Below, piece by piece: positions 1 through 64,000 of a stretch of DNA of 64,000 nt; position 1 is the first letter of the stretch, and each line of letters begins with the position of its first letter. The stretch is taken from NCBI RefSeq assembly GCF_900215155.1, contig NZ_LT907980.1, positions 2,976,001 to 3,040,000 on the forward strand. Direction: 5' to 3'. Source of the stretch: Marinobacter sp. LV10R510-11A (GTDB lineage Bacteria > Pseudomonadota > Gammaproteobacteria > Pseudomonadales > Oleiphilaceae). The notes below the pieces were generated by a model. It did no database searches and was not told the origin of the DNA. It saw only the letters and a program-made list of their open reading frames with translations. The translations under genes and the position numbers were made by a program.

Positions 1-204
1 CTCGGCCATAATCATGGCATCAGTAACGAACACCCGGCTGTCGTTGGCTTTCAGATCTTCCGGGCCAAAATTCAGGCCCTCGTAAAGCAACCTGTCATTG
101 TGACCAAGCTGCCTGACAGTCTCAGCCATCACCCGCATGTACACGCCCGGCACCAGGAATAAACCCAGCATCTGCCGTTCTTTTTCCGATCGGGTGATCG
201 CCAT
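1..204 (-). CDS. AraC-family transcriptional regulator, N-terminal part (runs off the window)
   Basis: The reading frame starts at an ATG at 204 and runs open to the window edge, giving the first 68 residues. The translation has the pattern of the N-terminal ligand-binding domain of AraC-type regulators of the ornithine-utilisation-regulator type: a short helix, the PGVYMRVMAETVRQLGH stretch, then a leucine-rich LLYEGLNFGPEDL segment. The DNA-binding helix-turn-helix pair would lie in the missing C-terminal part. The family is known; the ligand cannot be inferred. The gene diverges from the hydrolase gene that begins at 425. Confidence 0.6.
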   Translation of the reverse strand, partial: MAITRSEKERQMLGLFLVPGVYMRVMAETVRQLGHNDRLLYEGLNFGPEDLKANDSRVFVTDAMIMAE

Positions 205-424
205 AGGTTTCCCTGATTGCCTGAGTGAAAGCCTCAAAACGACTCTAGCAGAAGCCCTCAGCCACTACAGTGGGGCGAGTTGCACCCGGGCCCGCGTCGC
301 GTTGGCCAACTTTTCTGCCGCTTTGTCCCATTTAGAATGGTGGCCGTCCCGTTTTCGCATTCATCCCAACGCTGGACTCCGACACACTGAAGCCATGACA
401 TCAGCCCATGTGAGGAGTAGACCC

Positions 425-1305
425 ATGCTGAATACAAAAACCACCGAAAAACACGCTACAGCAGCCAGTCGGGCATCAAAAACCCCGGATAGCGTCCACA
501 TCAAAGCCCAGCGCATGGGGTTTGAGTTTAACGAAAAAGTGCCCCAGTACTGGCTGGAGAACAGCCATTTCCTAAGCCACACCATGAATGCACTGTCGGT
601 GCTTTTCCCACAAGGCGAGCAATTTTTTGTGGATTCGGTGCGGGCCTTTCAAGGTCAGATCAGCGATCCCAAGCTGAAAGCCGACGTGCGGCGTTTTATT
701 GGACAGGAAGCCATGCACTCCCTGGAGCATATCGCCATAAACCAGCATATACGGGATCAGGGCATGCCAGTTGAAGGTATGGAAAAGCATCTAACTGTTG
801 TTTTAGGTATAGCCAAAAAGCTACCAAAGCGTCACCAGCTGGCGATTACCTGCGCCTGGAACACATGACGGCCATGATGGCGGATATGCTTCTGGAGCGC
901 GACGATGTGCGTGAAGGCATGCATGAGAGCATGCGCCCGCTCTGGGCATGGCACGCCATTGAGGAAACCGAGCACAAGGCGGTGGCTTACGATGTGTTTC
1001 AGCAGGCCGGAGGCACCTACGTTGAACGAACCTTCTATCTGGCCTTCAGTACGGCGGCTCTGGGTGTTATGAGCACTTATTTCACCTGCCGGATGATGCT
1101 GAATGATGCCAAACGCTTTTCCATTGCCGATACCGCCGGCGGCCTATGGCGTCTGCGGGGAAAGAACGGCACCTTCTCCAGCCTGATCCCGAATTGGCTC
1201 AGCTACTTTAAGCCGGGCTACCACCCTTGGGATCATGACAACAGCGAGCTGATCGCACGTTTTAAAACTGAGATCCAGGCCCACATTGCACCGCGATACC
1301 TTTAG
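425..1305 (+). pseudogene. Predicted metal-dependent hydrolase (PF10118-like), broken by one frameshift
   Basis: The ATG at 425 follows a GAGGAG ribosome binding site. The first frame runs to a stop at 868 (147 residues); the rest continues in another frame from about 865 to 1305. Joined, they give a roughly 290-residue protein with His/Glu motifs of this family: GQEAMHSLEH in the first part and WHAIEETEHKAVAYD in the second. Adding one base near 856-860 (ACCTGCGC followed by CTGGAACAC) restores a single frame. This is either a real single-base deletion or an assembly error. The 3' end overlaps the convergent amidotransferase gene by 44 bases. Confidence 0.7.
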
Positions 1306-2062
1306 CCTCCACAATACCCTTGCGCCACAACCGCCACTCGCCTGGCTGGTAGATATCCCATTCTTCATCGCTTGTCAGCGGCTCGGTTACGATCACGCTT
1401 ACGACGTCGTTCGGCGTGGTTTCCGACTCAAAGTCCACAATAACGTCTGCGTCTTTCAGCCTTGCCGGGCCGAAGGGCGCACGGCGGGTAATACTGGCCA
1501 TTTTGGTGGTGCAGTAGGTGAACAGCCAATCGCCGTTGCTCAGCAGAAGATTGAAAATGCCCTGGCCCGCATAGGCCTTTGAAAGCTGAACCAAGCGTTC
1601 TGTAATAGCTTCTACCGCGTCATTGCGATCACAGTGGTTGCGCAGGTGGTTGAGGATATCGCAGAACAGCGCCTCGCTGTCTGTGCCGCCTACGGGCTCG
1701 TAAAACCCCAGCGATGGCCGGAACTCAGAAAGCTGCCCGTTATGGGCAAACACCCAGTACCGGCCCCAGAGTTCCCGTATAAACGGATGGGTATTGGCCA
1801 GGCAGATTTCGCCCACATTGGCCTGGCGAATATGGCAGATCGCCACTTCGCTTTTGATAGGGTGAGTCTGAACCACTTCGGCAATGCGCGAGTTGGCACT
1901 GGCATCCACATCGTGGAACGCCCGCACGCCCTTGCCCTCGTAAAAAGCCACACCCCAGCCGTCCTTGTGGGGGCCGGTGTCGCCGCCTCTGCGGGTCAGC
2001 CCGGTAAAGCTGAAGCAGAGATCAGTGGGTGTATTGGCGCTCATGGCCAGTAGTTCGCACAT
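1262..2062 (-). CDS. yafJ: Class II glutamine amidotransferase, YafJ type
   Basis: 266 residues beginning MCELLAMS, so Cys2 becomes the N-terminal nucleophile after Met removal, the hallmark of class II (Ntn) amidotransferases. Further family motifs are GGDTGPHKDGWGVAF, AICHIRQANVGE, NTHPF and FAHNGQL. The length matches stand-alone YafJ-like proteins, which have only the glutaminase domain and no synthase partner domain. It is cytoplasmic; the acceptor of the released ammonia is unknown. The gene stands alone and its 3' end overlaps the end of the convergent broken hydrolase gene. Confidence 0.88.
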   Translation of the reverse strand: MCELLAMSANTPTDLCFSFTGLTRRGGDTGPHKDGWGVAFYEGKGVRAFHDVDASANSRIAEVVQTHPIKSEVAICHIRQANVGEICLANTHPFIRELWGRYWVFAHNGQLSEFRPSLGFYEPVGGTDSEALFCDILNHLRNHCDRNDAVEAITERLVQLSKAYAGQGIFNLLLSNGDWLFTYCTTKMASITRRAPFGPARLKDADVIVDFESETTPNDVVSVIVTEPLTSDEEWDIYQPGEWRLWRKGIVEAKGIAVQCGPGSQF

Positions 2063-2138
2063 AAAACGAGACAGCTCCTTGCAGGGTCTGGAATTCTACC
2101 GCAAGAATACCGGAATTGAGCGGGCAGGCTAGTGTCAG

Positions 2139-2318
2139 CTATATAAATTCTTGCGGGAAAACCGCGTCCCTATCGCCTACGTCTAGCTTATAGGTTTTAA
2201 CATCCGAGATCGCCAGCCTACAACCGCGCACGGCCAGCGCTTGCGCGAGAGCTCGCCCGATACCAGAACCCGCTCCGGTAACAACAACCACTTTGTTTTT
2301 CAGATCTTTCATGGCCAT
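2139..2318 (-). pseudogene. Short-chain dehydrogenase remnant (N-terminal end)
   Basis: From ATGs at 2318 or 2312 the translation is MKDLKNKVVVVTGAGSGIGR, the TGxxxGIG nucleotide-binding start of a short-chain dehydrogenase. After LAISDV the protein jumps to KTYKLDVGDRDAVF and stops about 60 residues in. The loop that normally separates these segments is missing, so an internal deletion plus loss of the catalytic Tyr-Lys half has occurred. I see no ribosome binding site typical of a functional short gene and regard it as a decayed fragment. Confidence 0.65.
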
Positions 2319-2513
2319 AGGCCTCTTGTTGTGTGTTGTGCTAGTTAAAGCAGATACTCTAACAACTGCACCTGCACCGCATATGGCTATGAATGCCTGT
2401 CTTGCCGACACCTGGGCCACTCTGACTCGGCCCGGGCTTTTCGGTACAATCCCCAATCTCCGCAGGCCTTGGTCTTGCGGATTTCTTAAACCCTGAACCT
2501 GCGGATTTTCTGT

Positions 2514-2972
2514 ATGGAATGGAGTCTTACGCATTTTTGGCTGATTCTAGCCCTCGTGCTGGGCCTAGCTGAACTGACATCCGGCGTGCTTGTGCTGCTA
2601 ACGCTGGCTATTGCTGCCGCTCTTACCGCAGTACTGGCCTTCGTCGGTATGTCATTCGAGTGGCAGCTTGTCGGCATGGGCGTGTTCTCGGGTCTGATGG
2701 TGCCCATCGCTATCCGCTGGATCCGCCCATGCTTTTCCCCAAAAGGGGTGGCATATGGAACCACTGGTACAGGCGTCGAGCAAGGTAAGCGCTATCACAC
2801 ACTGAAGCGAGATTTCGACGGCGCTACAGGTATCAAAGTCAACGGCGACTTTTATCGCTTGAGAGACGACAATACCGGGGCTACCGATTTCCCTGCGGGA
2901 ACCGACGTCATTTTCAGAAAATTTGATGGCACCACTGCCATTATCCAAGCAGTCACACTCAAGGAACAGTAA
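2514..2972 (+). CDS. NfeD-family membrane protein
   Basis: 152 residues: two or three hydrophobic helices in the first 65 residues (WLILALVLGLAELTSGVLVLL and following), then a C-terminal OB-fold-like domain (GATGIKVNGDFYRLRDD). This is the short NfeD form that pairs with a slipin. The slipin gene starts two bases after its stop, with the ribosome binding site inside the end of this gene, so the two are almost certainly co-translated. NfeD partners are thought to help slipins organise membrane microdomains; the exact role here is inferred. Confidence 0.85.
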   Translation: MEWSLTHFWLILALVLGLAELTSGVLVLLTLAIAAALTAVLAFVGMSFEWQLVGMGVFSGLMVPIAIRWIRPCFSPKGVAYGTTGTGVEQGKRYHTLKRDFDGATGIKVNGDFYRLRDDNTGATDFPAGTDVIFRKFDGTTAIIQAVTLKEQ

Positions 2973-2974
2973 GC

Positions 2975-4009
2975 ATGGAATCGTTTATTACACCGGGGCT
3001 AATCATCAGCCTGATTGTTGTCGCCATCGGCATCTTCATCATCGCCAAAGGGCTAGTAATCATCCGACAGTCGGAAGTTATGGTCATTGAACGCCTGGGT
3101 TCGTTCAACCGCGTTCTGGAAAGCGGCGTGAACATCATCATCCCCTTTGTCGAGCGGCCCCGCCCCATCACCATGATCCGCTACATGCGCATGGGCGAGG
3201 AATACCACCCGATGACCACCGATGAAATTCGCATCGACCGCAGGGAAACGGTGATGGACTTCCCGGGGCAGCCGGTGGTGACCACCGATAACGTGACCGT
3301 GAAAATCAACGGTGCTCTGTACTACCAGATCATTGACCCCCGCCGTGCCGTTTACGAAGTGGCCAATATGAGCCAGGCCGTTGAAGTGCTCGCCAAAACC
3401 ACTCTGCGTTCGGTGGTCGGCAAAATGGAGCTGGATAAACTGTTTGAATCCCGCGCCGAGGTGAATAACGCCATTCAGGCCGAAATGGAAGACGCGGCCT
3501 CCAAGTGGGGTGTAAAACTCACCCGGGTGGAAGTTCAAGACATCAACATGCCCGAAGAAGTAGAAGACGCCATGCGCCTTCAGATGGCCGCTGAGCGTAA
3601 GCGCCGGGCCACGGTAACTGAGGCCGAGGGTGAGAAAACAGCCGCTATTGCCAAGGCACAAGGCCAGCGCGAATCTTCCATCCTCAACGCTGAAGGCGAC
3701 AGAGAATCCGCCATTTTGCGTGCACAGGGCGAGCAAGAATCCATTCGTCTGGTGCTGAGTGCGTTAGGTGATACCGAAGACAACAAGCAGACGGTTATCG
3801 GCTACCTGCTGGGGCAAAGCTACATCAAGGTATTGCCGAATATGGCGAAAGACGGCGAGCGGGTGTTTGTACCCTACGAGTCTTCTGCTCTGCTGGGTTC
3901 CATGGGCATGTTCCGAGAACTGGCCGGCAGCCCCGAAGATGCGGTGCGCCAATCGCTGCAGAAAGACGGCCTGCGCGGCGGCTTGGTAGGCGGCGCCAGC
4001 CACGCTTAA
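2975..4009 (+). CDS. Slipin/SPFH-domain membrane protein (stomatin-like, QmcA type)
   Basis: 344 residues. An N-terminal membrane helix (about 5-25) is followed by an SPFH/band 7 domain (about 28-200; QSEVMVIERLGSFNRVLESGVNIIIPF and VGKMELDKLFESR) and an Ala/Glu-rich coiled coil (about 200-260; EAEGEKTAAIAKAQGQRES). These proteins oligomerise at the inner membrane and modulate membrane proteins or proteases. It is the second gene of an NfeD-slipin operon with a 2-base gap. Length and domain order are normal. Confidence 0.88.
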   Translation: MESFITPGLIISLIVVAIGIFIIAKGLVIIRQSEVMVIERLGSFNRVLESGVNIIIPFVERPRPITMIRYMRMGEEYHPMTTDEIRIDRRETVMDFPGQPVVTTDNVTVKINGALYYQIIDPRRAVYEVANMSQAVEVLAKTTLRSVVGKMELDKLFESRAEVNNAIQAEMEDAASKWGVKLTRVEVQDINMPEEVEDAMRLQMAAERKRRATVTEAEGEKTAAIAKAQGQRESSILNAEGDRESAILRAQGEQESIRLVLSALGDTEDNKQTVIGYLLGQSYIKVLPNMAKDGERVFVPYESSALLGSMGMFRELAGSPEDAVRQSLQKDGLRGGLVGGASHA

Positions 4010-4024
4010 CCCTCACGAACGCAC

Positions 4025-4059
4025 GGACAACCTCCTGGGATCAGCCCAGCAGGTTGTCC
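4025..4059. terminator. Hairpin between convergent slipin and yfbR genes
   Basis: GGACAACCTCCTGGG and CCCAGCAGGTTGTCC form a 15-bp stem with one mismatch and a 5-base loop. It lies 15 bases after the slipin stop and covers the last codons of yfbR. There is no clear T-run on either side, so intrinsic termination is uncertain; the position between convergent genes favours a terminator or 3'-end stabiliser. Confidence 0.45.
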
Positions 4060-4634
4060 AGCGGTTGTTCATAGCTGGGTGCGAACACTTCCATAAAGTA
4101 GGTCACTTCCGGTAACCCCTCCTGCACGAGCTTTTGTCGAATCTGCTTCTCAGCTGGTTCAAACTCCCGGTTACCCGCACGCACTTCTGCCTGACATTTC
4201 AGCCAGGCTGACAGCCGATCTGCCGCCTTGATCAACTCGCGATCTTCCGCCGGCTGCTGGGATTCCCGAAGATACGGTGAAAAATCCTCTCGCAAATCCG
4301 CCGGCAGCAGAGCCAGTAGTTCCGCCTCGGCTTTGTGCTCAATGTCGCCAAAGGCCTCCCTCATGACCTTGGAGTGGTACTTTATGGGCGTGGGCATATC
4401 CCCCGTTATCACTTCGGTTGCATCGTGGTACAGCGCTGCAGCGGCGATTCTGTCGGCATTCACCTGTCCGTTGAAGTGCCGGTTACGAATTAGCGCTAAG
4501 GCGTGGGCCAAAGTGGCCACTTCCCAGGAATGGGTTGCTACGTTTTCTTCAATCGCATTACGCATCAACCCCCAGCGTTTGATCCAGCGCAGGCGGGAAA
4601 CGTAAGCAAAAAAATGACTCAGGGCCTGTGGCAC
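4041..4634 (-). CDS. yfbR: 5'-deoxynucleotidase (HD domain, YfbR type)
   Basis: 197 residues matching YfbR in length and motifs: SHFFAYVSRLRWIKRWGLMRN at the start, THSWEVA (metal His), ALYHDATEVITGDMPTPIKY (HD pair) and KAADRLSAWLKC near the end. The enzyme removes phosphate from deoxyribonucleoside 5'-monophosphates in the cytoplasm. The start is a GTG at 4634 with AAAGGA about 9 bases upstream; no in-frame ATG precedes the conserved region. The gene lies just downstream of the DUF748 gene on the same strand (44-base gap). Confidence 0.9.
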   Translation of the reverse strand: MPQALSHFFAYVSRLRWIKRWGLMRNAIEENVATHSWEVATLAHALALIRNRHFNGQVNADRIAAAALYHDATEVITGDMPTPIKYHSKVMREAFGDIEHKAEAELLALLPADLREDFSPYLRESQQPAEDRELIKAADRLSAWLKCQAEVRAGNREFEPAEKQIRQKLVQEGLPEVTYFMEVFAPSYEQPLDNLLG

Positions 4635-4678
4635 GCGTTTTAATCCTTTGTGACTTCTTGGTGTAATCCCGCGATTTC

Positions 4679-7510
4679 TTAGCGGGCATCCAGAGTAAAC
4701 CCGACAATGACGTTGCCCTCGTCCGACACCTCTGCGTTGCGCGAGGGGTCGAGCATAAACAACTGGCTCGCCGGAACACCGTGGGTGTCCCGCAGTATCT
4801 CTTGCACCGCAGAGCCCCTCGCATTGGCAAGATTGGTCAGCACTTCAGGCGCCGCCAGCTTTCGCTCCCCCGCCAGATAGGCCTCACGAGCCTCTTCCCA
4901 ATCCTGCTCAGAAAGTTCCCCGCCTTGACTTGCCAACAGCTCATCACGCAGAAACACCAGCCCGTCAGCAGAGGGCGAAACACCGCCTCGGATATTCAGC
5001 AAAAGGTCCGGGCGATCAAACAATGCGTTCGCCAGAGCAGCCAGCTTTTCAGCCTCACCCTGTGCCAGCTTGGCCGTACCAGGCTCAAAGCTCATCTGGC
5101 CTAGCTCTTCACCACTTAAGCCCGCCAGTTCGGCAATCGACCCAAGCATACTAAACGGCGATGTAGCAGCTTTCGCCAGCAGGTTCACAAACGTGCGCAT
5201 AACCACCTGGCCAACGCCGAAATCAGGGCTGGCCAGGTTCCCGCTGATTGGCAGGTTCACTTCGATAACCCCATTGCTGTCCCGCAGCAGAGCCAGCCCG
5301 AGCTTCACCGGCGCATTGACGGCTTGCTGGCTTGCAACTGCCTGCCCTAACCCGAGGCGATCCATCACAATCCTGTTCGATGCGTCAATCTGGTTTCCGG
5401 TAATCTGATAGGCCAAATCCAGCTCCAGCTTTCCACTGTCTACGCCATAGCCCAAGTAGCGGCCAAAGTAGGGTGAAAGCACTGGCAGTGACAAGTCTTT
5501 CATCGTCAGTTTCAGGTCGCTGGTTTCTTCGGTTCCCAAGGTACCAATTGTGCCGTCAAATTCGACGCTGGCACTACCATCCATTCGCCCTTTCAGGGAG
5601 ACTTTGCCTTGCTGGGGCGATACATTGCTGAGGCCGGTAACCGAGCCGTTGAGCTGGTCAAGTGACGTTGTAAAAGCCGGGTCTAAAGTGCGATCTGTGT
5701 AATCGAGCGCGCCTTTCTCAACCATTAGCTGGCCGATGCGGAAGATAAACTGCGCCTCTTCGTCAGCGTTGTGTTGTGGCGCTGCAGAGGCATCCCCAGC
5801 CTTAGACTGCGGGATAATCTGCGCCACGTTATGAACACTGTTCGTGTTGCGAACCAGGTTGATGGCAGGCTGAGCCAAGGTAACCGTGCCGATTTCCAGC
5901 CTGGCCGGATGCACGTTGTACTCAATGGGGGCCAAGCGCAGCGTTTGCCATGAAATCAACCGTTCGCTGCTGCCGGGCAATTGAAGATTCAACCCAGTAA
6001 CCTCTGCGGTGCCACTGAAAGTGCCCGTTAAGGGTTCCTGCTGGCCATCCAAATCAAGATTTCCATCCAGCCCCAGGTTGCCGCCCGTAACCGCTAAATT
6101 AGCCGACTCCTGCAAATAGGGTTCAAACGCCGCCAGCACAATTCCGGAGCCGGAGATAGCCGCTTCCAGAGTAAATGGCTCAGGTGTCACCTGGCCATTC
6201 AGGGAGAGAGTGCCGCCACTGGCCAGAGCCGCCTGCAGCTGGTACGACATGGGGTCTTCCATCGCGCTGCTGATGTCACCGGTGGACAGGGAAAGCTGCT
6301 CCAGTGTCAGTTCTGCAGCAGAGCCCGGCTGCTGATCCTGCCAGAGCACACGGCCATCAGAGACCTCTATGCCCGCCAGCGACCAGCGGAAAGGCGGCTC
6401 AGCTGCTGCGGGCTCCGACGCTTCTGTGTTCGGCTCTTTCGTCTCGCTGCTCTTGGTAAATGCAGCAAGCGTAGCAATCCAATCAATCTCTCCGGCTTTA
6501 TTACGCGCTAACGCAATGTCCGGCTGTTCCAAGGAAATCTGCCCAACGCGGGCTTCACGGGCATTAAGGTCAAACCCGATGTCCTCGATGACAATAGATG
6601 CTGTGGTCAGGCGCGGCTGTTCACTCTGCTTGTCCGGCGCAACAGCCAGATCCTCCACCGACACCCGACCCTTGCTGGTTGAAAGATACAGAGTGTCGCT
6701 GGTCTGCAATTCATAATCTGAACGCACCGTTACTTTACCCCCGCGCAAATCGTAGGGTAGGTAAGGCGCCAGGAAATGCCCGAGGGTCTTGTGATCAACG
6801 CCGGAGATGGCCAGGTTTCCACTGGAATATAGCGGTGTAACACTGAGGTTACCCTGCCACTCAATGGTCTGGTTACCCAAGGCCGCCTGCAGATAATAAT
6901 CGCTGTTGCGATCGTCCCGCTGCCAGGTGGCCAGATCGCTTAAGGTGAGATCCAGCGGTGTAATCCGGAACTCTGCCATTTCTGGCTGAGTGAAATCCCG
7001 GAACAACAGCTCGCCACCGTTTACGGTGAACTGCTGAAAATACAGCGAGGGCAGCGCCTGATTGTCCTCTGGCTCAGCCTGCTCTGCCGGCGAATTATCC
7101 TCGCCTGCGTTGGCAGCCTGAAAATCCCGGGCGAAGTTCACACTGTAGTCTTCAAGCAGATCCAGCCGGATAAACGGCTCTTCAAGCTCAATGGCCTCAA
7201 ACGCGATCACCCCACGAATCAGCTCAAAGAAATTCAGGTTGATGTACAGGCGATCAAAACCCACAACCTTTTCGTTGTCGCTGTCTTGCGCAGACAGGCT
7301 TAAAGCTTCCACACTCAGCGCAAACGGGTTACTGCTGATGTCGCTAACATCCGCTTGCCACCCCATGCGCTGTTCCAGCTGATCGGGCAGCGCACGCTTC
7401 AGCCACCAAGGCAGCACCAGAAAACCGGCTAGGCTGTATAACACGATGAGTACGAGCGCACCGATCACCAGGTTTCTGGGAAGGCGACTGCGCTGATGGC
7501 TTTGGGCCAC
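4679..7510 (-). CDS. DUF748 (AsmA-like) envelope protein
   Basis: 943 residues. One N-terminal membrane helix (about 13-35, NLVIGALVLIVLYSLAGFLVL) is followed by a very long beta-rich region with AsmA/DUF748 features, such as FDRLYINLNFFELIRGVIAFEAIEL near residue 85 and the DLPVSGNLASPDF-like segment in the C-terminal third. The last 150 residues resemble an OmpA-like or DUF748 C-terminal region. Proteins of this kind span the periplasm and have been linked to lipid transport between membranes; that role is by family. GTG start at 7510 with AAGGAG upstream. Confidence 0.78.
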   Translation of the reverse strand: MAQSHQRSRLPRNLVIGALVLIVLYSLAGFLVLPWWLKRALPDQLEQRMGWQADVSDISSNPFALSVEALSLSAQDSDNEKVVGFDRLYINLNFFELIRGVIAFEAIELEEPFIRLDLLEDYSVNFARDFQAANAGEDNSPAEQAEPEDNQALPSLYFQQFTVNGGELLFRDFTQPEMAEFRITPLDLTLSDLATWQRDDRNSDYYLQAALGNQTIEWQGNLSVTPLYSSGNLAISGVDHKTLGHFLAPYLPYDLRGGKVTVRSDYELQTSDTLYLSTSKGRVSVEDLAVAPDKQSEQPRLTTASIVIEDIGFDLNAREARVGQISLEQPDIALARNKAGEIDWIATLAAFTKSSETKEPNTEASEPAAAEPPFRWSLAGIEVSDGRVLWQDQQPGSAAELTLEQLSLSTGDISSAMEDPMSYQLQAALASGGTLSLNGQVTPEPFTLEAAISGSGIVLAAFEPYLQESANLAVTGGNLGLDGNLDLDGQQEPLTGTFSGTAEVTGLNLQLPGSSERLISWQTLRLAPIEYNVHPARLEIGTVTLAQPAINLVRNTNSVHNVAQIIPQSKAGDASAAPQHNADEEAQFIFRIGQLMVEKGALDYTDRTLDPAFTTSLDQLNGSVTGLSNVSPQQGKVSLKGRMDGSASVEFDGTIGTLGTEETSDLKLTMKDLSLPVLSPYFGRYLGYGVDSGKLELDLAYQITGNQIDASNRIVMDRLGLGQAVASQQAVNAPVKLGLALLRDSNGVIEVNLPISGNLASPDFGVGQVVMRTFVNLLAKAATSPFSMLGSIAELAGLSGEELGQMSFEPGTAKLAQGEAEKLAALANALFDRPDLLLNIRGGVSPSADGLVFLRDELLASQGGELSEQDWEEAREAYLAGERKLAAPEVLTNLANARGSAVQEILRDTHGVPASQLFMLDPSRNAEVSDEGNVIVGFTLDAR

Positions 7511-7704
7511 GGATTTCTCCTTTAAGGCGTTGAGGACTAAAGTACGTAGCCTTTGTATAAGGATAGACGGCCCGGTACCGGTTTGTCAGCCAACCGCTGA
7601 CAGGGGAAACTGAACTCTATATCCTGAGCTTTCGTACCGTACCTTCTTGGTCATCTCTTTTTAACACTACTTTTCTGGTTTTTAGCGAACGGGGGCAGGC
7701 GTTT

Positions 7705-8340
7705 ATGGACATCGGCGATATGCGTCGCGATTTTGAAAGTGAAGGGTTGGATCGCGAAGCATTAAGCGAAAACCCGGCCCAACAGTTCGAATCCTGGTTC
7801 GGCGACGCCCGCGAAGCCGGTATTCTCGAGCCGAACGCCATGTCATTGGCCACCACCGGTGCCGACAGCATGCCAGATTTGCGCACGGTGCTGCTGAAAT
7901 ACTTCGATGATCGCGGGTTCGTGTTCTACACCAATTACGAAAGCCGCAAAGCCCATGAGATTCATGAGAACCCCCGGGCTGCCCTGTTATTTCCCTGGAT
8001 AGGCCTAAACCGACAGGTGCGGATTCAGGGCCGGGTTGAAAAGGTCAGTAAGACCGAATCCCTGAAGTATTTTGCCTCACGCCCGCGCGGCAGCCAGATT
8101 GGCGCTTGGGTATCCGAGCAGAGCAAGGCCATTACCTCACGGGGGCTGCTGGAGCAGAAGGTGGCAGAAATGAAGCGCAAGTTCAGCGAAGGTGAGGTTC
8201 CGCTACCCGGTTTTTGGGGTGGATACCGCGTTGTTCCGGAGCGCATCGAATTCTGGCAAGGCCGCCCTAGCCGTCTCCACGATCGATTTGAATACGTGAG
8301 GGAAGGCGATGGCTGGCTCATCCAACGACTCCAGCCCTGA
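7705..8340 (+). CDS. pdxH: Pyridoxamine/pyridoxine 5'-phosphate oxidase
   Basis: 211 residues with the full PdxH pattern: [19 protein letters not shown] at the N-terminus, [50 protein letters not shown], the [13 protein letters not shown] segment, and the C-terminal [17 protein letters not shown] that closes the FMN/PLP site. It oxidises PNP and PMP to PLP using FMN. Its 3' end overlaps the phosphopantetheinyl transferase gene by 32 bases, suggesting translational coupling. Confidence 0.95.
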
Positions 8341-9091
8341 TTCCGCCGGAGTTCGGCAGAAGCCAACCATCAAACTGTGCCATCAAACCGGACAACTGCC
8401 GGAGGTTGCACCGGATTGGTTAACTGCTCACGAACGCGAGAGATTTGCCGGGCTCAGCGGCACGGGGGCCTCAGAGTTCCTCACCAGTCGTTGGCTGATA
8501 CGCCAAGCTTTAAGCAAAGCAGGCTCTGTACGGCCAGATCAGTGCTGGCCGATGGAAGGGCGCGCAACTGTTTCTGCCAGCCCGTCGGGTTGGCACCTTT
8601 CCCTAAGCCATAGTCACGGGCTGTCTGCCTGCGGTACTCAATACGGCTCTGCGCTGGGAATAGATATTGAACCCAGCAAACGACATCCACAATGGCAAAA
8701 AGTGGTTAAGCGCTGGTTCTCTCCCGTTGAACAAGAATGGTTGTTTCAGGAGGATGACTCTCACAACTTCCTCAGGGTTTGGACTCTAAAAGAGGCTTGG
8801 CTAAAGGCCACGGGTCGGGGCATCGCTGGCAACCTACAAACTCTGGAAGTGCGCCGGAACTTTGAGCTCTACGGCGACCAGCCAGACGATCACTGGCAGG
8901 CTTGTTGCTTTTACACGGAGGGTTTTCTGGCCACACTGGTTTACAGACAAGCCGAAGGTGACCGACCAGGCTCATGGCCCACGATCACACTGCTCGAGCC
9001 TCCGCCCGACGATTACAGCCTGAGTAAAGCAGAGCCACTGGATACACACTGGGAGCCGATGTTTCAGCGTAGAATTCGTTCAAAGCGCTGA
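8309..9091 (+). CDS. 4'-phosphopantetheinyl transferase (Sfp type)
   Basis: 260 residues. The Mg/CoA-binding motifs are visible: [24 protein letters not shown] (GIDIE), WFSPVEQEW and [12 protein letters not shown] (W-x-x-KEA). The enzyme transfers phosphopantetheine from CoA to carrier proteins. No polyketide or peptide synthetase is near, so it probably serves a distant cluster or fatty acid carrier protein. The ATG at 8309 sits inside pdxH behind GAGGGAAGG. Confidence 0.85.
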
Positions 9092-9123
9092 TAGCATCGA
9101 TAACTTCGCCGGGAGACAGCCAT

Positions 9124-9726
9124 ATGCCTGTTTTGCACAAAGATGACAAAGCCGCCGAGCGCTGCCCATGGTGCGGCACCGATCGGCTCTATGTGGATTA
9201 CCATGATAAGGTCTGGGGCCGGCCCGAGTACGACGACCTGGCCCTGTTCGAAAAGCTCTGCTTAGACGGCCAACAGGCGGGGCTAAGCTGGATTACCATT
9301 CTGCGCAAGCAGCAAAGCTATCAGGCCGCTTATGATTTTTTTGATCCAGAAAAAATCGTTCAGTACGATGACAACAAGATTGCGGAACTGCTGACGAATC
9401 CAGGTATTGTGCGGAACAAGCTAAAGGTGAAGTCGATCATTAAAAATGCCAGAGGTTATCTGGGCTTGAAAGAGGAAGGCACTGGTTTTTCTAGGTTCCT
9501 CTGGTCTTTTGTGGGGAACGGCCCTATCCAAAATAACTGGCGCAGCATCGATGAAGTACCGGTTACTACCCCAGAATCCGAAGCTATGTCTAAGGCGCTA
9601 AAGCGAGCGGGGTTTACGTTTGTGGGGCCAACCATTGTTTATGCATTTATGCAGGCTGTGGGCATGGTCAACGACCATTTGGTTAGCTGCCCACAACACA
9701 TGCAGTGCCGCTCACCGGCTCAATAA
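9124..9726 (+). CDS. tag: DNA-3-methyladenine glycosylase I
   Basis: 200 residues with Tag motifs: RCPWCGTDRLYVDYHDKVWG (zinc Cys and substrate-pocket region), LFEKLCLDGQQAGLSWITILRKQQ, NPGIVRNKLKV and FVGPTIVYAFMQAVGMVNDH with the C-terminal zinc His/Cys. It excises 3-methyladenine from alkylated DNA. The ATG follows CGGGAGA. The 3' end overlaps the convergent sigma-factor gene by 44 bases. Confidence 0.93.
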   Translation: MPVLHKDDKAAERCPWCGTDRLYVDYHDKVWGRPEYDDLALFEKLCLDGQQAGLSWITILRKQQSYQAAYDFFDPEKIVQYDDNKIAELLTNPGIVRNKLKVKSIIKNARGYLGLKEEGTGFSRFLWSFVGNGPIQNNWRSIDEVPVTTPESEAMSKALKRAGFTFVGPTIVYAFMQAVGMVNDHLVSCPQHMQCRSPAQ

Positions 9727-10750
9727 TTTTAAATGTACTCGGGCTCTTAGGTTCTGGGAAAGCCTCGTACAGCCCACCATCAAACGACGTCTGGAGCTTA
9801 CGTAAAGCAAGCTTCTCAATTTGCCGAACCCGTTCGCGGCTTATGCCCATATCGGCTGAAATAACCTGCAAAGTGTCCGGCTCTGGCAAATCAAGGCCGT
9901 AGCGGCGCGAGAGAATGGCCTGCTCACGATCGGTGAGTTCACTGAGCATTGCCTTCAGAGCTCGCCGATCGTCGCGGCCCGACATCCTTTGCTCCGGGCT
10001 TGCCTGATCATCTGCCTTAAGGCTGTCACCCAGAGTCATTAAGCCGTCTTCAATCAAGGGAACATCCGTTGATACTTCACGCAACGCCAGTGCCCTCAGC
10101 TTGCTGATCCTCGAGGGCGTTGCCTCCATGGCTTGCGCCAGTTCCGACTGAGAGGGCATGCGCCCGAGGTTCTGGTGCATCTGCAAAGACACTTTGTGCA
10201 GATTTCGTATTTCGTCCACCACGTTTTCTGGCGTGTGCACCAACCGTGCGCCACGCTGCAAACACCGCTTAACCTCTTCAGTGATCCACCAATACGCGTA
10301 GGTTGAAAAACGGAAGCCCTTGGTCGGATCGAATCGTTCAACCGCTTTGATCAAGCCAACATTGGCGTCCTGAATCAAATCCGACATGGGCATACTTTGT
10401 TGGTTGTAACGGCGGGCAATGTGCACGGCCAACCGCAAGTTGCTCTGAATGAGCTTACGGCGACAGGCATTGGCAAGGCGGAAAGCCCGAAGGCATCTAG
10501 GCGAGAAGGCGCTGGTATCAACAATCGTGCCTATTACGGCGCGGTAGGTTTGGGGGGTGTCATCAGGCAAAACCAATTGCGCGCTGATGATGCGAAAGCA
10601 AAGGGTTAACTTTCGGGAAAGGCGGCGCTCAGACGCCTCTGTGAGCATGTCATAACGGGACGCATCCCTGAAATACAGCCCAACCAAGAAACCCCTTTCA
10701 TTATCGTTGGGCATTTTAGGGGACGGGCCCAGCACTGCGCTATTTACCAT
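9683..10750 (-). CDS. Group 2/3 sigma-70 family RNA polymerase sigma factor
   Basis: 355 residues without the large region 1.1 of the housekeeping sigma. Region 2 is clear (SDLIQDANVGLIKAVERFDPTKGFRFSTYAYWWITEEVKR), then region 3 (PSQSELAQAMEATPSRISKL) and region 4 (LSELTDREQAILSRRYGL and ISRERVRQIEKLALRKLQ). It resembles RpoS more than RpoH but differs enough that I do not assign rpoS. It lies 104 bases downstream of ask on the same strand, so it may be expressed from the ectoine operon or be a stress sigma linked to it. Confidence 0.85.
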   Translation of the reverse strand: MVNSAVLGPSPKMPNDNERGFLVGLYFRDASRYDMLTEASERRLSRKLTLCFRIISAQLVLPDDTPQTYRAVIGTIVDTSAFSPRCLRAFRLANACRRKLIQSNLRLAVHIARRYNQQSMPMSDLIQDANVGLIKAVERFDPTKGFRFSTYAYWWITEEVKRCLQRGARLVHTPENVVDEIRNLHKVSLQMHQNLGRMPSQSELAQAMEATPSRISKLRALALREVSTDVPLIEDGLMTLGDSLKADDQASPEQRMSGRDDRRALKAMLSELTDREQAILSRRYGLDLPEPDTLQVISADMGISRERVRQIEKLALRKLQTSFDGGLYEAFPEPKSPSTFKIIEPVSGTACVVGS

Positions 10751-10854
10751 GGCTTGGTACCGGTGACAATTTAAAGAGGATACGACCTCATGCCACCGAT
10801 GGATTCATCGCAGGTAGCCCGGCCCATGCGACAAATCCACCCGAGCTTTCACCG

Positions 10855-12309
10855 TTAAGACTGGGCAGCTACAATCGCGTATTCATGGTTGTGGGGCTCT
10901 ATAAGAGCACCGTGCAACGCAATGATCGCTTTCTCGTAATCGTCTTCATCGATTACAAACTGCATATCAACCTGGCGCATGCACTGGTGCATAGCCAACA
11001 CGCTGATTTCAGCGTCGGCCAACGATTTAACCGACCGTGCAAGAATGCCTGGCACCTTCATATCGCTGCCAATCGCTGAAACCATCGCCACTTTACGGGT
11101 ACTAATCTCACCGTTGGAGAACTCTTGTTTCAACGCGCTCACCACGCGCTTGACGTGCTTGAGTGTGCTGCCCACGTAATGAGTAATGGTGTTGGCGTTC
11201 GTGTCCTTGGCCATGAAGCGCACTTTGAAGCGGCTCAGGATGTCCAGAATACGACGATCCGATCCCGGCTCACCCTGCATGTCCTGATCATACACTTCGA
11301 TCGCAAACACGCCCTTGGCGCCGGCAATGATCTCAACCTGTGGTTTTTCACTGATGTAATCGCCAGTGATCAGGGTGCCGGTGTGCTCTGGCTCAAAGGT
11401 GTTCATCACTCGCAGCGGAATTTCCGCCTGGCGAAGGCCCTTGCCGGCACGGGGATGAATCGCTTCCATACCCAGGTTCGCCAGCTGATCTGCCACGTCG
11501 TAATTGGTGCTGCCCAAAGGAACCACTTTTTCCGCGCCCACAATGTTGGGGTCGGCAGAGCTCAAGTGGTATTCCTTATGAATAACGGCTTCGCGGGCGT
11601 CGGTAATAACCGCCACTCGGCTGAATGTCATCTCGCTATAGCCCCGGTCGAAGCTGCGCATCAGCCCTTCTTTACACTGGGCATAACCGGTCACAATCGG
11701 CAGCTCACGGGTGAGATCCACGGCATCAAAAGCCTGCTTCAGCTTTTCGTCCAGCGGCAGCAGCTCTGTATCGCGCCAGCCGGTAAGATCCACAAAGCGT
11801 GCATTGATACCTTCTTGCTGCAGCTTCAGCGTAGTGTTGAACGCACTGTGCGCTTCGCCAATGCCCGCAAGCATTTCACGAACCGTTAGCAGGTGTTCTT
11901 CAAGCTGGAACTGGCCGTAGGAACACAAGCGCTGCAAGTCGATCAAACAACCGCGAACACCTTCAATACGGTCGGTAATAAACTGATCTGCCTGCTGCTT
12001 AAGCATCGAATCTTCAAACAGTTCACCGTTGATATCGGTAACAAACTGAATCAGCTTGGTAAGGTCATCCGCCCAAGCCCAAGCCCAGTCTGATTCCGCA
12101 TCAGCGAACAGCGCATACACGCCCGGCTCGCCAGTTTTTTTGTGCTCCAGCAACTCGTTGGTTACGCCGCTGTATGCAGACACCACGAAAATACGCTGGT
12201 AGAGCTCTTCCTTGCTGTGATTCGCGACAATGATATTATCGCGCACAGCTTCGTAGTTACTCATTGAGGTACCGCCGATTTTCTCGACGGTATGTAATTG
12301 ACTTGTCAT
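10855..12309 (-). CDS. ask: Aspartate kinase of the ectoine type
   Basis: 484 residues. It begins VEKIGGTSMSNYEAVRDNII, the nucleotide/aspartate-binding KxGGTS start, and carries later ACT-like regulatory segments (MVSAIGSDMKVPGILARSVKSLADAEISVLAMHQCMRQVDMQFVI spans two of them). This class phosphorylates aspartate at the head of ectoine synthesis and typically escapes lysine/threonine feedback. It follows ectB by 51 bases on the same strand. A GGGAAGAG site precedes the ATG. Confidence 0.9.
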   Translation of the reverse strand: MTSQLHTVEKIGGTSMSNYEAVRDNIIVANHSKEELYQRIFVVSAYSGVTNELLEHKKTGEPGVYALFADAESDWAWAWADDLTKLIQFVTDINGELFEDSMLKQQADQFITDRIEGVRGCLIDLQRLCSYGQFQLEEHLLTVREMLAGIGEAHSAFNTTLKLQQEGINARFVDLTGWRDTELLPLDEKLKQAFDAVDLTRELPIVTGYAQCKEGLMRSFDRGYSEMTFSRVAVITDAREAVIHKEYHLSSADPNIVGAEKVVPLGSTNYDVADQLANLGMEAIHPRAGKGLRQAEIPLRVMNTFEPEHTGTLITGDYISEKPQVEIIAGAKGVFAIEVYDQDMQGEPGSDRRILDILSRFKVRFMAKDTNANTITHYVGSTLKHVKRVVSALKQEFSNGEISTRKVAMVSAIGSDMKVPGILARSVKSLADAEISVLAMHQCMRQVDMQFVIDEDDYEKAIIALHGALIEPHNHEYAIVAAQS

Positions 12310-12360
12310 AACTCTTCCCTGGCTAACCTGCAGAATGAATGTCCGGAATGGTGAGGCGTA

Positions 12361-13668
<1,308 letters not shown>

Positions 13669-13766
13669 TTAATGATGGCTCTGGAATTGGGGCGCGTGAG
13701 CAGACAAAGTGCCCCTTAAAAACGTTCCAAAAAAAGTCTCAGAGTTAACTCAGAGTTGTCTAAGAG

Positions 13767-14276
13767 TTACTTGGCAAACGGCCCAATACGCAGCAGGAAT
13801 TCTGAATCGTGCAGGCCGCCAAAATGGGTGTCTTTCTTGAAGTGCTCATGGTGGACAATCTCGGCACCCATATCCCGCGCAAACGAGCGGAACAATGCCC
13901 ATGAAGCTTCATTGTCGGCGGTAATCGTGGTTTCCATGTGGGTCACGTTTTTGCACGCGTCCCGTGCCACAATTTCTTTCAGCATCCGCTTGGCCACGCC
14001 CTGCCCACGACCTTTCTCGTGAACCGCTACTTGCCACACAAACACGGTTTCGGGCTTTTGGGGAGGGATGTGCCCGGAGATAAAGCCGACTAGGTCGCCG
14101 TCCTTCTCCGCAGCTACGCCGGTATCGGCAAAATGGCTGCACTGCAACAGGTTGCAGTAAATTGAGTTGGCGTCCAGAGGAGGGCATTCCGCTACCAGCT
14201 GGTGAAGCCTGAAGCCATCATCCTTAACGGGTGTGCGTAGGGTGATGGCGGTGGTATTCGATCCTTCTGATGTCAT
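13767..14276 (-). CDS. ectA: L-2,4-diaminobutyrate acetyltransferase
   Basis: 169 residues with a GNAT fold and EctA signature segments: LHQLVAECPPLDANSIYCNLLQCSHF, GFISGHIPPQKPETVFVWQVAVHEKGRGQGVAKRML (acetyl-CoA loop) and HMETTITADNEASWALF. It acetylates diaminobutyrate to N-gamma-acetyl-diaminobutyrate, the direct ectoine precursor. It is the first gene of the minus-strand ectA-ectB-ask set; ectB starts 140 bases after its stop. No strong ribosome binding site is seen before the ATG. Confidence 0.93.
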   Translation of the reverse strand: MTSEGSNTTAITLRTPVKDDGFRLHQLVAECPPLDANSIYCNLLQCSHFADTGVAAEKDGDLVGFISGHIPPQKPETVFVWQVAVHEKGRGQGVAKRMLKEIVARDACKNVTHMETTITADNEASWALFRSFARDMGAEIVHHEHFKKDTHFGGLHDSEFLLRIGPFAK

Positions 14277-14310
14277 AACGTGAGGGGTTCGCCTTAAAAG
14301 TTAGTGCTAA

Positions 14311-14338
14311 ATTATATAGACCTCAAAATATATTTCAA
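14311..14338 (-). promoter_or_regulatory. Sigma-70-like promoter upstream of ectA
   Basis: On the minus strand TTGAAA (14338-14333) and a perfect TATAAT (14316-14311) are separated by 16 bases in a very AT-rich stretch, about 35 bases upstream of the ectA ATG. AT-rich promoters with near-consensus elements are usual for osmotically induced ect genes. The call is from the sequence only; no start site is known. Confidence 0.6.
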
Positions 14339-14448
14339 GTCGGGCTTGACGGAACCACAGCAAAGTACGCCGACCCTTTCACTCAGAATAGACCGGATTA
14401 GAGCTTTCGCCAGTGACAAATTCGTAAGATATCGGAAGAAAAAACGAC

Positions 14449-14703
14449 CTACTCAGAACATAGGGAAGTACCTTGCAGGATGCGCCGCCTATAGGATGCA
14501 GCGGCATCCGAGCCCGCTGACCAGAGCACGGGCAGCCAGGTATGAGTGCAGGCAATCACATCGGCATCGGTTGCGCGCAGCCACTGCAGCACAACGGAGT
14601 CGTTAGCCGCACTAAAGGATTCATGGGCCAACTCCCAACCGGCAAGAGATTCGGGGTCACCATGCAAAACCAGAACCTTTAGTCCTCCAAACATCAAACA
14701 CAT
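14449..14703 (-). pseudogene. Metallophosphoesterase remnant
   Basis: The 84-residue translation contains VLHGDPESLAG, FSAANDSVVLQWLRATDADVIACTHTWLPVL, which resembles the middle of YfcE-like metallophosphoesterases (the LLAATDADVVVCGHTHLP region with its metal-binding histidine). The N-terminal D-x-H metal motif and the end of the domain are missing, so it is best read as a fragment. It sits between ectA and the symporter gene. Confidence 0.45.
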
Positions 14704-14794
14704 CCTCCGATACCTCGTCCGGCTCCTGGCAGAGAGATTTAGGCCTGTATCGGTAGGCTAACGGACAACTACGGCCTTCGGTCATGGTGGTACC

Positions 14795-16198
14795 TCATAC
14801 TTCCCCGGCCGCCAGCGAACGCCGTACCAAACGCCGAAATGCCAGTGGCAGAAAAAAGCCGCCAGTACAAATCAGGAAGCCGTACGCATTCACCCCGAGC
14901 AACATAGCGTACTTGCCATCGCCGATGGCCCAACTGGCCGGAACCAGCCCCACCGCCAGCATCACGCCAAGGCCAAGACCGGTCCAGAAGCTCAGATGGA
15001 AACTCCAGGGCGACCAGCGGGTGAAACCATAGAACAGAAATACAGGGCCCAGCCCCATTACCATAGTGCCGGAAACGGTGGTGGCCTTGAGGATATCGGT
15101 GCCTGCAAACATCGGCAGGTTACCCGCGAATGCAAAGACGATCATCACCACTGCACCTACACGGATACTCGGCAACTTATCCTTTGCCCTTCGTGCCAAG
15201 CGCGGCAGATCTACCGCCAGCGACTTGGCCAAGGACGAAAAGGTGGAATCCAGAGTCGAGCCGGCTGAGGTCATCATTACCACACTCATAAAAAACAACG
15301 CCGCAAGGCCCAGTGACTGCCCGACCGCCGCTGGGGCATTGCCCATGGCATCAATACCGTTCAGGCGCGCATGAACCCCTACCAAGCTGAAGGCGAACAC
15401 CGCCACAAAGCCCAACAAGCCCGCAACCACAAAGCTCTTAAGCATGGTTTTTTCCTTGTTCACAAACCCTCGATCCGTCAGCACCGGGTCGTGAAACGGG
15501 TAACTGAACATCTGCAACAGAGCCACCAGCAGCAAATCAAACCCCGCGTTCAACCGGAACTCGCCCTCGCTCAGCAACGCAGAGGTATCGTTGGCCGGAA
15601 TGATCATGAACAGCACCGCACCCAGGAAAAACACAAACACAAAGGTCTGGATCACATCGGTAAAAATCGAAGAACGCAGCCCGCCCTTGAGGCTATAGGC
15701 AAGGGTAAATACGGTAAATAGCATGGCCGACGCATAGTATTCCCACTCGCCTGGCAGACCGAAATAACCACCCACCACTGCGGTATTACTCCACACCTCG
15801 TTATACAACCGGATCAGAATCGCCGCCGCGAACGCCAGCCCCGCAAAACGCCCAAACCGCGACGTAAGAAAATCCTGCAGGCTGCGGGCCCCGGTTTGAG
15901 TCCGGATCAGGTAGATGATGTAACCGGCCACCGGAATCGACAGCCAGTAACTGGCATAGGCCAGCCCACCAGTCACCCCGTATGTGGCTCCCAGATTCGC
16001 CGCATTGGTCACCGACTTGGCAAAAATCCAGCTAATAAAAATACTGGCCGTCAGCGACCACTGACTCACCGGATTGCCCTGATCGTCCGCACCCTTGTAG
16101 AACGAATTCGCATTCTTGCTCTTCGGCGACAGCACGTACATCACAATGCCGTAAACCACCAGAAACCCCCAGAACAGGGCGCCTTCAAAAGTCGTCAT
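14795..16198 (-). CDS. Sodium:solute symporter family protein
   Basis: About 467 residues from the ATG at 16198 (MTTFEGALFWGFLVVYGIVMY); a longer in-frame start at 16270 would overlap the upstream radical SAM gene and lacks a family-like N-terminus. Around 12-13 membrane helices are visible, with SSS-family segments such as WSLTASIFISWIFAKSVTNAANLG, SLKGGLRSSIFTDVIQTF and TSAGSTLDSTFSSLAKSLAVDLPR. It should import a solute with Na+; the substrate is unknown. It lies 53 bases downstream of a radical SAM gene, probably in one operon. Confidence 0.85.
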   Translation of the reverse strand: MTTFEGALFWGFLVVYGIVMYVLSPKSKNANSFYKGADDQGNPVSQWSLTASIFISWIFAKSVTNAANLGATYGVTGGLAYASYWLSIPVAGYIIYLIRTQTGARSLQDFLTSRFGRFAGLAFAAAILIRLYNEVWSNTAVVGGYFGLPGEWEYYASAMLFTVFTLAYSLKGGLRSSIFTDVIQTFVFVFFLGAVLFMIIPANDTSALLSEGEFRLNAGFDLLLVALLQMFSYPFHDPVLTDRGFVNKEKTMLKSFVVAGLLGFVAVFAFSLVGVHARLNGIDAMGNAPAAVGQSLGLAALFFMSVVMMTSAGSTLDSTFSSLAKSLAVDLPRLARRAKDKLPSIRVGAVVMIVFAFAGNLPMFAGTDILKATTVSGTMVMGLGPVFLFYGFTRWSPWSFHLSFWTGLGLGVMLAVGLVPASWAIGDGKYAMLLGVNAYGFLICTGGFFLPLAFRRLVRRSLAAGEV

Positions 16199-16251
16199 CA
16201 CACAAATCCACGTTTCTATCAGCGAACAGCACGGCGAGCAGGCTTCAACAA

Positions 16252-17220
16252 TCAACCAGGCGCCGAACAACTAGCCCCATAGCGATAACAGGAAAAACAC
16301 CGATGGTGCCGCAACATCACGCGCTCCTCCATGCTCTCGGCCAGCGACCCACCCAAATCATATTGCGGATCATCATCCACCAGCGTACAAGCATAAACCC
16401 GCACCGAATCGCCCTTCTTCACCAGCATCCGCGTATACGTACACATAAAATGACCACGACTATCGACGGTCGGAAACTTCTCCATGCAGTTCTCAGTAAT
16501 CTCCGGGCTGCCATCCTCCGAACCCGGAGTACCCAAATCAGGAAACGCCGTAAACGCCAGGTTTTCCGGAATCTGCCATTCTCGGAATATCCCGCGAAAC
16601 GCAGTTTCCACCTCAGCCGGAACTTCATCCAAATCCGTCTGGCGAGCAATAGAAACCTTAAAGCCTTGCTCGACCAACCACTGAATTCCCTCCAACGCCT
16701 GATCAAAACTGCCCCCTCCGCGATCCTTGTCATGGCGGGCGCGGTCGGGGAAATCCAGGCTGACGCGAAAATGAATCGGGTAGGGGTTATCCAGCAGCGG
16801 CAGCACCTGGTGCCGGCGCTTCAATAAAGGCTCGGTGGCATTGGTCAGCACAAAACAGGGCCGGTGCTGGCTGGCGTAATCCAGAATGTTCACGAAATCG
16901 CGAATCACAAACGGCTCGCCACCGGTGAAGGAAAGTTGCTCCACGCCCATATCAATGGCCTCGTGAATAAACGGCTTCACATCACTCAGCTTCATACCCG
17001 GAATGCGGCCATCGCCCGGATGGCTGCCTTCCAAACAAAACGGGCAGGCCAGGTTGCAGGCCGTACCGGTGTGAATCCACAGCTCTTTCAGCTTATTCGC
17101 GTCAATGTAACCCCGGGGGTCGCCATTGCGGGTATGAGTCCAGCTATCGCGCGCTCTGGGCTCCAGCACTTCCACCGCCGGAATACGTTTTCTGGCAGAT
17201 CGGGTTTCAGCCAGGGGCAT
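16252..17220 (-). CDS. Radical SAM protein with C-terminal Cys cluster
   Basis: 322 residues. The SAM [4Fe-4S] motif is TACNLACPFC (C-x3-C-x2-C, about residues 55-62), followed by LSFTGGEPFVIRDF (GGEP). The end carries further cysteines, FMCTYTRMLVKK, VYACTLVDDD and HRCFSCYRYGASCS, consistent with a SPASM/twitch-like auxiliary cluster. The substrate is not evident; no small peptide gene is adjacent. AAGGAG precedes the ATG. The symporter gene follows on the same strand. Confidence 0.85.
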   Translation of the reverse strand: MPLAETRSARKRIPAVEVLEPRARDSWTHTRNGDPRGYIDANKLKELWIHTGTACNLACPFCLEGSHPGDGRIPGMKLSDVKPFIHEAIDMGVEQLSFTGGEPFVIRDFVNILDYASQHRPCFVLTNATEPLLKRRHQVLPLLDNPYPIHFRVSLDFPDRARHDKDRGGGSFDQALEGIQWLVEQGFKVSIARQTDLDEVPAEVETAFRGIFREWQIPENLAFTAFPDLGTPGSEDGSPEITENCMEKFPTVDSRGHFMCTYTRMLVKKGDSVRVYACTLVDDDPQYDLGGSLAESMEERVMLRHHRCFSCYRYGASCSAPG

Positions 17221-17343
17221 ACATGCTCCTTGATGTTAATGGTATTAGGATACGGACACAGGCGGTGCTGCACTTATTCTATGAATCCAGGGTTACAACG
17301 ACCGCCTGTTATTTCAGCCCGTGGTCACTTCTTTACGTTTCGC

Positions 17344-19515
17344 CTAGTTGCTTTGGCCCTTTCCGCGACGCCAGCCATGGAGTTTTTCCAGCAGCTTGAG
17401 AATACCCTGAGGCGCATGGGCGCGCTTCCATTCCCCTGCAGCAAACTTGGCAGACTCATTCCAAGTCGGATACGGATGAATGGTACCCAGAATCTTATTC
17501 AGGCCCAGGCCGTGTTTCATAGCCAGCGTAAACTCCGCCAGGATTTCAGCAGCGTGGGCGCCCACCACCACCACGCCGAGGATTTTATCCTTGCCCGGCG
17601 GAGTGAGCACTTTGATGAAGCCATAGTTGTCGCTGTCTGCAATCGCCCTATCCAAATCGTCTAAGCCGTAGCGGGTAAGCTCATAAGCAACACCCTGCTC
17701 TTTCGCTTCGGCTTCGCTTAGCCCAACGCGTGCCACTTCTGGCGAAGTAAAGGTGACCCAGGGCATAACCCGGTAATCCACCTTGAAGCGCTTGAACTGC
17801 CCAAACAGGCCATTCACCGCGGCATACCACGCCTGATGCGCTGCGGCATGGGTAAACTGGTAGGGCCCAGCAACATCACCACAGGCGAACACATTCGGAT
17901 AGCGCAGGCTCATGTCTTCTTCCACCGGTACAGTTCCATTGGGCAGAGTGTCGATACCGATTTTGTCGAGCCCCAGGCCTTTGGTGTTTGCGGCGCGGCC
18001 CACCGCGACCAGCACCTGATCAAAGGCAATACGAACCCGCTCGCCCTTGTGCTCGCAGTAAACCACCTTCTCGCCTTCTTCGATGGCGAATTCTTTCGCC
18101 GCGTGTTCCAGGCGAAGGTCAACGCCATCACTTTCAAACTGAGTTTTCACCAGTTCTGATACGTCGCTGTCTTCTTTAGCCAACAACCGATCACCCATTT
18201 CTACCTGAATCACCTGGCTGCCCAGGCGGGCAAACGCATGAGCCAGTTCGCAACCGATGGGGCCACCACCCAGCACCAGCAAACGCTCCGGCTGCGCCTG
18301 CAATTCCCAAAGATTGTCAGAATTCAAAGGCTCCATATCTTTAAGCCCTGGAATCGGCGGCATGGCCGGCTTGCCACCAGTGGCGACAATAATACTCCGT
18401 GCCGTCAGCCGCTCTGTGTGACCATCGTTGTGCCTTACCTCCAACTCCCAGGGAGATACGAAGCTCGCCTCGCCAGAGATGCAATCCACGCCCAATTCTC
18501 GATACCGTTCAGGAGAGTCATGAGGCTCTACTTTGGCAATCACGTCTTTCACCCGGTTCATGATGTTCCGGAATGACCCTTTCACCGTCACCGATTCAAG
18601 ACCGTAACGATTAGCATGGCGCAAGGTATCCGCCGCCTTCGCGCTTCGAATCAGTGCCTTCGAAGGTATACAACCGGTATTCAGGCAGTCACCGCCCATT
18701 TTGTGTTTTTCAATCAGTGCCACTTTCGCCTTAACAGCAGCCGCAATGTAGGCAGATACCAACCCTGCCGAGCCACCGCCAATCACCAGCAGGTTGTAAT
18801 CAAAGCTTTTGGGCTTCTGCCAGCCGGCATAGACCTTGCGACGGCGAATAAAGCCCACCACAAATTTGGCAATCAGGGGGAAAAGCCCGAGCAACGCAAA
18901 GGAAATCAGCAGATCCGCAGAAACGATGTCGCCGGTGGACTGGATTTGGCCCAGCTGGGTACCAGCATTTACGAAAACAAAGGTCCCCGGAAGCATGGCA
19001 ATCCAGCTGACCAGAGCATAGGTTCGCAACTTCATCGCCGTCAGGCCCATCGCGAGGTTGATCAGAAAGAAAGGGAATACCGGCACAAGACGAAGTGTTG
19101 CCAGGTAAAAAGCGCCATCCTTTTCAATTCCACGATCCATTTTGGCAACGGTTTCCCGATAGCGCGCCCGCAGGGTGTCACGCATGAGGAATCTTGCCAC
19201 CAGAAACGCCAAGGAAGCCCCCAGGGTTGAAGCAACGGACACCGCCGCCAGGCCATAAAGGTTGCCAAAGAAGGCGCCGCCGGCCAGTGTCATAATGGTC
19301 GCCCCCGGCAGGGACAGGGCCGTCACCACCACATAGATTGCGGCGTAACCCGCAACGGCCACCAGAAGATTCTGGTCAATCCATTGTGCCAGGGCATCCT
19401 GATTCGCCTGCAGGTTCTCCAGGGTCAGCAGCTTGTGCCCGTCGAAGCCAAGAAAAGAACCGACGATCACGACGATAACCAAAATGAGTAAGAGCTTGCT
19501 ACGAGTCATATCCAT
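17344..19515 (-). CDS. VTT/TVP38-domain membrane protein fused to a mercuric-reductase-like disulfide oxidoreductase
   Basis: 723 residues. Residues about 40-225 form a VTT (TVP38/DedA-like) membrane domain with several helices. From about 240 the protein is a class I pyridine nucleotide-disulfide oxidoreductase: FAD site VIGGGSAGLVSAYIAA, redox pair Cys277/Cys282 in GGDCLNTGCIPSK, NAD site LVLGGGPIGCELA, and a C-terminal dimerisation domain ending with the HPYPTWNESAK motif. It lacks the C-terminal Cys pair of true MerA. The fusion anchors a flavin disulfide reductase at the membrane; electron acceptor unknown. A second ATG at 19509 is also possible. Confidence 0.88.
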   Translation of the reverse strand: MDMTRSKLLLILVIVVIVGSFLGFDGHKLLTLENLQANQDALAQWIDQNLLVAVAGYAAIYVVVTALSLPGATIMTLAGGAFFGNLYGLAAVSVASTLGASLAFLVARFLMRDTLRARYRETVAKMDRGIEKDGAFYLATLRLVPVFPFFLINLAMGLTAMKLRTYALVSWIAMLPGTFVFVNAGTQLGQIQSTGDIVSADLLISFALLGLFPLIAKFVVGFIRRRKVYAGWQKPKSFDYNLLVIGGGSAGLVSAYIAAAVKAKVALIEKHKMGGDCLNTGCIPSKALIRSAKAADTLRHANRYGLESVTVKGSFRNIMNRVKDVIAKVEPHDSPERYRELGVDCISGEASFVSPWELEVRHNDGHTERLTARSIIVATGGKPAMPPIPGLKDMEPLNSDNLWELQAQPERLLVLGGGPIGCELAHAFARLGSQVIQVEMGDRLLAKEDSDVSELVKTQFESDGVDLRLEHAAKEFAIEEGEKVVYCEHKGERVRIAFDQVLVAVGRAANTKGLGLDKIGIDTLPNGTVPVEEDMSLRYPNVFACGDVAGPYQFTHAAAHQAWYAAVNGLFGQFKRFKVDYRVMPWVTFTSPEVARVGLSEAEAKEQGVAYELTRYGLDDLDRAIADSDNYGFIKVLTPPGKDKILGVVVVGAHAAEILAEFTLAMKHGLGLNKILGTIHPYPTWNESAKFAAGEWKRAHAPQGILKLLEKLHGWRRGKGQSN

Positions 19516-19688
19516 GCCTTTTAGAATGTATAAACCAATACGTTGATACCGTTAAGACACGATCACCGACTGGATGTTACATTGCTGTTGAACTAAAATT
19601 TTTGAGCACTCGTTCCAGAATACCGGAACTTTTCCGGAACCTAAACAAATACAGAGACTCCCCCCAAGCTGCTAAGGAGCGGAATCCC

Positions 19689-20309
19689 ATGAAAACTTCG
19701 GTGCATCCAGCCCCCCAAGATTCACTGATCGAAGACCTGAAGAGAGGCGATTCATCTGCCTACAAAAAGGCCGTTCGGGAATACTCTCCGGGCATGCTGG
19801 CCGTTGCTCGGTTTTATCTGGATCATTCCAGTGCGGAAGAGATTGTCCAGGACTGTTGGGTTACGGTGATCGATGCCATTCAGAAATTTGAAGGCCGTTC
19901 CGGCCTGAAAACCTGGCTGCACCGAATTGTCGCCAACCGCTGCAAGAACAAGCTCCGATCCAGCAACAGGGAAGTAGCCATTGATTTTACCGAAAGTCTC
20001 GAGCCGGCGCTTGCCGACCGTTTCAATGCCAAAGGCCGCTGGGACCTGCCGCCAAAACTTAAGTTTCACGAATCTGCAGATATATTGATGGAAAAAGACG
20101 CGCTCAGTGATTGCCTGGATAAACATCTGTCGGCATTGCCAGAAACCCAGTGCTCAGCTCTGATGCTTTACGAAGCCCACCAACACAAATCCGAGGATGT
20201 CTGTAACATTCTGGATGTCAGTGCCTCTAACCTTCGTGTACTTTTACACCGTGCGAGGCAGAAGATCTTTCTCATGGTGGAAACCTTCCAGGAGACGGGC
20301 GAATGTTAA
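19689..20309 (+). CDS. ECF-type RNA polymerase sigma factor
   Basis: 206 residues from the ATG at 19689, which follows AAGGAG. Region 2 (MLAVARFYLDHSSAEEIVQDCWVTVIDAIQKFEGRSGLKTWLHRIVANRCKNKLR) and region 4 (LSALPETQCSALMLYEAHQHKSEDVCNILDVSASNLRVLLHRARQKI) are both present and region 3 is absent, as in the ECF group. The next gene, a zinc-finger anti-sigma factor, overlaps by 7 bases, so the two are a sigma/anti-sigma unit. Confidence 0.9.
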   Translation: MKTSVHPAPQDSLIEDLKRGDSSAYKKAVREYSPGMLAVARFYLDHSSAEEIVQDCWVTVIDAIQKFEGRSGLKTWLHRIVANRCKNKLRSSNREVAIDFTESLEPALADRFNAKGRWDLPPKLKFHESADILMEKDALSDCLDKHLSALPETQCSALMLYEAHQHKSEDVCNILDVSASNLRVLLHRARQKIFLMVETFQETGEC

Positions 20310-20560
20310 TGTGCAGGGACTTGGCCGGAATTGCCAGCGACTACATCGATGGTGAACTGGCCGGCCGACAGGACCTGTCTGTGAAGATGCATCTGATGAT
20401 GTGCAAGGACTGCCGCACGTTTATCGGCAACCTTCGCACGAGCACGGATCTTATGAAGGCACACTCCTCCGGCAAGCCGAACGAGGAATTCATGCGTCGA
20501 ATTGATGAACGGGTGGCAGAGGCCCTTCAAGCTTGGAAAGAGAATAGCGGAGACGAATAA
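20303..20560 (+). CDS. Zinc-finger (zf-HC2) anti-sigma factor
   Basis: 85 residues. It has the anti-sigma zinc pattern: Cys4, His30, Cys34 and Cys37 (HLMMCKDC), with the helix ASDYIDGEL between. There is no membrane helix, so it is a soluble, probably redox- or metal-sensitive anti-sigma that holds the preceding ECF sigma. The start codon overlaps the end of the sigma gene. Confidence 0.85.
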   Translation: MLMCRDLAGIASDYIDGELAGRQDLSVKMHLMMCKDCRTFIGNLRTSTDLMKAHSSGKPNEEFMRRIDERVAEALQAWKENSGDE

Positions 20561-20682
20561 CCTTCCGGCTCTTGCCGTAGTGAAATAACCTCGTAACGAT
20601 CGCCTTTGCAAGCCGCCAGGTAGTACGCCGATGTTCATAGGAACTGCGGATGGCTTTTCGGCTATTACGTCCATCCACAAAT

Positions 20683-21451
20683 TTAATCGGCTTCAAAAAT
20701 CAGGGTTTCCGGGTGAAAAGTGTACCAGGCAAACCAGAAAGCCCTGGTCGCGGGCAACAGTTGGCCGGATTCATCGCGCAATTCAGCTGAGGGTACGTCC
20801 GGATTATAATGAATGCTGACGTTCTTACCGCCTACCCGATCCTCAAGAACGGCACCATGATCAGCCAGTTCGGGGAATGGCCAGGCCTTGCTCTCGCCAT
20901 TGTGAGTCCAGCCCAACACCCAGGTTTTCGGGTGATATTTCCGGCTGGTGTGGGTCACCGGAAACCGCCCGACCCTCAATCTGTGACCATAGAGATTCGG
21001 TCTGGTGGTCGTACATCAGCAAGTCACTGTTGTAGAGCAGGCCCGAAACACCAAAGGTCAAATGCCGGCCATCCACCACTGGGTCAAATGCCATGCCGGT
21101 GCCACAGAGCGGGCAGAAGGTGATCAATATCGGTTCGTCGTCAATAGCGTGATTGACGATTTCATGCCAATTCAGAATGCCAACAGGGTAAGCAAACCGG
21201 GCTCCCCCATGATCGTAGGTCAGCATCAAATCATCAGCACGCCAGAGTAAGGTTTTCGTGGGGTTCTCAAATATTGGATCATCTATTGAGGGGATGCCAT
21301 CACGGGGTGGACCTCCCCGGAGGATTTCATCAACCGGCACCCGTGCGGTGCTGAGATCAAATCCGTTTTTCTGCTCTGCAATGAGCGGCTGTGCCGCAGC
21401 CAGGAACGCTGCGATAACAATTATCTGTGTCCGTATAGTCAGTATTTTCAT
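20683..21451 (-). pseudogene. DUF3179-family secreted protein, frameshifted
   Basis: The ATG at 21451 follows GGAGG and begins a signal peptide (MKILTIRTQIIVIAAFLAAAQPLIA). Family motifs follow: LMLTYDHGGARFAYPV, PILITFCPLCGTGMAF and LWSQIEGRAVSG. At about 20950-20975 the frame changes: the first frame stops at 20861, while THTSRKYHPKTWVLGW and the conserved end continue in another frame to 20683. A small indel separates the halves. Function of the family is not established. Confidence 0.75.
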
Positions 21452-21514
21452 AATCACCACCTCCACTCAAGCCTGACGGCTTACAAGGTGAGAGACCCCT
21501 GAACAACCGGAGTG

Positions 21515-21619
21515 TTACGAAGCGCCTTTCTGAAACTGTATTTTCTGTGCTTCCTCGTGCACCGTCTGCTCTGCGACTTCGGCTTCCCGGCGCAGGTGCA
21601 GATTACGGTTAACAATCAT
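21515..21619 (-). CDS. Possible 34-residue small protein
   Basis: A short frame starts at an ATG at 21619 with GAGG five bases upstream and ends with TAA at 21515. The product is charged, predicted helical and Glu/Gln-rich (LRREAEVAEQTVHEEAQKIQ) with no membrane segment or cysteine. It lies upstream of the broken DUF3179 gene on the same strand. It could equally be the tail of a lost gene; nothing identifies a function. Confidence 0.25.
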   Translation of the reverse strand: MIVNRNLHLRREAEVAEQTVHEEAQKIQFQKGAS

Positions 21620-21760
21620 TCAAGCCTCAGAAAATAGTGAGTGATGTGACATACCCGGACATCGGCTCTTCCAATTTGTTACAAATCTTTGATTTTTCTT
21701 GAACTTACCTTACAACCCTTTGTCATTGGAACGATCATTCAAAAACCAAAGGATAGAGAA

Positions 21761-21907
21761 ATGCCCAAGCATTTACCCCTCGCCCTTTTTTTACTCAGAC
21801 TCGGCGTATTTATCGTGTTCCTGTTACGGGAATACGACACGCTGACACTATCGCGGCAACCAGTTTCAGCCACCGCCTCGGCAGGCTCAGCCATCAGTAC
21901 GATATGA
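21761..21907 (+). pseudogene. DoxX-like membrane protein remnant
   Basis: After AAAGGA, an ATG at 21761 starts MPKHLPLALFLLRLGVFIVFLL, which resembles the first helix of DoxX-like membrane proteins, but the frame then leaves the family pattern and stops at 21907. Bases 21910-21979 still encode a charged tail in another frame (YEKRVRPTIEGEFDYRTIDWED) that I cannot assign. The stretch 21620-22005 otherwise shows no gene. The sequence AACGATCATTCA just upstream (21730-21741) resembles the TetR-type operators at 59.6 kb. Confidence 0.35.
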
Positions 21908-22005
21908 AAAACGTGTCAGACCCACCATTGAAGGCGAATTCGATTACCGAACCATCGACTGGGAGGACAGGCAAGCCTGAGGCTTCCTCGAATCCTGTGC
22001 CGACG

Positions 22006-24174
22006 TCAAGAATTGCGGGGATAACCTTTCAATGCGGGCCTGCCGAGCAGAAATCCTTGCATCTCATCACAGCCTGATACCGCCAGCCACCTCGCCTGGG
22101 CTTCTGTTTCAACCCCTTCGGCAATGACCTCAAAGCCCAGGTTGTGAGCCAAGGTGATGATGGTTCTGCACAAGGCTTCATCCTGATCGTTATCCGGCAA
22201 GCCGGTCACGAACGCACGATCGATCTTTATCCGCGAGACCGGCAAGGCCTTGAGATAAGCCAGCGAGGAGTACCCGGTTCCAAAATCATCCACCGCCAGG
22301 GTCAGACCCAGATCGCGAAAGCGCTTCAGCGTTGCCATTGAGCATTCGACATCGTCCATCAGAGCGGTTTCAGTAATCTCCAGTTCCAACTGGCCGGCAC
22401 TGACGTCAAACCGTTTCAGCATTTCATTAATGCGTTGACTCAAGTCCCGATCAGACAACTGCAAGGCCGATACATTGACCGCAATCCGTCCGGTAAATCC
22501 TTCATCGATCCAGGCTTTTAGCTGACGGATCGCCTGCTCCAGAACCCAGTCACCGACTCCGGAAATCAGTCCGGTTTGCTCAGCCAACGGTATAAATTCA
22601 GCGGGCGACACCAGCCCATGCACAGGACGATGCCAGCGCAGCAGTGCCTCATAACCGACACAACGCTTGAGTCGATCAAACAGAGGCTGGTAATACAGCT
22701 GAAACTGATGCTTCTGGACAGCGAGTTTCAGATCCCCAATCATTTCCTGCCGGCGATGCATCTGGTCACCAAACTCCGATGCAAAGAACTGAACCCGCTC
22801 GCTGGGCGATTTCTTGGCACGGTGCATGGCGATTTCTGCGTGACTCAACAGCGTTCGGGCATAGTTTCCGTCCAGAGGAGTGATAGCTACACCCGCGCTC
22901 ACCTCGCATCCATAGGTTTTTTGGCCAATACGCACGGGCGCTTCACAGGCTTCAATAATCGCGGAAATACGGGCTTCGAGACTGTCAGACGCCCCCCGGG
23001 AACCCACGGTGATCAGCAACCCGAATACGTCACCCCCGAGCCTGGCGACATGGCCATGATCTACTACACGTCCCGCTAATCGACGCGCAATTTCTTGCAA
23101 AACGCGGTCTCCGGTCTCATGTCCCGCCAGACCATTGAGGGCCTGAAAATCATTCAGGCCAAGAACGAGGACCGCCTCGCTGCCAGCCTGTTCCAGATCA
23201 CCACGATTTAAATGGCGATCCAGCTGGTCTTCAAAAAGGTTCCGATTGGCAAGGCCGGTTAATTGATCGTAAAGTGTTCTGATCTCCAGTTCCTGTTCGG
23301 TCTTGCGCAGGGAACGGGTACGCTCATCGAGTAACTGGTCCAGATTTTTATTCAGCAGCTGCATCCGTGACAGGTAGGAGGCATTCTGTGTCAGCATGCC
23401 ATTGAATGCGCGTTCCACTTCCCCAAACTCGTCACTTCGCTCCGGAGATGCCACGTATTTCCCAGGGTGCTCTGCATCGTCGCCAGCCCTGGCAATTCGC
23501 TCCCGAAGTTTAAGTAAGGGCGACAGCATCATTCGGTCGACCACAGCCATAGTAACCACAGTGACAAACACCGCGATAAGAAGTGAGAGGCCCAGAATAC
23601 GAAAAACAAACGCGATCAGCTTGCCCGACACATCGCTCACATCCGCCCGGGCCAGAATTTCATAATCTGACAGTCCGGGACTCGTACTCCAGGATAGGTC
23701 AATGACCCCTTCAGCCGGCCGTACTGCACCTCGAAGATCGCCGTTCGCAGGTTGTGGATGCGTAACCGGCTCACCCGCTTCAATGCGGGTGCCTCCCGCT
23801 ATCATGGAAATACCGGTCAGAGAGCTATTTGCCAGAAGCACCTCAAGCCTGCCGGGGGTAACCGCCTGCCCGCTTTTGCTGTTAAGAAACATGGTTATCG
23901 CCTGGATGGCAACCTCAGCACGCTGGCGGAGCAGATCTTCCTCGTAATTGCGATAGGAGGGGAAGAGAATCGCCACTTCAATGGTCAGAATAGCGGCGAA
24001 AGCCGCGAGAGTAAGGTTCCTGCAAAGACCGCAACCAGCAAGCCGCCTGGCCCACTCTCTGAAAGAGCGCCGCAGCTCCAGATTAGCGGCAGTTTTCGAC
24101 ACGTCAGCAATCAATTCAGCCTCTGTTCCCTCTCCGGATTTCATGCGCACCCCACAGACTCTCAATTCGAACAT
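22006..24174 (-). CDS. Membrane-bound GGDEF/EAL protein, probable c-di-GMP phosphodiesterase
   Basis: 722 residues: a membrane helix (about 50-72), a periplasmic sensor region, a second helix (about 185-210), a HAMP-like linker, a GGDEF domain (about 310-465) and an EAL domain (about 475-715). The GGDEF active motif is degenerate (LGGDVF), so cyclase activity is doubtful. The EAL domain keeps its key residues: YEALLRW, ELEITETAL, DDFGTGYSSLAYL, IDRAFV, EGVET and QGFLLGRP. It should therefore degrade c-di-GMP. It stands alone. Confidence 0.87.
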   Translation of the reverse strand: MFELRVCGVRMKSGEGTEAELIADVSKTAANLELRRSFREWARRLAGCGLCRNLTLAAFAAILTIEVAILFPSYRNYEEDLLRQRAEVAIQAITMFLNSKSGQAVTPGRLEVLLANSSLTGISMIAGGTRIEAGEPVTHPQPANGDLRGAVRPAEGVIDLSWSTSPGLSDYEILARADVSDVSGKLIAFVFRILGLSLLIAVFVTVVTMAVVDRMMLSPLLKLRERIARAGDDAEHPGKYVASPERSDEFGEVERAFNGMLTQNASYLSRMQLLNKNLDQLLDERTRSLRKTEQELEIRTLYDQLTGLANRNLFEDQLDRHLNRGDLEQAGSEAVLVLGLNDFQALNGLAGHETGDRVLQEIARRLAGRVVDHGHVARLGGDVFGLLITVGSRGASDSLEARISAIIEACEAPVRIGQKTYGCEVSAGVAITPLDGNYARTLLSHAEIAMHRAKKSPSERVQFFASEFGDQMHRRQEMIGDLKLAVQKHQFQLYYQPLFDRLKRCVGYEALLRWHRPVHGLVSPAEFIPLAEQTGLISGVGDWVLEQAIRQLKAWIDEGFTGRIAVNVSALQLSDRDLSQRINEMLKRFDVSAGQLELEITETALMDDVECSMATLKRFRDLGLTLAVDDFGTGYSSLAYLKALPVSRIKIDRAFVTGLPDNDQDEALCRTIITLAHNLGFEVIAEGVETEAQARWLAVSGCDEMQGFLLGRPALKGYPRNS

Positions 24175-24289
24175 TGCTAAACAGACACGGTAAATACCGA
24201 AAAATTACACCAAAACGATCCGTTCGGTGGGTTTTCTTGCGCGCAAGAATCAGCACTCACTCGAGGGTCCTTTGCCATCACAAAAAAAA

Positions 24290-24306
24290 GCGGGGCGCGC
24301 GGCCCC
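24290..24306 (-). terminator. Rho-independent terminator after the repeat-cytochrome gene
   Basis: On the minus strand a GC-rich hairpin (GGGGCC-GCGC-GCCCC) is followed by C and a run of eight T (24289-24282). It lies about 40 bases past the cytochrome stop codon and would end the operon that begins at 28537. Confidence 0.7.
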
Positions 24307-24344
24307 ACCCAAAATCGACAATGGAATTGTCAATGCGAACAACG

Positions 24345-24969
24345 CTACTGTTTGTCGATATACTTCTGCTGCTCCTGGAGAGTGTATTCGGTCAATGCTG
24401 CCAACTCCTTGGAGCCCCATCCAAGAGGCTCGGCGGCCATCGGTGCCACCATGCATATCTGGACCATTTCATCCAGGTGCACCATGTCCATACCGAAGTC
24501 CCGCTTGCCCATGGCAACAAAATGCGGGTACTGATTCTTGAACGTGTCCAGGTAGACCATACCGTTGGTATGACAGGTGGCACAGGACAAACCATTGGAG
24601 GACAGACTATTGTCGTTGAACAGCTTTTCGCCCAAGGCTCTCAGTTCCGCAACATCACCCTGGTAGGGTGCGTAACCTTCGGGGCGGCGCACGGCTTTCT
24701 TGAGGCTCGCTGATACGCCTTCGCCTTCAGCCTCTCCTTCCGCCTTGCCCTCGGCTTCTCCCTCGCCTTCGGCGCGGCCTTCAGCTTCGCCCTTTGCTTC
24801 CCCTTCAGCCTCTCCCTGTGCGGCTTCCGCAGAGGGAATCAGGCCAAGATTAGAGCCTGAGTGTATGTTGAAACCTGCCACAGCCACCACGGTCATCATA
24901 GGTACGGATATCATGAGATTTCGCGACAGCTTGCTTAAAAGCGCCTTTCGTTTTTTTTTCTTTGGACAT
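24345..24969 (-). CDS. Secreted c-type cytochrome with Glu-Gly repeat segment; frame broken at an A9 tract
   Basis: The best start is the ATG at 24969 (GGAGG eight bases upstream), giving MSKEKK, like the start of the repeat peptide gene upstream. Reading on requires loss of one A from a run of nine A (24959-24951); then about 207 residues follow: signal-like leader (to about 50), Gly/Glu/Ala/Lys repeats (about 52-84), and a monohaem cytochrome domain with CATCH at about 129-133 and a possible distal Met (QICMV). Without the shift only a TTG start (24977) opens this frame. Either an assembly error, phase variation or slippage. Last gene of the TTL-like locus. Confidence 0.75.
24717..24815 (-). 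repeat. Coding repeats for Glu-Gly-Ala segment in the cytochrome
   Basis: About 33 codons encode an irregular array built from GEAEG, GEAKG and GRAEGEGEAEG units, using almost only GAA/GAG, GGC/GGA and GCC/GCA codons. It matches the repeat style of the peptide at 25717-26028 and joins the leader to the haem domain. The array is coding, without spacers of a CRISPR type. Confidence 0.85.
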
Positions 24970-25064
24970 GTCAGCAACCTCCGGTCGTATTTTCGTTATT
25001 CAGGGTGTAGACCCTTCATGCAGGTCTTTGAAGCACGGACACCCTTGCCGCGCATTTTCTGAGT

Positions 25065-25628
25065 TCAGGCACTTCGGGCCAGGTCTGCCGCCTGGCCTTC
25101 CAGATATCGCAGCGTTGAGGGATGAACGCCGAAATCAGAGCTGACCTTCACCCCGGCCTGTTCGGCCAGCATGCCGATGATGGCCATATGGTGGATGGTG
25201 TGGCTGGCCAGAAACACCAGTTCACGTTCCACGCTTGTCTTCACAGTCTGATGCTTACCGGCACTGTTATGGCGCATGTTCAGCTCATCCGCACAGGGTC
25301 CTTCAAATCGACTGCGAAGGGCCCCAACGGTCTCCTCCAGGCAATCCCGTGCCGCCCTTCTGTCTTTTTCCAGGGACAGATCCCGGTTGCGGTTCTCGTA
25401 GTCAAGCAGACCGCCAACACCAGAAGTGGCTGTCAGCAGCGCGCTGTAGTGATCGATAATGTGCCGGACATGCTTGCCGATAACATGTTGATTTCTCGCA
25501 CCAAAGCACTGCCGGTACAAAGTTCCCGGCATCTGGTCAAGCAGCTGGACAAGCTGCCCGATCGCATGAACATTTTCATCAACGATCTGGCCCAAGGCCC
25601 GGTTATTGTCTGAAACTGGCTGTTTCAT
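25065..25628 (-). CDS. DinB-superfamily metal-binding protein
   Basis: 187 residues from the ATG at 25628. It is a four-helix DinB-fold protein with histidines placed as a metal site: GKHVRHIIDHYSALL (about 51-65) and FLASHTIHHMAIIG (about 139-152). Members act as thiol transferases or unknown metal enzymes. It lies between the repeat peptide (88 bases upstream) and the repeat cytochrome (95 bases downstream) on the same strand, so it likely belongs to the same pathway; its reaction is unknown. A longer frame to 25703 lacks family character at its start. Confidence 0.8.
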   Translation of the reverse strand: MKQPVSDNNRALGQIVDENVHAIGQLVQLLDQMPGTLYRQCFGARNQHVIGKHVRHIIDHYSALLTATSGVGGLLDYENRNRDLSLEKDRRAARDCLEETVGALRSRFEGPCADELNMRHNSAGKHQTVKTSVERELVFLASHTIHHMAIIGMLAEQAGVKVSSDFGVHPSTLRYLEGQAADLARSA

Positions 25629-25716
25629 CGCATTTATCCGTTTTACGTTGTTCTTTACGGCGCTGTTAACGGCCGTGTGGACACAAGACGGACTCATGCC
25701 CACACTTGTTCGCTCA

Positions 25717-26028
25717 TCAGCCCTTGGCTTTACCTTCTGCTTCGCCTTCGCCCTCGGCTTTACCTTCTCCTTCTCCTTCGCCTTCGGCGTTGCCTTCTGC
25801 TTCTCCTTCGCCCTTGGCCTTACCTTCTGCCTCGCCTTCGCCCTTGGCTTTACCCTCGGCCTCTGCTTCGCCCGCAGCGACCATCAGATAGTTAGCGTCA
25901 AGGGTGGTTTCCGCGGCCGATACGTTGAACGCCGAAGCGCCGACAATGATGGCGAAAACGGGTCCTGTGTACGCGACACCCCGCGCGAGCTTGCCAAGCA
26001 ACCGCTGTTTCTGTGTTTCTTTGGACAT
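25717..26028 (-). CDS. Secreted Gly/Glu/Ala/Lys decapeptide-repeat protein, candidate substrate of the TTL-like ligase
   Basis: 103 residues. Residues 1-39 form a basic n-region, hydrophobic core and AxA-type site (NVSA-AE), i.e. a Sec signal. Residues 53-102 are five exact 10-residue units of pattern G-E-A/G-E-A/G-E-G-K/N-A-K/E, plus a final Gly. The leader matches the cytochrome leader downstream (MSKE, LL-x-KL-x-R, P, A-x-FN, AA before GEAE). The ATG follows AAGGGGAT. It lies 85 bases after the TTL-like gene. I recognise no named family; role as a modified precursor is inferred from context and from the likeness to tubulin C-terminal tails. Confidence 0.8.
   Translation of the reverse strand: MSKETQKQRLLGKLARGVAYTGPVFAIIVGASAFNVSAAETTLDANYLMVAAGEAEAEGKAKGEGEAEGKAKGEGEAEGNAEGEGEGEGKAEGEGEAEGKAKG
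25720..25872 (-). repeat. Five tandem 30-bp coding repeats
   Basis: Codons 53-103 of the peptide gene form five 30-bp units with sequence variation mainly at silent and Ala/Gly or Lys/Asn/Glu positions. The period is exact, so copy number could change by slippage or recombination. The opposite strand gives long open frames rich in Phe/Ser/Leu, which are only mirror images of the repeat. Confidence 0.9.
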
Positions 26029-26113
26029 GATGTATCCCCTTCCGTTGTTTCACATTACCGCCGGGCGGGTTGCCCGGCTTTCGTTATACCCGGAGCCAGA
26101 GGTCCAGCGGACC

Positions 26114-28537
26114 TCAAAGGCTCCCGGATTTTTGCGGCTGTGCTGTAGAACACCGCTTGTCGAGTGCCGCGGCAGCGACCTCAATATTGTTCATATCAAC
26201 CAGGTACCGATCGCAGCTTTCCAGCCACTCCGCGAGCCGGGTAAACCCATGGGTATCGAGCGGCTGGCCACCAGCGGAACAACACCCCGAAATAAGCTGC
26301 CTCAGCGTCTCATTGACCGGAATTGCCCGTAAGCCGTCCTCTTCCCGGAGCCGGGCCATACTGGGAATGAGCACCGCAGACACCGTGTAGCGACTGCCGG
26401 TGACAGCCGAAGAAGCCGGCACAAGACAACCCTTGCCAGACTCCGGCGACAATCGGCCACCAATACCCTGGTCGCCAAAGACGCTTTCGGATAAACCCTC
26501 CGAAACCTGCAGCGGCAACCCCAGGCCCGAAATCTGGTAGTCGGTGCCCGAAAGCAGCAGCGCGCCGCGGCTATGGTCAGCCTTCAGACAGGCCGACAAC
26601 GCCAGCGTCAGGGCATCATGGACGGCTGGTTCGGAGTTGCCGACCAGAAAGGCCTGCCCGGCCAGGGTCGGGCCCGCAATCAGACCGGCGTCTATGGCAA
26701 TTTCCTGCGCTTCGGCGGCATGCGTCGCCAGGCAGGCCATGAGCGCTGAGGCAACGCCGGACAGGGGCAGACGGGAACGAAGCACCCTGCCCTCCAGAAT
26801 CAGGGTGAAACCCGGTGTATCGCGCACGATCTCCAGCCTGGCAAGCAACTCGGTCCCGGCGACACCGGCAACCGCCATAGGCTCAAGCAAGGCTTCGATC
26901 CGGCCAATCAGCGGCGCACTGTCCGTGAACAACCGCACCCGGAAGCGTCCGCAGTCCAGTACTCTCGAAAACGGCGTGGAGTCAGGGCTCGGCGAGGTTG
27001 CCGGTGCTGCCGGCTGGTTAGCGGATGCGTCGGACTGGATCAGGAATCGGTTATTCACCCAGTCGCCGAGGGTATTCCAGACATCGTTGCGAATTGCCCA
27101 GGCGTCCGGAGCGGCGGGCATACTGCGGCTGGCCGATTCGTAAAGGGTTGCAGCAATGTCGTCCGGCCCTGCACCTTCGGTGGCCATTAGCCAGATCAGG
27201 GAAGCGGTTTCGTTTAGACCGCTCAGGTGACCGAGGCGGGTGTCATATAGATACACCTGGTCTTCACTGAGGGTGTCTTCCGCCACCCAGCGTTCAAGGC
27301 GTGGTTGCTGTAAGGGACGATCAGACAATGCCTGGGCCACCACCCAGTCGGACAGCCGTGGCAGCGCCATGAAAGGCAGATACGCTGCCGGGTCTGCCCC
27401 GGGAACCAGGTTCTTGAAGCCGCCGCTGCGGGCTATTTCATCTTGGGATTCCCGGACTAGCCGCTCAACCACAGAGCCGGTTTCCAAAGCGACAGGCTTG
27501 CTATTAAGGCTCACGATTTTAACCATGTCGGCAACCAGTGAGCCCTTGATACCCTCCTCAATGTCGCCGCCGCTTTCCGGCCCGGCGCACACTTCCAGAG
27601 AGGGGCTCAGGTTGCACTCCAGCACCCAGGGTTTGAGCTCTTCATCGACCAGACAGTCAATACCCATCAACTCATAACAGCCCCGGGTGTCCGCACCCAC
27701 CACCCTTGAGCGTTCACGCATGGGTTCCAGGGCTGCCAGACAGGTCAGGGCCACCAGGTCTTCAATCTTGGCAAACAGGGCCTTGTCATCATGGCCCTGT
27801 TCCCGAAGCCACTCCCGGTAACGGTCAAAGTCCACGAACTCCACCGGCACCTCGGCATCCAGGTTCAGGGCATTAACGTCCGGGTTGGTCAGATAGCTGT
27901 ATGGATTGTTAGCGTTTTCCTCGTTATAGGGCGCGGAAGCCAGCTTGGCAAAGCCCTGCCGGTAGAGATACACCCGAAAAGGCGATACCGAGGACACCAG
28001 AACATAAAGACGGAGAACATACTTCCGGCCATGCATGGTGTGGGGGTTTTCGAGGTATTCCTGAACCATCCAGGAGGATTCCAGCGGCACATCGGCCGGG
28101 TCCCCAACCAATTGGATACCTTTACCTCGCGCGGCGTTCTTCGGCTTCAGAATCCAGCGTTTACCCGGATTATCCAGCGCTGCCTGCTGGAACGCGTGGT
28201 AGTCTTCCGGCATAGAGAATACTCCTGGCACAAACCCGAGGCGTTCGGTCAGGTGTCCGCTACCTTTGTCCTGTTGTTCAACCCGCTCGCGCAGGTCCAT
28301 CAGGCTGCGGTAAAGGCGGCTCTTTACTGTGAGCGCATTGTTGCCCGGAATGTGATTGATTTTCCGTTCCGGCCCGACCTCGCTGAAGTCGTTCTGATCC
28401 GGCATGCCGGTATACCAGCAGGCGTCCCACTTCTCAGCACTTTCTGCCTTTTGCCACTGAGATTTGTCCAGCGATTGCTCAAAGAACCTGTCCTGCTCGT
28501 AGGACCTGTTGCCACCCATCCAGTAGTACCGAGTCAT
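26114..28537 (-). CDS. TTL-like ATP-grasp ligase fused to PqqD-like and HprK-like domains
   Basis: 807 residues from the ATG at 28537 (GGAGAG upstream). Residues about 50-345 carry tubulin-tyrosine-ligase motifs: NHIPGNNALTVKSRLYRSL (61-79), WILKPKNAARGKGIQLV (128-144), VQEYLENP...GRKYVLRLYVLV (158-181) and GIDCLVDEELKPWVLECNLSP (292-312, with the metal Glu307/Asn309). Residues about 410-500 look PqqD-like (YDTRLGHLSGLNETASLIWL), a peptide-recognition fold in RiPP pathways. Residues about 520-795 resemble HPr-kinase-related proteins, but the P-loop is replaced by VGNSEPAVHDAL. Family knowledge: TTL enzymes ligate amino acids to acidic tails. Inference: it modifies the Glu-Gly repeats encoded just downstream, before their export. 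Confidence 0.8.
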   Translation of the reverse strand: MTRYYWMGGNRSYEQDRFFEQSLDKSQWQKAESAEKWDACWYTGMPDQNDFSEVGPERKINHIPGNNALTVKSRLYRSLMDLRERVEQQDKGSGHLTERLGFVPGVFSMPEDYHAFQQAALDNPGKRWILKPKNAARGKGIQLVGDPADVPLESSWMVQEYLENPHTMHGRKYVLRLYVLVSSVSPFRVYLYRQGFAKLASAPYNEENANNPYSYLTNPDVNALNLDAEVPVEFVDFDRYREWLREQGHDDKALFAKIEDLVALTCLAALEPMRERSRVVGADTRGCYELMGIDCLVDEELKPWVLECNLSPSLEVCAGPESGGDIEEGIKGSLVADMVKIVSLNSKPVALETGSVVERLVRESQDEIARSGGFKNLVPGADPAAYLPFMALPRLSDWVVAQALSDRPLQQPRLERWVAEDTLSEDQVYLYDTRLGHLSGLNETASLIWLMATEGAGPDDIAATLYESASRSMPAAPDAWAIRNDVWNTLGDWVNNRFLIQSDASANQPAAPATSPSPDSTPFSRVLDCGRFRVRLFTDSAPLIGRIEALLEPMAVAGVAGTELLARLEIVRDTPGFTLILEGRVLRSRLPLSGVASALMACLATHAAEAQEIAIDAGLIAGPTLAGQAFLVGNSEPAVHDALTLALSACLKADHSRGALLLSGTDYQISGLGLPLQVSEGLSESVFGDQGIGGRLSPESGKGCLVPASSAVTGSRYTVSAVLIPSMARLREEDGLRAIPVNETLRQLISGCCSAGGQPLDTHGFTRLAEWLESCDRYLVDMNNIEVAAAALDKRCSTAQPQKSGSL

Positions 28538-28760
28538 CGTGCCGCGCTCTCCGTTCCGATTGGCCACTGCCTCGACGCTTTGCAAGACAGTGATTTATTG
28601 GCGTTTCGAGGATAGAGACACATGTGAGTTGCAACTGTTACAGCGTCAACTGAATTTTTTAGTTACCTGTTCGAGTCTGGCTGGCAGGCTGGCCATCTTG
28701 GCCGTTATGATATGGTTGCTTTGGTCAAAAGTTCGTTAACAACAAAAAAGGGATTGCCCT

Positions 28761-30092
28761 ATGCGTCGCCCGACAAAGGCGGATCTGATGCCATGGCTTG
28801 CCCGCGCGCTTTCCAGTACAGGAGCTCGCAACCCGCGACGGTGCATTTACAGCGCACGAGCCAGGGTAAGAGGCGAGACCGACCTTGTTCTAGCTTTCGT
28901 GAACCCCCGGGATCCGTTCGGATTACCCCTGCTGCAAGCACTTGCCCAGTTACAGAAGCGCTTCATGGTGCGCTTCCAGCTCCACACCGTCTGGCAGCTG
29001 GATGAGGAGATGTACCCCGAACCGGAACTCTGGCGGTTGTGGGCTCAACAAGACGCCACAAGGATCTCCACGTTATACAATCTCGATCCGCCTGACCGGC
29101 CAACCCTGCCTTCACAAAACGAGTTTTTAACCGCGGTGGTCCGGTTACTTGAGGCGGAACAGGCGGACGACGGGCTGCTCTCGGCTGCGCGGACGATGTC
29201 TGATCTCTGGGGCAAAAATGGCCACAATGCATCAGATACCGAATTTTCAGAGCATCAACAACAAACTCTGGCAGAGAATGAACAAAAACTCCGACGCCTT
29301 GGCCACTATCAGGGCAGCATGACCTATTATCTTGGCGAATGGTTCTGGGGCGTGGATCGGCTTGATCATCTTGAACGAAGCCTCATTGCCCAGGGGCTCA
29401 ATCGCGGCGACTCCGTTGACATCGTTTTTAATCGAACCAGGACCGGGGTGGGATGCACCTCCGCCGGTCTGCCCGAAGATCATCCGGCTTCCGACATCCC
29501 GCTGGAGGTGTTCTTCTCTATCCGCAGCCCTTATTCCTACCTCGGTCTGGAACGGGCAATCACTCTGGCTCGCAACTGGAATATCCCCCTTCGTCTGAGG
29601 CCGGTTCTACCGATGCTGATGCGTGGGCAATCGGTACCTGATGCCAAAAAGTGGTACATCTTTCATGACACCAAACGCGAGGCTCTCAAGCTGGGTATAC
29701 CCTACGGCTTTGTCGCCGATCCTCTGGGGCCGGGAGTCGAAAGGTGCTATGCGCTGTTTGAATACGCCCGCTCCCTTGGGCGTGAAGTCGATTACATGCG
29801 TACCTACGCCCGGGCCGTCAACGCTGAGGGCATTCGCTCGGAAACCGATGAGGGTCTGAGAATCATCGTTGAGCGTGCGGGACTCGACTGGCAGAACGCA
29901 AAGGCTTTGCTTGCAGACCAGAGCTGGCGTGAATGGGCGGAAGACAACCGCAAGGCTATGTATGACTGCGGGCTCTGGGGCGTTCCCAGTTTCCGTTACG
30001 GGCCCGTCAGCTGCTGGGGCCAGGATCGGCTGTGGTTAATAGATGATGAGATCAAAAAAAGTGGAGATGAATCAGGCGCGCCTAGCTGGTGA
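28761..30092 (+). CDS. Tandem-domain HCCA-isomerase/kappa-GST-like (DsbA-fold) protein, copy 1
   Basis: 443 residues with two thioredoxin/DsbA-type halves. The first (about 35-230; LVLAFVNPRDPFGLPLLQAL) is divergent; the second (about 245-430; LEVFFSIRSPYSYLGLERA, and CGLWGVPSFRYG...WGQDRLWLI) matches 2-hydroxychromene-2-carboxylate isomerase-like proteins, which use glutathione. It diverges from the TTL-like gene. A paralog lies at 33877-35193. Near the 3' end one G is missing relative to the paralog, so the tail reads on for about 10 extra residues instead of ending KKRWR. Confidence 0.8.
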   Translation: MRRPTKADLMPWLARALSSTGARNPRRCIYSARARVRGETDLVLAFVNPRDPFGLPLLQALAQLQKRFMVRFQLHTVWQLDEEMYPEPELWRLWAQQDATRISTLYNLDPPDRPTLPSQNEFLTAVVRLLEAEQADDGLLSAARTMSDLWGKNGHNASDTEFSEHQQQTLAENEQKLRRLGHYQGSMTYYLGEWFWGVDRLDHLERSLIAQGLNRGDSVDIVFNRTRTGVGCTSAGLPEDHPASDIPLEVFFSIRSPYSYLGLERAITLARNWNIPLRLRPVLPMLMRGQSVPDAKKWYIFHDTKREALKLGIPYGFVADPLGPGVERCYALFEYARSLGREVDYMRTYARAVNAEGIRSETDEGLRIIVERAGLDWQNAKALLADQSWREWAEDNRKAMYDCGLWGVPSFRYGPVSCWGQDRLWLIDDEIKKSGDESGAPSW

Positions 30093-30160
30093 GCCAAATC
30101 AGTCCGGATCGAAGCCCACCGCAACACCAACTCGGAGGTTCGGATGAGTGGGGATCTGAT

Positions 30161-31262
30161 TCAGACGACCTGTTTGCGGCGCCACGCGAGTTCGTTAGGA
30201 ATCGTGGCCTTGGGCTGAAGCATGGCAAAGTCCAGATCATCAATTTCCTTGCCATCTTTCAGTCGCTGAACAAAGTCGGGGTTGGCCAGCGCTTTCTTGG
30301 CGACTGCCAGCAAAGCTTCTGGGTAGTCAGCAGCAAAATCCTGATAGTTGGTCTCGTCGATGCCGCCATTGATGATCAGTTCAAGGTTATCCACTTCAGC
30401 GACAACATCGGCAAGCGTATTTGTGCCTTCGATGAAGGGTGTGCGGCGGACATCCCCGTCGGTGGTATGAACGAAGTCAGCACCGGCATCGCGCACCGCC
30501 TCGGCGATCTGGCGGAAGCCCGCTTCACCTTCCGGGATTTGATAGTCCGGATCGGTTACTGTTACCTGTGACAGGCGAATACCGAGCGCGAAGTCCTTAC
30601 CTACCGCTTCCCGGACGGCTTTGATGGTTTCAACCACAATACGCAGACGATTTTCGAGATTGCCACCGTAACGGTCATCGCGCTGGTTAAAATGGGTGCT
30701 CAGAAACTGGTTCAACAAGTAGCCGTTTGCACCGTGCAGCTCAATGCCATCAAATCCGGCGGCTTTGGCATTGACCGCCGACTGGACAGACCCGCTGATC
30801 GCGAACTGGATGTCCGCTATGGTCATGATCTTTGGCGTCTGCCATTCCGTCTGACCGCCATAGAAACCGAGTGGCGCGCCCTTGGGTTTGACTGCGCTGG
30901 GGGGCAGCGGGTTGATTGGTATACTGGTTCGCCTGGACCTGTGCACCCGCATGCATAAGCTGAACGAAAATTTTGCTGCCCGCTGCGTGGACGCGGTTAA
31001 CGATGGCTTTCCAACCTTCAATCTGGGCGTCGTTGATAATGCCGGGCTGGTTAGCGTAGCCCTGGCTGGCACCGTCATCGGTATACGTGCCCTCTGTAAT
31101 CAGCAGGCCAAAGCCACCTTTAGCATAGGCTTCGTAGTGATCGGCCATTATGTCATTGGGCGTGCCGTTCGGCTCAGCGCTGATCCGTGTCATGGGCGCA
31201 AGTGCAAACCGATTGGCCAGTGTCTGATTGGTAAATCGGGTACTCTGCATTACGTCGCTCAT
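30161..31262 (-). pseudogene. Old yellow enzyme-family NADH:flavin oxidoreductase, single-base frameshift
   Basis: From the ATG at 31262 the first frame gives the OYE start (RFTNQTLANRFALAPMTRISAE, QLMHAGAQVQANQYTNQP); the rest (LPPSAVKPKGAPLGFYGGQ, GFDGIELHGANGYLLNQFLSTHFNQRDDRYGG, and the end) continues in another frame to 30161. Removing one C from the CCCG run near 30917 rejoins them into an enzyme of about 366 residues with the FMN and His-Gly-Ala-Asn active-site motifs. The other residues are well preserved, so the lesion is recent or an assembly error. Confidence 0.8.
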
Positions 31263-31330
31263 ATGAGTAACCTCTTCCCAGTCCTGATTGAATATTAGGG
31301 AGCCTGAATAACTCCTGAATCGCCTAACGA

Positions 31331-31678
31331 TCACATGTTGGAGATGGCGCTTGTTGCGTCGTCGGTCGACAGTACGTCGCTAGCGATATAGCGGAAGTTC
31401 ACCATCGCTGCTTCATAGCCATCGCCCATATCCGGATGTTTGGCGGCTGCGGTAGCGTCCTTGACCACTGCCACTTCAAATCCGCGCTCAATAAGATCGC
31501 GCAAGTGCGACTCGACGCACAAATTGGCGGACATACCGGCCAGAATAACTTTGCCAATGCCATGCTTGCGCAACTGAAGCGCGAGATCGTTATTTTGCGG
31601 CCCTTGCATCAATGCGAGGGCAGCAGCAGTAGGTTCACGCGTCACTGATGTTCGATTTGAATTCGCTTCGTTCGTCAT
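31331..31678 (-). pseudogene. Isochorismatase-family cysteine hydrolase, internally deleted
   Basis: From the ATG at 31678 (GGAGGGG upstream) about 115 residues are read. The second half is a normal cysteine hydrolase end: LRKHGIGKVILAGMSANLCVESHLRDLIERGFEVAVVKDAT, with the nucleophile Cys in SANLC. The first half, with the catalytic Asp and Lys, is missing: MTNEANSNRTSVTREPTAAALALMQ runs straight into GPQNNDLALQLRK. The gene has lost roughly 100 internal residues and is unlikely to be active. Confidence 0.65.
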
Positions 31679-31769
31679 TGCGTACCCCTCCCCCCAGGTT
31701 GTGCCTTCAAGTGAAGTACATCCGAGCCTACGCCAATGTCTTCCTGCCTTCGGTGCGTTAGCCAACACG

Positions 31770-32084
31770 AAAAAAGGGGACCGAAAAAAGGGGACAGATT
31801 TATTTTTCAGGCGAGGTAAGGCAAAAGACAACACCTGCCTCTACCTATGCAAGCGAGGGGTTAGGCATCACTTGGCGGCAAAGCGCTGCAGCATGGAGGG
31901 TCGCAGGCGACCTCATAGGATGGTGCGTGCGTTAACGAACAGACAGGCGAACGTATGTCTGGACACAGTTGCAGCTGTTTTCAACAGCTTTCTTGTTGCT
32001 GGGCATAGCATTGACTCACGCACACGAGTTTTGGTCGGCGGCACCGGCCTATCATTCCGATATTGGCGCGTCCCCTTTTCTTTT
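31770..32084. repeat. About 310-bp element bounded by inverted AAAAGGGGAC / GTCCCCTTTT sequences
   Basis: Two direct AAAAAAGGGGAC units (31770-31781 and 31784-31795), the second continuing into AGATTTATTTTT, face an inverted GTCCCCTTTTCTTTT at 32070-32084. Such GGGGACAGATTTATTT ends commonly flank decayed Y1/REP-associated transposase genes in proteobacteria. No transposase can be read inside. Related GGGAAAACCGGGACAG sequences occur at 33732-33747 and 63219-63234. The stretch 31679-32147 shows no gene. Confidence 0.4.
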
Positions 32085-32147
32085 CCGCGGGTGCGCCTAT
32101 CGTTGATTGGCCTCACGATCGTCGCTTCTCACCTTCAGGAGGATGCA

Positions 32148-32981
32148 ATGAGCACTCAAACAACAGAAAACCATACGTACATTGACGGGCACAAAATTGC
32201 ATTTTTGGAACAGGGCACGGGTAGCCCGGTAATCCTGATTCACGGGATTCCAACGAACAGCCTCATGTGGCGAAATATTATTCCACAGCTCGCCAAAACA
32301 CATCGCGTCATCGCCCCAGACCTGCTCAATTATGGTCAATCTGCGAAACCGGAAAGCGCGGATGTATCCATCAATGCCCAAAGCCACATGCTCGTGAAAC
32401 TCATGGATGTCCTGGGTGTGCGGCGAGCCGATATTGTGGGGCATGATATTGGTGGAGGTGTTGCTCAGTTGCTGGCAGTCAATTATCCAGAGAAAATTCG
32501 TGAGCTCGTTTTGATGGATAGCATCTGCTTCGATTCGTGGCCCATACCAGAGTTTGAGCCGTTACAGAAACCCGGGGCTGAGTCTGAAATGAGTCTCGAC
32601 GGTTTTCTGAGCATGATGCGAGGCTTTATGCCAAACGGCGTATATGACAAGAGCGTCATGACTGATGAGCTTATTGAGCTCTATCTTGCACCTTGGTCAA
32701 CCGAAAACGGTAAGCGGGCATTTTTTCGCAATCTTAGACGGTTGAACAAAGAATATACTCAGGCCATAGCTGACGAACTTAGTCACCTTCCACATCAAAC
32801 GCTCATTATATGGGGTGACAAGGATTCCTTTCAGAAACCGGATTATGCCCCGAAGCTGGCGAAAGCGATTCCGAATGCAGAGCTTGTCTGGATCAAAGAT
32901 GCCGGTCATTGGCTAATTGACGAGAAGCCTGCTGAAATCGGAGATCGCATCAATCAATTTATCGCAATCCCAACAATTTAA
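32148..32981 (+). CDS. Alpha/beta hydrolase, haloalkane-dehalogenase/epoxide-hydrolase-like
   Basis: 277 residues from the ATG at 32148, which follows AGGAGGA. Features are the oxyanion segment LIHGIPTNSLMWRNIIPQL, the nucleophile elbow VGHDIGGGVA (Asp nucleophile, as in dehalogenases and epoxide hydrolases rather than Ser esterases), and the catalytic His in AGHWLIDEKPAEI. Substrate unknown. The flavodoxin-like gene follows after 13 bases, so both are probably co-transcribed. Confidence 0.82.
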   Translation: MSTQTTENHTYIDGHKIAFLEQGTGSPVILIHGIPTNSLMWRNIIPQLAKTHRVIAPDLLNYGQSAKPESADVSINAQSHMLVKLMDVLGVRRADIVGHDIGGGVAQLLAVNYPEKIRELVLMDSICFDSWPIPEFEPLQKPGAESEMSLDGFLSMMRGFMPNGVYDKSVMTDELIELYLAPWSTENGKRAFFRNLRRLNKEYTQAIADELSHLPHQTLIIWGDKDSFQKPDYAPKLAKAIPNAELVWIKDAGHWLIDEKPAEIGDRINQFIAIPTI

Positions 32982-32994
32982 CCGGAGACATACC

Positions 32995-33717
32995 ATGGCT
33001 GATTTCGCAGATATTAGTGCCCTCTTCGTTAACACATCTCTACAGAAGAAAGAAGACGAAAGCCACACCAGATTACTCCTCAATGCTTCTGCTGCCATCA
33101 TGAAGAAGTGCGGTGTTTCTGTAGAACACCTGCATTTGGCTGCGCACGACGTTCCACCGGGTGTCTATCCTGATATGACCGAATACGGATGGGCCATAGA
33201 CGAGTGGCCTGCGATCTGGGAGAAGGTAAAGGAGGCCGACATTCTCATAGTGGGAACCCCCCTTTGGCTGGGGGAGGAAAGCTCGATATGCCGCGTACTG
33301 ATCGAGCGACTCTACGCAATGTCTGGACAGCTCAATGAGAAGGGGCAATCAATTTATTATGGCAAAGTCGGAGGCTGCGTCATCACCGGCAACGAAGACG
33401 GGATCAAGCACACGGCGATGACAATCGGATTTGCGCTCAACCATTTGGGTTATACAATCCCGCCCCAGGCCGATTGTGGATGGATTGGCGAGGCGGGTCC
33501 TGGACCCTCCTATGGTGACGAGATTGAAGGTGGCGGTCGTGCGGGTTTCGACAGTGACTTTACGCAACAAAATACCACGATCATGACCTGGAATTGCATG
33601 CACATCGCACATATGCTGAAGGAGGCTGGTGGAATCCCGAACGAGGGAAATGACCGCGAGGCATGGAAAGCCGGGGAGCGATTCGGCTTCGAAAATCCAG
33701 TTGGAAATGCGGTATAA
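32995..33717 (+). CDS. Flavodoxin-fold NAD(P)H-dependent oxidoreductase
   Basis: 240 residues from the ATG at 32995 (CCGGAGA upstream). The fold of NADPH-dependent FMN reductases is seen: ALFVNTSLQKKEDESHTRLLL (FMN phosphate loop), VKEADILIVGTPLWLGEESSICRVLIERL and VGGCVITGNEDGIKHTAMTIGFALNHLG. It likely reduces flavins or quinone-like compounds with FMN. It follows the alpha/beta hydrolase gene closely. Confidence 0.82.
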   Translation: MADFADISALFVNTSLQKKEDESHTRLLLNASAAIMKKCGVSVEHLHLAAHDVPPGVYPDMTEYGWAIDEWPAIWEKVKEADILIVGTPLWLGEESSICRVLIERLYAMSGQLNEKGQSIYYGKVGGCVITGNEDGIKHTAMTIGFALNHLGYTIPPQADCGWIGEAGPGPSYGDEIEGGGRAGFDSDFTQQNTTIMTWNCMHIAHMLKEAGGIPNEGNDREAWKAGERFGFENPVGNAV

Positions 33718-33876
33718 CAAATAAGGATAGGTCGGGAAAACCGGGACAGAAGTCTTCCGTTGTTTGGCGTGCACATTGATTCCACGTACTATCGACACTG
33801 CAGGCTTACAGTTGTTACACCTCCTATCCTTGCACGTTCGCGGCTGTTCAAAAACAAAGACAATATGAGTAAGTGA

Positions 33877-35193
33877 ATGAGACTCCCTCAAAAAGCCGAC
33901 TTGATGCCATGGGGCGCGCGGATCATTTCCAGTCCGACAACCCGGCGATACCGTCAAGCTGCCTTCCGCTGGAAGTCACTGCTCAAAGGTGAAAGTAGAG
34001 TGGTTGACGTGTTCATCAACCCCCGCGATCCTTTCAGTTTTGTTCTGTTACACGCCTTGCCTAACCTGACCAACCGGTTCGATATTCAGCTGCGTTTTCA
34101 GACTGTCTGGCACCAACCTGGGGATATGTTCCCGGAACCTGCAATGTGGACGGACTGGGCAATCCGGGATGCCGCGCGACTGGCCAATCTATACGGACTG
34201 GAAGGTCCCGGATTACACGCACCGCCCACCGAAGCAAGGCTGATCGCCTGCCGGGATAAACTTCTGGGCCTTGAACATTCCGAAGATTATCTGGCCCGGG
34301 CCACCGCTACCATGGGGGTGCTATGGCAGGCGGACGAATCGGGCGCTATCGGAGAAAGTGGGCCAACAACGCCCGAGCTGGAGGAAAGGCTTAGGAAGAA
34401 CGAGCAACATCTGTCCGAGCTCGGTCACTATCAGGGCAGCATGCTGCATTTTCGGGGTGAGTGGTTCTGGGGCGTGGACCGACTCGACCATCTGGAACGG
34501 CTGCTGATTCGTGAAGGACGAGCCCATCACCCGGCAGAAGAACCGGTCTGGGACAAAACCTGGGCCAATCTGGGGCAGCAGGCCACGGCTCTGGTTGATC
34601 CCCAACCGGCCCGGGATATCGAGCTGGAAGTTTTCTTTTCCATCCGCAGCCCTTACTCGTACCTTGGCCTGGAGCGGGCGGCCCCACTGGCGCAAGCGTG
34701 GAATATCCCCCTGCGCCTACGCCCGGTCTTGCCCATGCTGATGCGCGGCCAATCCGTGCCAGACACCAAAAAGTGGTACATCTTTCAAGACACCAAACGG
34801 GAGGCCCTGAAGCTTGGCATCCCCTACGGCCTTGTCGCGGACCCACTGGGGCCGGGGGTCGAAAGGTGCTATGCGCTGTTTGAATACGCTCGATCCCTTG
34901 GGCGTGAAATCGATTACATGCGCAGCTATGCCCGAGCCGTCAACGCCGAAGGTATTCGTTCGGAAACCGATACCGGCCTGCGAATCATCGTTGAACGCGC
35001 CGGCCTGGATTGGCCGAAAGCCAAGGCTCTGCTTGCCGACCAGAGCTGGCGCGAAGGGGCAGAGGATAACCGTAAAGCGATGTATGGCTGCGGGCTCTGG
35101 GGCGTTCCCAGTTTCCGTTACGGGACCGTCAGCTGCTGGGGCCAGGACCGGCTATGGTTGATAGAAGATGAGATCAAAAAAAGGTGGAGATGA
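33877..35193 (+). CDS. Tandem-domain HCCA-isomerase/kappa-GST-like (DsbA-fold) protein, copy 2
   Basis: 438 residues, paralog of 28761-30092. The N-terminal half is moderately diverged (VVDVFINPRDPFSFVLLHAL), whereas the C-terminal half is nearly identical to copy 1 (from ELEVFFSIRSPYSYLGLERA to the end), also at DNA level around 34840-35190. It ends IKKRWR. The strong similarity limited to the 3' half suggests gene conversion or selection on the catalytic domain. No ribosome binding site is obvious before the ATG. Confidence 0.8.
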   Translation: MRLPQKADLMPWGARIISSPTTRRYRQAAFRWKSLLKGESRVVDVFINPRDPFSFVLLHALPNLTNRFDIQLRFQTVWHQPGDMFPEPAMWTDWAIRDAARLANLYGLEGPGLHAPPTEARLIACRDKLLGLEHSEDYLARATATMGVLWQADESGAIGESGPTTPELEERLRKNEQHLSELGHYQGSMLHFRGEWFWGVDRLDHLERLLIREGRAHHPAEEPVWDKTWANLGQQATALVDPQPARDIELEVFFSIRSPYSYLGLERAAPLAQAWNIPLRLRPVLPMLMRGQSVPDTKKWYIFQDTKREALKLGIPYGLVADPLGPGVERCYALFEYARSLGREIDYMRSYARAVNAEGIRSETDTGLRIIVERAGLDWPKAKALLADQSWREGAEDNRKAMYGCGLWGVPSFRYGTVSCWGQDRLWLIEDEIKKRWR

Positions 35194-35271
35194 ACCAGGT
35201 ACCATTGATCGCTGACCCAATGCCAAACACAAAACCACCCAAGGGGATAGACCAGTGAAACGGATAGACGG

Positions 35272-36252
35272 TCAATACTTCTGTAGGGGCTGCCACTTCT
35301 CGACCTGGTTGTCGGCAAAGTTCACGCTCCACACTGTTCCGTCACTCCCAATGGCGACGGCCATTGCCGTATGGCTGGGGTTATCCGGTACGCTGCCGAA
35401 TGCGGTGAGATAGTCCCCTTGCGCCGTGAACTTCTGGATACGGTCGTTATAAAAGTCAGCCACAAAGACATTGCCTTTAGGGCCGATGGCAATGGATGTT
35501 GCGGTGGTGAGCCAGCCTTTGAATGGCCCGTAGAGACCCAGGGCAAAGGGTCCACCCCATTTGCGCAGAAAGTCGCCTTTGGCATCAAAGAGCTGGACAC
35601 GATTACCATAACCATCTGCCACGTAGAGAGTTCCGTCATCGGCGAGCGCCACATCGGTGGGATAGGTGAATTCACCGGCGCCTTTTGCCGTCTCGCCGGT
35701 GGTTCCCCACTGCTTGACGAAGGAACCGTCCGCCCTCAAATGCTGCACGCGCTGATTGTAGAAGTCGGTTACAAACAGGTCGCCATTGTCGGCAACAGCC
35801 ACACCTCCCGGGGTATTGAACCGCCCGGGTCCCTCACCGGGTTCACCAATGATTTCCAGGGGCTCGCCAGCCAGGCTGAACACCTGAATCCGGTCGTTCA
35901 TGTACTCGGGAACATAAAGCTTTTCGTCGTGGATGGTCAGGTTCATCGGCCGCCCGAGCTCGCCGATGCCATCGCCAGTGGCACCGAATTCCCGTTTGAA
36001 TTTCCCCTCGTGATCAAAGACCTGGATTCGCCCGTTGCGTGCATCGGATACGAAGACTTCGGTGTTCGTTACGGCAATGCCGGTGGGGTCATTAAGCTGC
36101 CCCGGCCCACTGCCTTTTTCACCCCAGGAAAGAGCCAGAGCGTAAGGCGTCTCCTGATTCCAGTTGATCGCTCCGCCCACCCAGGCGAGCAGGGTCAGTG
36201 CGGCTGCGAGACCGAGGACGCTGTAACCCAGCCATTGACCGATTTTTTTCAT
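35272..36252 (-). CDS. NHL-repeat beta-propeller protein, membrane-anchored
   Basis: 326 residues: an N-terminal signal anchor (MKKIGQWLGYSVLGLAAALTLLAWVGG) and about six NHL units such as LNDPTGIAVTNTEVFVSDARNGRIQVFDHEGKF, each with the VxDxxNxRIQ-like core. It should fold as a six-bladed propeller in the periplasm and probably binds a partner. It lies 15 bases downstream of an outer-membrane protein gene and an HMA protein gene on the same strand, so the three form a probable operon in the mercury region. Confidence 0.82.
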   Translation of the reverse strand: MKKIGQWLGYSVLGLAAALTLLAWVGGAINWNQETPYALALSWGEKGSGPGQLNDPTGIAVTNTEVFVSDARNGRIQVFDHEGKFKREFGATGDGIGELGRPMNLTIHDEKLYVPEYMNDRIQVFSLAGEPLEIIGEPGEGPGRFNTPGGVAVADNGDLFVTDFYNQRVQHLRADGSFVKQWGTTGETAKGAGEFTYPTDVALADDGTLYVADGYGNRVQLFDAKGDFLRKWGGPFALGLYGPFKGWLTTATSIAIGPKGNVFVADFYNDRIQKFTAQGDYLTAFGSVPDNPSHTAMAVAIGSDGTVWSVNFADNQVEKWQPLQKY

Positions 36253-36267
36253 GCTCTGCCCCGGAAA

Positions 36268-37194
36268 CTAGAAGTTGCGACGAAAACCGACACGCACAAT
36301 GTAATCATCCTCGATGGCGTCACCATGGGGATTTTCGGCGACGGGTAGCTGTACCGTGCCTTCGACGATCCAGCGCCGGGTTACGTATTGCAACCCCGGC
36401 GCGAGCAGCCACTGAGTGCCGCCGGAATTGGCATCAGTGCCGCTGCCCAACTCATCGCGCTCACGATGGACGAGATTGGATTCCAGCAGAGCGTAGACGA
36501 AGGCCGGCGTGCCGGAGACACCCTTCATACTTCGCGGCCAGATCCGGTATTGCAGCGAGGCGTCGAAGTGCGTCTCGTCGCCTCGTGCGAAACCGTCGTG
36601 ACGCCCGTTTTCACGGTAAAGCAACTGCCCATCCAGCTGGTACTGCAGGGTCTGATAAGTGGTTACCACACCACCGAAGCCGTCCCATGCGCCATCGCCA
36701 GCTTGCAGCGGGCGTGGCAGCTCGCCAAAGCGATCGCTGTCGTTATGGTCGCCTGTGGGGGCGGTGAGGCCGAACACCGGCGCTACGCGGAAGGTGCTAC
36801 CGGTGAAATCTTTCTTGTAAAGCGTGTAGCGCCCAAACAGCGACAGGTCACCAAAGCCGCTGGTTTTACGCTCGATCCGGCCCGTGGGCCCCATCGGCAT
36901 AGTAACGTCCAGCTCTTTATAGAAGAAGTAGGGGACCACGCCGAATACGGCGAGCCTTGAAGTGACGCCATAACCCAGTACGCTGCCCAAAGCCTGTATC
37001 GAGACTTCGCGATTCATCGGGCCGTCGTCGGAGCGCTCCCGCAATACAAGCTGCTCACGCCAGATACTTTGGCCCTGGGCCACCGGAAGGGCGGTATTGA
37101 AGGTGTTGGGTGCGGCTTGCGCCATGGTTCCGCCCATAAGCAGCAAACTGCCAACCAGCGCCATCACGCTAGCTGGCCGACGGCTACTGTTCAT
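36268..37194 (-). CDS. Outer-membrane beta-barrel protein (transporter-like)
   Basis: 308 residues from the ATG at 37194; AGGTG lies seven bases upstream inside the HMA gene. A signal peptide (ASVMALVGSLLLMGGTMAQA) precedes alternating amphipathic strands (RLAVFGVVPYFFYKELDV, FGDLSLFGRYTLYK, DDYIVRVGFRRNF with terminal Phe), the look of a PF13557-like outer-membrane protein. It overlaps the preceding HMA gene by 11 bases. A role in metal handling is inferred from its neighbours only. Confidence 0.75.
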   Translation of the reverse strand: MNSSRRPASVMALVGSLLLMGGTMAQAAPNTFNTALPVAQGQSIWREQLVLRERSDDGPMNREVSIQALGSVLGYGVTSRLAVFGVVPYFFYKELDVTMPMGPTGRIERKTSGFGDLSLFGRYTLYKKDFTGSTFRVAPVFGLTAPTGDHNDSDRFGELPRPLQAGDGAWDGFGGVVTTYQTLQYQLDGQLLYRENGRHDGFARGDETHFDASLQYRIWPRSMKGVSGTPAFVYALLESNLVHRERDELGSGTDANSGGTQWLLAPGLQYVTRRWIVEGTVQLPVAENPHGDAIEDDYIVRVGFRRNF

Positions 37195-37501
37195 TGCCAT
37201 CACCTGTTTCGCCCTCGGCTTGCGAGTAGGATCTGAGCGTAAAACCCGCCTCGTCAACGGCCTGGCGCGCCCGCTCCTCGGTGAGTGTCTTGCCCTCGTG
37301 CAGGGCCACACGCACCACGCTTTCGCCAACATCGACCTGCACGTCAGTGACACCCTCAATCTTGTTCAGGCGTTTTTCGATACCGTAGGCACAGAACGGG
37401 CAAGCCAGACCATCCACTCCCAGAACATAGTGATTATCGGCCGCCAGCACAGCCATGCTGAATATCAGAGCCGATAGCAGCAGGGTAAGTTTTTTGACCA
37501 T
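37184..37501 (-). CDS. Periplasmic heavy-metal-associated (HMA) domain protein, MerP-like
   Basis: 105 residues: signal peptide (MVKKLTLLLSALIFSMAVLA), then an HMA domain with GLACPFCAYGIEKRLNKIEGV (metal-binding C-x2-C; MerP itself has GMTCSAC). The PFCAYG variant differs from classic MerP. First gene of a trio with an outer-membrane barrel and an NHL protein, downstream of a merA remnant. It may bind mercury or copper in the periplasm. Confidence 0.82.
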   Translation of the reverse strand: MVKKLTLLLSALIFSMAVLAADNHYVLGVDGLACPFCAYGIEKRLNKIEGVTDVQVDVGESVVRVALHEGKTLTEERARQAVDEAGFTLRSYSQAEGETGDGNEQ

Positions 37502-37574
37502 GACACTGTCCTCGTTTGGGTCGTACCAGTCTAAAACCTTGCACCTGCTCCCAGGTCAAGGTGCATTCCTTCTA

Positions 37575-37961
<387 letters not shown>

Positions 37962-38102
37962 CTAAGCGCTACACGCTCAAAACCAAATGCCGCGTGCGGT
38001 TCCGCACAGACAGATTGTTGACCGCAGGCGAATAATGTCGAAGTTAGAAGAAGTACATTCGTACTTGGCTGCCGGTTTCGCAGTTAAGGCACAACATACT
38101 CC

Positions 38103-38305
38103 ATGGCGATAATCTCACGGAAAAAAGAGACGGTAGAAATTATTATTGGGCTCTTACTGCTCGCCGGGCGTGGTTCCAGAGGGTGCGAGTTTCCCGATCC
38201 TTTCCGGTATGCCGGGCGAATTCCTGCTGAAAGATATCGTGCTGTTAGCTGCCTCCATTTCTCCGGCCAGGCCTGGCCGTTATACGATCTGATGGATCTC
38301 GTTCA
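38103..38305 (+). pseudogene. DUF417 (YkgB-like) membrane protein remnant
   Basis: The plus strand encodes ETVEIIIGLLLLAG, then, after a one-base shift, FPILSGMPGEFLLKDIVLLAAS, which match the C-terminal half of YkgB/DUF417 membrane proteins (the GxFLLKDLVLL motif). The N-terminal half is missing. The stretch 37936-38102 upstream of it shows nothing readable. It separates intact merA from the merA remnant. Confidence 0.5.
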
Positions 38306-38319
38306 TCGGCGTCTCCGCC

Positions 38320-39968
<1,649 letters not shown>

Positions 39969-39970
39969 GG

Positions 39971-40267
39971 TTACTCCTGTGTCGCCTGGCTTTGTTTCAG
40001 CGTGGACGGATAGCCTGCGTTAGTCGTGGCCCGAGTCAGTGCCACAACGGAGGTTTTCGCATCGTCGAAGGTGACCGTAGCATCACGTTCTTCATAACGG
40101 ACATCGACAGCGCTCACCCCCTCGACCCGGTTGAGAGCGGCTTTAACGGTGATCGGACAGGCCGAGCAGGTCATACCGGGAACCGACAAGGTGACCGTTT
40201 GTTGCGCCGCCAGGGCGGGCAAACTGAAGAGTAGGAACAACGCAGTGGCGATCAGTGATTTTTCCAT
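39971..40267 (-). CDS. merP: Periplasmic mercury-binding protein MerP
   Basis: 98 residues from the ATG at 40267: signal peptide (MEKSLIATALFLLFSLPALA) then the HMA domain TVTLSVPGMTCSACPITVKAALNRVEGV with the GMTCSAC mercury site. A longer frame to 40303 would run into merT and lacks signal-peptide character. It binds periplasmic Hg(II) and passes it to MerT. Confidence 0.95.
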   Translation of the reverse strand: MEKSLIATALFLLFSLPALAAQQTVTLSVPGMTCSACPITVKAALNRVEGVSAVDVRYEERDATVTFDDAKTSVVALTRATTNAGYPSTLKQSQATQE

Positions 40268-40280
40268 GGTGTATTGCCTC

Positions 40281-40631
40281 TCAGTAAAATAGGGGTAAGA
40301 CAAAGGGAAACGCCAACGCGGTTAGAATGAGCAGCGCGACGATCCAGAAAACGACCTTATAAGCCGTGCGCACTTGCGGTACCGCGCAGACCTCGCCCGG
40401 CTGACAGGCCTCCGCAGGCCGGTATATCCGACGCCAGGCAAAAACCATTGCCACCAACGCAGCACCGATGAACCATGGTCGGTAGGGTTCCAGGGCGGCC
40501 AGGTTACCGATCCAGGCGCCGGAAATGCCCAACGTGATTAACACCAGGGGACCGAGGCAGCAGGCGGATGCCAGAATGGCTGCGACGCCCCCTGCAAACA
40601 GCGAACCGCGACCGGATTTGGACTCTGACAT
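40281..40631 (-). CDS. merT: Mercuric transport protein MerT
   Basis: 116 residues from the ATG at 40631, which follows AAAGGAG; an upstream in-frame ATG at 40649 has no such site. Three membrane helices, the first with the vicinal Cys pair (ILASACCLGPLVLITLGISGAWIGNL), and a cytoplasmic loop with CQPGEVC. First gene of merTPFA, directly after the MerR-controlled promoter. Confidence 0.95.
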   Translation of the reverse strand: MSESKSGRGSLFAGGVAAILASACCLGPLVLITLGISGAWIGNLAALEPYRPWFIGAALVAMVFAWRRIYRPAEACQPGEVCAVPQVRTAYKVVFWIVALLILTALAFPFVLPLFY

Positions 40632-40668
40632 TACAATGGCTCCTTTCATGATATGGATGACCGCGTTA

Positions 40669-40699
40669 AGGTTACTTCCGTAGTCAGCTACGGAATCAA
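40669..40699 (-). promoter_or_regulatory. MerR-controlled mer promoter/operator
   Basis: On the minus strand a -35 TTGATT (40699-40694) and -10 TAACCT (40674-40669) are separated by 19 bases, the overlong spacer typical of MerR-type promoters. Within the spacer is a perfect dyad TTCCGTAG-4-CTACGGAA (40676-40695). The layout matches the Tn21 mer promoter (TTGACT, 19-bp spacer, dyad CCGTAC/GTACGG) almost base for base. It drives merTPFA; merR starts six bases away on the other strand. Confidence 0.92.
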
Positions 40700-40704
40700 C
40701 CCAT

Positions 40705-41142
40705 ATGTCTAAAAAACTACGCTCAATGACCATTGGAGTCTTGGCTAAGGCCGCCGGTATGGGGGTGGAAACCATCCGCTATTACCAGCGCAGGGGGTTG
40801 GTGACAGAACCTGAAAAACCCTATGGCAGCATTCGTCATTACGACAACCAGACATTGGCACGCCTTCACTTCATTCGAACGGCCCAATGGCTGGGATTCA
40901 GTCTGGATGAAATCGGAGGGCTGCTTAAGCTGGAAGACGGCGCCCATTGTGATGAGGCTCGAGCCCTGGCTGAGCGCAAACTGGATGATTTGCGACGCAA
41001 GATCGCCGGCTTGCGACAGATGGAATCCACTCTGGATAGCCTAGTTGAACGTTGCCGTTGCAGTACAGACCCACAGCGATGCCCAATCATTCACTCATTG
41101 CAAGGCAATCCCGACGCCCCGACCGAGGAAGTACAAAAATGA
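40705..41142 (+). CDS. merR: Mercury-responsive regulator MerR
   Basis: 145 residues. Winged helix-turn-helix MTIGVLAKAAGMGVETIRYYQRRGL, then the dimerisation helix. The three mercury ligands are at Cys82, Cys117 and Cys126 (HCDEAR; CRCSTDPQRC), the same numbers as in Tn501 MerR. It represses and, with Hg(II), activates the divergent merTPFA promoter by unwinding its 19-bp spacer. Its stop overlaps the start of the ADP-ribosylglycohydrolase-like gene (ATGA). Confidence 0.96.
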   Translation: MSKKLRSMTIGVLAKAAGMGVETIRYYQRRGLVTEPEKPYGSIRHYDNQTLARLHFIRTAQWLGFSLDEIGGLLKLEDGAHCDEARALAERKLDDLRRKIAGLRQMESTLDSLVERCRCSTDPQRCPIIHSLQGNPDAPTEEVQK

Positions 41143-42209
41143 GGGCAACACATCAGGATCGCGCCATAGGCGCCATCATGGGCGCGTTCGTGGGAGAAGC
41201 CCTGGGCGTTGGCCCACACTGGTATTATGACGTCAAGGACCTGCATCAAACCTACGGTGACTGGATTAACGACTACACCACACCGAAACCGGGGCGTTTT
41301 CATCACGGCCTGAAAGCCGGGCAGAATGCCCAGGCCGGTTTTATTCTGGAACTGATGCTGCGTTCGCTGGTTGAACGCGACGGCTACGATGAATCCGATT
41401 TCTGCCATCGCCTGGATCACCAGCTATTCCCGTTGCTGGATGGCCAGCCCAAAAGCGGCCCTGGCCACTACACCAGTGAATCCATTCGCCACGCCTGGCA
41501 TCGGCGTGTAGTTCAGAAGCGCCCGTGGCACGATATTGGCGGCGCCGCCGACACCACCGAGGCCATGGAACGAACCCTCGCCATTGCCGTGCGCCATGCC
41601 GTCGAGCCCGCCCTGATGTCCCAGGCCATTGCCAACAACACAGCACTGACCCAAAGCAGCGAAACCATGGTCTCCATGAGCGTTGCCTATGGCTGTATTC
41701 TGGCGCGGCTGATTCAGGGGGATACACTGGATGAGGGCATCTCACAGCACCCAATGAAGTGGATAGCAGAGGGGGCGCTGGCTTTCGAACCGGTCACCAC
41801 CCGCCAACCAGCCCCAGATCATCCGGAGTTGCCACTCAGGGCCAGAAGACACATTGTCAGAGATGCCCTGCACGCTGCTTCCGATATCGCGGCCATGGCA
41901 CGGGACCAGAACGTCCGTATTGAGCCGGCTTGGAAGGTCTCCCATCTCTACGGCATGCCTTGCGCCTTCTACCATCAGTTACCCGCCGCTTATTACCTGG
42001 CTGCGCGGTTCCGTGATGATTTCGAAAGTGCGGTACTCCATGCCATTAATGGCGGCGGCCAGAATCAGTCCCGCGCCATGCTGACCGGGGCGCTGGTGGG
42101 CGCGCAGGTGGGCCTTGCCGGTATTCCCCAGCGGTTACTGGACGGCCTTGAACACGCAGATGAACTGCAGAAAATGGCCCATACCCTGGCCTCGCAAATG
42201 CAGAATTGA
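41139..42209 (+). CDS. ADP-ribosylglycohydrolase-family protein A
   Basis: 356 residues from the ATG at 41139, overlapping the merR stop by four bases. The fold is shown by QDRAIGAIMGAFVGEALGVGPHWYYD at the start and NGGGQNQSRAMLTGALVGAQVGLAGIP near the end. In active enzymes these read GDALG and GGDxDT; here the metal-binding Asp residues are replaced (GEALG, GGGQNQ). ADP-ribosyl hydrolysis is therefore uncertain. Coupling to merR suggests expression with it, perhaps by accident of insertion. Confidence 0.78.
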   Translation: MRATHQDRAIGAIMGAFVGEALGVGPHWYYDVKDLHQTYGDWINDYTTPKPGRFHHGLKAGQNAQAGFILELMLRSLVERDGYDESDFCHRLDHQLFPLLDGQPKSGPGHYTSESIRHAWHRRVVQKRPWHDIGGAADTTEAMERTLAIAVRHAVEPALMSQAIANNTALTQSSETMVSMSVAYGCILARLIQGDTLDEGISQHPMKWIAEGALAFEPVTTRQPAPDHPELPLRARRHIVRDALHAASDIAAMARDQNVRIEPAWKVSHLYGMPCAFYHQLPAAYYLAARFRDDFESAVLHAINGGGQNQSRAMLTGALVGAQVGLAGIPQRLLDGLEHADELQKMAHTLASQMQN

Positions 42210-42308
42210 CGTTGCGCCTGTGTATAAGGCTCAAAGCAATCTTCTGAACATCAAGTTCTGAGGCTGTTCATCCTCGCTTAAAAAACCGAGCCATCTGGAG
42301 GCACACGC

Positions 42309-43532
42309 ATGAATCATGAATCAAAGTCCGCAGACAACTCACGTATAATCAACGCCCTTGCCGGCGGCTGGGTCGCGGATGCGGCCAGTCTTGGTTTGCA
42401 CTGGTTGTACGACAGCCAGCGCATCCTTGAGGTTGGCGGCCAGTCACCGGAGTTCCTGCCGCCGAAGGCCGACTATTTCAAAGGTGGATTTGGTTACTTT
42501 GCTCATGAAGGCAAACAGCCTGGTGACGTCAGTCACTATGGCGCCGCCACAGGGGTAATAACCGATAGCCTGCTGGCCAGTGAAGGGGCTTTGGATATCC
42601 GTGACTATCAGCGGCGCTTTCGCGCTTTCTTTGGTCCCGGTGGCCGCTGGCAGGGTTATATCGACAACCCGACCCGGGTCACTCTGGATAACCTGAACAC
42701 CATCGAACACAACGCCATTGAGCAGGCCAGGTCGACAACCACAACCGAGCTGACAGACAAACAGAAGCGCTTGTTGGTTCAGAAGGTTATGCCCTACACC
42801 CGGTACCTGAGCGGCGATCAACTGGCGGAACCAGTCCGCAAGGCCATCAATCTCACGTATCAGGAGAAGAAGATCCAGGACGCGGGCGTGCATCTTGCCG
42901 AAACCATCGACCGCCACCTGCTGCCGGAGAGCGGCGCCGACGACATGCAACTGCCGGCGGTTTCCAAACTGCCACCACTGGTGGCCAGCTATTGTGGTCA
43001 GAGTAACCTGATGGCGGTAACAGAAGCCGCTGTCCGGGTGACCAATCACAACGACGAAGCCGTGGCCTGGGCAAGGTGCGCAGCGCGACTTCTGGACCAT
43101 CTGCTCCAGGGCGAGCCCATGTCAGCGGCTCTCGACGCCGCCAGCCAGGAGGCACCAGACCCGCAAAGCTTGAGTAACGCCCGGTCCGGTTCCTCGCTGG
43201 ACGCGCCAGGTGCCGGCGACACCTACGGACGCACCTGCTACCTGGGCGAAGCCATGCCGGTGATCTTTCATATCCTGAGCCATGCCAACAGCTTCACCGA
43301 AGCCGTTCGCGCCAATATCCACTGCGGGGGCGATTCCTGCGGGCGGGCCTGGATCATCGGGCCGGCGATGGCAGCCCAGCACGGCGTCGGCGGGGAACAC
43401 GGCATTCCTCTGAGCTGGCTGGCCCGCACAACGGATGCTCCCGCTATACTTGCTGATATAGAGGCGCTGGTTAACCAAACCTGGGCACCGAAGGAGCAGA
43501 ACCATGAACAACCCGGTTGCCCGGCGCATTGA
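42309..43532 (+). CDS. ADP-ribosylglycohydrolase-family protein B
   Basis: 407 residues. N-terminus NALAGGWVADAASLGLHWLYD and C-terminal CGGDSCGRAWIIGPAMAAQHGVGG correspond to the two metal-binding motifs of the fold, again altered (VADAAS; GGDSCGRA keeps one Asp). It is a paralog of protein A but distinct, and an internally deleted copy lies at 52484-53382. The tail overlaps the start of a third, truncated family member. TGGAGG precedes the ATG region. Activity on ADP-ribose is not assured. Confidence 0.78.
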   Translation: MNHESKSADNSRIINALAGGWVADAASLGLHWLYDSQRILEVGGQSPEFLPPKADYFKGGFGYFAHEGKQPGDVSHYGAATGVITDSLLASEGALDIRDYQRRFRAFFGPGGRWQGYIDNPTRVTLDNLNTIEHNAIEQARSTTTTELTDKQKRLLVQKVMPYTRYLSGDQLAEPVRKAINLTYQEKKIQDAGVHLAETIDRHLLPESGADDMQLPAVSKLPPLVASYCGQSNLMAVTEAAVRVTNHNDEAVAWARCAARLLDHLLQGEPMSAALDAASQEAPDPQSLSNARSGSSLDAPGAGDTYGRTCYLGEAMPVIFHILSHANSFTEAVRANIHCGGDSCGRAWIIGPAMAAQHGVGGEHGIPLSWLARTTDAPAILADIEALVNQTWAPKEQNHEQPGCPAH

Positions 43533-43566
43533 GAATGCCCTCTGGGGCGCTAGGCTATCGGAATGA
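43504..43566 (+). pseudogene. Start of a third ADP-ribosylglycohydrolase gene, truncated
   Basis: An ATG at 43504 starts MNNPVARRIENALWGARLSE and stops. The same start at 53354 continues into GAFIGDALAMPVHWF, a normal ADP-ribosylglycohydrolase N-terminus. The gene was cut here after about 15 family codons, probably by the deletion that joined this block to the glutamate-synthase-like gene. Confidence 0.7.
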
Positions 43567-43701
43567 TTGTGATCTTACCCGCACGCTCAGAGCCAACGCC
43601 GAGACGGGCGGGGAAGACTCACTGTAACAATCAGACTTACAGCGTGTCGTTTACTAGTGATCAACAAAAAAATTTCATCAGTAGAAAACAGGGTTTGCCT
43701 C

Positions 43702-45288
43702 ATGGTGTTCCGCCACATTTTTATTCTTTCAGGTCTGGTGCTAAGCGCTGTATTGCTCCTCGCCGGTATTGTATGGCCGGGAGTGAACTGGGTCTGGTTG
43801 CTTATCGGGCCGCTGCTTTTGATCGGCGCCCATGATCTGATCCAGAACAAACATACCCTGCTCAAGATCTACCCGGTGATCGGACACTTCCGTTACCTGT
43901 TCGAATCCGTTCGCAGGGAGCTGCAGCAGTACTTTGTAGAGTCCGATCTCGATGGCGCCCCGATCAATCGGGAATTTCGCAGCCTGGCCTATCAGCGTGC
44001 CAAAAAAGCTGACGATACCCGCGCCTTCGGCACCATCTTCGATGTTTACCGCGACGGTTACGAATGGGTAAACCACTCCCTGGCACCCAAGAAGTGCCTC
44101 CCGGTCAATCTGCGGGTTTCTTTTGGTGGGCCAGAATGCACCAGGCCCTATGAGGCCTCCCCGTTAAACATCTCGGCCATGAGTTACGGCGCCCTGAGCC
44201 GCAATGCCGTGATGGCACTCAACCGGGGCGCGAAACTCGGAAATTTTGCCCACAACACCGGCGAAGGTGGGATCAGCGAGTGGCACCTTGAGTACGGTGG
44301 TGACTTGATCTGGCAAATCGGAACCGGTTATTTTGGTTGCCGCACGCCGGACGGGGTATTCGATCCGGACCTGTTTACAGAGCAGGCGACACAGGATGTG
44401 GTCAAGATGATTGAGATCAAACTGTCTCAGGGTGCCAAGCCCGGGCATGGCGGCCTGCTGCCAGCCGCCAAGCTTACCGAAGAGATTGCCCGTATCCGCA
44501 TGGTGCCCATGGGGGAGGATGTATTGTCACCACCCGGGCACTCGGCTTTCTCCAGTCCCGTGGAATTGCTGCAGTTCGTTGCCCAGCTCCGCAAACTCTC
44601 GGGCGGCAAGCCGGTGGGATTCAAGCTGTGTCCAGGTAACCGGCGGGAGTTCCTGGGTGTCTGTAAAGCCATGCTGGAAACCGGCCTGCGGCCGGATTTC
44701 ATTACCGTAGACGGCGGTGAAGGCGGCACCGGCGCCGCGCCGGTTGAGTTGACAAACTCGGTGGGCATGCCGCTGCGCGATGGCCTACATTTTGTGCACA
44801 ATGCCTTACGAGGTATCGGTGTTCGCGACAAGATCAGAATTATTGCTTCCGGAAAGGCCTTCTCTGCGTTTCATATCTTGCGAATGATGGCTCTCGGGGC
44901 CAACACCGTGAACTCAGCCCGCGGCATGATGCTGGCACTGGGCTGCATCCAGTCCCGCAGCTGCAATACTGACAAATGCCCTACCGGTATCACCACCCAG
45001 AACCCCGCCCGCTACAAACAGCTGGATGTTACCGACAAGGGCATGCGGGTTGCGAACTACCACCACTCCTCCCTGGAAGCCCTGGCGGAATTGCTCAGCA
45101 TCCTGGGCAAGGATCAGCTGGAAGATCTGGAGCCCGAGGATATTAATCGAAGAGTCAATCAAGACAGCTTCAAGAACTATGCCGAGCTTTATCCCTGCAT
45201 TGATGAGGGCTGCCTCTTGCATACGGACTGCGCGCCGGATTCATGGGCCAGCGACTGGCATCAGGCAACTGCGTACAGTTGGCGCTAG
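43702..45288 (+). CDS. FMN-binding glutamate-synthase-family protein
   Basis: 528 residues from the ATG at 43702 (a GTG at 43657 is possible but has no ribosome binding site). One or two membrane helices lead (IFILSGLVLSAVLLLAGIVW), then the GltB-type FMN barrel: ISAMSYGALSRNAVMALNRGA, GAKPGHGGLLPAAKLTEEIARIR, DGGEGGTGAAP, and SCNTDKCPTGITTQ for the iron-sulfur cluster. There is no glutaminase domain, so it is not a full glutamate synthase; electron donor and substrate are unknown. Its last 57 codons recur as a remnant at 54929-55105. Confidence 0.85.
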   Translation: MVFRHIFILSGLVLSAVLLLAGIVWPGVNWVWLLIGPLLLIGAHDLIQNKHTLLKIYPVIGHFRYLFESVRRELQQYFVESDLDGAPINREFRSLAYQRAKKADDTRAFGTIFDVYRDGYEWVNHSLAPKKCLPVNLRVSFGGPECTRPYEASPLNISAMSYGALSRNAVMALNRGAKLGNFAHNTGEGGISEWHLEYGGDLIWQIGTGYFGCRTPDGVFDPDLFTEQATQDVVKMIEIKLSQGAKPGHGGLLPAAKLTEEIARIRMVPMGEDVLSPPGHSAFSSPVELLQFVAQLRKLSGGKPVGFKLCPGNRREFLGVCKAMLETGLRPDFITVDGGEGGTGAAPVELTNSVGMPLRDGLHFVHNALRGIGVRDKIRIIASGKAFSAFHILRMMALGANTVNSARGMMLALGCIQSRSCNTDKCPTGITTQNPARYKQLDVTDKGMRVANYHHSSLEALAELLSILGKDQLEDLEPEDINRRVNQDSFKNYAELYPCIDEGCLLHTDCAPDSWASDWHQATAYSWR

Positions 45289-45339
45289 AAGTGCACTTTC
45301 TTGATCTCCAATTCTGAGCCTGACCAATAAGGATTTCCA

Positions 45340-47025
45340 ATGACCAACAACGTGCCCAGCGACAGAAAATCTCGCGCAAGACTGATGAAAGCATCTGACT
45401 TATTCGTAAAAGCGTTGGAAAATGAGGGAGTCCAGTACATTTTTGGCGTTCCCGGCGAAGAAAATCTCGATTTACTGAATTCATTAAAGAACTCGAGCAT
45501 CCGCTTGATTCTCACCCGCCATGAACAAGGCGCGGGGTTCATGGCAGCCACCTATGGCCGTTTAACCGGTCAGCCCGGCGTCTGCCTGGCAACCCTTGGG
45601 CCTGGCGCAACCAATCTGATCACGCCGGCGGCTTTCGCCCAGTTGGGCGCCATGCCGATGCTCATGATTACTGGGCAAAAACCAATCAAAACAAGCAAGC
45701 AAGGTCGCTTTCAAATCCTCGATGTGGTGGATTTGATGCGCTCGGTCACCAAATTCACCAAGCAGATTGTCAATGGCAACACCATTGCCTCACTGGTGCG
45801 CGAGTCGTTTCGCTTGGCCATCGAAGAAAGGCCAGGGGCCGTGCATCTGGAATTACCGGAGGACATCGCCAACGAGGAATGCGCGGAGACGGTTTTTCCG
45901 CCCATTGGTCATCGCCGCCCCCACGCCACGCAAGACGTACTGCGCGAAGCAACCAGCATGATCGAGGCGGCAAAAAGCCCGCTGCTGCTGATCGGTGCGG
46001 GTGCTAACCGCAAACGCGTCAGCGAGGCATTGACGGCTTTCGTCGAGGCCACCGGCATGCCGTTTTTCACGACCCAAATGGGCAAGGGTGTTGTCGACGA
46101 ACGCCACCCACTGTATCTGGGATCAGCCGCCTTGTCCGACCACGATTTTCTGCATTGCGCCATTGACCGGGCGGATCTGATTATCAATGTGGGCCACGAT
46201 GTGGTGGAAAAGCCACCGTTCTTTATGGAGCATGACGGCCAGCAAGTACTTCATGTGAATTTCTCACCCGCCGAGGTGGACGCGGTGTACTTTCCCCAGC
46301 TCAACGTGGTGGGGGATATCGCCTTTTCCGTGCAACAACTGGCGAGGCTTATTAAAAACAAACAACATTGGGACTTGTCCTTTTTCAAAACCATCAAAAC
46401 AGAAGTAGACCAGCATCTTTCGAAGTATTTTTTCGATACCCGGTTCCCGATGCTGCCGCAACGTTTAGTACATGTGCTGCGAGAAACCCTGGCGGAAGAT
46501 GCAGTGCTTAGCCTGGATAACGGCGTTTACAAAATATGGTTTGCCCGCAACTACAAATGTTATTCCCCCAACACCATGCTGCTGGATAATGCACTGGCTA
46601 CGATGGGCGCGGGCTTGTCCAGCGCCATGATGGCTAAAATGTTGTACCCCAATACTCAAGTCGTGGCTGTTTGTGGTGATGGCGGTTTCATGATGAATTC
46701 GCAGGAGCTGGAAACCGCTGTTCGCCTGAAGCTTAATCTCGTGGTGATCATCGTCAACGACAATGCCTACGGCATGATTAAATGGAAACAGCATGCCATG
46801 GGTTTTGACAATTTTGGCCTGGATTACGCCAACCCGGATTTTGTTACTTACGCCCAAAGTTACGGCGCCCACGGCTACCGGATACAAAACGATGAGCACT
46901 TTCAACAAACTCTGGACACCTGCTTGACGTCTACCGGGGTTCACGTCATTGAACTGCCCGTGGATTACTCACTCAATCATGAAATCCTCAACGTCATGCT
47001 TAAGGAGAAAACATGCCAACTGTGA
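45340..47025 (+). CDS. Acetolactate-synthase-like ThDP enzyme, large subunit type
   Basis: 561 residues of the ThDP family: KALENEGVQYIFGVPGEENLDLL (Glu of the ThDP site), RHEQGAGFMAATYGRLTG, LATLGPGATNLITPAAFAQL, and the GDGGFMMNSQELETAVRLKLNLVVIIVNDNAYG ThDP/Mg motif. No small regulatory subunit gene is near. Catabolic acetolactate synthase is the likeliest activity, but related decarboxylases cannot be excluded. The stop overlaps the start of a broken aldehyde dehydrogenase gene, its probable former operon partner. Confidence 0.82.
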   Translation: MTNNVPSDRKSRARLMKASDLFVKALENEGVQYIFGVPGEENLDLLNSLKNSSIRLILTRHEQGAGFMAATYGRLTGQPGVCLATLGPGATNLITPAAFAQLGAMPMLMITGQKPIKTSKQGRFQILDVVDLMRSVTKFTKQIVNGNTIASLVRESFRLAIEERPGAVHLELPEDIANEECAETVFPPIGHRRPHATQDVLREATSMIEAAKSPLLLIGAGANRKRVSEALTAFVEATGMPFFTTQMGKGVVDERHPLYLGSAALSDHDFLHCAIDRADLIINVGHDVVEKPPFFMEHDGQQVLHVNFSPAEVDAVYFPQLNVVGDIAFSVQQLARLIKNKQHWDLSFFKTIKTEVDQHLSKYFFDTRFPMLPQRLVHVLRETLAEDAVLSLDNGVYKIWFARNYKCYSPNTMLLDNALATMGAGLSSAMMAKMLYPNTQVVAVCGDGGFMMNSQELETAVRLKLNLVVIIVNDNAYGMIKWKQHAMGFDNFGLDYANPDFVTYAQSYGAHGYRIQNDEHFQQTLDTCLTSTGVHVIELPVDYSLNHEILNVMLKEKTCQL

Positions 47026-47929
47026 ACACAACCAACAGCTTGCAAGTGTTGCGGCCATATGATCAATGCGTGATCCGCGAGATCCCCATGGACTCGGCGT
47101 AAACGGTCATGGGTGCCCTGGCTAGGGCGCATCAACTGTTTCAAGATCAGTCGCGCTGGCTGGCGCGCCATCACCGTATTGAAATCCTCGAGCGCGCGGT
47201 TGCGCTAATGCCGGAACGGGTGGAATCACTCACGCAAACCGCATTGCCTTCACCGCCCGAGAACCCATTGGTGTGGTGGTGTCCATCAGTGCGTTTAACC
47301 ATCCCTTGAACCTGGCGTTTGTCGCGTTACTAAAAGAAGCCGGCATGCCGGAAGATTGGTGTCAGGCCGTCATCTGCGATAATGACACAGCGCAACAATT
47401 GGCAACCGATCCAAGGGTCGGCTTCCTGTCGTTTATCGGCTCCTCCAGCGTCGGCTGGCACCTGCGCTCCCAGTTGGCACCCGGCACCGGTTGCGCGCTT
47501 GAACACGGTGGCGTGGCCCCCGTCATTGCCGATATAAACGCCGATTTTGATGCCATGCTGCCGTTGTTGGTTAAAGGCGGTTTTTATCACGCGGGCCAAG
47601 TCTGCGTATCGGTACAAAAGGTCTTTGTGCATGAGGATGACTGTGATGCGCTCGCAACCGCGCTGGTGGCACTGGCCGATAAACTCACCGTGGGTGATCC
47701 GGCCAGCGACCAGACCGCCGTTTTTACTCGTGATCTCGATGTGGCCATGGATAGCGTGCGCAAACTCAACGCCACCGCCGTCATGGTAAACGACCATACT
47801 GCGTTTCGTGTCGACTGGATGCCTTTTGGTGGACGGGGCAGCTCGGGCCTGGGCATGGGCAGCATTCCCTACTCGATACACGAAATGACACGAGAAAAAT
47901 TGATGGTCATCAAGAGTCCGGGATTGTAA
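47013..47929 (+). pseudogene. NAD-dependent aldehyde dehydrogenase, multiply damaged
   Basis: The ATG at 47013 overlaps the preceding gene's stop. MPTVNTTNSLQVLRPYD leads to an in-frame TAA at 47100, then MGALARAHQLFQDQSRWLARH continues. Later parts (REPIGVVVSISAFNHPLNLAF, FLSFIGSSSVGWHLRS, LEHGGVAPVIADI, FYHAGQVCVSVQKVFVHE with the catalytic Cys) are present, but roughly half the usual 475 residues are missing in several deletions, including the one before AVFTRDLDVAMDSV. Not functional. Confidence 0.85.
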
Positions 47930-47997
47930 TCGTTCCAGGCACGCATGATCAGCACCACGGGCACCCGCCTGCACCACGCACATGACAAGGCTCAAAC

Positions 47998-48160
47998 ATG
48001 AATCAACTTTATGGAAAAGCGCTACTGACAAATCCAGCCACCAACATGTCAACCGTCTATACTCGTGAAGAGCGTGAAGCATTTGGTTTGCGAGATCCGC
48101 GCCGTTTCACAACGCATCACCCAAGCCATTGCCGAGTCCATGCATGATCCCCGCTATTAG
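47998..48160 (+). pseudogene. NAD-malic enzyme remnant
   Basis: An ATG at 47998 starts MNQLYGKALLTNPATNMSTVYTREEREAFGLRD, like the N-terminal region of malic enzymes (NKGTAFTxEER). It then joins, with a frame change, SQRITQAIAESMHDPRY, typical of the C-terminal end. Nearly the whole enzyme is deleted. Confidence 0.6.
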
Positions 48161-48688
48161 GGATTTCACCACATCCCAACGAGTTTGCATTCGTCAACAT
48201 CAAAGGGAGAAAAACCAATGACCGACAATGTCGCACAGAAACTAATACGCAATCACCTCGTCGACGGCGAGATGATACCGGGCACCGAAATCGCTTTAAA
48301 AATCGACCAGACCCTGACCCAGGATGCCACCGGCACCCTGGTGATGCTGGAACTGGAGGCCATGGGCCTAGATCGGGTCAGGACCGAACTGTCGGCCCAG
48401 TATGTGGATCACAACCTGATCCAGGAAGATCATAAGAATCCCGACGATCACTTGTTCTTGTACAGCGCCTGTCAACACTTTGGGGTGTGGTTCTCCCGTG
48501 CCGGCAACGGCGTCTCCCACGCAGTGCACATGGAGCGTTTCGGTAAACCCGGCAAGACACTCCTGGGTTCGGACAGTCACACCCCCGCAGCAGGCTCCAT
48601 GGGCATGCTGGCGATCGGCGCCGGCGGCCTGGAGGTGGCCATGGCTATGGCCGGCGAACCACTCTACACCAAGATGCCCGAGATCTGG

Positions 48689-50070
48689 GAGTTATGGTCA
48701 ATAGTGGTGTTCAAAGAATTTCATCAAGCGACCTTCTGATCTGATTCGGACTCTTCAATACCGTCCTTGAACTTCACGTTAGCAATGACCTGGCCCAGCG
48801 ATTGATAGCCGCGCAAGCGTCTCCATTTCTGCTCCGCGCACTGACCCAGCTTGAACATCATATGCAGCATGCCGTCACGGCTCAGACAACCCTTCGAGCG
48901 CTTCGTTCTGTGGCGAATGGTGCCGAAGGTCGATTCGATCGGGTTGGTCGTGCGCAGGCTCTGCCAGTGCATGGCAGGGAAATCGTAGAAGGCCAGAAGC
49001 TCGTCATGATCAGTCTGCAGCTTGCGGGTCGCCTTTGGGTATTTCGCCTCATACGTGTGAACGAACAGCGTGAAGGCTTTCTCCGCTGCAGCTCGGGTCT
49101 CTGCCTGCCAGATCTCGTGCAGCATCCCCTTCGCCTTTGGCTGCGACGACTTCGGCAGGCAGTTCAGGATGTTCATGGTCTTGTGCATCCAGCAGCGCTG
49201 CTGACGGGTCTTGCCGTAGACTTCCTCAAGCGCGGCCCAGAAGCCCATGGCACCGTCACCGATGGCCAGCTTCGGTACGTTCATACCGCGGCCCTTGAGC
49301 TTGAGAAGGACTTCCCGCCAGCTCTGGGTGGATTCACGGACACCGTCTTCGACAGCCAGCAGGCGTTTCTGGCCATGTTCGTTGACGCCGATGATAACCA
49401 GCGCGCACAGCTTGTCTTCCTGGCTACGCAGGCCACTGTAGACGCCATCTGCCCAGATATAGGCCCACTTGTCCCGATCCAGCGGACTGTCACGCCAGGT
49501 GCTGTACTCTTGCCCCCAGGTTTTCTTCAGGCGAGCCACCGTAGCGGCTGACAGGCCACGGGCTTGCGGCCCGACCAGCACTTCCAGCGCTTCGCTCATC
49601 TCACCGGTTGAGATGCCTTTGAGATAGAGCCACGGGAGCGCCGCCTCGAGTGACTTCGTCTTCCGTACATAGGGCGGCACCAGAGCAGAGCGGAATGTCA
49701 CTGGTTCACCCGTCTTGGCCCGCACTTTCGGGATCCGCACAGTCACCGGACCAATGCCGGTCTGGAGCTGGCGTTCAGGCTGATAGCCGTTGCGAACCAC
49801 GCCGGCTCTGCCGTCTTCCAGGCGTCGATCACGGTGGCTTTCCAGGACCTCTTTCAGTTCCGCTTCTACAGCGTTATGAATGAGTGTCCTGGCTCCTGTT
49901 CGCAGCAATGCAGTCAATGGATCCTTGTCCTCTTCTCGACCTGCCAGGTCGATCACGTTACTCTTCGTCATGGTGGCGTCCCTCTGGTGGGTGGGTTGTT
50001 TGGCGATTACCAATCAACCAGATACGCCGCTTCTTTTCAAATCCTTAAACACCAGTTATAACCATAACTC
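48689..50070. mobile_element. IS256-family insertion sequence, 1382 bp, with 9-bp target duplication
   Basis: Both ends begin GAGTTATGGT (right end read in reverse) and stay similar for about 28 bases (GAGTTATGGT...TGGTGTT). The target GAGATCTGG is repeated at 48680-48688 and 50071-50079. One transposase gene fills the element on the minus strand. Intact ends, intact transposase and exact duplications indicate a recent insertion, and the element should still be mobile. Confidence 0.95.
48724..49971 (-). CDS. IS256-family (mutator-type) transposase
   Basis: 415 residues from the ATG at 49971. Mutator/IS256 features: LIHNAVEAELKEVLE, NGYQPERQLQTGIGPVTVRIPKVR, the first DDE Asp in YIWADGVYSGLR, the second in LAIGDGAMGFWAALEEVYG, the H-x-T helix in CWMHKTMNIL, and the Glu region TTNPIESTFGTIRHRTKRSKG. 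Full length and without stops. An alternative upstream start at 50013 is less family-like. Confidence 0.95.
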   Translation of the reverse strand: MTKSNVIDLAGREEDKDPLTALLRTGARTLIHNAVEAELKEVLESHRDRRLEDGRAGVVRNGYQPERQLQTGIGPVTVRIPKVRAKTGEPVTFRSALVPPYVRKTKSLEAALPWLYLKGISTGEMSEALEVLVGPQARGLSAATVARLKKTWGQEYSTWRDSPLDRDKWAYIWADGVYSGLRSQEDKLCALVIIGVNEHGQKRLLAVEDGVRESTQSWREVLLKLKGRGMNVPKLAIGDGAMGFWAALEEVYGKTRQQRCWMHKTMNILNCLPKSSQPKAKGMLHEIWQAETRAAAEKAFTLFVHTYEAKYPKATRKLQTDHDELLAFYDFPAMHWQSLRTTNPIESTFGTIRHRTKRSKGCLSRDGMLHMMFKLGQCAEQKWRRLRGYQSLGQVIANVKFKDGIEESESDQKVA

Positions 50071-51545
50071 GAGATCTGGGGGGTCAAACTGACCGGCGCG
50101 CTGAACGACTGGGTGTCGGCCAAGGACGTAATCCTGGAGATGCTGCGTCGGCATGGCGTGAACGGTGGCGTGGGCCGGATCATTGAGTACTATGGCCCCG
50201 GCCTGGCTAATCTGTCGGCTATGGATCGACATGTGATCGCCAACATGGGCGCCGAGCTAGGCGCCACCACCACGGTGTTTCCCGCTGACGACGAAATACG
50301 CCGTTTCCTGAAAACCCAAAAGCGTGAAGCGGACTTCACCGAGCTGACGGCAGACCCGGGCTGCGACTACGACGTTCACGAATCCATTGAGCTGTCCGAG
50401 CTGGAGCCATTAATCGCCAAACCCACCTCGCCGGGCAATGTGGTGCCGGTGCGCGAGGTTGCCGGGCAGTCGCTTTACCAAGCCTATATCGGCTCCTCCG
50501 CCAACCCGGGCTACCGAGACTTTGCCATGCCTGCGATGATGGTGGCCGGGCGCAGGGTGGACCCGGCGGTGTCGTTCGACATCAACCCGACGTCGCGCTC
50601 GCTCCTGGAGACGCTGATCCGCGAAGGCCATCTCGCACACCTGATCCACAGCGGCGCCCGGCTGCACCAGGCCGGCTGCAACGGCTGCATCGGCATGGGA
50701 CAGGCGCCAGCGTCCGGCCGCAACTCCCTGCGCACCGTACCACGCAATTTCCCGGGGCGCTCCGGTACCGAAGAGGACTCGGTCTTCCTGTGCAGCCCCG
50801 AGACCGCGACCGCGAGCGCGCTAAAAGGCGAGATCACCGATCCGCGGGATCTTGATTTCGCCTACCCTCATGTGACCGAGCCGGACGATCCCATCATTAA
50901 CGAGGATCTGCTGCAACCGCCGCCCACGAAAGAGGATGCCCGGAAGATCGAGCTGATCAAGGGCCCCAATATTGCCTCGCTGCCGGAGTTCGAGGGGCTG
51001 CCCGACACCCTGGAATTGCCCATATTGCTTAAGGTCGGCGACGACATTTCCACCGATGAAATCCTACGCGCCGGCGCCGAAGTGCTGCCGTTCCGCTCCA
51101 ATATTCCGCAGATCAGCCGCTTCGTCTACGATAAGGTAGACAAGACTTACCCGCAGCGTGCTGAAGAAACGGGAGATCACGCCATCGTGGGCGGGGACAA
51201 CTACGGCCAAGGCAGCTCGCGTGAGCACGCCGCGCTTGCTCCGCGCTACCTGGGTCTGCGGGTAGTCATCGCCAAGAAATTCGCCCGCATTCACTGGCAG
51301 AACCTGGTGAACTTCGGCGTACTGCCGCTGACCTTTGCCGATCCCGGCGACTACGACCACCTTGAGCAGGGCGAAAGACTGCATTTCGCCGATCTTCGGC
51401 AGGCGCTGCAAAAGGGAGCCCGCCTATGCGCGCGCCTGACCAACGGCAACGAGCTGGTGCTGGAGCACGCGTTGTCCCCGCGCCAAGTGGACCTATTGCT
51501 GGCCGGCGGCCTCATCAACTGGATGCGAGAGCGATTTTAGTGGCC

Positions 51546-52118
51546 CCGACGATAGCCAGGTCACAAATTTCGGCGCAAGCACCCGGTTGCTGGATCAGGT
51601 CGATGTGATTTCCGCAGTTTCCGGCGGCAGCTATACCGCTGCCTACTATGGTCTGTTCGGGGATAGACTGTTTGAGGATTTCGGTGAGCGCTTCCTGCGT
51701 CGCAACTGGCCGACGGTGGAATTACCGACAACATAGGGGTGCGGGGCTCCATGATGAGCCCGATCGCCCATCGTGGCGATGTTAAACGCATGGCCGGTGC
51801 TTTTACCGAAACGGCCCTCGATAAGGTCGAAAAAGTACTGGTTATTCCGGTGAAAGCCTCAACCGCCGCAGTCCACCCGAAACGTCCCCTGTTAATGTCT
51901 ACTTTACAACCCTGACATTCAATCAGGTTGAGGATCTTGCCAGGCGGGAGAAGTATCACGGGCTCCCCACGGCGGCGCTGGACGCTGATGAAGTCGACGC
52001 TCTGATCGCGCTTGGCGGGGAGCTTCTGCAGCAATCAGAGCCATTCCAAAAGTTTCTCGCCGACATGAAGCCGGAATCCAACGCATCGGGTGGTTCTAAA
52101 ACCGGTACTCCGCCATGA
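51546..52118 (+). pseudogene. Patatin-like phospholipase remnant
   Basis: Starting right after the aconitase stop, the plus strand encodes TRLLDQVDVISAVSGGSYTAAYYGLFGDRLFEDFGERFLRRN (the region around the patatin active-site Ser), then in another frame GITDNIGVRGSMMSPIAHRGD (the DG-G/A...NLG region around the catalytic Asp) and finally TLTFNQVEDLARREKYHGLPTA near the C-terminus. Several deletions and frame changes separate these. Confidence 0.65.
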
Positions 52119-52136
52119 ACGAGCCAAAGCTGTTCC

Positions 52137-52436
52137 TTGGATCAAGGAACGACCTACTGGTTTACCAATGGCAAAGAAAAGAGAATTTTTGACGCTGCAC
52201 CCGAGAATTTCGCACCGGCTTTCCCCAATCACTGCCCTTACAATCTCGCCATGGGCCGAAGCGAACCCATTGATCCCACGAACTTCAAGATCGTGGATGG
52301 CCAACTCCTGTTATTTCACCGTTCTGCAGAACACAATGGACGTAAGCGATGGGAGGAAACGGTCAGGTTCGGAGCAATGACCGATCGCGAGCTGATTAAA
52401 AGAGCACAAAGCAATCTTATGAAAGTCAGGTTCTGA
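52137..52436 (+). pseudogene. YHS-domain protein fragment
   Basis: An ATG at 52137 opens 99 codons: TTYWFTNGKEKRIFDAAPENFAPAF, NLAMGRSEPIDPTNFKIVDGQLLLFHRSAEHNGRKRWEE. This is the second half of a YHS-domain protein (small metal-binding proteins); the usual N-terminal half with its first Cys is missing. The last codons (AQSNLMKVRF) match DNA at 42234-42262, so the same gene end once stood before copy 1 of the duplicated block. Confidence 0.55.
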
Positions 52437-52483
52437 GACTGTTCATCCTCGCCTACAAAACTGTGCCATCAGGAGGTATCCGC

Positions 52484-53382
52484 ATGAGTCATCAATCAAA
52501 GTCAGAGCAACGCTCACGTATCATCAACGCCCTTGCTGGCGGTTGGGTCGCGGACGCAGCCAGCCTGGGCCTGCACTGGTTGTATGACAGCCAGCGCATT
52601 CTTGAGGTTGGCGGCCAGTCACCCGAATTCCTGCCGCCGAAGGCCGACTATTTCAAAGGTGGATTCGGTTACTTTGCCCATGAAGGTAAACAGCCTGGTG
52701 ACGTCAGTCACTATGGCGCAGCCACAGGGGTGCTGACAGATAGCCTGCTGGCCAATGAAGGGGCTCTGGATGTCCGTGATTATCAGCGGCGCTTTCGCGC
52801 TTTCTTTGGCCCCGGCGGCCGCTGGCAGGGTTATATCGATAACCCGACCCGAGTCACTCTGGATAACTTGAACACCATCGAACAGAACGCCATTGAACAG
52901 GCCAGGTCGACAACCACCACCGAACTGACAGACAAACAGAAGCGTTTGCTGGTGCAGAAAGTTTTACCCTACACCCGGCACCTGAGCGGCGATCAACTGG
53001 CGGAACCGGTCCGCAAAGCCTGGCAAACGCCCGTTCCGGTTCCTCGCTGGACGCGCCAGGTGCCGGCGACACCTACGGACGCACCTGCTACCTGGGCGAA
53101 GCCATGCCGGTGATCTTTCATATCCTGAGCCATGCCGACAGCTTTACTGAGGCCGTTCGCGCCAATATCCATTGCGGGGGTGATTCCTGCGGGCGGGCCT
53201 GGATCATCGGGCCGGCGATGGCAGTCCTGCACGGCGTTGGCGGGGAACGCGGCATTCCTCTGAGCTGGCTGGCCCGGGTAACCGATGCCCCTGCGATCCT
53301 CACGGATATTGAGGCACTGGTTAACCAAACCTGGACACCGAAAGAGCAGAACCATGAACAATCCGGTTGTCCGGCGCATTGA
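52484..53382 (+). pseudogene. ADP-ribosylglycohydrolase B, decayed second copy
   Basis: From the ATG at 52484 (AGGAGG upstream) the first 180 codons match protein B at 42309 almost exactly. After VRKA about 330 bases are deleted and the frame is lost (WQTPVPVPRW to a stop at 53113). The correct end (EAMPVIFHILSHADSF to PAH) is still readable from 53104 to 53382. Not functional. Confidence 0.85.
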
Positions 53383-53787
53383 GAATGCGCTCTAGGGCGC
53401 CTTCATCGGCGATGCGCTTGCCATGCCGGTGCATTGGTTCTGTTCAACCGAACGCATTCGTGAGCGGTTTCCCGGGGGCATAGACCGGTATTTTCCGGCC
53501 CCGCACCCCCATCCGGATGCCTTCATGCTGGGCATGACCTATCAACCGGACCTGGAGAAGGCCGAGGCTTCCGGGCGTCCCTACGACATACTCCATCAAC
53601 ACGCCCGCTTTTACCGGACCAGACCAGTTACAGTAACTTTGGTTTCTCTCTTGGCGATCGGGACCCTTACACCGAGATTTACCTGCGGCGCTGGTTCGAG
53701 CATTACAGCCAGGGCACCGCTCCGGAAAACTGCGCCGAACACCAGCGCTTCCCTAGCGTTTCCCGCTTTTTTTCTTGGGTCCGTTGA
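53354..53787 (+). pseudogene. Third ADP-ribosylglycohydrolase, decayed copy
   Basis: MNNPVVRRIENAL is followed by an in-frame TAG where copy 1 has TGG, then GAFIGDALAMPVHWFCSTERIRERFPGG with an intact GDAL motif. Near 53630 the frame shifts (TSYSNFGFSLGDRDPYTEIYLRRWFEHYSQG in the new frame) and the gene ends prematurely at 53787 where the RES toxin gene overlaps. The C-terminal two thirds are missing. Confidence 0.75.
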
Positions 53788-54289
53788 ACGACCGATTGGA
53801 GTATATAGGACTGCAATAATTCATTAGGCGAATTTGTTGGACCGAAGGCCTCTCGGGGTTTAGAACAATGTTGGCATATATGCAGTTTCGAACTTCATTG
53901 TGATTCGACTCTGCCAGGTCAGTATTTATTGCACAAGAAGGTACTACAAAACCATCAAACCGCTCATCGAGGAGGTAGCGGTCACCTAAAAACTGGGTGG
54001 CAGAAGGGTACGGGTAAAGGTGCCACCCATCCGGTAATTCTTCAGGGGTTATATGGTGCAGTCTCAATGAAGGCGATTCGTATACACCCATAACGTTGAG
54101 TTTGTTCGCCACCAACGGGTCTGGCATATAATTGCTCAATTCGAGCATCGCGTTTTGGACATTGCTGCTGAAGTATTGGACTGGGATGCTGGCACTGTTC
54201 CATCGCGCTCCTTCGCGATAACTCCTGGCCTTTTTGTAGTCTGCCAGCTTGTCGACGAACTTCTTGTTCGCTGATTTGAACAAGATCAA
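53753..54289 (-). CDS. RES-domain toxin of a RES/Xre toxin-antitoxin pair
   Basis: 178 residues if started at the TTG at 54289, which overlaps the antitoxin stop (TTGA). RES-fold residues are visible: ARSYREGARWNSASIPVQYFSSNVQNAMLELSNYM (Arg and Glu of the NAD pocket) and the Ser in VVPSCAINTDLAESNHNEVRN. RES toxins degrade or phosphorolyse NAD+. The usual gene order antitoxin-toxin and the overlap support the pairing. Confidence 0.8.
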   Translation of the reverse strand: MILFKSANKKFVDKLADYKKARSYREGARWNSASIPVQYFSSNVQNAMLELSNYMPDPLVANKLNVMGVYESPSLRLHHITPEELPDGWHLYPYPSATQFLGDRYLLDERFDGFVVPSCAINTDLAESNHNEVRNCIYANIVLNPERPSVQQIRLMNYCSPIYSNRSFNGPKKKSGKR

Positions 54290-54807
54290 GAGTAGTCTCC
54301 GTACTGAATATCCTGAATGAAACCCTCCAGCACGCGTCGGCCAGATAGCGAACTCATTAGCTGACGAGGGGTATTTAGGTTGAGCGCCGGTACCGGCGAA
54401 TCCAGCCAACGGGCCATTAGCTCCTTATCCCCCTCAAACAACCCTTGGAGAGCGTCTGTCCATACCTGGGTAAGGTTATCCAATTCTTCCGTTTGCGTGC
54501 GCGAAAGCGCTTTCCGCCGATAGAGTTTTGAGAGATTGGTCGGGTTGATATCCAGCGAGCCGGCAACTACATCCCGAGGAATCGCTTTCGCTATGGCGTG
54601 TAGAGCTCCACCTGATGCCGGGGCCCTGGATATTAGCTCAGCAGTAACTATACGAGAGACCGGCCGAGCCTTCGCATTTCCGACTCGAAACCGCAATAGG
54701 TCGTCTATGCTGCCGATCACTACTGCCTTTCGATTATCTTCAGAGTCTTCTAGCTGAATTGTCACATACTGCCCGCTAGCGGTGTCCGTTTCTAGCTGAG
54801 TACTCAT
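54286..54807 (-). CDS. Xre/MbcA/ParS-type antitoxin
   Basis: 173 residues from the ATG at 54807 (CTGGAGG upstream). The N-terminal part (about 60-110) is an Xre-like DNA-binding region (VVAGSLDINPTNLSKLYRRKALSRTQTEELDNL); the C-terminal part is the DUF2384 toxin-binding domain (TDALQGLFEGDKELMARWLDSPVPALNLNTPRQLMSSLSGRRVLEGFIQDIQYG). It neutralises the RES toxin encoded next and probably represses the pair. Confidence 0.87.
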   Translation of the reverse strand: MSTQLETDTASGQYVTIQLEDSEDNRKAVVIGSIDDLLRFRVGNAKARPVSRIVTAELISRAPASGGALHAIAKAIPRDVVAGSLDINPTNLSKLYRRKALSRTQTEELDNLTQVWTDALQGLFEGDKELMARWLDSPVPALNLNTPRQLMSSLSGRRVLEGFIQDIQYGDYS

Positions 54808-54928
54808 AATCCCTCCAGGAAAACGTAGCAAGTACTCCATGATAATAGTACAAATTACGCCAAAAAGGAACGACGAGGAAACCACGAGCGGTACCACAAG
54901 TCCTTTGGGCCGGGCCGGGAAAAGCGCG

Positions 54929-55105
54929 ATGGAAGATCTGGAGCCCGCGGATATTAATCGGCGGGTCAATCAAGGCAGTGTTATGAACTATGCCGAGCTT
55001 TATCCCTGTATTGATGAGGGCTGCCTCTTGCACACCAACTGTGCACCGAGTGCCTGGGCCAGCGACTGGCACCAAGCAAAGGCCGACCACTGGCGACATC
55101 CATAA
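54929..55105 (+). pseudogene. C-terminal remnant of the FMN glutamate-synthase-like gene
   Basis: About 58 codons (MEDLEPADINRRVNQGSVMNYAELYPCIDEGCLLH to the end) match the last residues of the protein at 43702-45288 (LEDLEPEDINRRVNQDSFKNYAELYPCIDEGCLLH). It marks the right edge of copy 2 of the duplicated block. Confidence 0.85.
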
Positions 55106-55186
55106 TCTAAAGGTCCAGGCCCTGATAAGTTGGCTATTCGCTTATTTTCAACCCCGACAAACCGCTTCGCGAGTCACGGGCACCCC

Positions 55187-55885
55187 TTACCAAGTTTCCC
55201 CGAACGGTCGGATATCCAGCTCGAAGGTCCAGGCTGAGGGATCCTGCTGGCAGAGATTCCAGACGGCATCAGCCACGGCTGCAGGTTTCACGAAGAAATC
55301 GTCCGGCTTGCCCGCGAGCCACTCGCGGGTACGAGGCAGGTCCACCACGCCATCAATCACCACATTGGCCACATGGATCTTCTCCGGCCCAAGCTGGCGC
55401 GCCATTGACTGGACCAGACTGCGCTGGGCGGCTTTGGCCGAGGCAAAGGGTGCGGTATTGGCTCGACCCCGGGTCGCCGCTGAGGCACTGGTGATGATAA
55501 TGCTGGCGGTTTCATGCTGGCGCAGCTGAGGCAGCGCTGCTTTGGTGGCCGCCACCAGGCCCTGTACATTGATGCGCCAGTTGGCCTCGAAGTCTTCTAG
55601 GCTGGCCTCTTCCACGTTCTTGAAGACACCGCCGCCGGCGTTATACATCATCACCGAAACCGGCCCGAGCTCGCTATCGACTGCGGCCAGCACTGCGGTG
55701 ATCTGCTCTGGTTCCATCATGTCACACACAAAGGCACGGGCGCCGGTGACCAATTGCTCCAGCTGCTTCAGATAGTCTTGGCTACGGGCCAGCATCGCCA
55801 CCTGAAAGCCCTCGGCGCTGAAACGCCGCACAAAGGCCTCGCCGTTGCCTGGCCCAACACCCATAACAACACATACCTTGTTCAT
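55187..55885 (-). CDS. Short-chain dehydrogenase-like protein with Phe in the catalytic Tyr position
   Basis: 232 residues. Rossmann start VCVVMGVGPGNGEAFVRRF (variant of TGxxxGIG), MYNAGGGVF for the NAG motif, and SAASATRGRANTAPFASAKAAQRSL, where the usual Y-x3-K reads F-x3-K. Loss of the catalytic Tyr suggests altered or no dehydrogenase activity; a known subset of the family shares this. It stands alone after the decayed block. Confidence 0.85.
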   Translation of the reverse strand: MNKVCVVMGVGPGNGEAFVRRFSAEGFQVAMLARSQDYLKQLEQLVTGARAFVCDMMEPEQITAVLAAVDSELGPVSVMMYNAGGGVFKNVEEASLEDFEANWRINVQGLVAATKAALPQLRQHETASIIITSASAATRGRANTAPFASAKAAQRSLVQSMARQLGPEKIHVANVVIDGVVDLPRTREWLAGKPDDFFVKPAAVADAVWNLCQQDPSAWTFELDIRPFGETW

Positions 55886-55932
55886 CTGCTGTCTCTCTCG
55901 TCGGTCACACCGGCTAGTTTGTCAGGAACTGG

Positions 55933-56127
55933 TCAGTCTCGTGTTGAGGGGCAAGGTGCTCCACAAGGCGCGCAAGCCGTTTCGTCCCTCTGGTTTAACG
56001 CCGTCTCTACGTTACCCTGCCCGGAATTAAATGCATAGGTTGGACTGTTCAGATGATCCACCAAGATCAGCGCCAAAATCATTGCGAGAATCAACAGGAT
56101 ACGGGTGCGATTGTAGGCTCGTTCCAT
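55933..56127 (-). CDS. Small membrane protein downstream of YeeE
   Basis: 64 residues from the ATG at 56127, with GGGAG six bases upstream. One hydrophobic helix near the start (RILLILAMILALILVDHL) and a tail with three Cys (ETACAPCGAPC). The start is 15 bases after the YeeE stop region, so it is probably co-expressed. The C-terminal Cys motif could bind sulfur or metal on the periplasmic side; the family is not recognised. Confidence 0.5.
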   Translation of the reverse strand: MERAYNRTRILLILAMILALILVDHLNSPTYAFNSGQGNVETALNQRDETACAPCGAPCPSTRD

Positions 56128-56141
56128 CGTTTTCTCCCGCA

Positions 56142-57356
56142 TCAGTTTGGCAACCGGAACCAGGGCCGTAGCCGGATACCAATCAACGACCCGACGAAGG
56201 CGCTGGCGAACCATACCCAGGCATGCAGGCTGGCCGAGGCAATGCCAGAAAACAGCGCCCCGATGTTGCATCCAAAGCCCAGCCTGGCGCCATAGCCGAG
56301 CAGCAATCCGCCCACCACTGAGGCCAGAAACTGCCGGCCTTCGGGCCTGTTGCGACTGGCTTCATTGAAGCGGTTAGCCAGGCCCGCCGCGAGCATGGCA
56401 CCGAGCAGCAATCCGAAGTTCATTACCGATGGGATGTTGGTGAGCACTGAATCCTTGAGAGCCATAGCCGGGTAGTCCCATTGCCAGAATTCGAACTGGG
56501 ACATGTTCACACCTACCACCTCCAGCGTCTTGGCACCCCAGACGTTAAACGCGAAGGTAATGCTCCAGGGTGCGCCACCGATGGCGAGGGTGAGGGCATT
56601 GCCAGCGGCCAGAATCAGGATCGCCCAAGTAAATGGCCAGCGGCCACTGAGCAACGTTCTCAGCACGCCGTGGTGTTGGCTTTTCCACAGCAGTTCATCC
56701 CGTTCAATTGAGCCATGGGCCTTGCGCTCAATGCGGTTGACCCACCAGGCAAGCAGCCCGAGCGCGACAAACTGCACCAGGATCGCGCCGCTGACGCCGA
56801 AGGTGTTGACCAGTGGCACCGGATCGAACCCTGGCTGATCCAGCCACCAGGGCAGATGAATGGAACCGAGAACGGTACCGGCGATAAAGAACACCAGCGT
56901 CACCACCATCCGTATATTACCGGCACCAACGGTGAACAGGGTGCCGGAGCCACAGCCACCACCCAGTTGCATTCCCATACCAAACAGGAAAGAGCCCAAA
57001 ACCAGAGAGGTACCTACCGGCGCCACCGCACCCACCAGACCTTCTTGGCCACTGTGCAGCATGGGCACCATGATCAATGAGGTCACGCCGAACAGCAGTA
57101 ACTGGGCCCGCATGCCGGCACCGCGCTTTTTCACCACCAGATTGCGCCAACCGGCAGTGAAGCCAAAAGCTCCATGGTAGAGCGCCATGCCAAGCACCGT
57201 GCCCACCACAAACAGTGCCACCATGAACGGCGCCGTTTCCAGCCAGATCAGGCCACCCAACAGGGCAAGGCCAACCAGGGCGGTTGATACAATAAAGCGA
57301 TCCACCTGCCATACCGGCTGTTGAATACTGGGCTGCAGAACTGCGGAATCAGTCAT
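56142..57356 (-). CDS. YeeE/YedE-family sulfur (thiosulfate) transporter
   Basis: 404 residues with about ten membrane helices and the repeated family motifs around conserved Cys: GMGMQLGGGCGSGTLFTVGAG in the first half and GYGARLGFGCNIGALFSGIASAS in the second. YeeE/TsuA proteins import thiosulfate through relay of these Cys. The periplasmic rhodanese gene lies 11 bases upstream on the same strand, and a small Cys-tail membrane protein follows. Together they suggest uptake of sulfane sulfur compounds. Confidence 0.9.
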   Translation of the reverse strand: MTDSAVLQPSIQQPVWQVDRFIVSTALVGLALLGGLIWLETAPFMVALFVVGTVLGMALYHGAFGFTAGWRNLVVKKRGAGMRAQLLLFGVTSLIMVPMLHSGQEGLVGAVAPVGTSLVLGSFLFGMGMQLGGGCGSGTLFTVGAGNIRMVVTLVFFIAGTVLGSIHLPWWLDQPGFDPVPLVNTFGVSGAILVQFVALGLLAWWVNRIERKAHGSIERDELLWKSQHHGVLRTLLSGRWPFTWAILILAAGNALTLAIGGAPWSITFAFNVWGAKTLEVVGVNMSQFEFWQWDYPAMALKDSVLTNIPSVMNFGLLLGAMLAAGLANRFNEASRNRPEGRQFLASVVGGLLLGYGARLGFGCNIGALFSGIASASLHAWVWFASAFVGSLIGIRLRPWFRLPN

Positions 57357-57367
57357 TACGTCGCCTC

Positions 57368-58327
57368 TCAGTTAAACCAGTCCAGAACTTTACCCAATCC
57401 TTTTTTGGCAACCTGGAGCGGACGATTGCTGTCCTGAGACCATTCCGCCATGGAGCCATCGTAGAGGGCAACCTCTTCAAACCCGGCCAACTCACTCAAT
57501 ACAAACCAGTCTGTGGCGGCCCAATGGCCAGTGTTGCAGAACGCGATGGTGCGGGTGCCGGGGTTCAGTTCGGCCTGGTTTACCCGTTCGGTGATACTGG
57601 CCTGGTTGAGATACCAGACTTGACCGCGTTCACCCAAAAAGTCCCCATGGGGCAGGCTTCGTGAACCGGGAATCGTGCCCAGTGCCTTGACCGCTGGCGA
57701 CTTGTTTTCACCCCGGAAATAATCCGAAGGGCGTGCATCTACCAGCTGGGCCTGGGTGCCCCGGGCCTCCTCTACTTCCTCCAGTGAAGCAATCAGATTC
57801 CGCTGGAGTGACCCTTTGAATTCGGTCACCGCACCCTGACCACTCTCACCGCTGGCCACCTCGAAACCGGCGGCCTGCCAGCCAGCAAAACCGCCATTGA
57901 GAATGGTAACGTCATTATGGCCCAACACCCGGAAGGTCCAGTATACCCGGGCGGCGCTGCCAAAATCCGTCGCGCCAGTACCGGCGGGGACAATGACAAC
58001 GACATCGTCATTACTGATCCCGAGGCCACCAATCAGGCGCTCCAGGCTGGTAACCGGTGGCAGGAGGCCAGCCACGCCATCCCGGCTTTCACGCCAACCA
58101 TCCCCAGTGTAGCTACTGTACACAGATCCTGGAATGTGGGCCTTCTGGAAACTGCTGCGGTCACCACCGTTATCGATGCTGGAACGAACGTCCAGCATCA
58201 CCAGATTACCCTGATTGAGATTAGTGTCCAGCCAACTGGCATCCACCAGAGGCGGCGTTCTGTCGCTTTCAGCCATTGCCAGCGAACTGGCGGCAAAAGC
58301 CAAAACCACTACCAAAATCCGAACCAT
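57368..58327 (-). CDS. Periplasmic sulfurtransferase with two rhodanese domains
   Basis: 319 residues: signal peptide (MVRILVVVLAFAASSLAMA), an N-terminal inactive rhodanese domain (SWLDTNLNQGNLVMLDVRSS) and a C-terminal active one with the nucleophile Cys in TIAFCNTGHWAATDWF. It transfers sulfur from donors such as thiosulfate in the periplasm. GAGGAG precedes the ATG. First gene of an operon with the YeeE transporter. Confidence 0.9.
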   Translation of the reverse strand: MVRILVVVLAFAASSLAMAESDRTPPLVDASWLDTNLNQGNLVMLDVRSSIDNGGDRSSFQKAHIPGSVYSSYTGDGWRESRDGVAGLLPPVTSLERLIGGLGISNDDVVVIVPAGTGATDFGSAARVYWTFRVLGHNDVTILNGGFAGWQAAGFEVASGESGQGAVTEFKGSLQRNLIASLEEVEEARGTQAQLVDARPSDYFRGENKSPAVKALGTIPGSRSLPHGDFLGERGQVWYLNQASITERVNQAELNPGTRTIAFCNTGHWAATDWFVLSELAGFEEVALYDGSMAEWSQDSNRPLQVAKKGLGKVLDWFN

Positions 58328-58452
58328 GGTGCTACTCCTCTGCTGATAATTCTTGAGCGACCATTATGGTTGTAATTCTCTGGAATGCATAGAGCCCTAT
58401 CTATTGCGTTTTGTTATAAGGAAATCTCTGGATTTTTTATCCGATAAGCGAC

Positions 58453-58484
58453 AAAAGCCGCTATTATGAGAAATAGCGGCTTTT
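58453..58484. terminator. Bidirectional Rho-independent terminator
   Basis: AAAAGCCGCTATT and AATAGCGGCTTTT make a 13-bp perfect stem with a 6-base loop, followed by a T-run on the plus strand and preceded by A-residues that give T on the minus strand. It lies between the rhodanese operon start and the TVP38 remnant, and likely ends transcription from the minus-strand genes at 59.6-58.5 kb. Confidence 0.8.
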
Positions 58485-58554
58485 TAATGGGCGGTTTTTG
58501 ACGATCAATGACTAACGGAATTCGGAAAAGTTAGCTCGCAGGTTCAGAGCCTCC

Positions 58555-58963
58555 CTAAGTATCCAGATGCAGCCAGCGGGCCAGCCGGGAGTGCGGGCGT
58601 CTGCCGAGATACAACGGCAGGGTGCTCATGACCACCAGAATGACGGCAGCGGCCACGACCGTCAGCATCGCATTGAGTTCAAAACTGTGGCCCAGTCCGG
58701 CAAACACGAAGGCCATGGGTAACATCCCGATGGTTGTCGCGAGCGCGTAACGCCAGAGCGAGATCGCAGTGACACCGGCTGCGTAACTGATCAGGGCAAA
58801 CGAAAACAGCGGAATCAAGCGGGTCAACATCACCGCAACGAACAGAAAGCGCTGGGAACCCCGGGTTATCGCCCAGCTGGCGAAGCACCAGCCAAATCAC
58901 CGCCATCAGGAGCGCGACGATGACTAACACGGAAACTCGGAAAACCCATTTTGGACGGTGCAT
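58555..58963 (-). pseudogene. VTT/TVP38-family membrane protein, deleted and frameshifted
   Basis: The first frame gives an N-terminal helix (WVFRVSVLVIVALLMAVIWLVLRQLG); after a deletion of the middle of the protein the family core continues in another frame (GSQRFLFVAVMLTRLIPLFSFALISYAAGVTAISLWRYALAT, then IGMLPMAFVFAGLGHSF). About half of the usual 220 residues are missing. Confidence 0.75.
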
Positions 58964-59052
58964 CCGGGTATTCTACCGGTATCGTAGAGGGCGGGAAGGG
59001 GCGAAGGAAAATTGCAGACCGCGCGGAACGCGCCACGCGGTCTGACCGATCA

Positions 59053-59613
59053 TTACTGGTTCTTGCTCCAGGCAAATTTCTTGAACGGCTCATCCACCGG
59101 CGTTTCGGCGATATGGTTGATGTAGTTACTCATTACTTTCTGGGACAGCACCATAATGACTTCCAGCACCTGGCGGTTTTTGTAACCGGCCTTGAAGAAC
59201 GCTTCCAGATCATCCTGGCTAACATTGCCCCGTTTGTTCATAACGGCCAGCGTGAAGGTGCGCAATGCTTCCAGCTTGTCGCTGGGCAGCGGCGTTTCAT
59301 CACGCAAGGCATCGATAATGTCATCAGACACTTTCATCATTTTGGCAATGCCGGTATGCGAGGGCACGCAGTAATGGCAGGCATTCTCGACGTTAATAGT
59401 TTGCCAGACCACGGTTTTCTCGTCGTTGTCAAAGCTGCTGTCCAGAACCAGCTGGTGCAGTTTCTGATACGCCTCAAGCACCTGAGGTGACTCCGCCATT
59501 ACCGCATGAAGCCCCGGGATCATGCCCATGTTCTTCTGTGAGTTTTCCAGGAAAGGCTTGGACCCTTCCGGCGCACTGTCTATATCATGCTTTTTAAAAT
59601 CTGTCATGTTCAC
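59053..59613 (-). CDS. Carboxymuconolactone decarboxylase-family (AhpD-like) protein
   Basis: 186 residues of all-helical AhpD-like fold. The active-site pair is in NACHYCVPSHTGIAK (C-x2-C then His three residues on), which works as a peroxidase-type or thiol redox site. GGAGGTG precedes the ATG. It diverges from a TetR-type regulator; two palindromes in the shared region indicate control by it. Confidence 0.88.
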   Translation of the reverse strand: MNMTDFKKHDIDSAPEGSKPFLENSQKNMGMIPGLHAVMAESPQVLEAYQKLHQLVLDSSFDNDEKTVVWQTINVENACHYCVPSHTGIAKMMKVSDDIIDALRDETPLPSDKLEALRTFTLAVMNKRGNVSQDDLEAFFKAGYKNRQVLEVIMVLSQKVMSNYINHIAETPVDEPFKKFAWSKNQ

Positions 59614-59624
59614 CTCCAGACTAA

Positions 59625-59677
59625 TGAGCGATCGTTCAGCTACTTCGTCACCGTACCTGTTGTTGAGCGATCATTCA
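59625..59677. promoter_or_regulatory. Two TetR-type operator palindromes
   Basis: TGAGCGATCGTTCA at 59625-59638 and TGAGCGATCATTCA at 59664-59677 share the dyad TGA-N2-GATC-N2-TCA. They lie 39 bases apart between the divergent AhpD-like and TetR genes, the expected place for autoregulation. The spacing of close to four helical turns would put two dimers on the same DNA face. Confidence 0.7.
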
Positions 59678-59775
59678 ATATACAATTGCTTCCGCTAAAC
59701 GTCTTTTAATGACTTGTGCAGCACATCAAGAGCCGTTGGCCCGGACTGCACAGCGACACCGAGAAGTTGAACACC

Positions 59776-60375
59776 ATGGCAAGAATCGCACGCTACGACA
59801 GACAATCCGCACTCGACAAAGCCGTCGTTCTGTTTTGGCAGAAGGGGTACCACAATTCCTCTATCAAACAGGTCGAGCATGCTCTCGATATGCGCCCGGG
59901 GAGCATCTATGCAGCGTTTGGCAGCAAAGACGGTCTGTTTCTCGAAGCGTTGGCCTGTTATGCCAAAGAGTCCGGCGACCATCTTTCCCGTCACCTGGCA
60001 ACATACCCCTCTACTATTGAGGGCTTGCAGGATTACCTGAGAGACATTGCACTGGCCTGTAATCCGGGCGGATCAATGCCTTCGCGCGCTTGCATGGTGA
60101 TAAAGACCCTACTGGAAACCAGTAACACTCATCTGCCGATCAACCAGGAGGTTAACCGGGTACTTGATGCAATCGAGCACCGCCTCGGAGAGGTACTGGA
60201 GCAGGCCAAAAACGATCACGAACTCAAACCCGACGTGGACTGCAAACGTCTTGCCCGCCTCCTCCAGGCGCAAATCATTGGTTTACGCTCCTTTGCACAG
60301 AGAGACACTTGCGCCCCCAATGTGGTCGAGCTGGGCGAGGACATGGCTGGTATTCTAGACCATTACCGGCTTTAG
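59776..60375 (+). CDS. TetR/AcrR-family transcriptional regulator
   Basis: 199 residues from the ATG at 59776. The helix-turn-helix is DKAVVLFWQKGYHNSSIKQVEHALDMRPGSIYAAFGSKDGLFLEAL; the ligand-binding C-terminal part contains a few Cys and His, including PSRACMVIKTLLE and QRDTCAP, so thiol sensing is possible. It probably represses itself and the divergent AhpD-like gene through the two palindromes between them. Confidence 0.88.
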   Translation: MARIARYDRQSALDKAVVLFWQKGYHNSSIKQVEHALDMRPGSIYAAFGSKDGLFLEALACYAKESGDHLSRHLATYPSTIEGLQDYLRDIALACNPGGSMPSRACMVIKTLLETSNTHLPINQEVNRVLDAIEHRLGEVLEQAKNDHELKPDVDCKRLARLLQAQIIGLRSFAQRDTCAPNVVELGEDMAGILDHYRL

Positions 60376-60478
60376 CCTGGACATGAGGATTTCGCTACTC
60401 ATATCTTGTATGTTGAGTGATATCCGATTTCAATCCGGCCTATAATTGGCGTACTGGCACACAAACTCAGGAGATACT

Positions 60479-61234
60479 ATGAAACTCTGGCTAGTCAACA
60501 CACTCATGGTTTTGTCGCTCATTGTCAGCCCGCAGTTACTGGCCCAGGAAGACCCGATGAGAGTCGGCATGTCGGGGCAATATTTCCCGTTCACCTTCGT
60601 GGAGCTGGACGAACTTAAAGGCTTTGAAGTAGATGTTATGACCGCGCTGGGCAAGGAGATGGGGCGCGAGATTACCTTCCAGACTGCCAATTTCTCGGGG
60701 CTGTTTGGTATGCTGGGAGCCGGTCGTATCGACACCGTCGCCAATCAAATCACCATCACCGAAGATCGCCAGAAAGCGTATATTTTTAGCGAACCCTACG
60801 TTTACGACGGCGCCCAGGTGGTGGTCAAAGAAGGTAACGCCGAGATTCAGGATGTTGAAGATCTCAAAGGCAAAACGGTCGCGGTGAACCTCGGCTCTAA
60901 TTTCGAAACACTGTTGCGTGAATTGCCTTACTCCGATCAGATCAACATCAAAACCTACGAGAGCAATATTGAGCGCGACACCGCCCTGGGCCGCGTGGAT
61001 GCCTTTGTGATGGATCGGGTCAGCGCCAGCCAGATCATCAAAGACAAACCCCTGCCGCTGGCACTGGCCGGTAAGCCCTTCTCGCAAATCACCAACGCCT
61101 ATCCGTTCCAGGACACAGAAACAGGTCGGGCCCTGCGAGACGAGGTCAATCAGGCCCTGAAAACCTTGCGGGAAAACGGCACCCTGGCGTCCATTTCCGA
61201 AAAATGGTTCGGCACTGACATCACCCAGCCCTGA
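60479..61234 (+). CDS. Cystine/polar amino acid ABC transporter, substrate-binding protein
   Basis: 251 residues. Signal peptide (MKLWLVNTLMVLSLIVSPQLLA), then a family 3 binding protein: YFPFTFVELDELKGFEVDVMTALGKEMG, LGAGRIDTVANQITITEDRQKAYIFSEPY and GKTVAVNLGSNFETLLRE. The pattern is closest to cystine-binding FliY/TcyJ proteins. CAGGAGA precedes the ATG. First of a three-gene importer operon. Confidence 0.88.
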   Translation: MKLWLVNTLMVLSLIVSPQLLAQEDPMRVGMSGQYFPFTFVELDELKGFEVDVMTALGKEMGREITFQTANFSGLFGMLGAGRIDTVANQITITEDRQKAYIFSEPYVYDGAQVVVKEGNAEIQDVEDLKGKTVAVNLGSNFETLLRELPYSDQINIKTYESNIERDTALGRVDAFVMDRVSASQIIKDKPLPLALAGKPFSQITNAYPFQDTETGRALRDEVNQALKTLRENGTLASISEKWFGTDITQP

Positions 61235-61259
61235 TGGGCGCCACAAGGCCTGACACCCT

Positions 61260-61934
61260 ATGGACGTTCTGAACGTAGAGTACATGCTGGGACTGGTGCC
61301 TGTTCTGCTTGGCTATCTGCCCCTTACTCTGCAACTGGCGGGGGTTGCCATGGTTATGGCATTGATTCTTGCTTGTGTATTCGCCGTGGTGCGGGTGCTG
61401 CGTATCCCGGTACTCAATCAACTCACCATCGTGTTCATCTCGTTTTTCCGGGGCACGCCGCTGTTGGTGCAGTTGTTTTTGTTCTATTACGGGCTGCCAC
61501 AATTGTTCAGCGTGTTAACCGTGATAGACGGCGTCACCGCGACCATCATGGGCCTGACCCTGCACTTTTCAGCGTATATGGCGGAATCGATTCGAGCCGC
61601 TATCATCGGGGTGGATCGCAGCCAGACCGAGGCCGCGCTCTCGATTGGCATGACCAATAGCCAGCTGATGCGCCGCATCATCCTGCCGCAGGCCACCCGG
61701 GTTGCTCTGCCCACCCTGATGAACTACTTCATCGACATGATCAAGGCCACCTCCCTGGCGTTTACCCTGGGGGTCACGGAACTGATGGGGGCCACCCAGA
61801 AAGAAGCATCCGGCAGCTTCCTGTATTTTGAGGCGTTCATCGTCGCCGCAGTGATGTACTGGATCGTGGTCGAGCTGCTTTCACAATTGCAGAAGTATCT
61901 GGAAACCCGTCTGAACAAGGCTTACAGCCGATGA
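61260..61934 (+). CDS. Amino acid ABC transporter permease (cystine type)
   Basis: 224 residues, about five membrane helices, HisM/TcyL type. The start ([34 protein letters not shown]), [21 protein letters not shown], and the ATPase-coupling EAA loop ([24 protein letters not shown]) are all present. It begins 25 bases after the binding protein and overlaps the ATPase gene by four bases. Confidence 0.92.
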
Positions 61935-62677
61935 TTGAACTCAAGTCTCTCAGTAAACACTTCGGCAAGAGTGTGGTTCTCGACGGTATTGATCTGACCG
62001 TCGATAAGGGAGAGATCATTGTCATTATTGGTCCATCGGGAACAGGTAAATCCACGCTGTTGCGCTGCGTTAACTTTCTGGAACACCCCACGGCTGGCGA
62101 AATCACCGTCGGCGACCTTACGGTGGATGTGAACCGGGCAAGCCGGGCGGAGATTCTCTCACTACGCCGGCGAACGGCCTTTGTGTTTCAGAATTACGCT
62201 TTGTTTGCTAACAAAACCGCATTGGAAAACGTGGCCGAACGGCTGGTGGTGGTGGATCGGTGGCCAAAAGAAAAGGCCTACCAGCGCGCCCGCGAGATTC
62301 TCGAGCGTATCGGCCTCGCGGACAAAGCCGATGCCTACCCTGCCTCGATGTCCGGTGGCCAGCAGCAGCGGGTGGGTATCGGCCGCGCCATGGCCACTGG
62401 AGCCGACGTCATCCTGTTTGACGAGCCCACCTCATCCCTCGATCCGGAGTGGGTGGAGGAAGTGCTGGGACTGATGAAACAATTGGCATCGGAACGCCAG
62501 ACCATGATGGTGGTCACCCACGAAATGTCCTTCGCAAGGGATGTCGCCGACCGGGTGATTTTTATCGATGGCGGCAGGATTGTAGAACAAGGGCCACCCA
62601 GCGAGATCTTCTCGAACCCGCAAGACCCCCGCACACAGGACTTTCTGAAAAAGATTCTGGCGACCAATCCAGTCTGA
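61931..62677 (+). CDS. Amino acid ABC transporter ATP-binding protein (cystine type)
   Basis: 248 residues with Walker [18 protein letters not shown]-loop [18 protein letters not shown], signature [16 protein letters not shown], Walker [18 protein letters not shown] and the H-loop [16 protein letters not shown]. It powers the preceding permease. With YeeE and rhodanese nearby, the region has two sulfur-acquisition systems. Confidence 0.95.
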
Positions 62678-62775
62678 CGAGCACCACCAGACCCTATCCC
62701 TCCTGTCTGCAACGTCGCACCACTGGGGCCATAGCTCCAGCAGAGATATAGCGAGTTCCGAACGAACTTAATTGA

Positions 62776-62875
62776 CTTGTTCAATGGGCTGAAGAAAATC
62801 GCGCAGCCATCACAAGTTACAACGAATTCGTTGAACAGCATGGCTGTTTCGGTGACGAGTTCCGGGGATTTTGAT
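62776..62875 (+). pseudogene. CcdA antitoxin, C-terminal remnant
   Basis: Upstream of ccdB and overlapping it (TGATG) a frame reads LVQWAEENRAAITSYNEFVEQHGCFGDEFRGF, the toxin-binding tail of CcdA (W-x-EEN-x-x-AI-x-x-YN-x-x-V-E-x-x-G). A TGA at 62773 closes the frame on the left and no ATG remains, so the ribbon-helix-helix DNA-binding half is lost. Nothing else is seen in 62678-62775. Confidence 0.8.
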
Positions 62876-63191
62876 GGCCCAGTTCGACGTGTACCCCAAC
62901 CCGAGCAAAACCAGCAAATCGTTTTATCCTTACCTGGTGGACATCCAAAGCCAAGATTTGGCCGACCTGACAACTCGCATTGTTATTCCGCTTGGCAAAC
63001 TCTCGTCCTTCGGAGACAAAGTGATGCAAGGCCTCACTCCGGAAATCACCTTCGATGATCAAAAACTTCTTTTGCTGACACCTCAGATTTCTTCGGTGTC
63101 CACCAAGCAACTTGAACACTCTGTCGGCTCATTAACGCATTTCCGAGACCAGATCGCGGGCGCCCTGGACTTTGCGGTAACCGGCATTTAA
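62874..63191 (+). CDS. ccdB: CcdB-family gyrase-poison toxin
   Basis: 105 residues, full length for CcdB: start MAQFDVYPNPSKTSKSFYPYLVDIQSQ, middle TRIVIPLGKLSSF, and end ALDFAVTGI (CcdB proteins end in a short Gly-Ile tail that contacts gyrase). The ATG overlaps the ccdA remnant's stop. CcdB traps DNA gyrase on DNA. With the antitoxin truncated, either the toxin is silent or mutated in function, or a partner elsewhere neutralises it. Confidence 0.85.
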   Translation: MAQFDVYPNPSKTSKSFYPYLVDIQSQDLADLTTRIVIPLGKLSSFGDKVMQGLTPEITFDDQKLLLLTPQISSVSTKQLEHSVGSLTHFRDQIAGALDFAVTGI

Positions 63192-63297
63192 TGCGCCAGC
63201 TCAGCTGCGGCGAAGCCTTGGGAAAACCGGGACAGATTTATTTAATCGCTTTCTATTCTAACGCCAATGGCGCACGTATCGCTTGAGGGAAAATACC

Positions 63298-64000
63298 ATG
63301 TCTCAATTTATCAACAAAAAAGAAAACATAGTCACCGAAGCCGTGGACGGCCTTATAAGAGCTTCCGGCGGCCAACTGGCACGCCTTGACGGTTATCCGC
63401 ATATTCGCGTTGTAGTGCGGGCCGACTGGGACAAGTCAAAGGTGGCGTTGGTCTCTGGCGGCGGATCGGGCCATGAACCAGCCCATGCCGGCTTTGTCGG
63501 TAAGGGTATGCTGACCGCAGCTGTCTGCGGCGATGTTTTTGCCTCTCCCTCTGTCGATGCCGTTCTGGCTGGAATATTGGCGGTGACGGGGCCCGCAGGC
63601 TGTTTACTGATCGTTAAGAACTACACCGGCGACCGCCTGAATTTCGGGCTGGCAGCCGAACGTGCCCGCGCCGCTGGCTACAAAGTATCCATGGTTGTGG
63701 TTGACGACGACATTGCCCTGCCCGACCTGCCTCAGGCACGCGGGGTTGCTGGCACACTCTTTGTTTATAAAATAGCAGGTGCGTTGGCGGAACAGGGAGC
63801 CGATCTGGACACTCTGACGAAAGCCGCCGAGCGGGTGGTAAGAGACACTCAAAGCATCGGCATGTCACTTGATACCTGCACTGTGCCCGGATCCCCCAGG
63901 CAGCAGCGCATTCCGCCCGGCATCGCGGAGTTGGGCCTTGGCATTCACGGTGAACCGGGTGTCGAGCAGGTCGCTTACAATGGCGCAAAAAATGCCATTG
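63298..64000 (+). CDS. Dihydroxyacetone kinase, DhaK domain (partial at window end)
   Basis: 234 residues are visible from the ATG at 63298 (GAGGGA upstream). DhaK motifs: VALVSGGGSGHEPAHAGFVGKGMLTAAVCGDVFASPS, LLIVKNYTGDRLNFGLAAERARAAG, and LGLGIHGEPGVEQ with the His that holds dihydroxyacetone covalently. Whether an ATP-binding DhaL domain follows in the same gene cannot be seen. The upstream 100 bases contain a GGGAAAACCGGGACAGATTTA sequence like the element ends at 31.8 kb. Confidence 0.9.
   Translation, partial: MSQFINKKENIVTEAVDGLIRASGGQLARLDGYPHIRVVVRADWDKSKVALVSGGGSGHEPAHAGFVGKGMLTAAVCGDVFASPSVDAVLAGILAVTGPAGCLLIVKNYTGDRLNFGLAAERARAAGYKVSMVVVDDDIALPDLPQARGVAGTLFVYKIAGALAEQGADLDTLTKAAERVVRDTQSIGMSLDTCTVPGSPRQQRIPPGIAELGLGIHGEPGVEQVAYNGAKNAI

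Follow-up and report, generated by a model that had tools for sequence, protein, structure and literature searches.

Marinobacter sp. LV10R510-11A probably possesses an RRE-guided, RiPP-like protein-modification system that acts on a repeat peptide and a cytochrome c, with a predicted chemistry. In the more specific reading, towards which we lean, the system would parallel the tubulin code in bacteria: a TTLL-like enzyme, steered by its RRE, would write branched glutamate (or glycine) chains on the repeats of an exported peptide and of cytochrome c, and the signal peptide would double as RiPP leader. Each part is of a known kind and their combination appears to be new: no description of a TTL ligase combined with a RiPP system was found in the open-access literature searched. 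The genes lie on the minus strand of the window (the whole 64-kb stretch of DNA that was analysed), which is part of a 4.44-Mb single-contig genome. The features are:

26114-28537, minus strand: ligase of 807 amino acids with TTL/TTLL, RRE (PqqD-like) and PEPCK/HprK-fold parts, from profile and fold matches
27368-28537, minus strand: TTL/TTLL ATP-grasp domain, residues 1-390
27032-27301, minus strand: RRE/PqqD-like domain, residues about 413-502
26138-26980, minus strand: PEPCK/HprK-fold domain, residues about 520-800, without Walker A
25717-26028, minus strand: repeat peptide of 103 amino acids, a signal-peptide-like leader (LLxxLxR, YxxP) followed by five decapeptide repeats
25720-25873, minus strand: 30-bp repeats, 5.1 copies, 85% matches (Tandem Repeats Finder)
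25065-25628, minus strand: DinB-fold protein (PF05163, E 2.3e-7)
24345-24977, minus strand: SoxA/TsdA-like cytochrome c with leader and E/G/A/K repeats, starting here at TTG (PF21342, E 9.7e-9)
24717-24815, minus strand: E/G/A/K repeat tract inside the cytochrome, read from the translation
24288-24310, minus strand: possible terminator hairpin with T-run

An earlier note, made from the letters of this window, had described a ligase, a peptide of five decapeptides, a DinB-fold protein and a cytochrome in this order on one strand. The order is borne out, the 30-bp unit matches the five decapeptides, and both downstream proteins were confirmed by profile. The terminator placed after them stands in part: a hairpin with a T-run is present, yet the 6 terminator-like sites of the region are in no clear excess over shuffled sequence (mean 5.2, sd 2.7). 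The cytochrome frame starts at TTG in the window because a homopolymer near its start differs in length from that of two near relatives. The closest named ligases, those of Marinobacter sp. ELB17 and M. gelidimuriae, are 97% identical.

Assignment of the ligase to the TTL type, proposed in that note, is supported by sequence comparison. The match to PF03133 (TTL) is strong (E 1.5e-55; 189 bits against a cut-off of 20.1), the TTLL-like character is seen in sequence and fold alike, and the catalytic ATP-grasp residues K131, E307 and N309, located by alignment to TTLL6/7, are kept in 72/72 relatives. The position of TTLL6 Q180 is occupied by Arg in 49/72 relatives and by Lys in 23/72; in a passage of PMC7970040, Arg there is said to favour gamma-linked glutamylation. 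A named NCBIfam system was rejected for the ligase, which matches no NCBIfam family above its cut-off.

The central domain would link the enzyme to RiPP pathways. The PqqD match of the window's ligase alone is weak (E 0.0057), but PF05402 matches all 43 C-terminal halves of relatives at E <= 0.1 (best 9.9e-11), which upholds the earlier note on this part. TIGR04353, a PqqD model of the HPr-rel-A type, gives weak matches in 15/43 (best 5.4e-4). The best relatives of the domain are lasso RREs, both by sequence and by structure, and a predicted RRE fold for the PqqD-like part is supported. VIA-align tables provided a second look at Foldseek hits, and families missing from them are not thereby excluded.

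The C-terminal part had been called HprK-like. Its predicted fold is indeed PEPCK/HprK-like, but the part has no kinase match in Pfam or NCBIfam, and the Walker A pattern occurs in 0/72 and 0/43 relatives. An active kinase is doubtful because the pattern is absent from all 72, and this candidate was set aside. The fold bears on a reading that gives this domain the main task: it would phosphorylate the precursor, like the kinases of LPP and paeninodin pathways. An RRE and an HprK-like kinase are a known pair (PMC13381572). The missing Walker A, the lower conservation of this domain relative to the TTL part and the scarcity of Ser (0.8-1.6% of repeat residues) nonetheless make phosphorylation very unlikely.

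The candidate substrates were compared through 87 distinct open reading frames with leader and repeats, chosen by regular expression from the window and the fetched loci. The expression needs a leader-like motif and misses some frames, among them those of L075 and L091 and the L090 cytochrome; duplicates, 12 loci in all, were passed over. The set comprises 53 peptides (without CxxCH) and 34 cytochromes (with CxxCH). Leader and repeats are conserved across genera. The leader has LLxxLxR and then Pro at a fixed spacing; YxxP is present in 53/53 peptides and 14/14 halomonad cytochromes, and the Marinobacter cytochrome leaders keep Pro in 20/20 and Tyr in 0/20. YxxP is the motif bound by lasso and LPP RREs according to passages of PMC6784204, PMC13381572 and PMC12710340, one of which records that hydrophobic changes such as LxxP are tolerated. 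That the leader looks like a signal peptide containing this lasso-RRE motif goes beyond the earlier note. A leader model made from peptides only also detects the cytochrome leaders. The heme of c-type cytochromes is attached outside the cytosol, so the cytochrome N-terminus is expected to work as a signal peptide too. As a protein-database query, a peptide leader from L020 retrieved only 3 proteins.

In the 87 repeat regions Glu makes up 40-43% of residues, the remainder being mostly Gly and Ala, and charged and small residues alternate in 96% of steps, against 50% expected in random order. Glu is the sole abundant repeat residue with a reactive side chain. The earlier note had offered Lys-Glu crosslinks as one possible product. 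In such a reading a graspetide-like ligase would form the isopeptide bonds within or between repeats. The window's own peptide repeats do hold Lys at regular intervals (7 of 48 residues), and ATP-grasp enzymes form lactams in graspetides (PMC8939145). As general chemistry, however, crosslinking is less supported and is disfavoured by repeat regions that hold no Lys at all (35/53 peptides, 14/34 cytochromes); the TTL type of the ligase domain also speaks against it, and we regard it as unlikely. Overall, the earlier interpretation is partly supported.

Addition of a single residue at the peptide C-terminus would be a second, TTL-like outcome. TTL itself adds a C-terminal Tyr, and three peptides end in GY. 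The 52 peptide ends counted nevertheless carry 12 different dipeptides and the cytochrome repeats are internal, so that such addition is very unlikely; C-terminal tyrosination was rejected on the variability of these ends.

A ligase of this kind, joined to an RRE, is carried by some marine and salt-loving bacteria, beside peptides and a cytochrome that are its likely targets. Among 124 Marinobacter genomes the ligase occurs in 29 (only as remnants in G442 and G465). The 26 genomes with the leader peptide all have the ligase (26/29 against 0/95 ligase-free genomes; Fisher 9e-24, ignoring shared ancestry). In 201 Halomonadaceae the ligase was found in 47 (truncated in G873, doubtful in G787) and the leader in 46, distributed as 45/47 with ligase and 1/154 without (Fisher 3e-41, again ignoring shared ancestry). 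The exception is the halomonad G960, in which a leader cytochrome was found but a ligase was not; in G414 ligase and cytochrome occur without a separate peptide. In 26/27 Marinobacter and 43/46 Halomonadaceae cases the leader follows the ligase downstream, on its strand and less than 1 kb away. Close relatives beside ligases are partly expected, since the leader model (A1) was built on 12 peptides that adjoin ligases, although the searches covered whole genomes. This count excluded G442, G465 and G787 (E 7.8e-4), merged split hits of one genome and retained G873, which has no leader. Co-occurrence, which the earlier note had proposed to test, is found. The case that would have refuted that note, ligase homologs with no repeat- or leader-type gene ever beside them, is contradicted where the ligases are full-length.

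Most leader-positive halomonad genomes (40/46) carry at least two leader genes, the ligase-adjacent peptide plus either a second peptide or a leader cytochrome. In L075, L077, L079, L080, L081 and L083 the second peptide lies 3' of a DoxX gene and close to an ECF-sigma-like gene. Peptides of this kind also occur in a Competibacteraceae contig and in three genomes from a further gammaproteobacterial family. Broader samples were searched as well. The class sample (369 genomes, of which 11 had a match) also held 7 short TTL-only hits, and no leader peptide was seen among the neighbours of the one short homolog inspected (L021). In the order sample 10/390 genomes matched, two only weakly; the phylum sample yielded 3 strong hits in 398, the source genome being counted among them, and a further fragment at E 5e-4. 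A DinB-fold protein regularly accompanies the ligase: its gene lies at most 2.5 kb downstream in 47 of 54 loci (one genome is represented twice, by L011 and L042). The seven misses comprise two loci at a contig edge, two with the gene upstream and three in which it was not found.

The Marinobacter cytochromes differ with the ligase. The cytochrome model matches 62 of the 124 genomes, and the match extends into the leader in 27/27 with a near-complete ligase (a few of these ligases are split into two frames, and the G408 cytochrome match is in two pieces). Of the 33 ligase-negative genomes with a cytochrome hit, 29 were examined; G410 and G463 (weak partial hits), G417 (internal stop) and G444 (contig end) were left out. 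All 29 lack leader and E/G repeats and have 7-21 PC motifs and 14-22 Cys ahead of the heme site. Replacement of the E/G repeats by Cys-rich repeats where the ligase is missing also goes beyond the earlier note. Decayed cases agree: in G442 and G465 ligase remnants accompany cytochrome matches that stop short of the leader, and in G417, which gave no hit for the ligase, the leader match is interrupted by a stop.

With their common leader, common repeats and gain and loss together with the ligase, peptide and cytochrome look like joint substrates of it, as the earlier note had supposed in pairing them. The repeats could instead be unmodified acidic spacers, the ligase acting on another target and its neighbours being merely co-regulated. 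In its favour, no product is known, and neither the DinB protein nor the other partners have been assigned a role. This reading is improbable given a common RRE-motif leader on otherwise unlike proteins that come and go with the ligase.

From anatomy, folds, leader motif and co-occurrence we infer the binding, reaction, donor, order of export and purpose of the RRE-guided modification as follows. (i) In the cytosol, the RRE would capture the YxxP stretch within the signal-peptide leader, a grip that may also delay export. (ii) The TTLL domain, with ATP, would join an amino acid to side-chain carboxylates of repeat Glu via an isopeptide bond, by analogy with initiating TTLL enzymes on tubulin tails. 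(iii) The donor would most likely be glutamate, possibly glycine. (iv) The modified product would be exported afterwards, and the cytochrome loaded with heme. (v) A small exported peptide and a redox protein would then both bear brushes of acidic side chains, which might serve in binding metals or cations, or in docking.

Counted against this mechanism are the lack of an observed modified product, the Marinobacter cytochrome leaders without the Tyr of YxxP, and the genomes G960 and G414.

If true, the system would form a new RiPP-like class. We know of no earlier TTL-family ligase in an RRE-guided pathway and of no earlier RRE-guided pathway that decorates cytochrome c; it would be the first of each as far as known. 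It offers a small tubulin-free system for studying acceptor and donor choice by TTLL-type enzymes, as well as a tractable bacterial case of polymodification on acidic disordered repeats.

Among known systems, the polyglutamylases TTLL6 and TTLL7 share with the ligase the ATP-grasp TTL fold, the catalytic residues and Glu/Gly-rich disordered targets. Unlike them, this ligase is bacterial and has an RRE and a kinase-fold domain in the same chain, and its likely targets are exported peptides and cytochrome c. RimK and SidJ are bacterial enzymes described as adding glutamates to proteins. RimK extends ribosomal protein S6, and SidJ is a kinase-fold effector; to our knowledge neither uses an RRE or has exported-repeat targets. 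Graspetides resemble the locus in having an ATP-grasp enzyme beside a small repeat-bearing precursor. Their cores hold Ser/Thr/Lys donors and Glu/Asp acceptors for rings, whereas the enzyme here is TTL-type and the cores are poor in Ser and Thr (0.8% and 0.2% in peptide repeats) and often Lys-free. As in RiPP pathways generally, an RRE domain belongs to the modifying machinery, and the genetically linked precursors combine a conserved leader with a variable core. Lasso and LPP pathways share the RRE fold, the YxxP leader motif and an HprK-like part. Their RREs are discrete; here a TTL ligase replaces the known tailoring enzymes, the leader is signal-peptide-like, the kinase part has no Walker A and the core is a Glu repeat. 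No lasso-type leader peptidase or Asn-synthetase-like cyclase was found among the annotated open reading frames of the loci. Bufferins and other MNIO RiPPs have Cys cores and MNIO enzymes in place of Glu repeats and a TTL ligase. According to PMC12452194, they too use a Sec signal peptide as leader, are suspected to include long protein precursors and have DoxX and sigma-factor neighbours, and a modifying partner is suggested to mask the bufferin signal peptide. The double use of leader and signal peptide at this locus resembles theirs.

In the Marinobacter genomes that lack the ligase, the orthologue of this cytochrome c has repeats of a Cys-rich, NPC type (fetched loci L030-L036, L040, L041 and L096-L115). 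Each of these proteins contains 7-21 PC motifs. The repeats lie N-terminal to the heme domain, and in some of the proteins they are also found C-terminal to it. The start of the window's own cytochrome is marked by a homopolymer (24948-24969), the length of which is unlike that in two near relatives. Because of this difference, the frame opens at TTG in the window; either a sequencing error or real variation may account for the length.

Other genes in the window are:
22006-24174, HAMP-GGDEF-EAL protein, encoded immediately downstream of the cytochrome gene
20683-21466, DUF3179 gene, in two overlapping frames
19602-20560, genes for an ECF sigma factor and a zf-HC2 protein

The HAMP-GGDEF-EAL protein occupies the same place in many of the Marinobacter loci. 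The DUF3179 gene, split in the window, is a single frame of about 313-318 aa in relatives. The ECF sigma factor and zf-HC2 protein, which are possible regulators, occur near the cytochrome in ligase-positive and ligase-negative Marinobacter loci alike.

Short TTL-only proteins of other gammaproteobacteria (L021-L027) match the ligase without its RRE part. The repeat peptides of L066-L068 end in GY after a Glu/Gly-rich tail, an arrangement that resembles the C-terminus of alpha-tubulin. A DoxX gene is found near the ligase or its peptide at these three loci, and also at L013, L063, L076 and L084-L086. DoxX is likewise common in bufferin clusters (PMC12452194).
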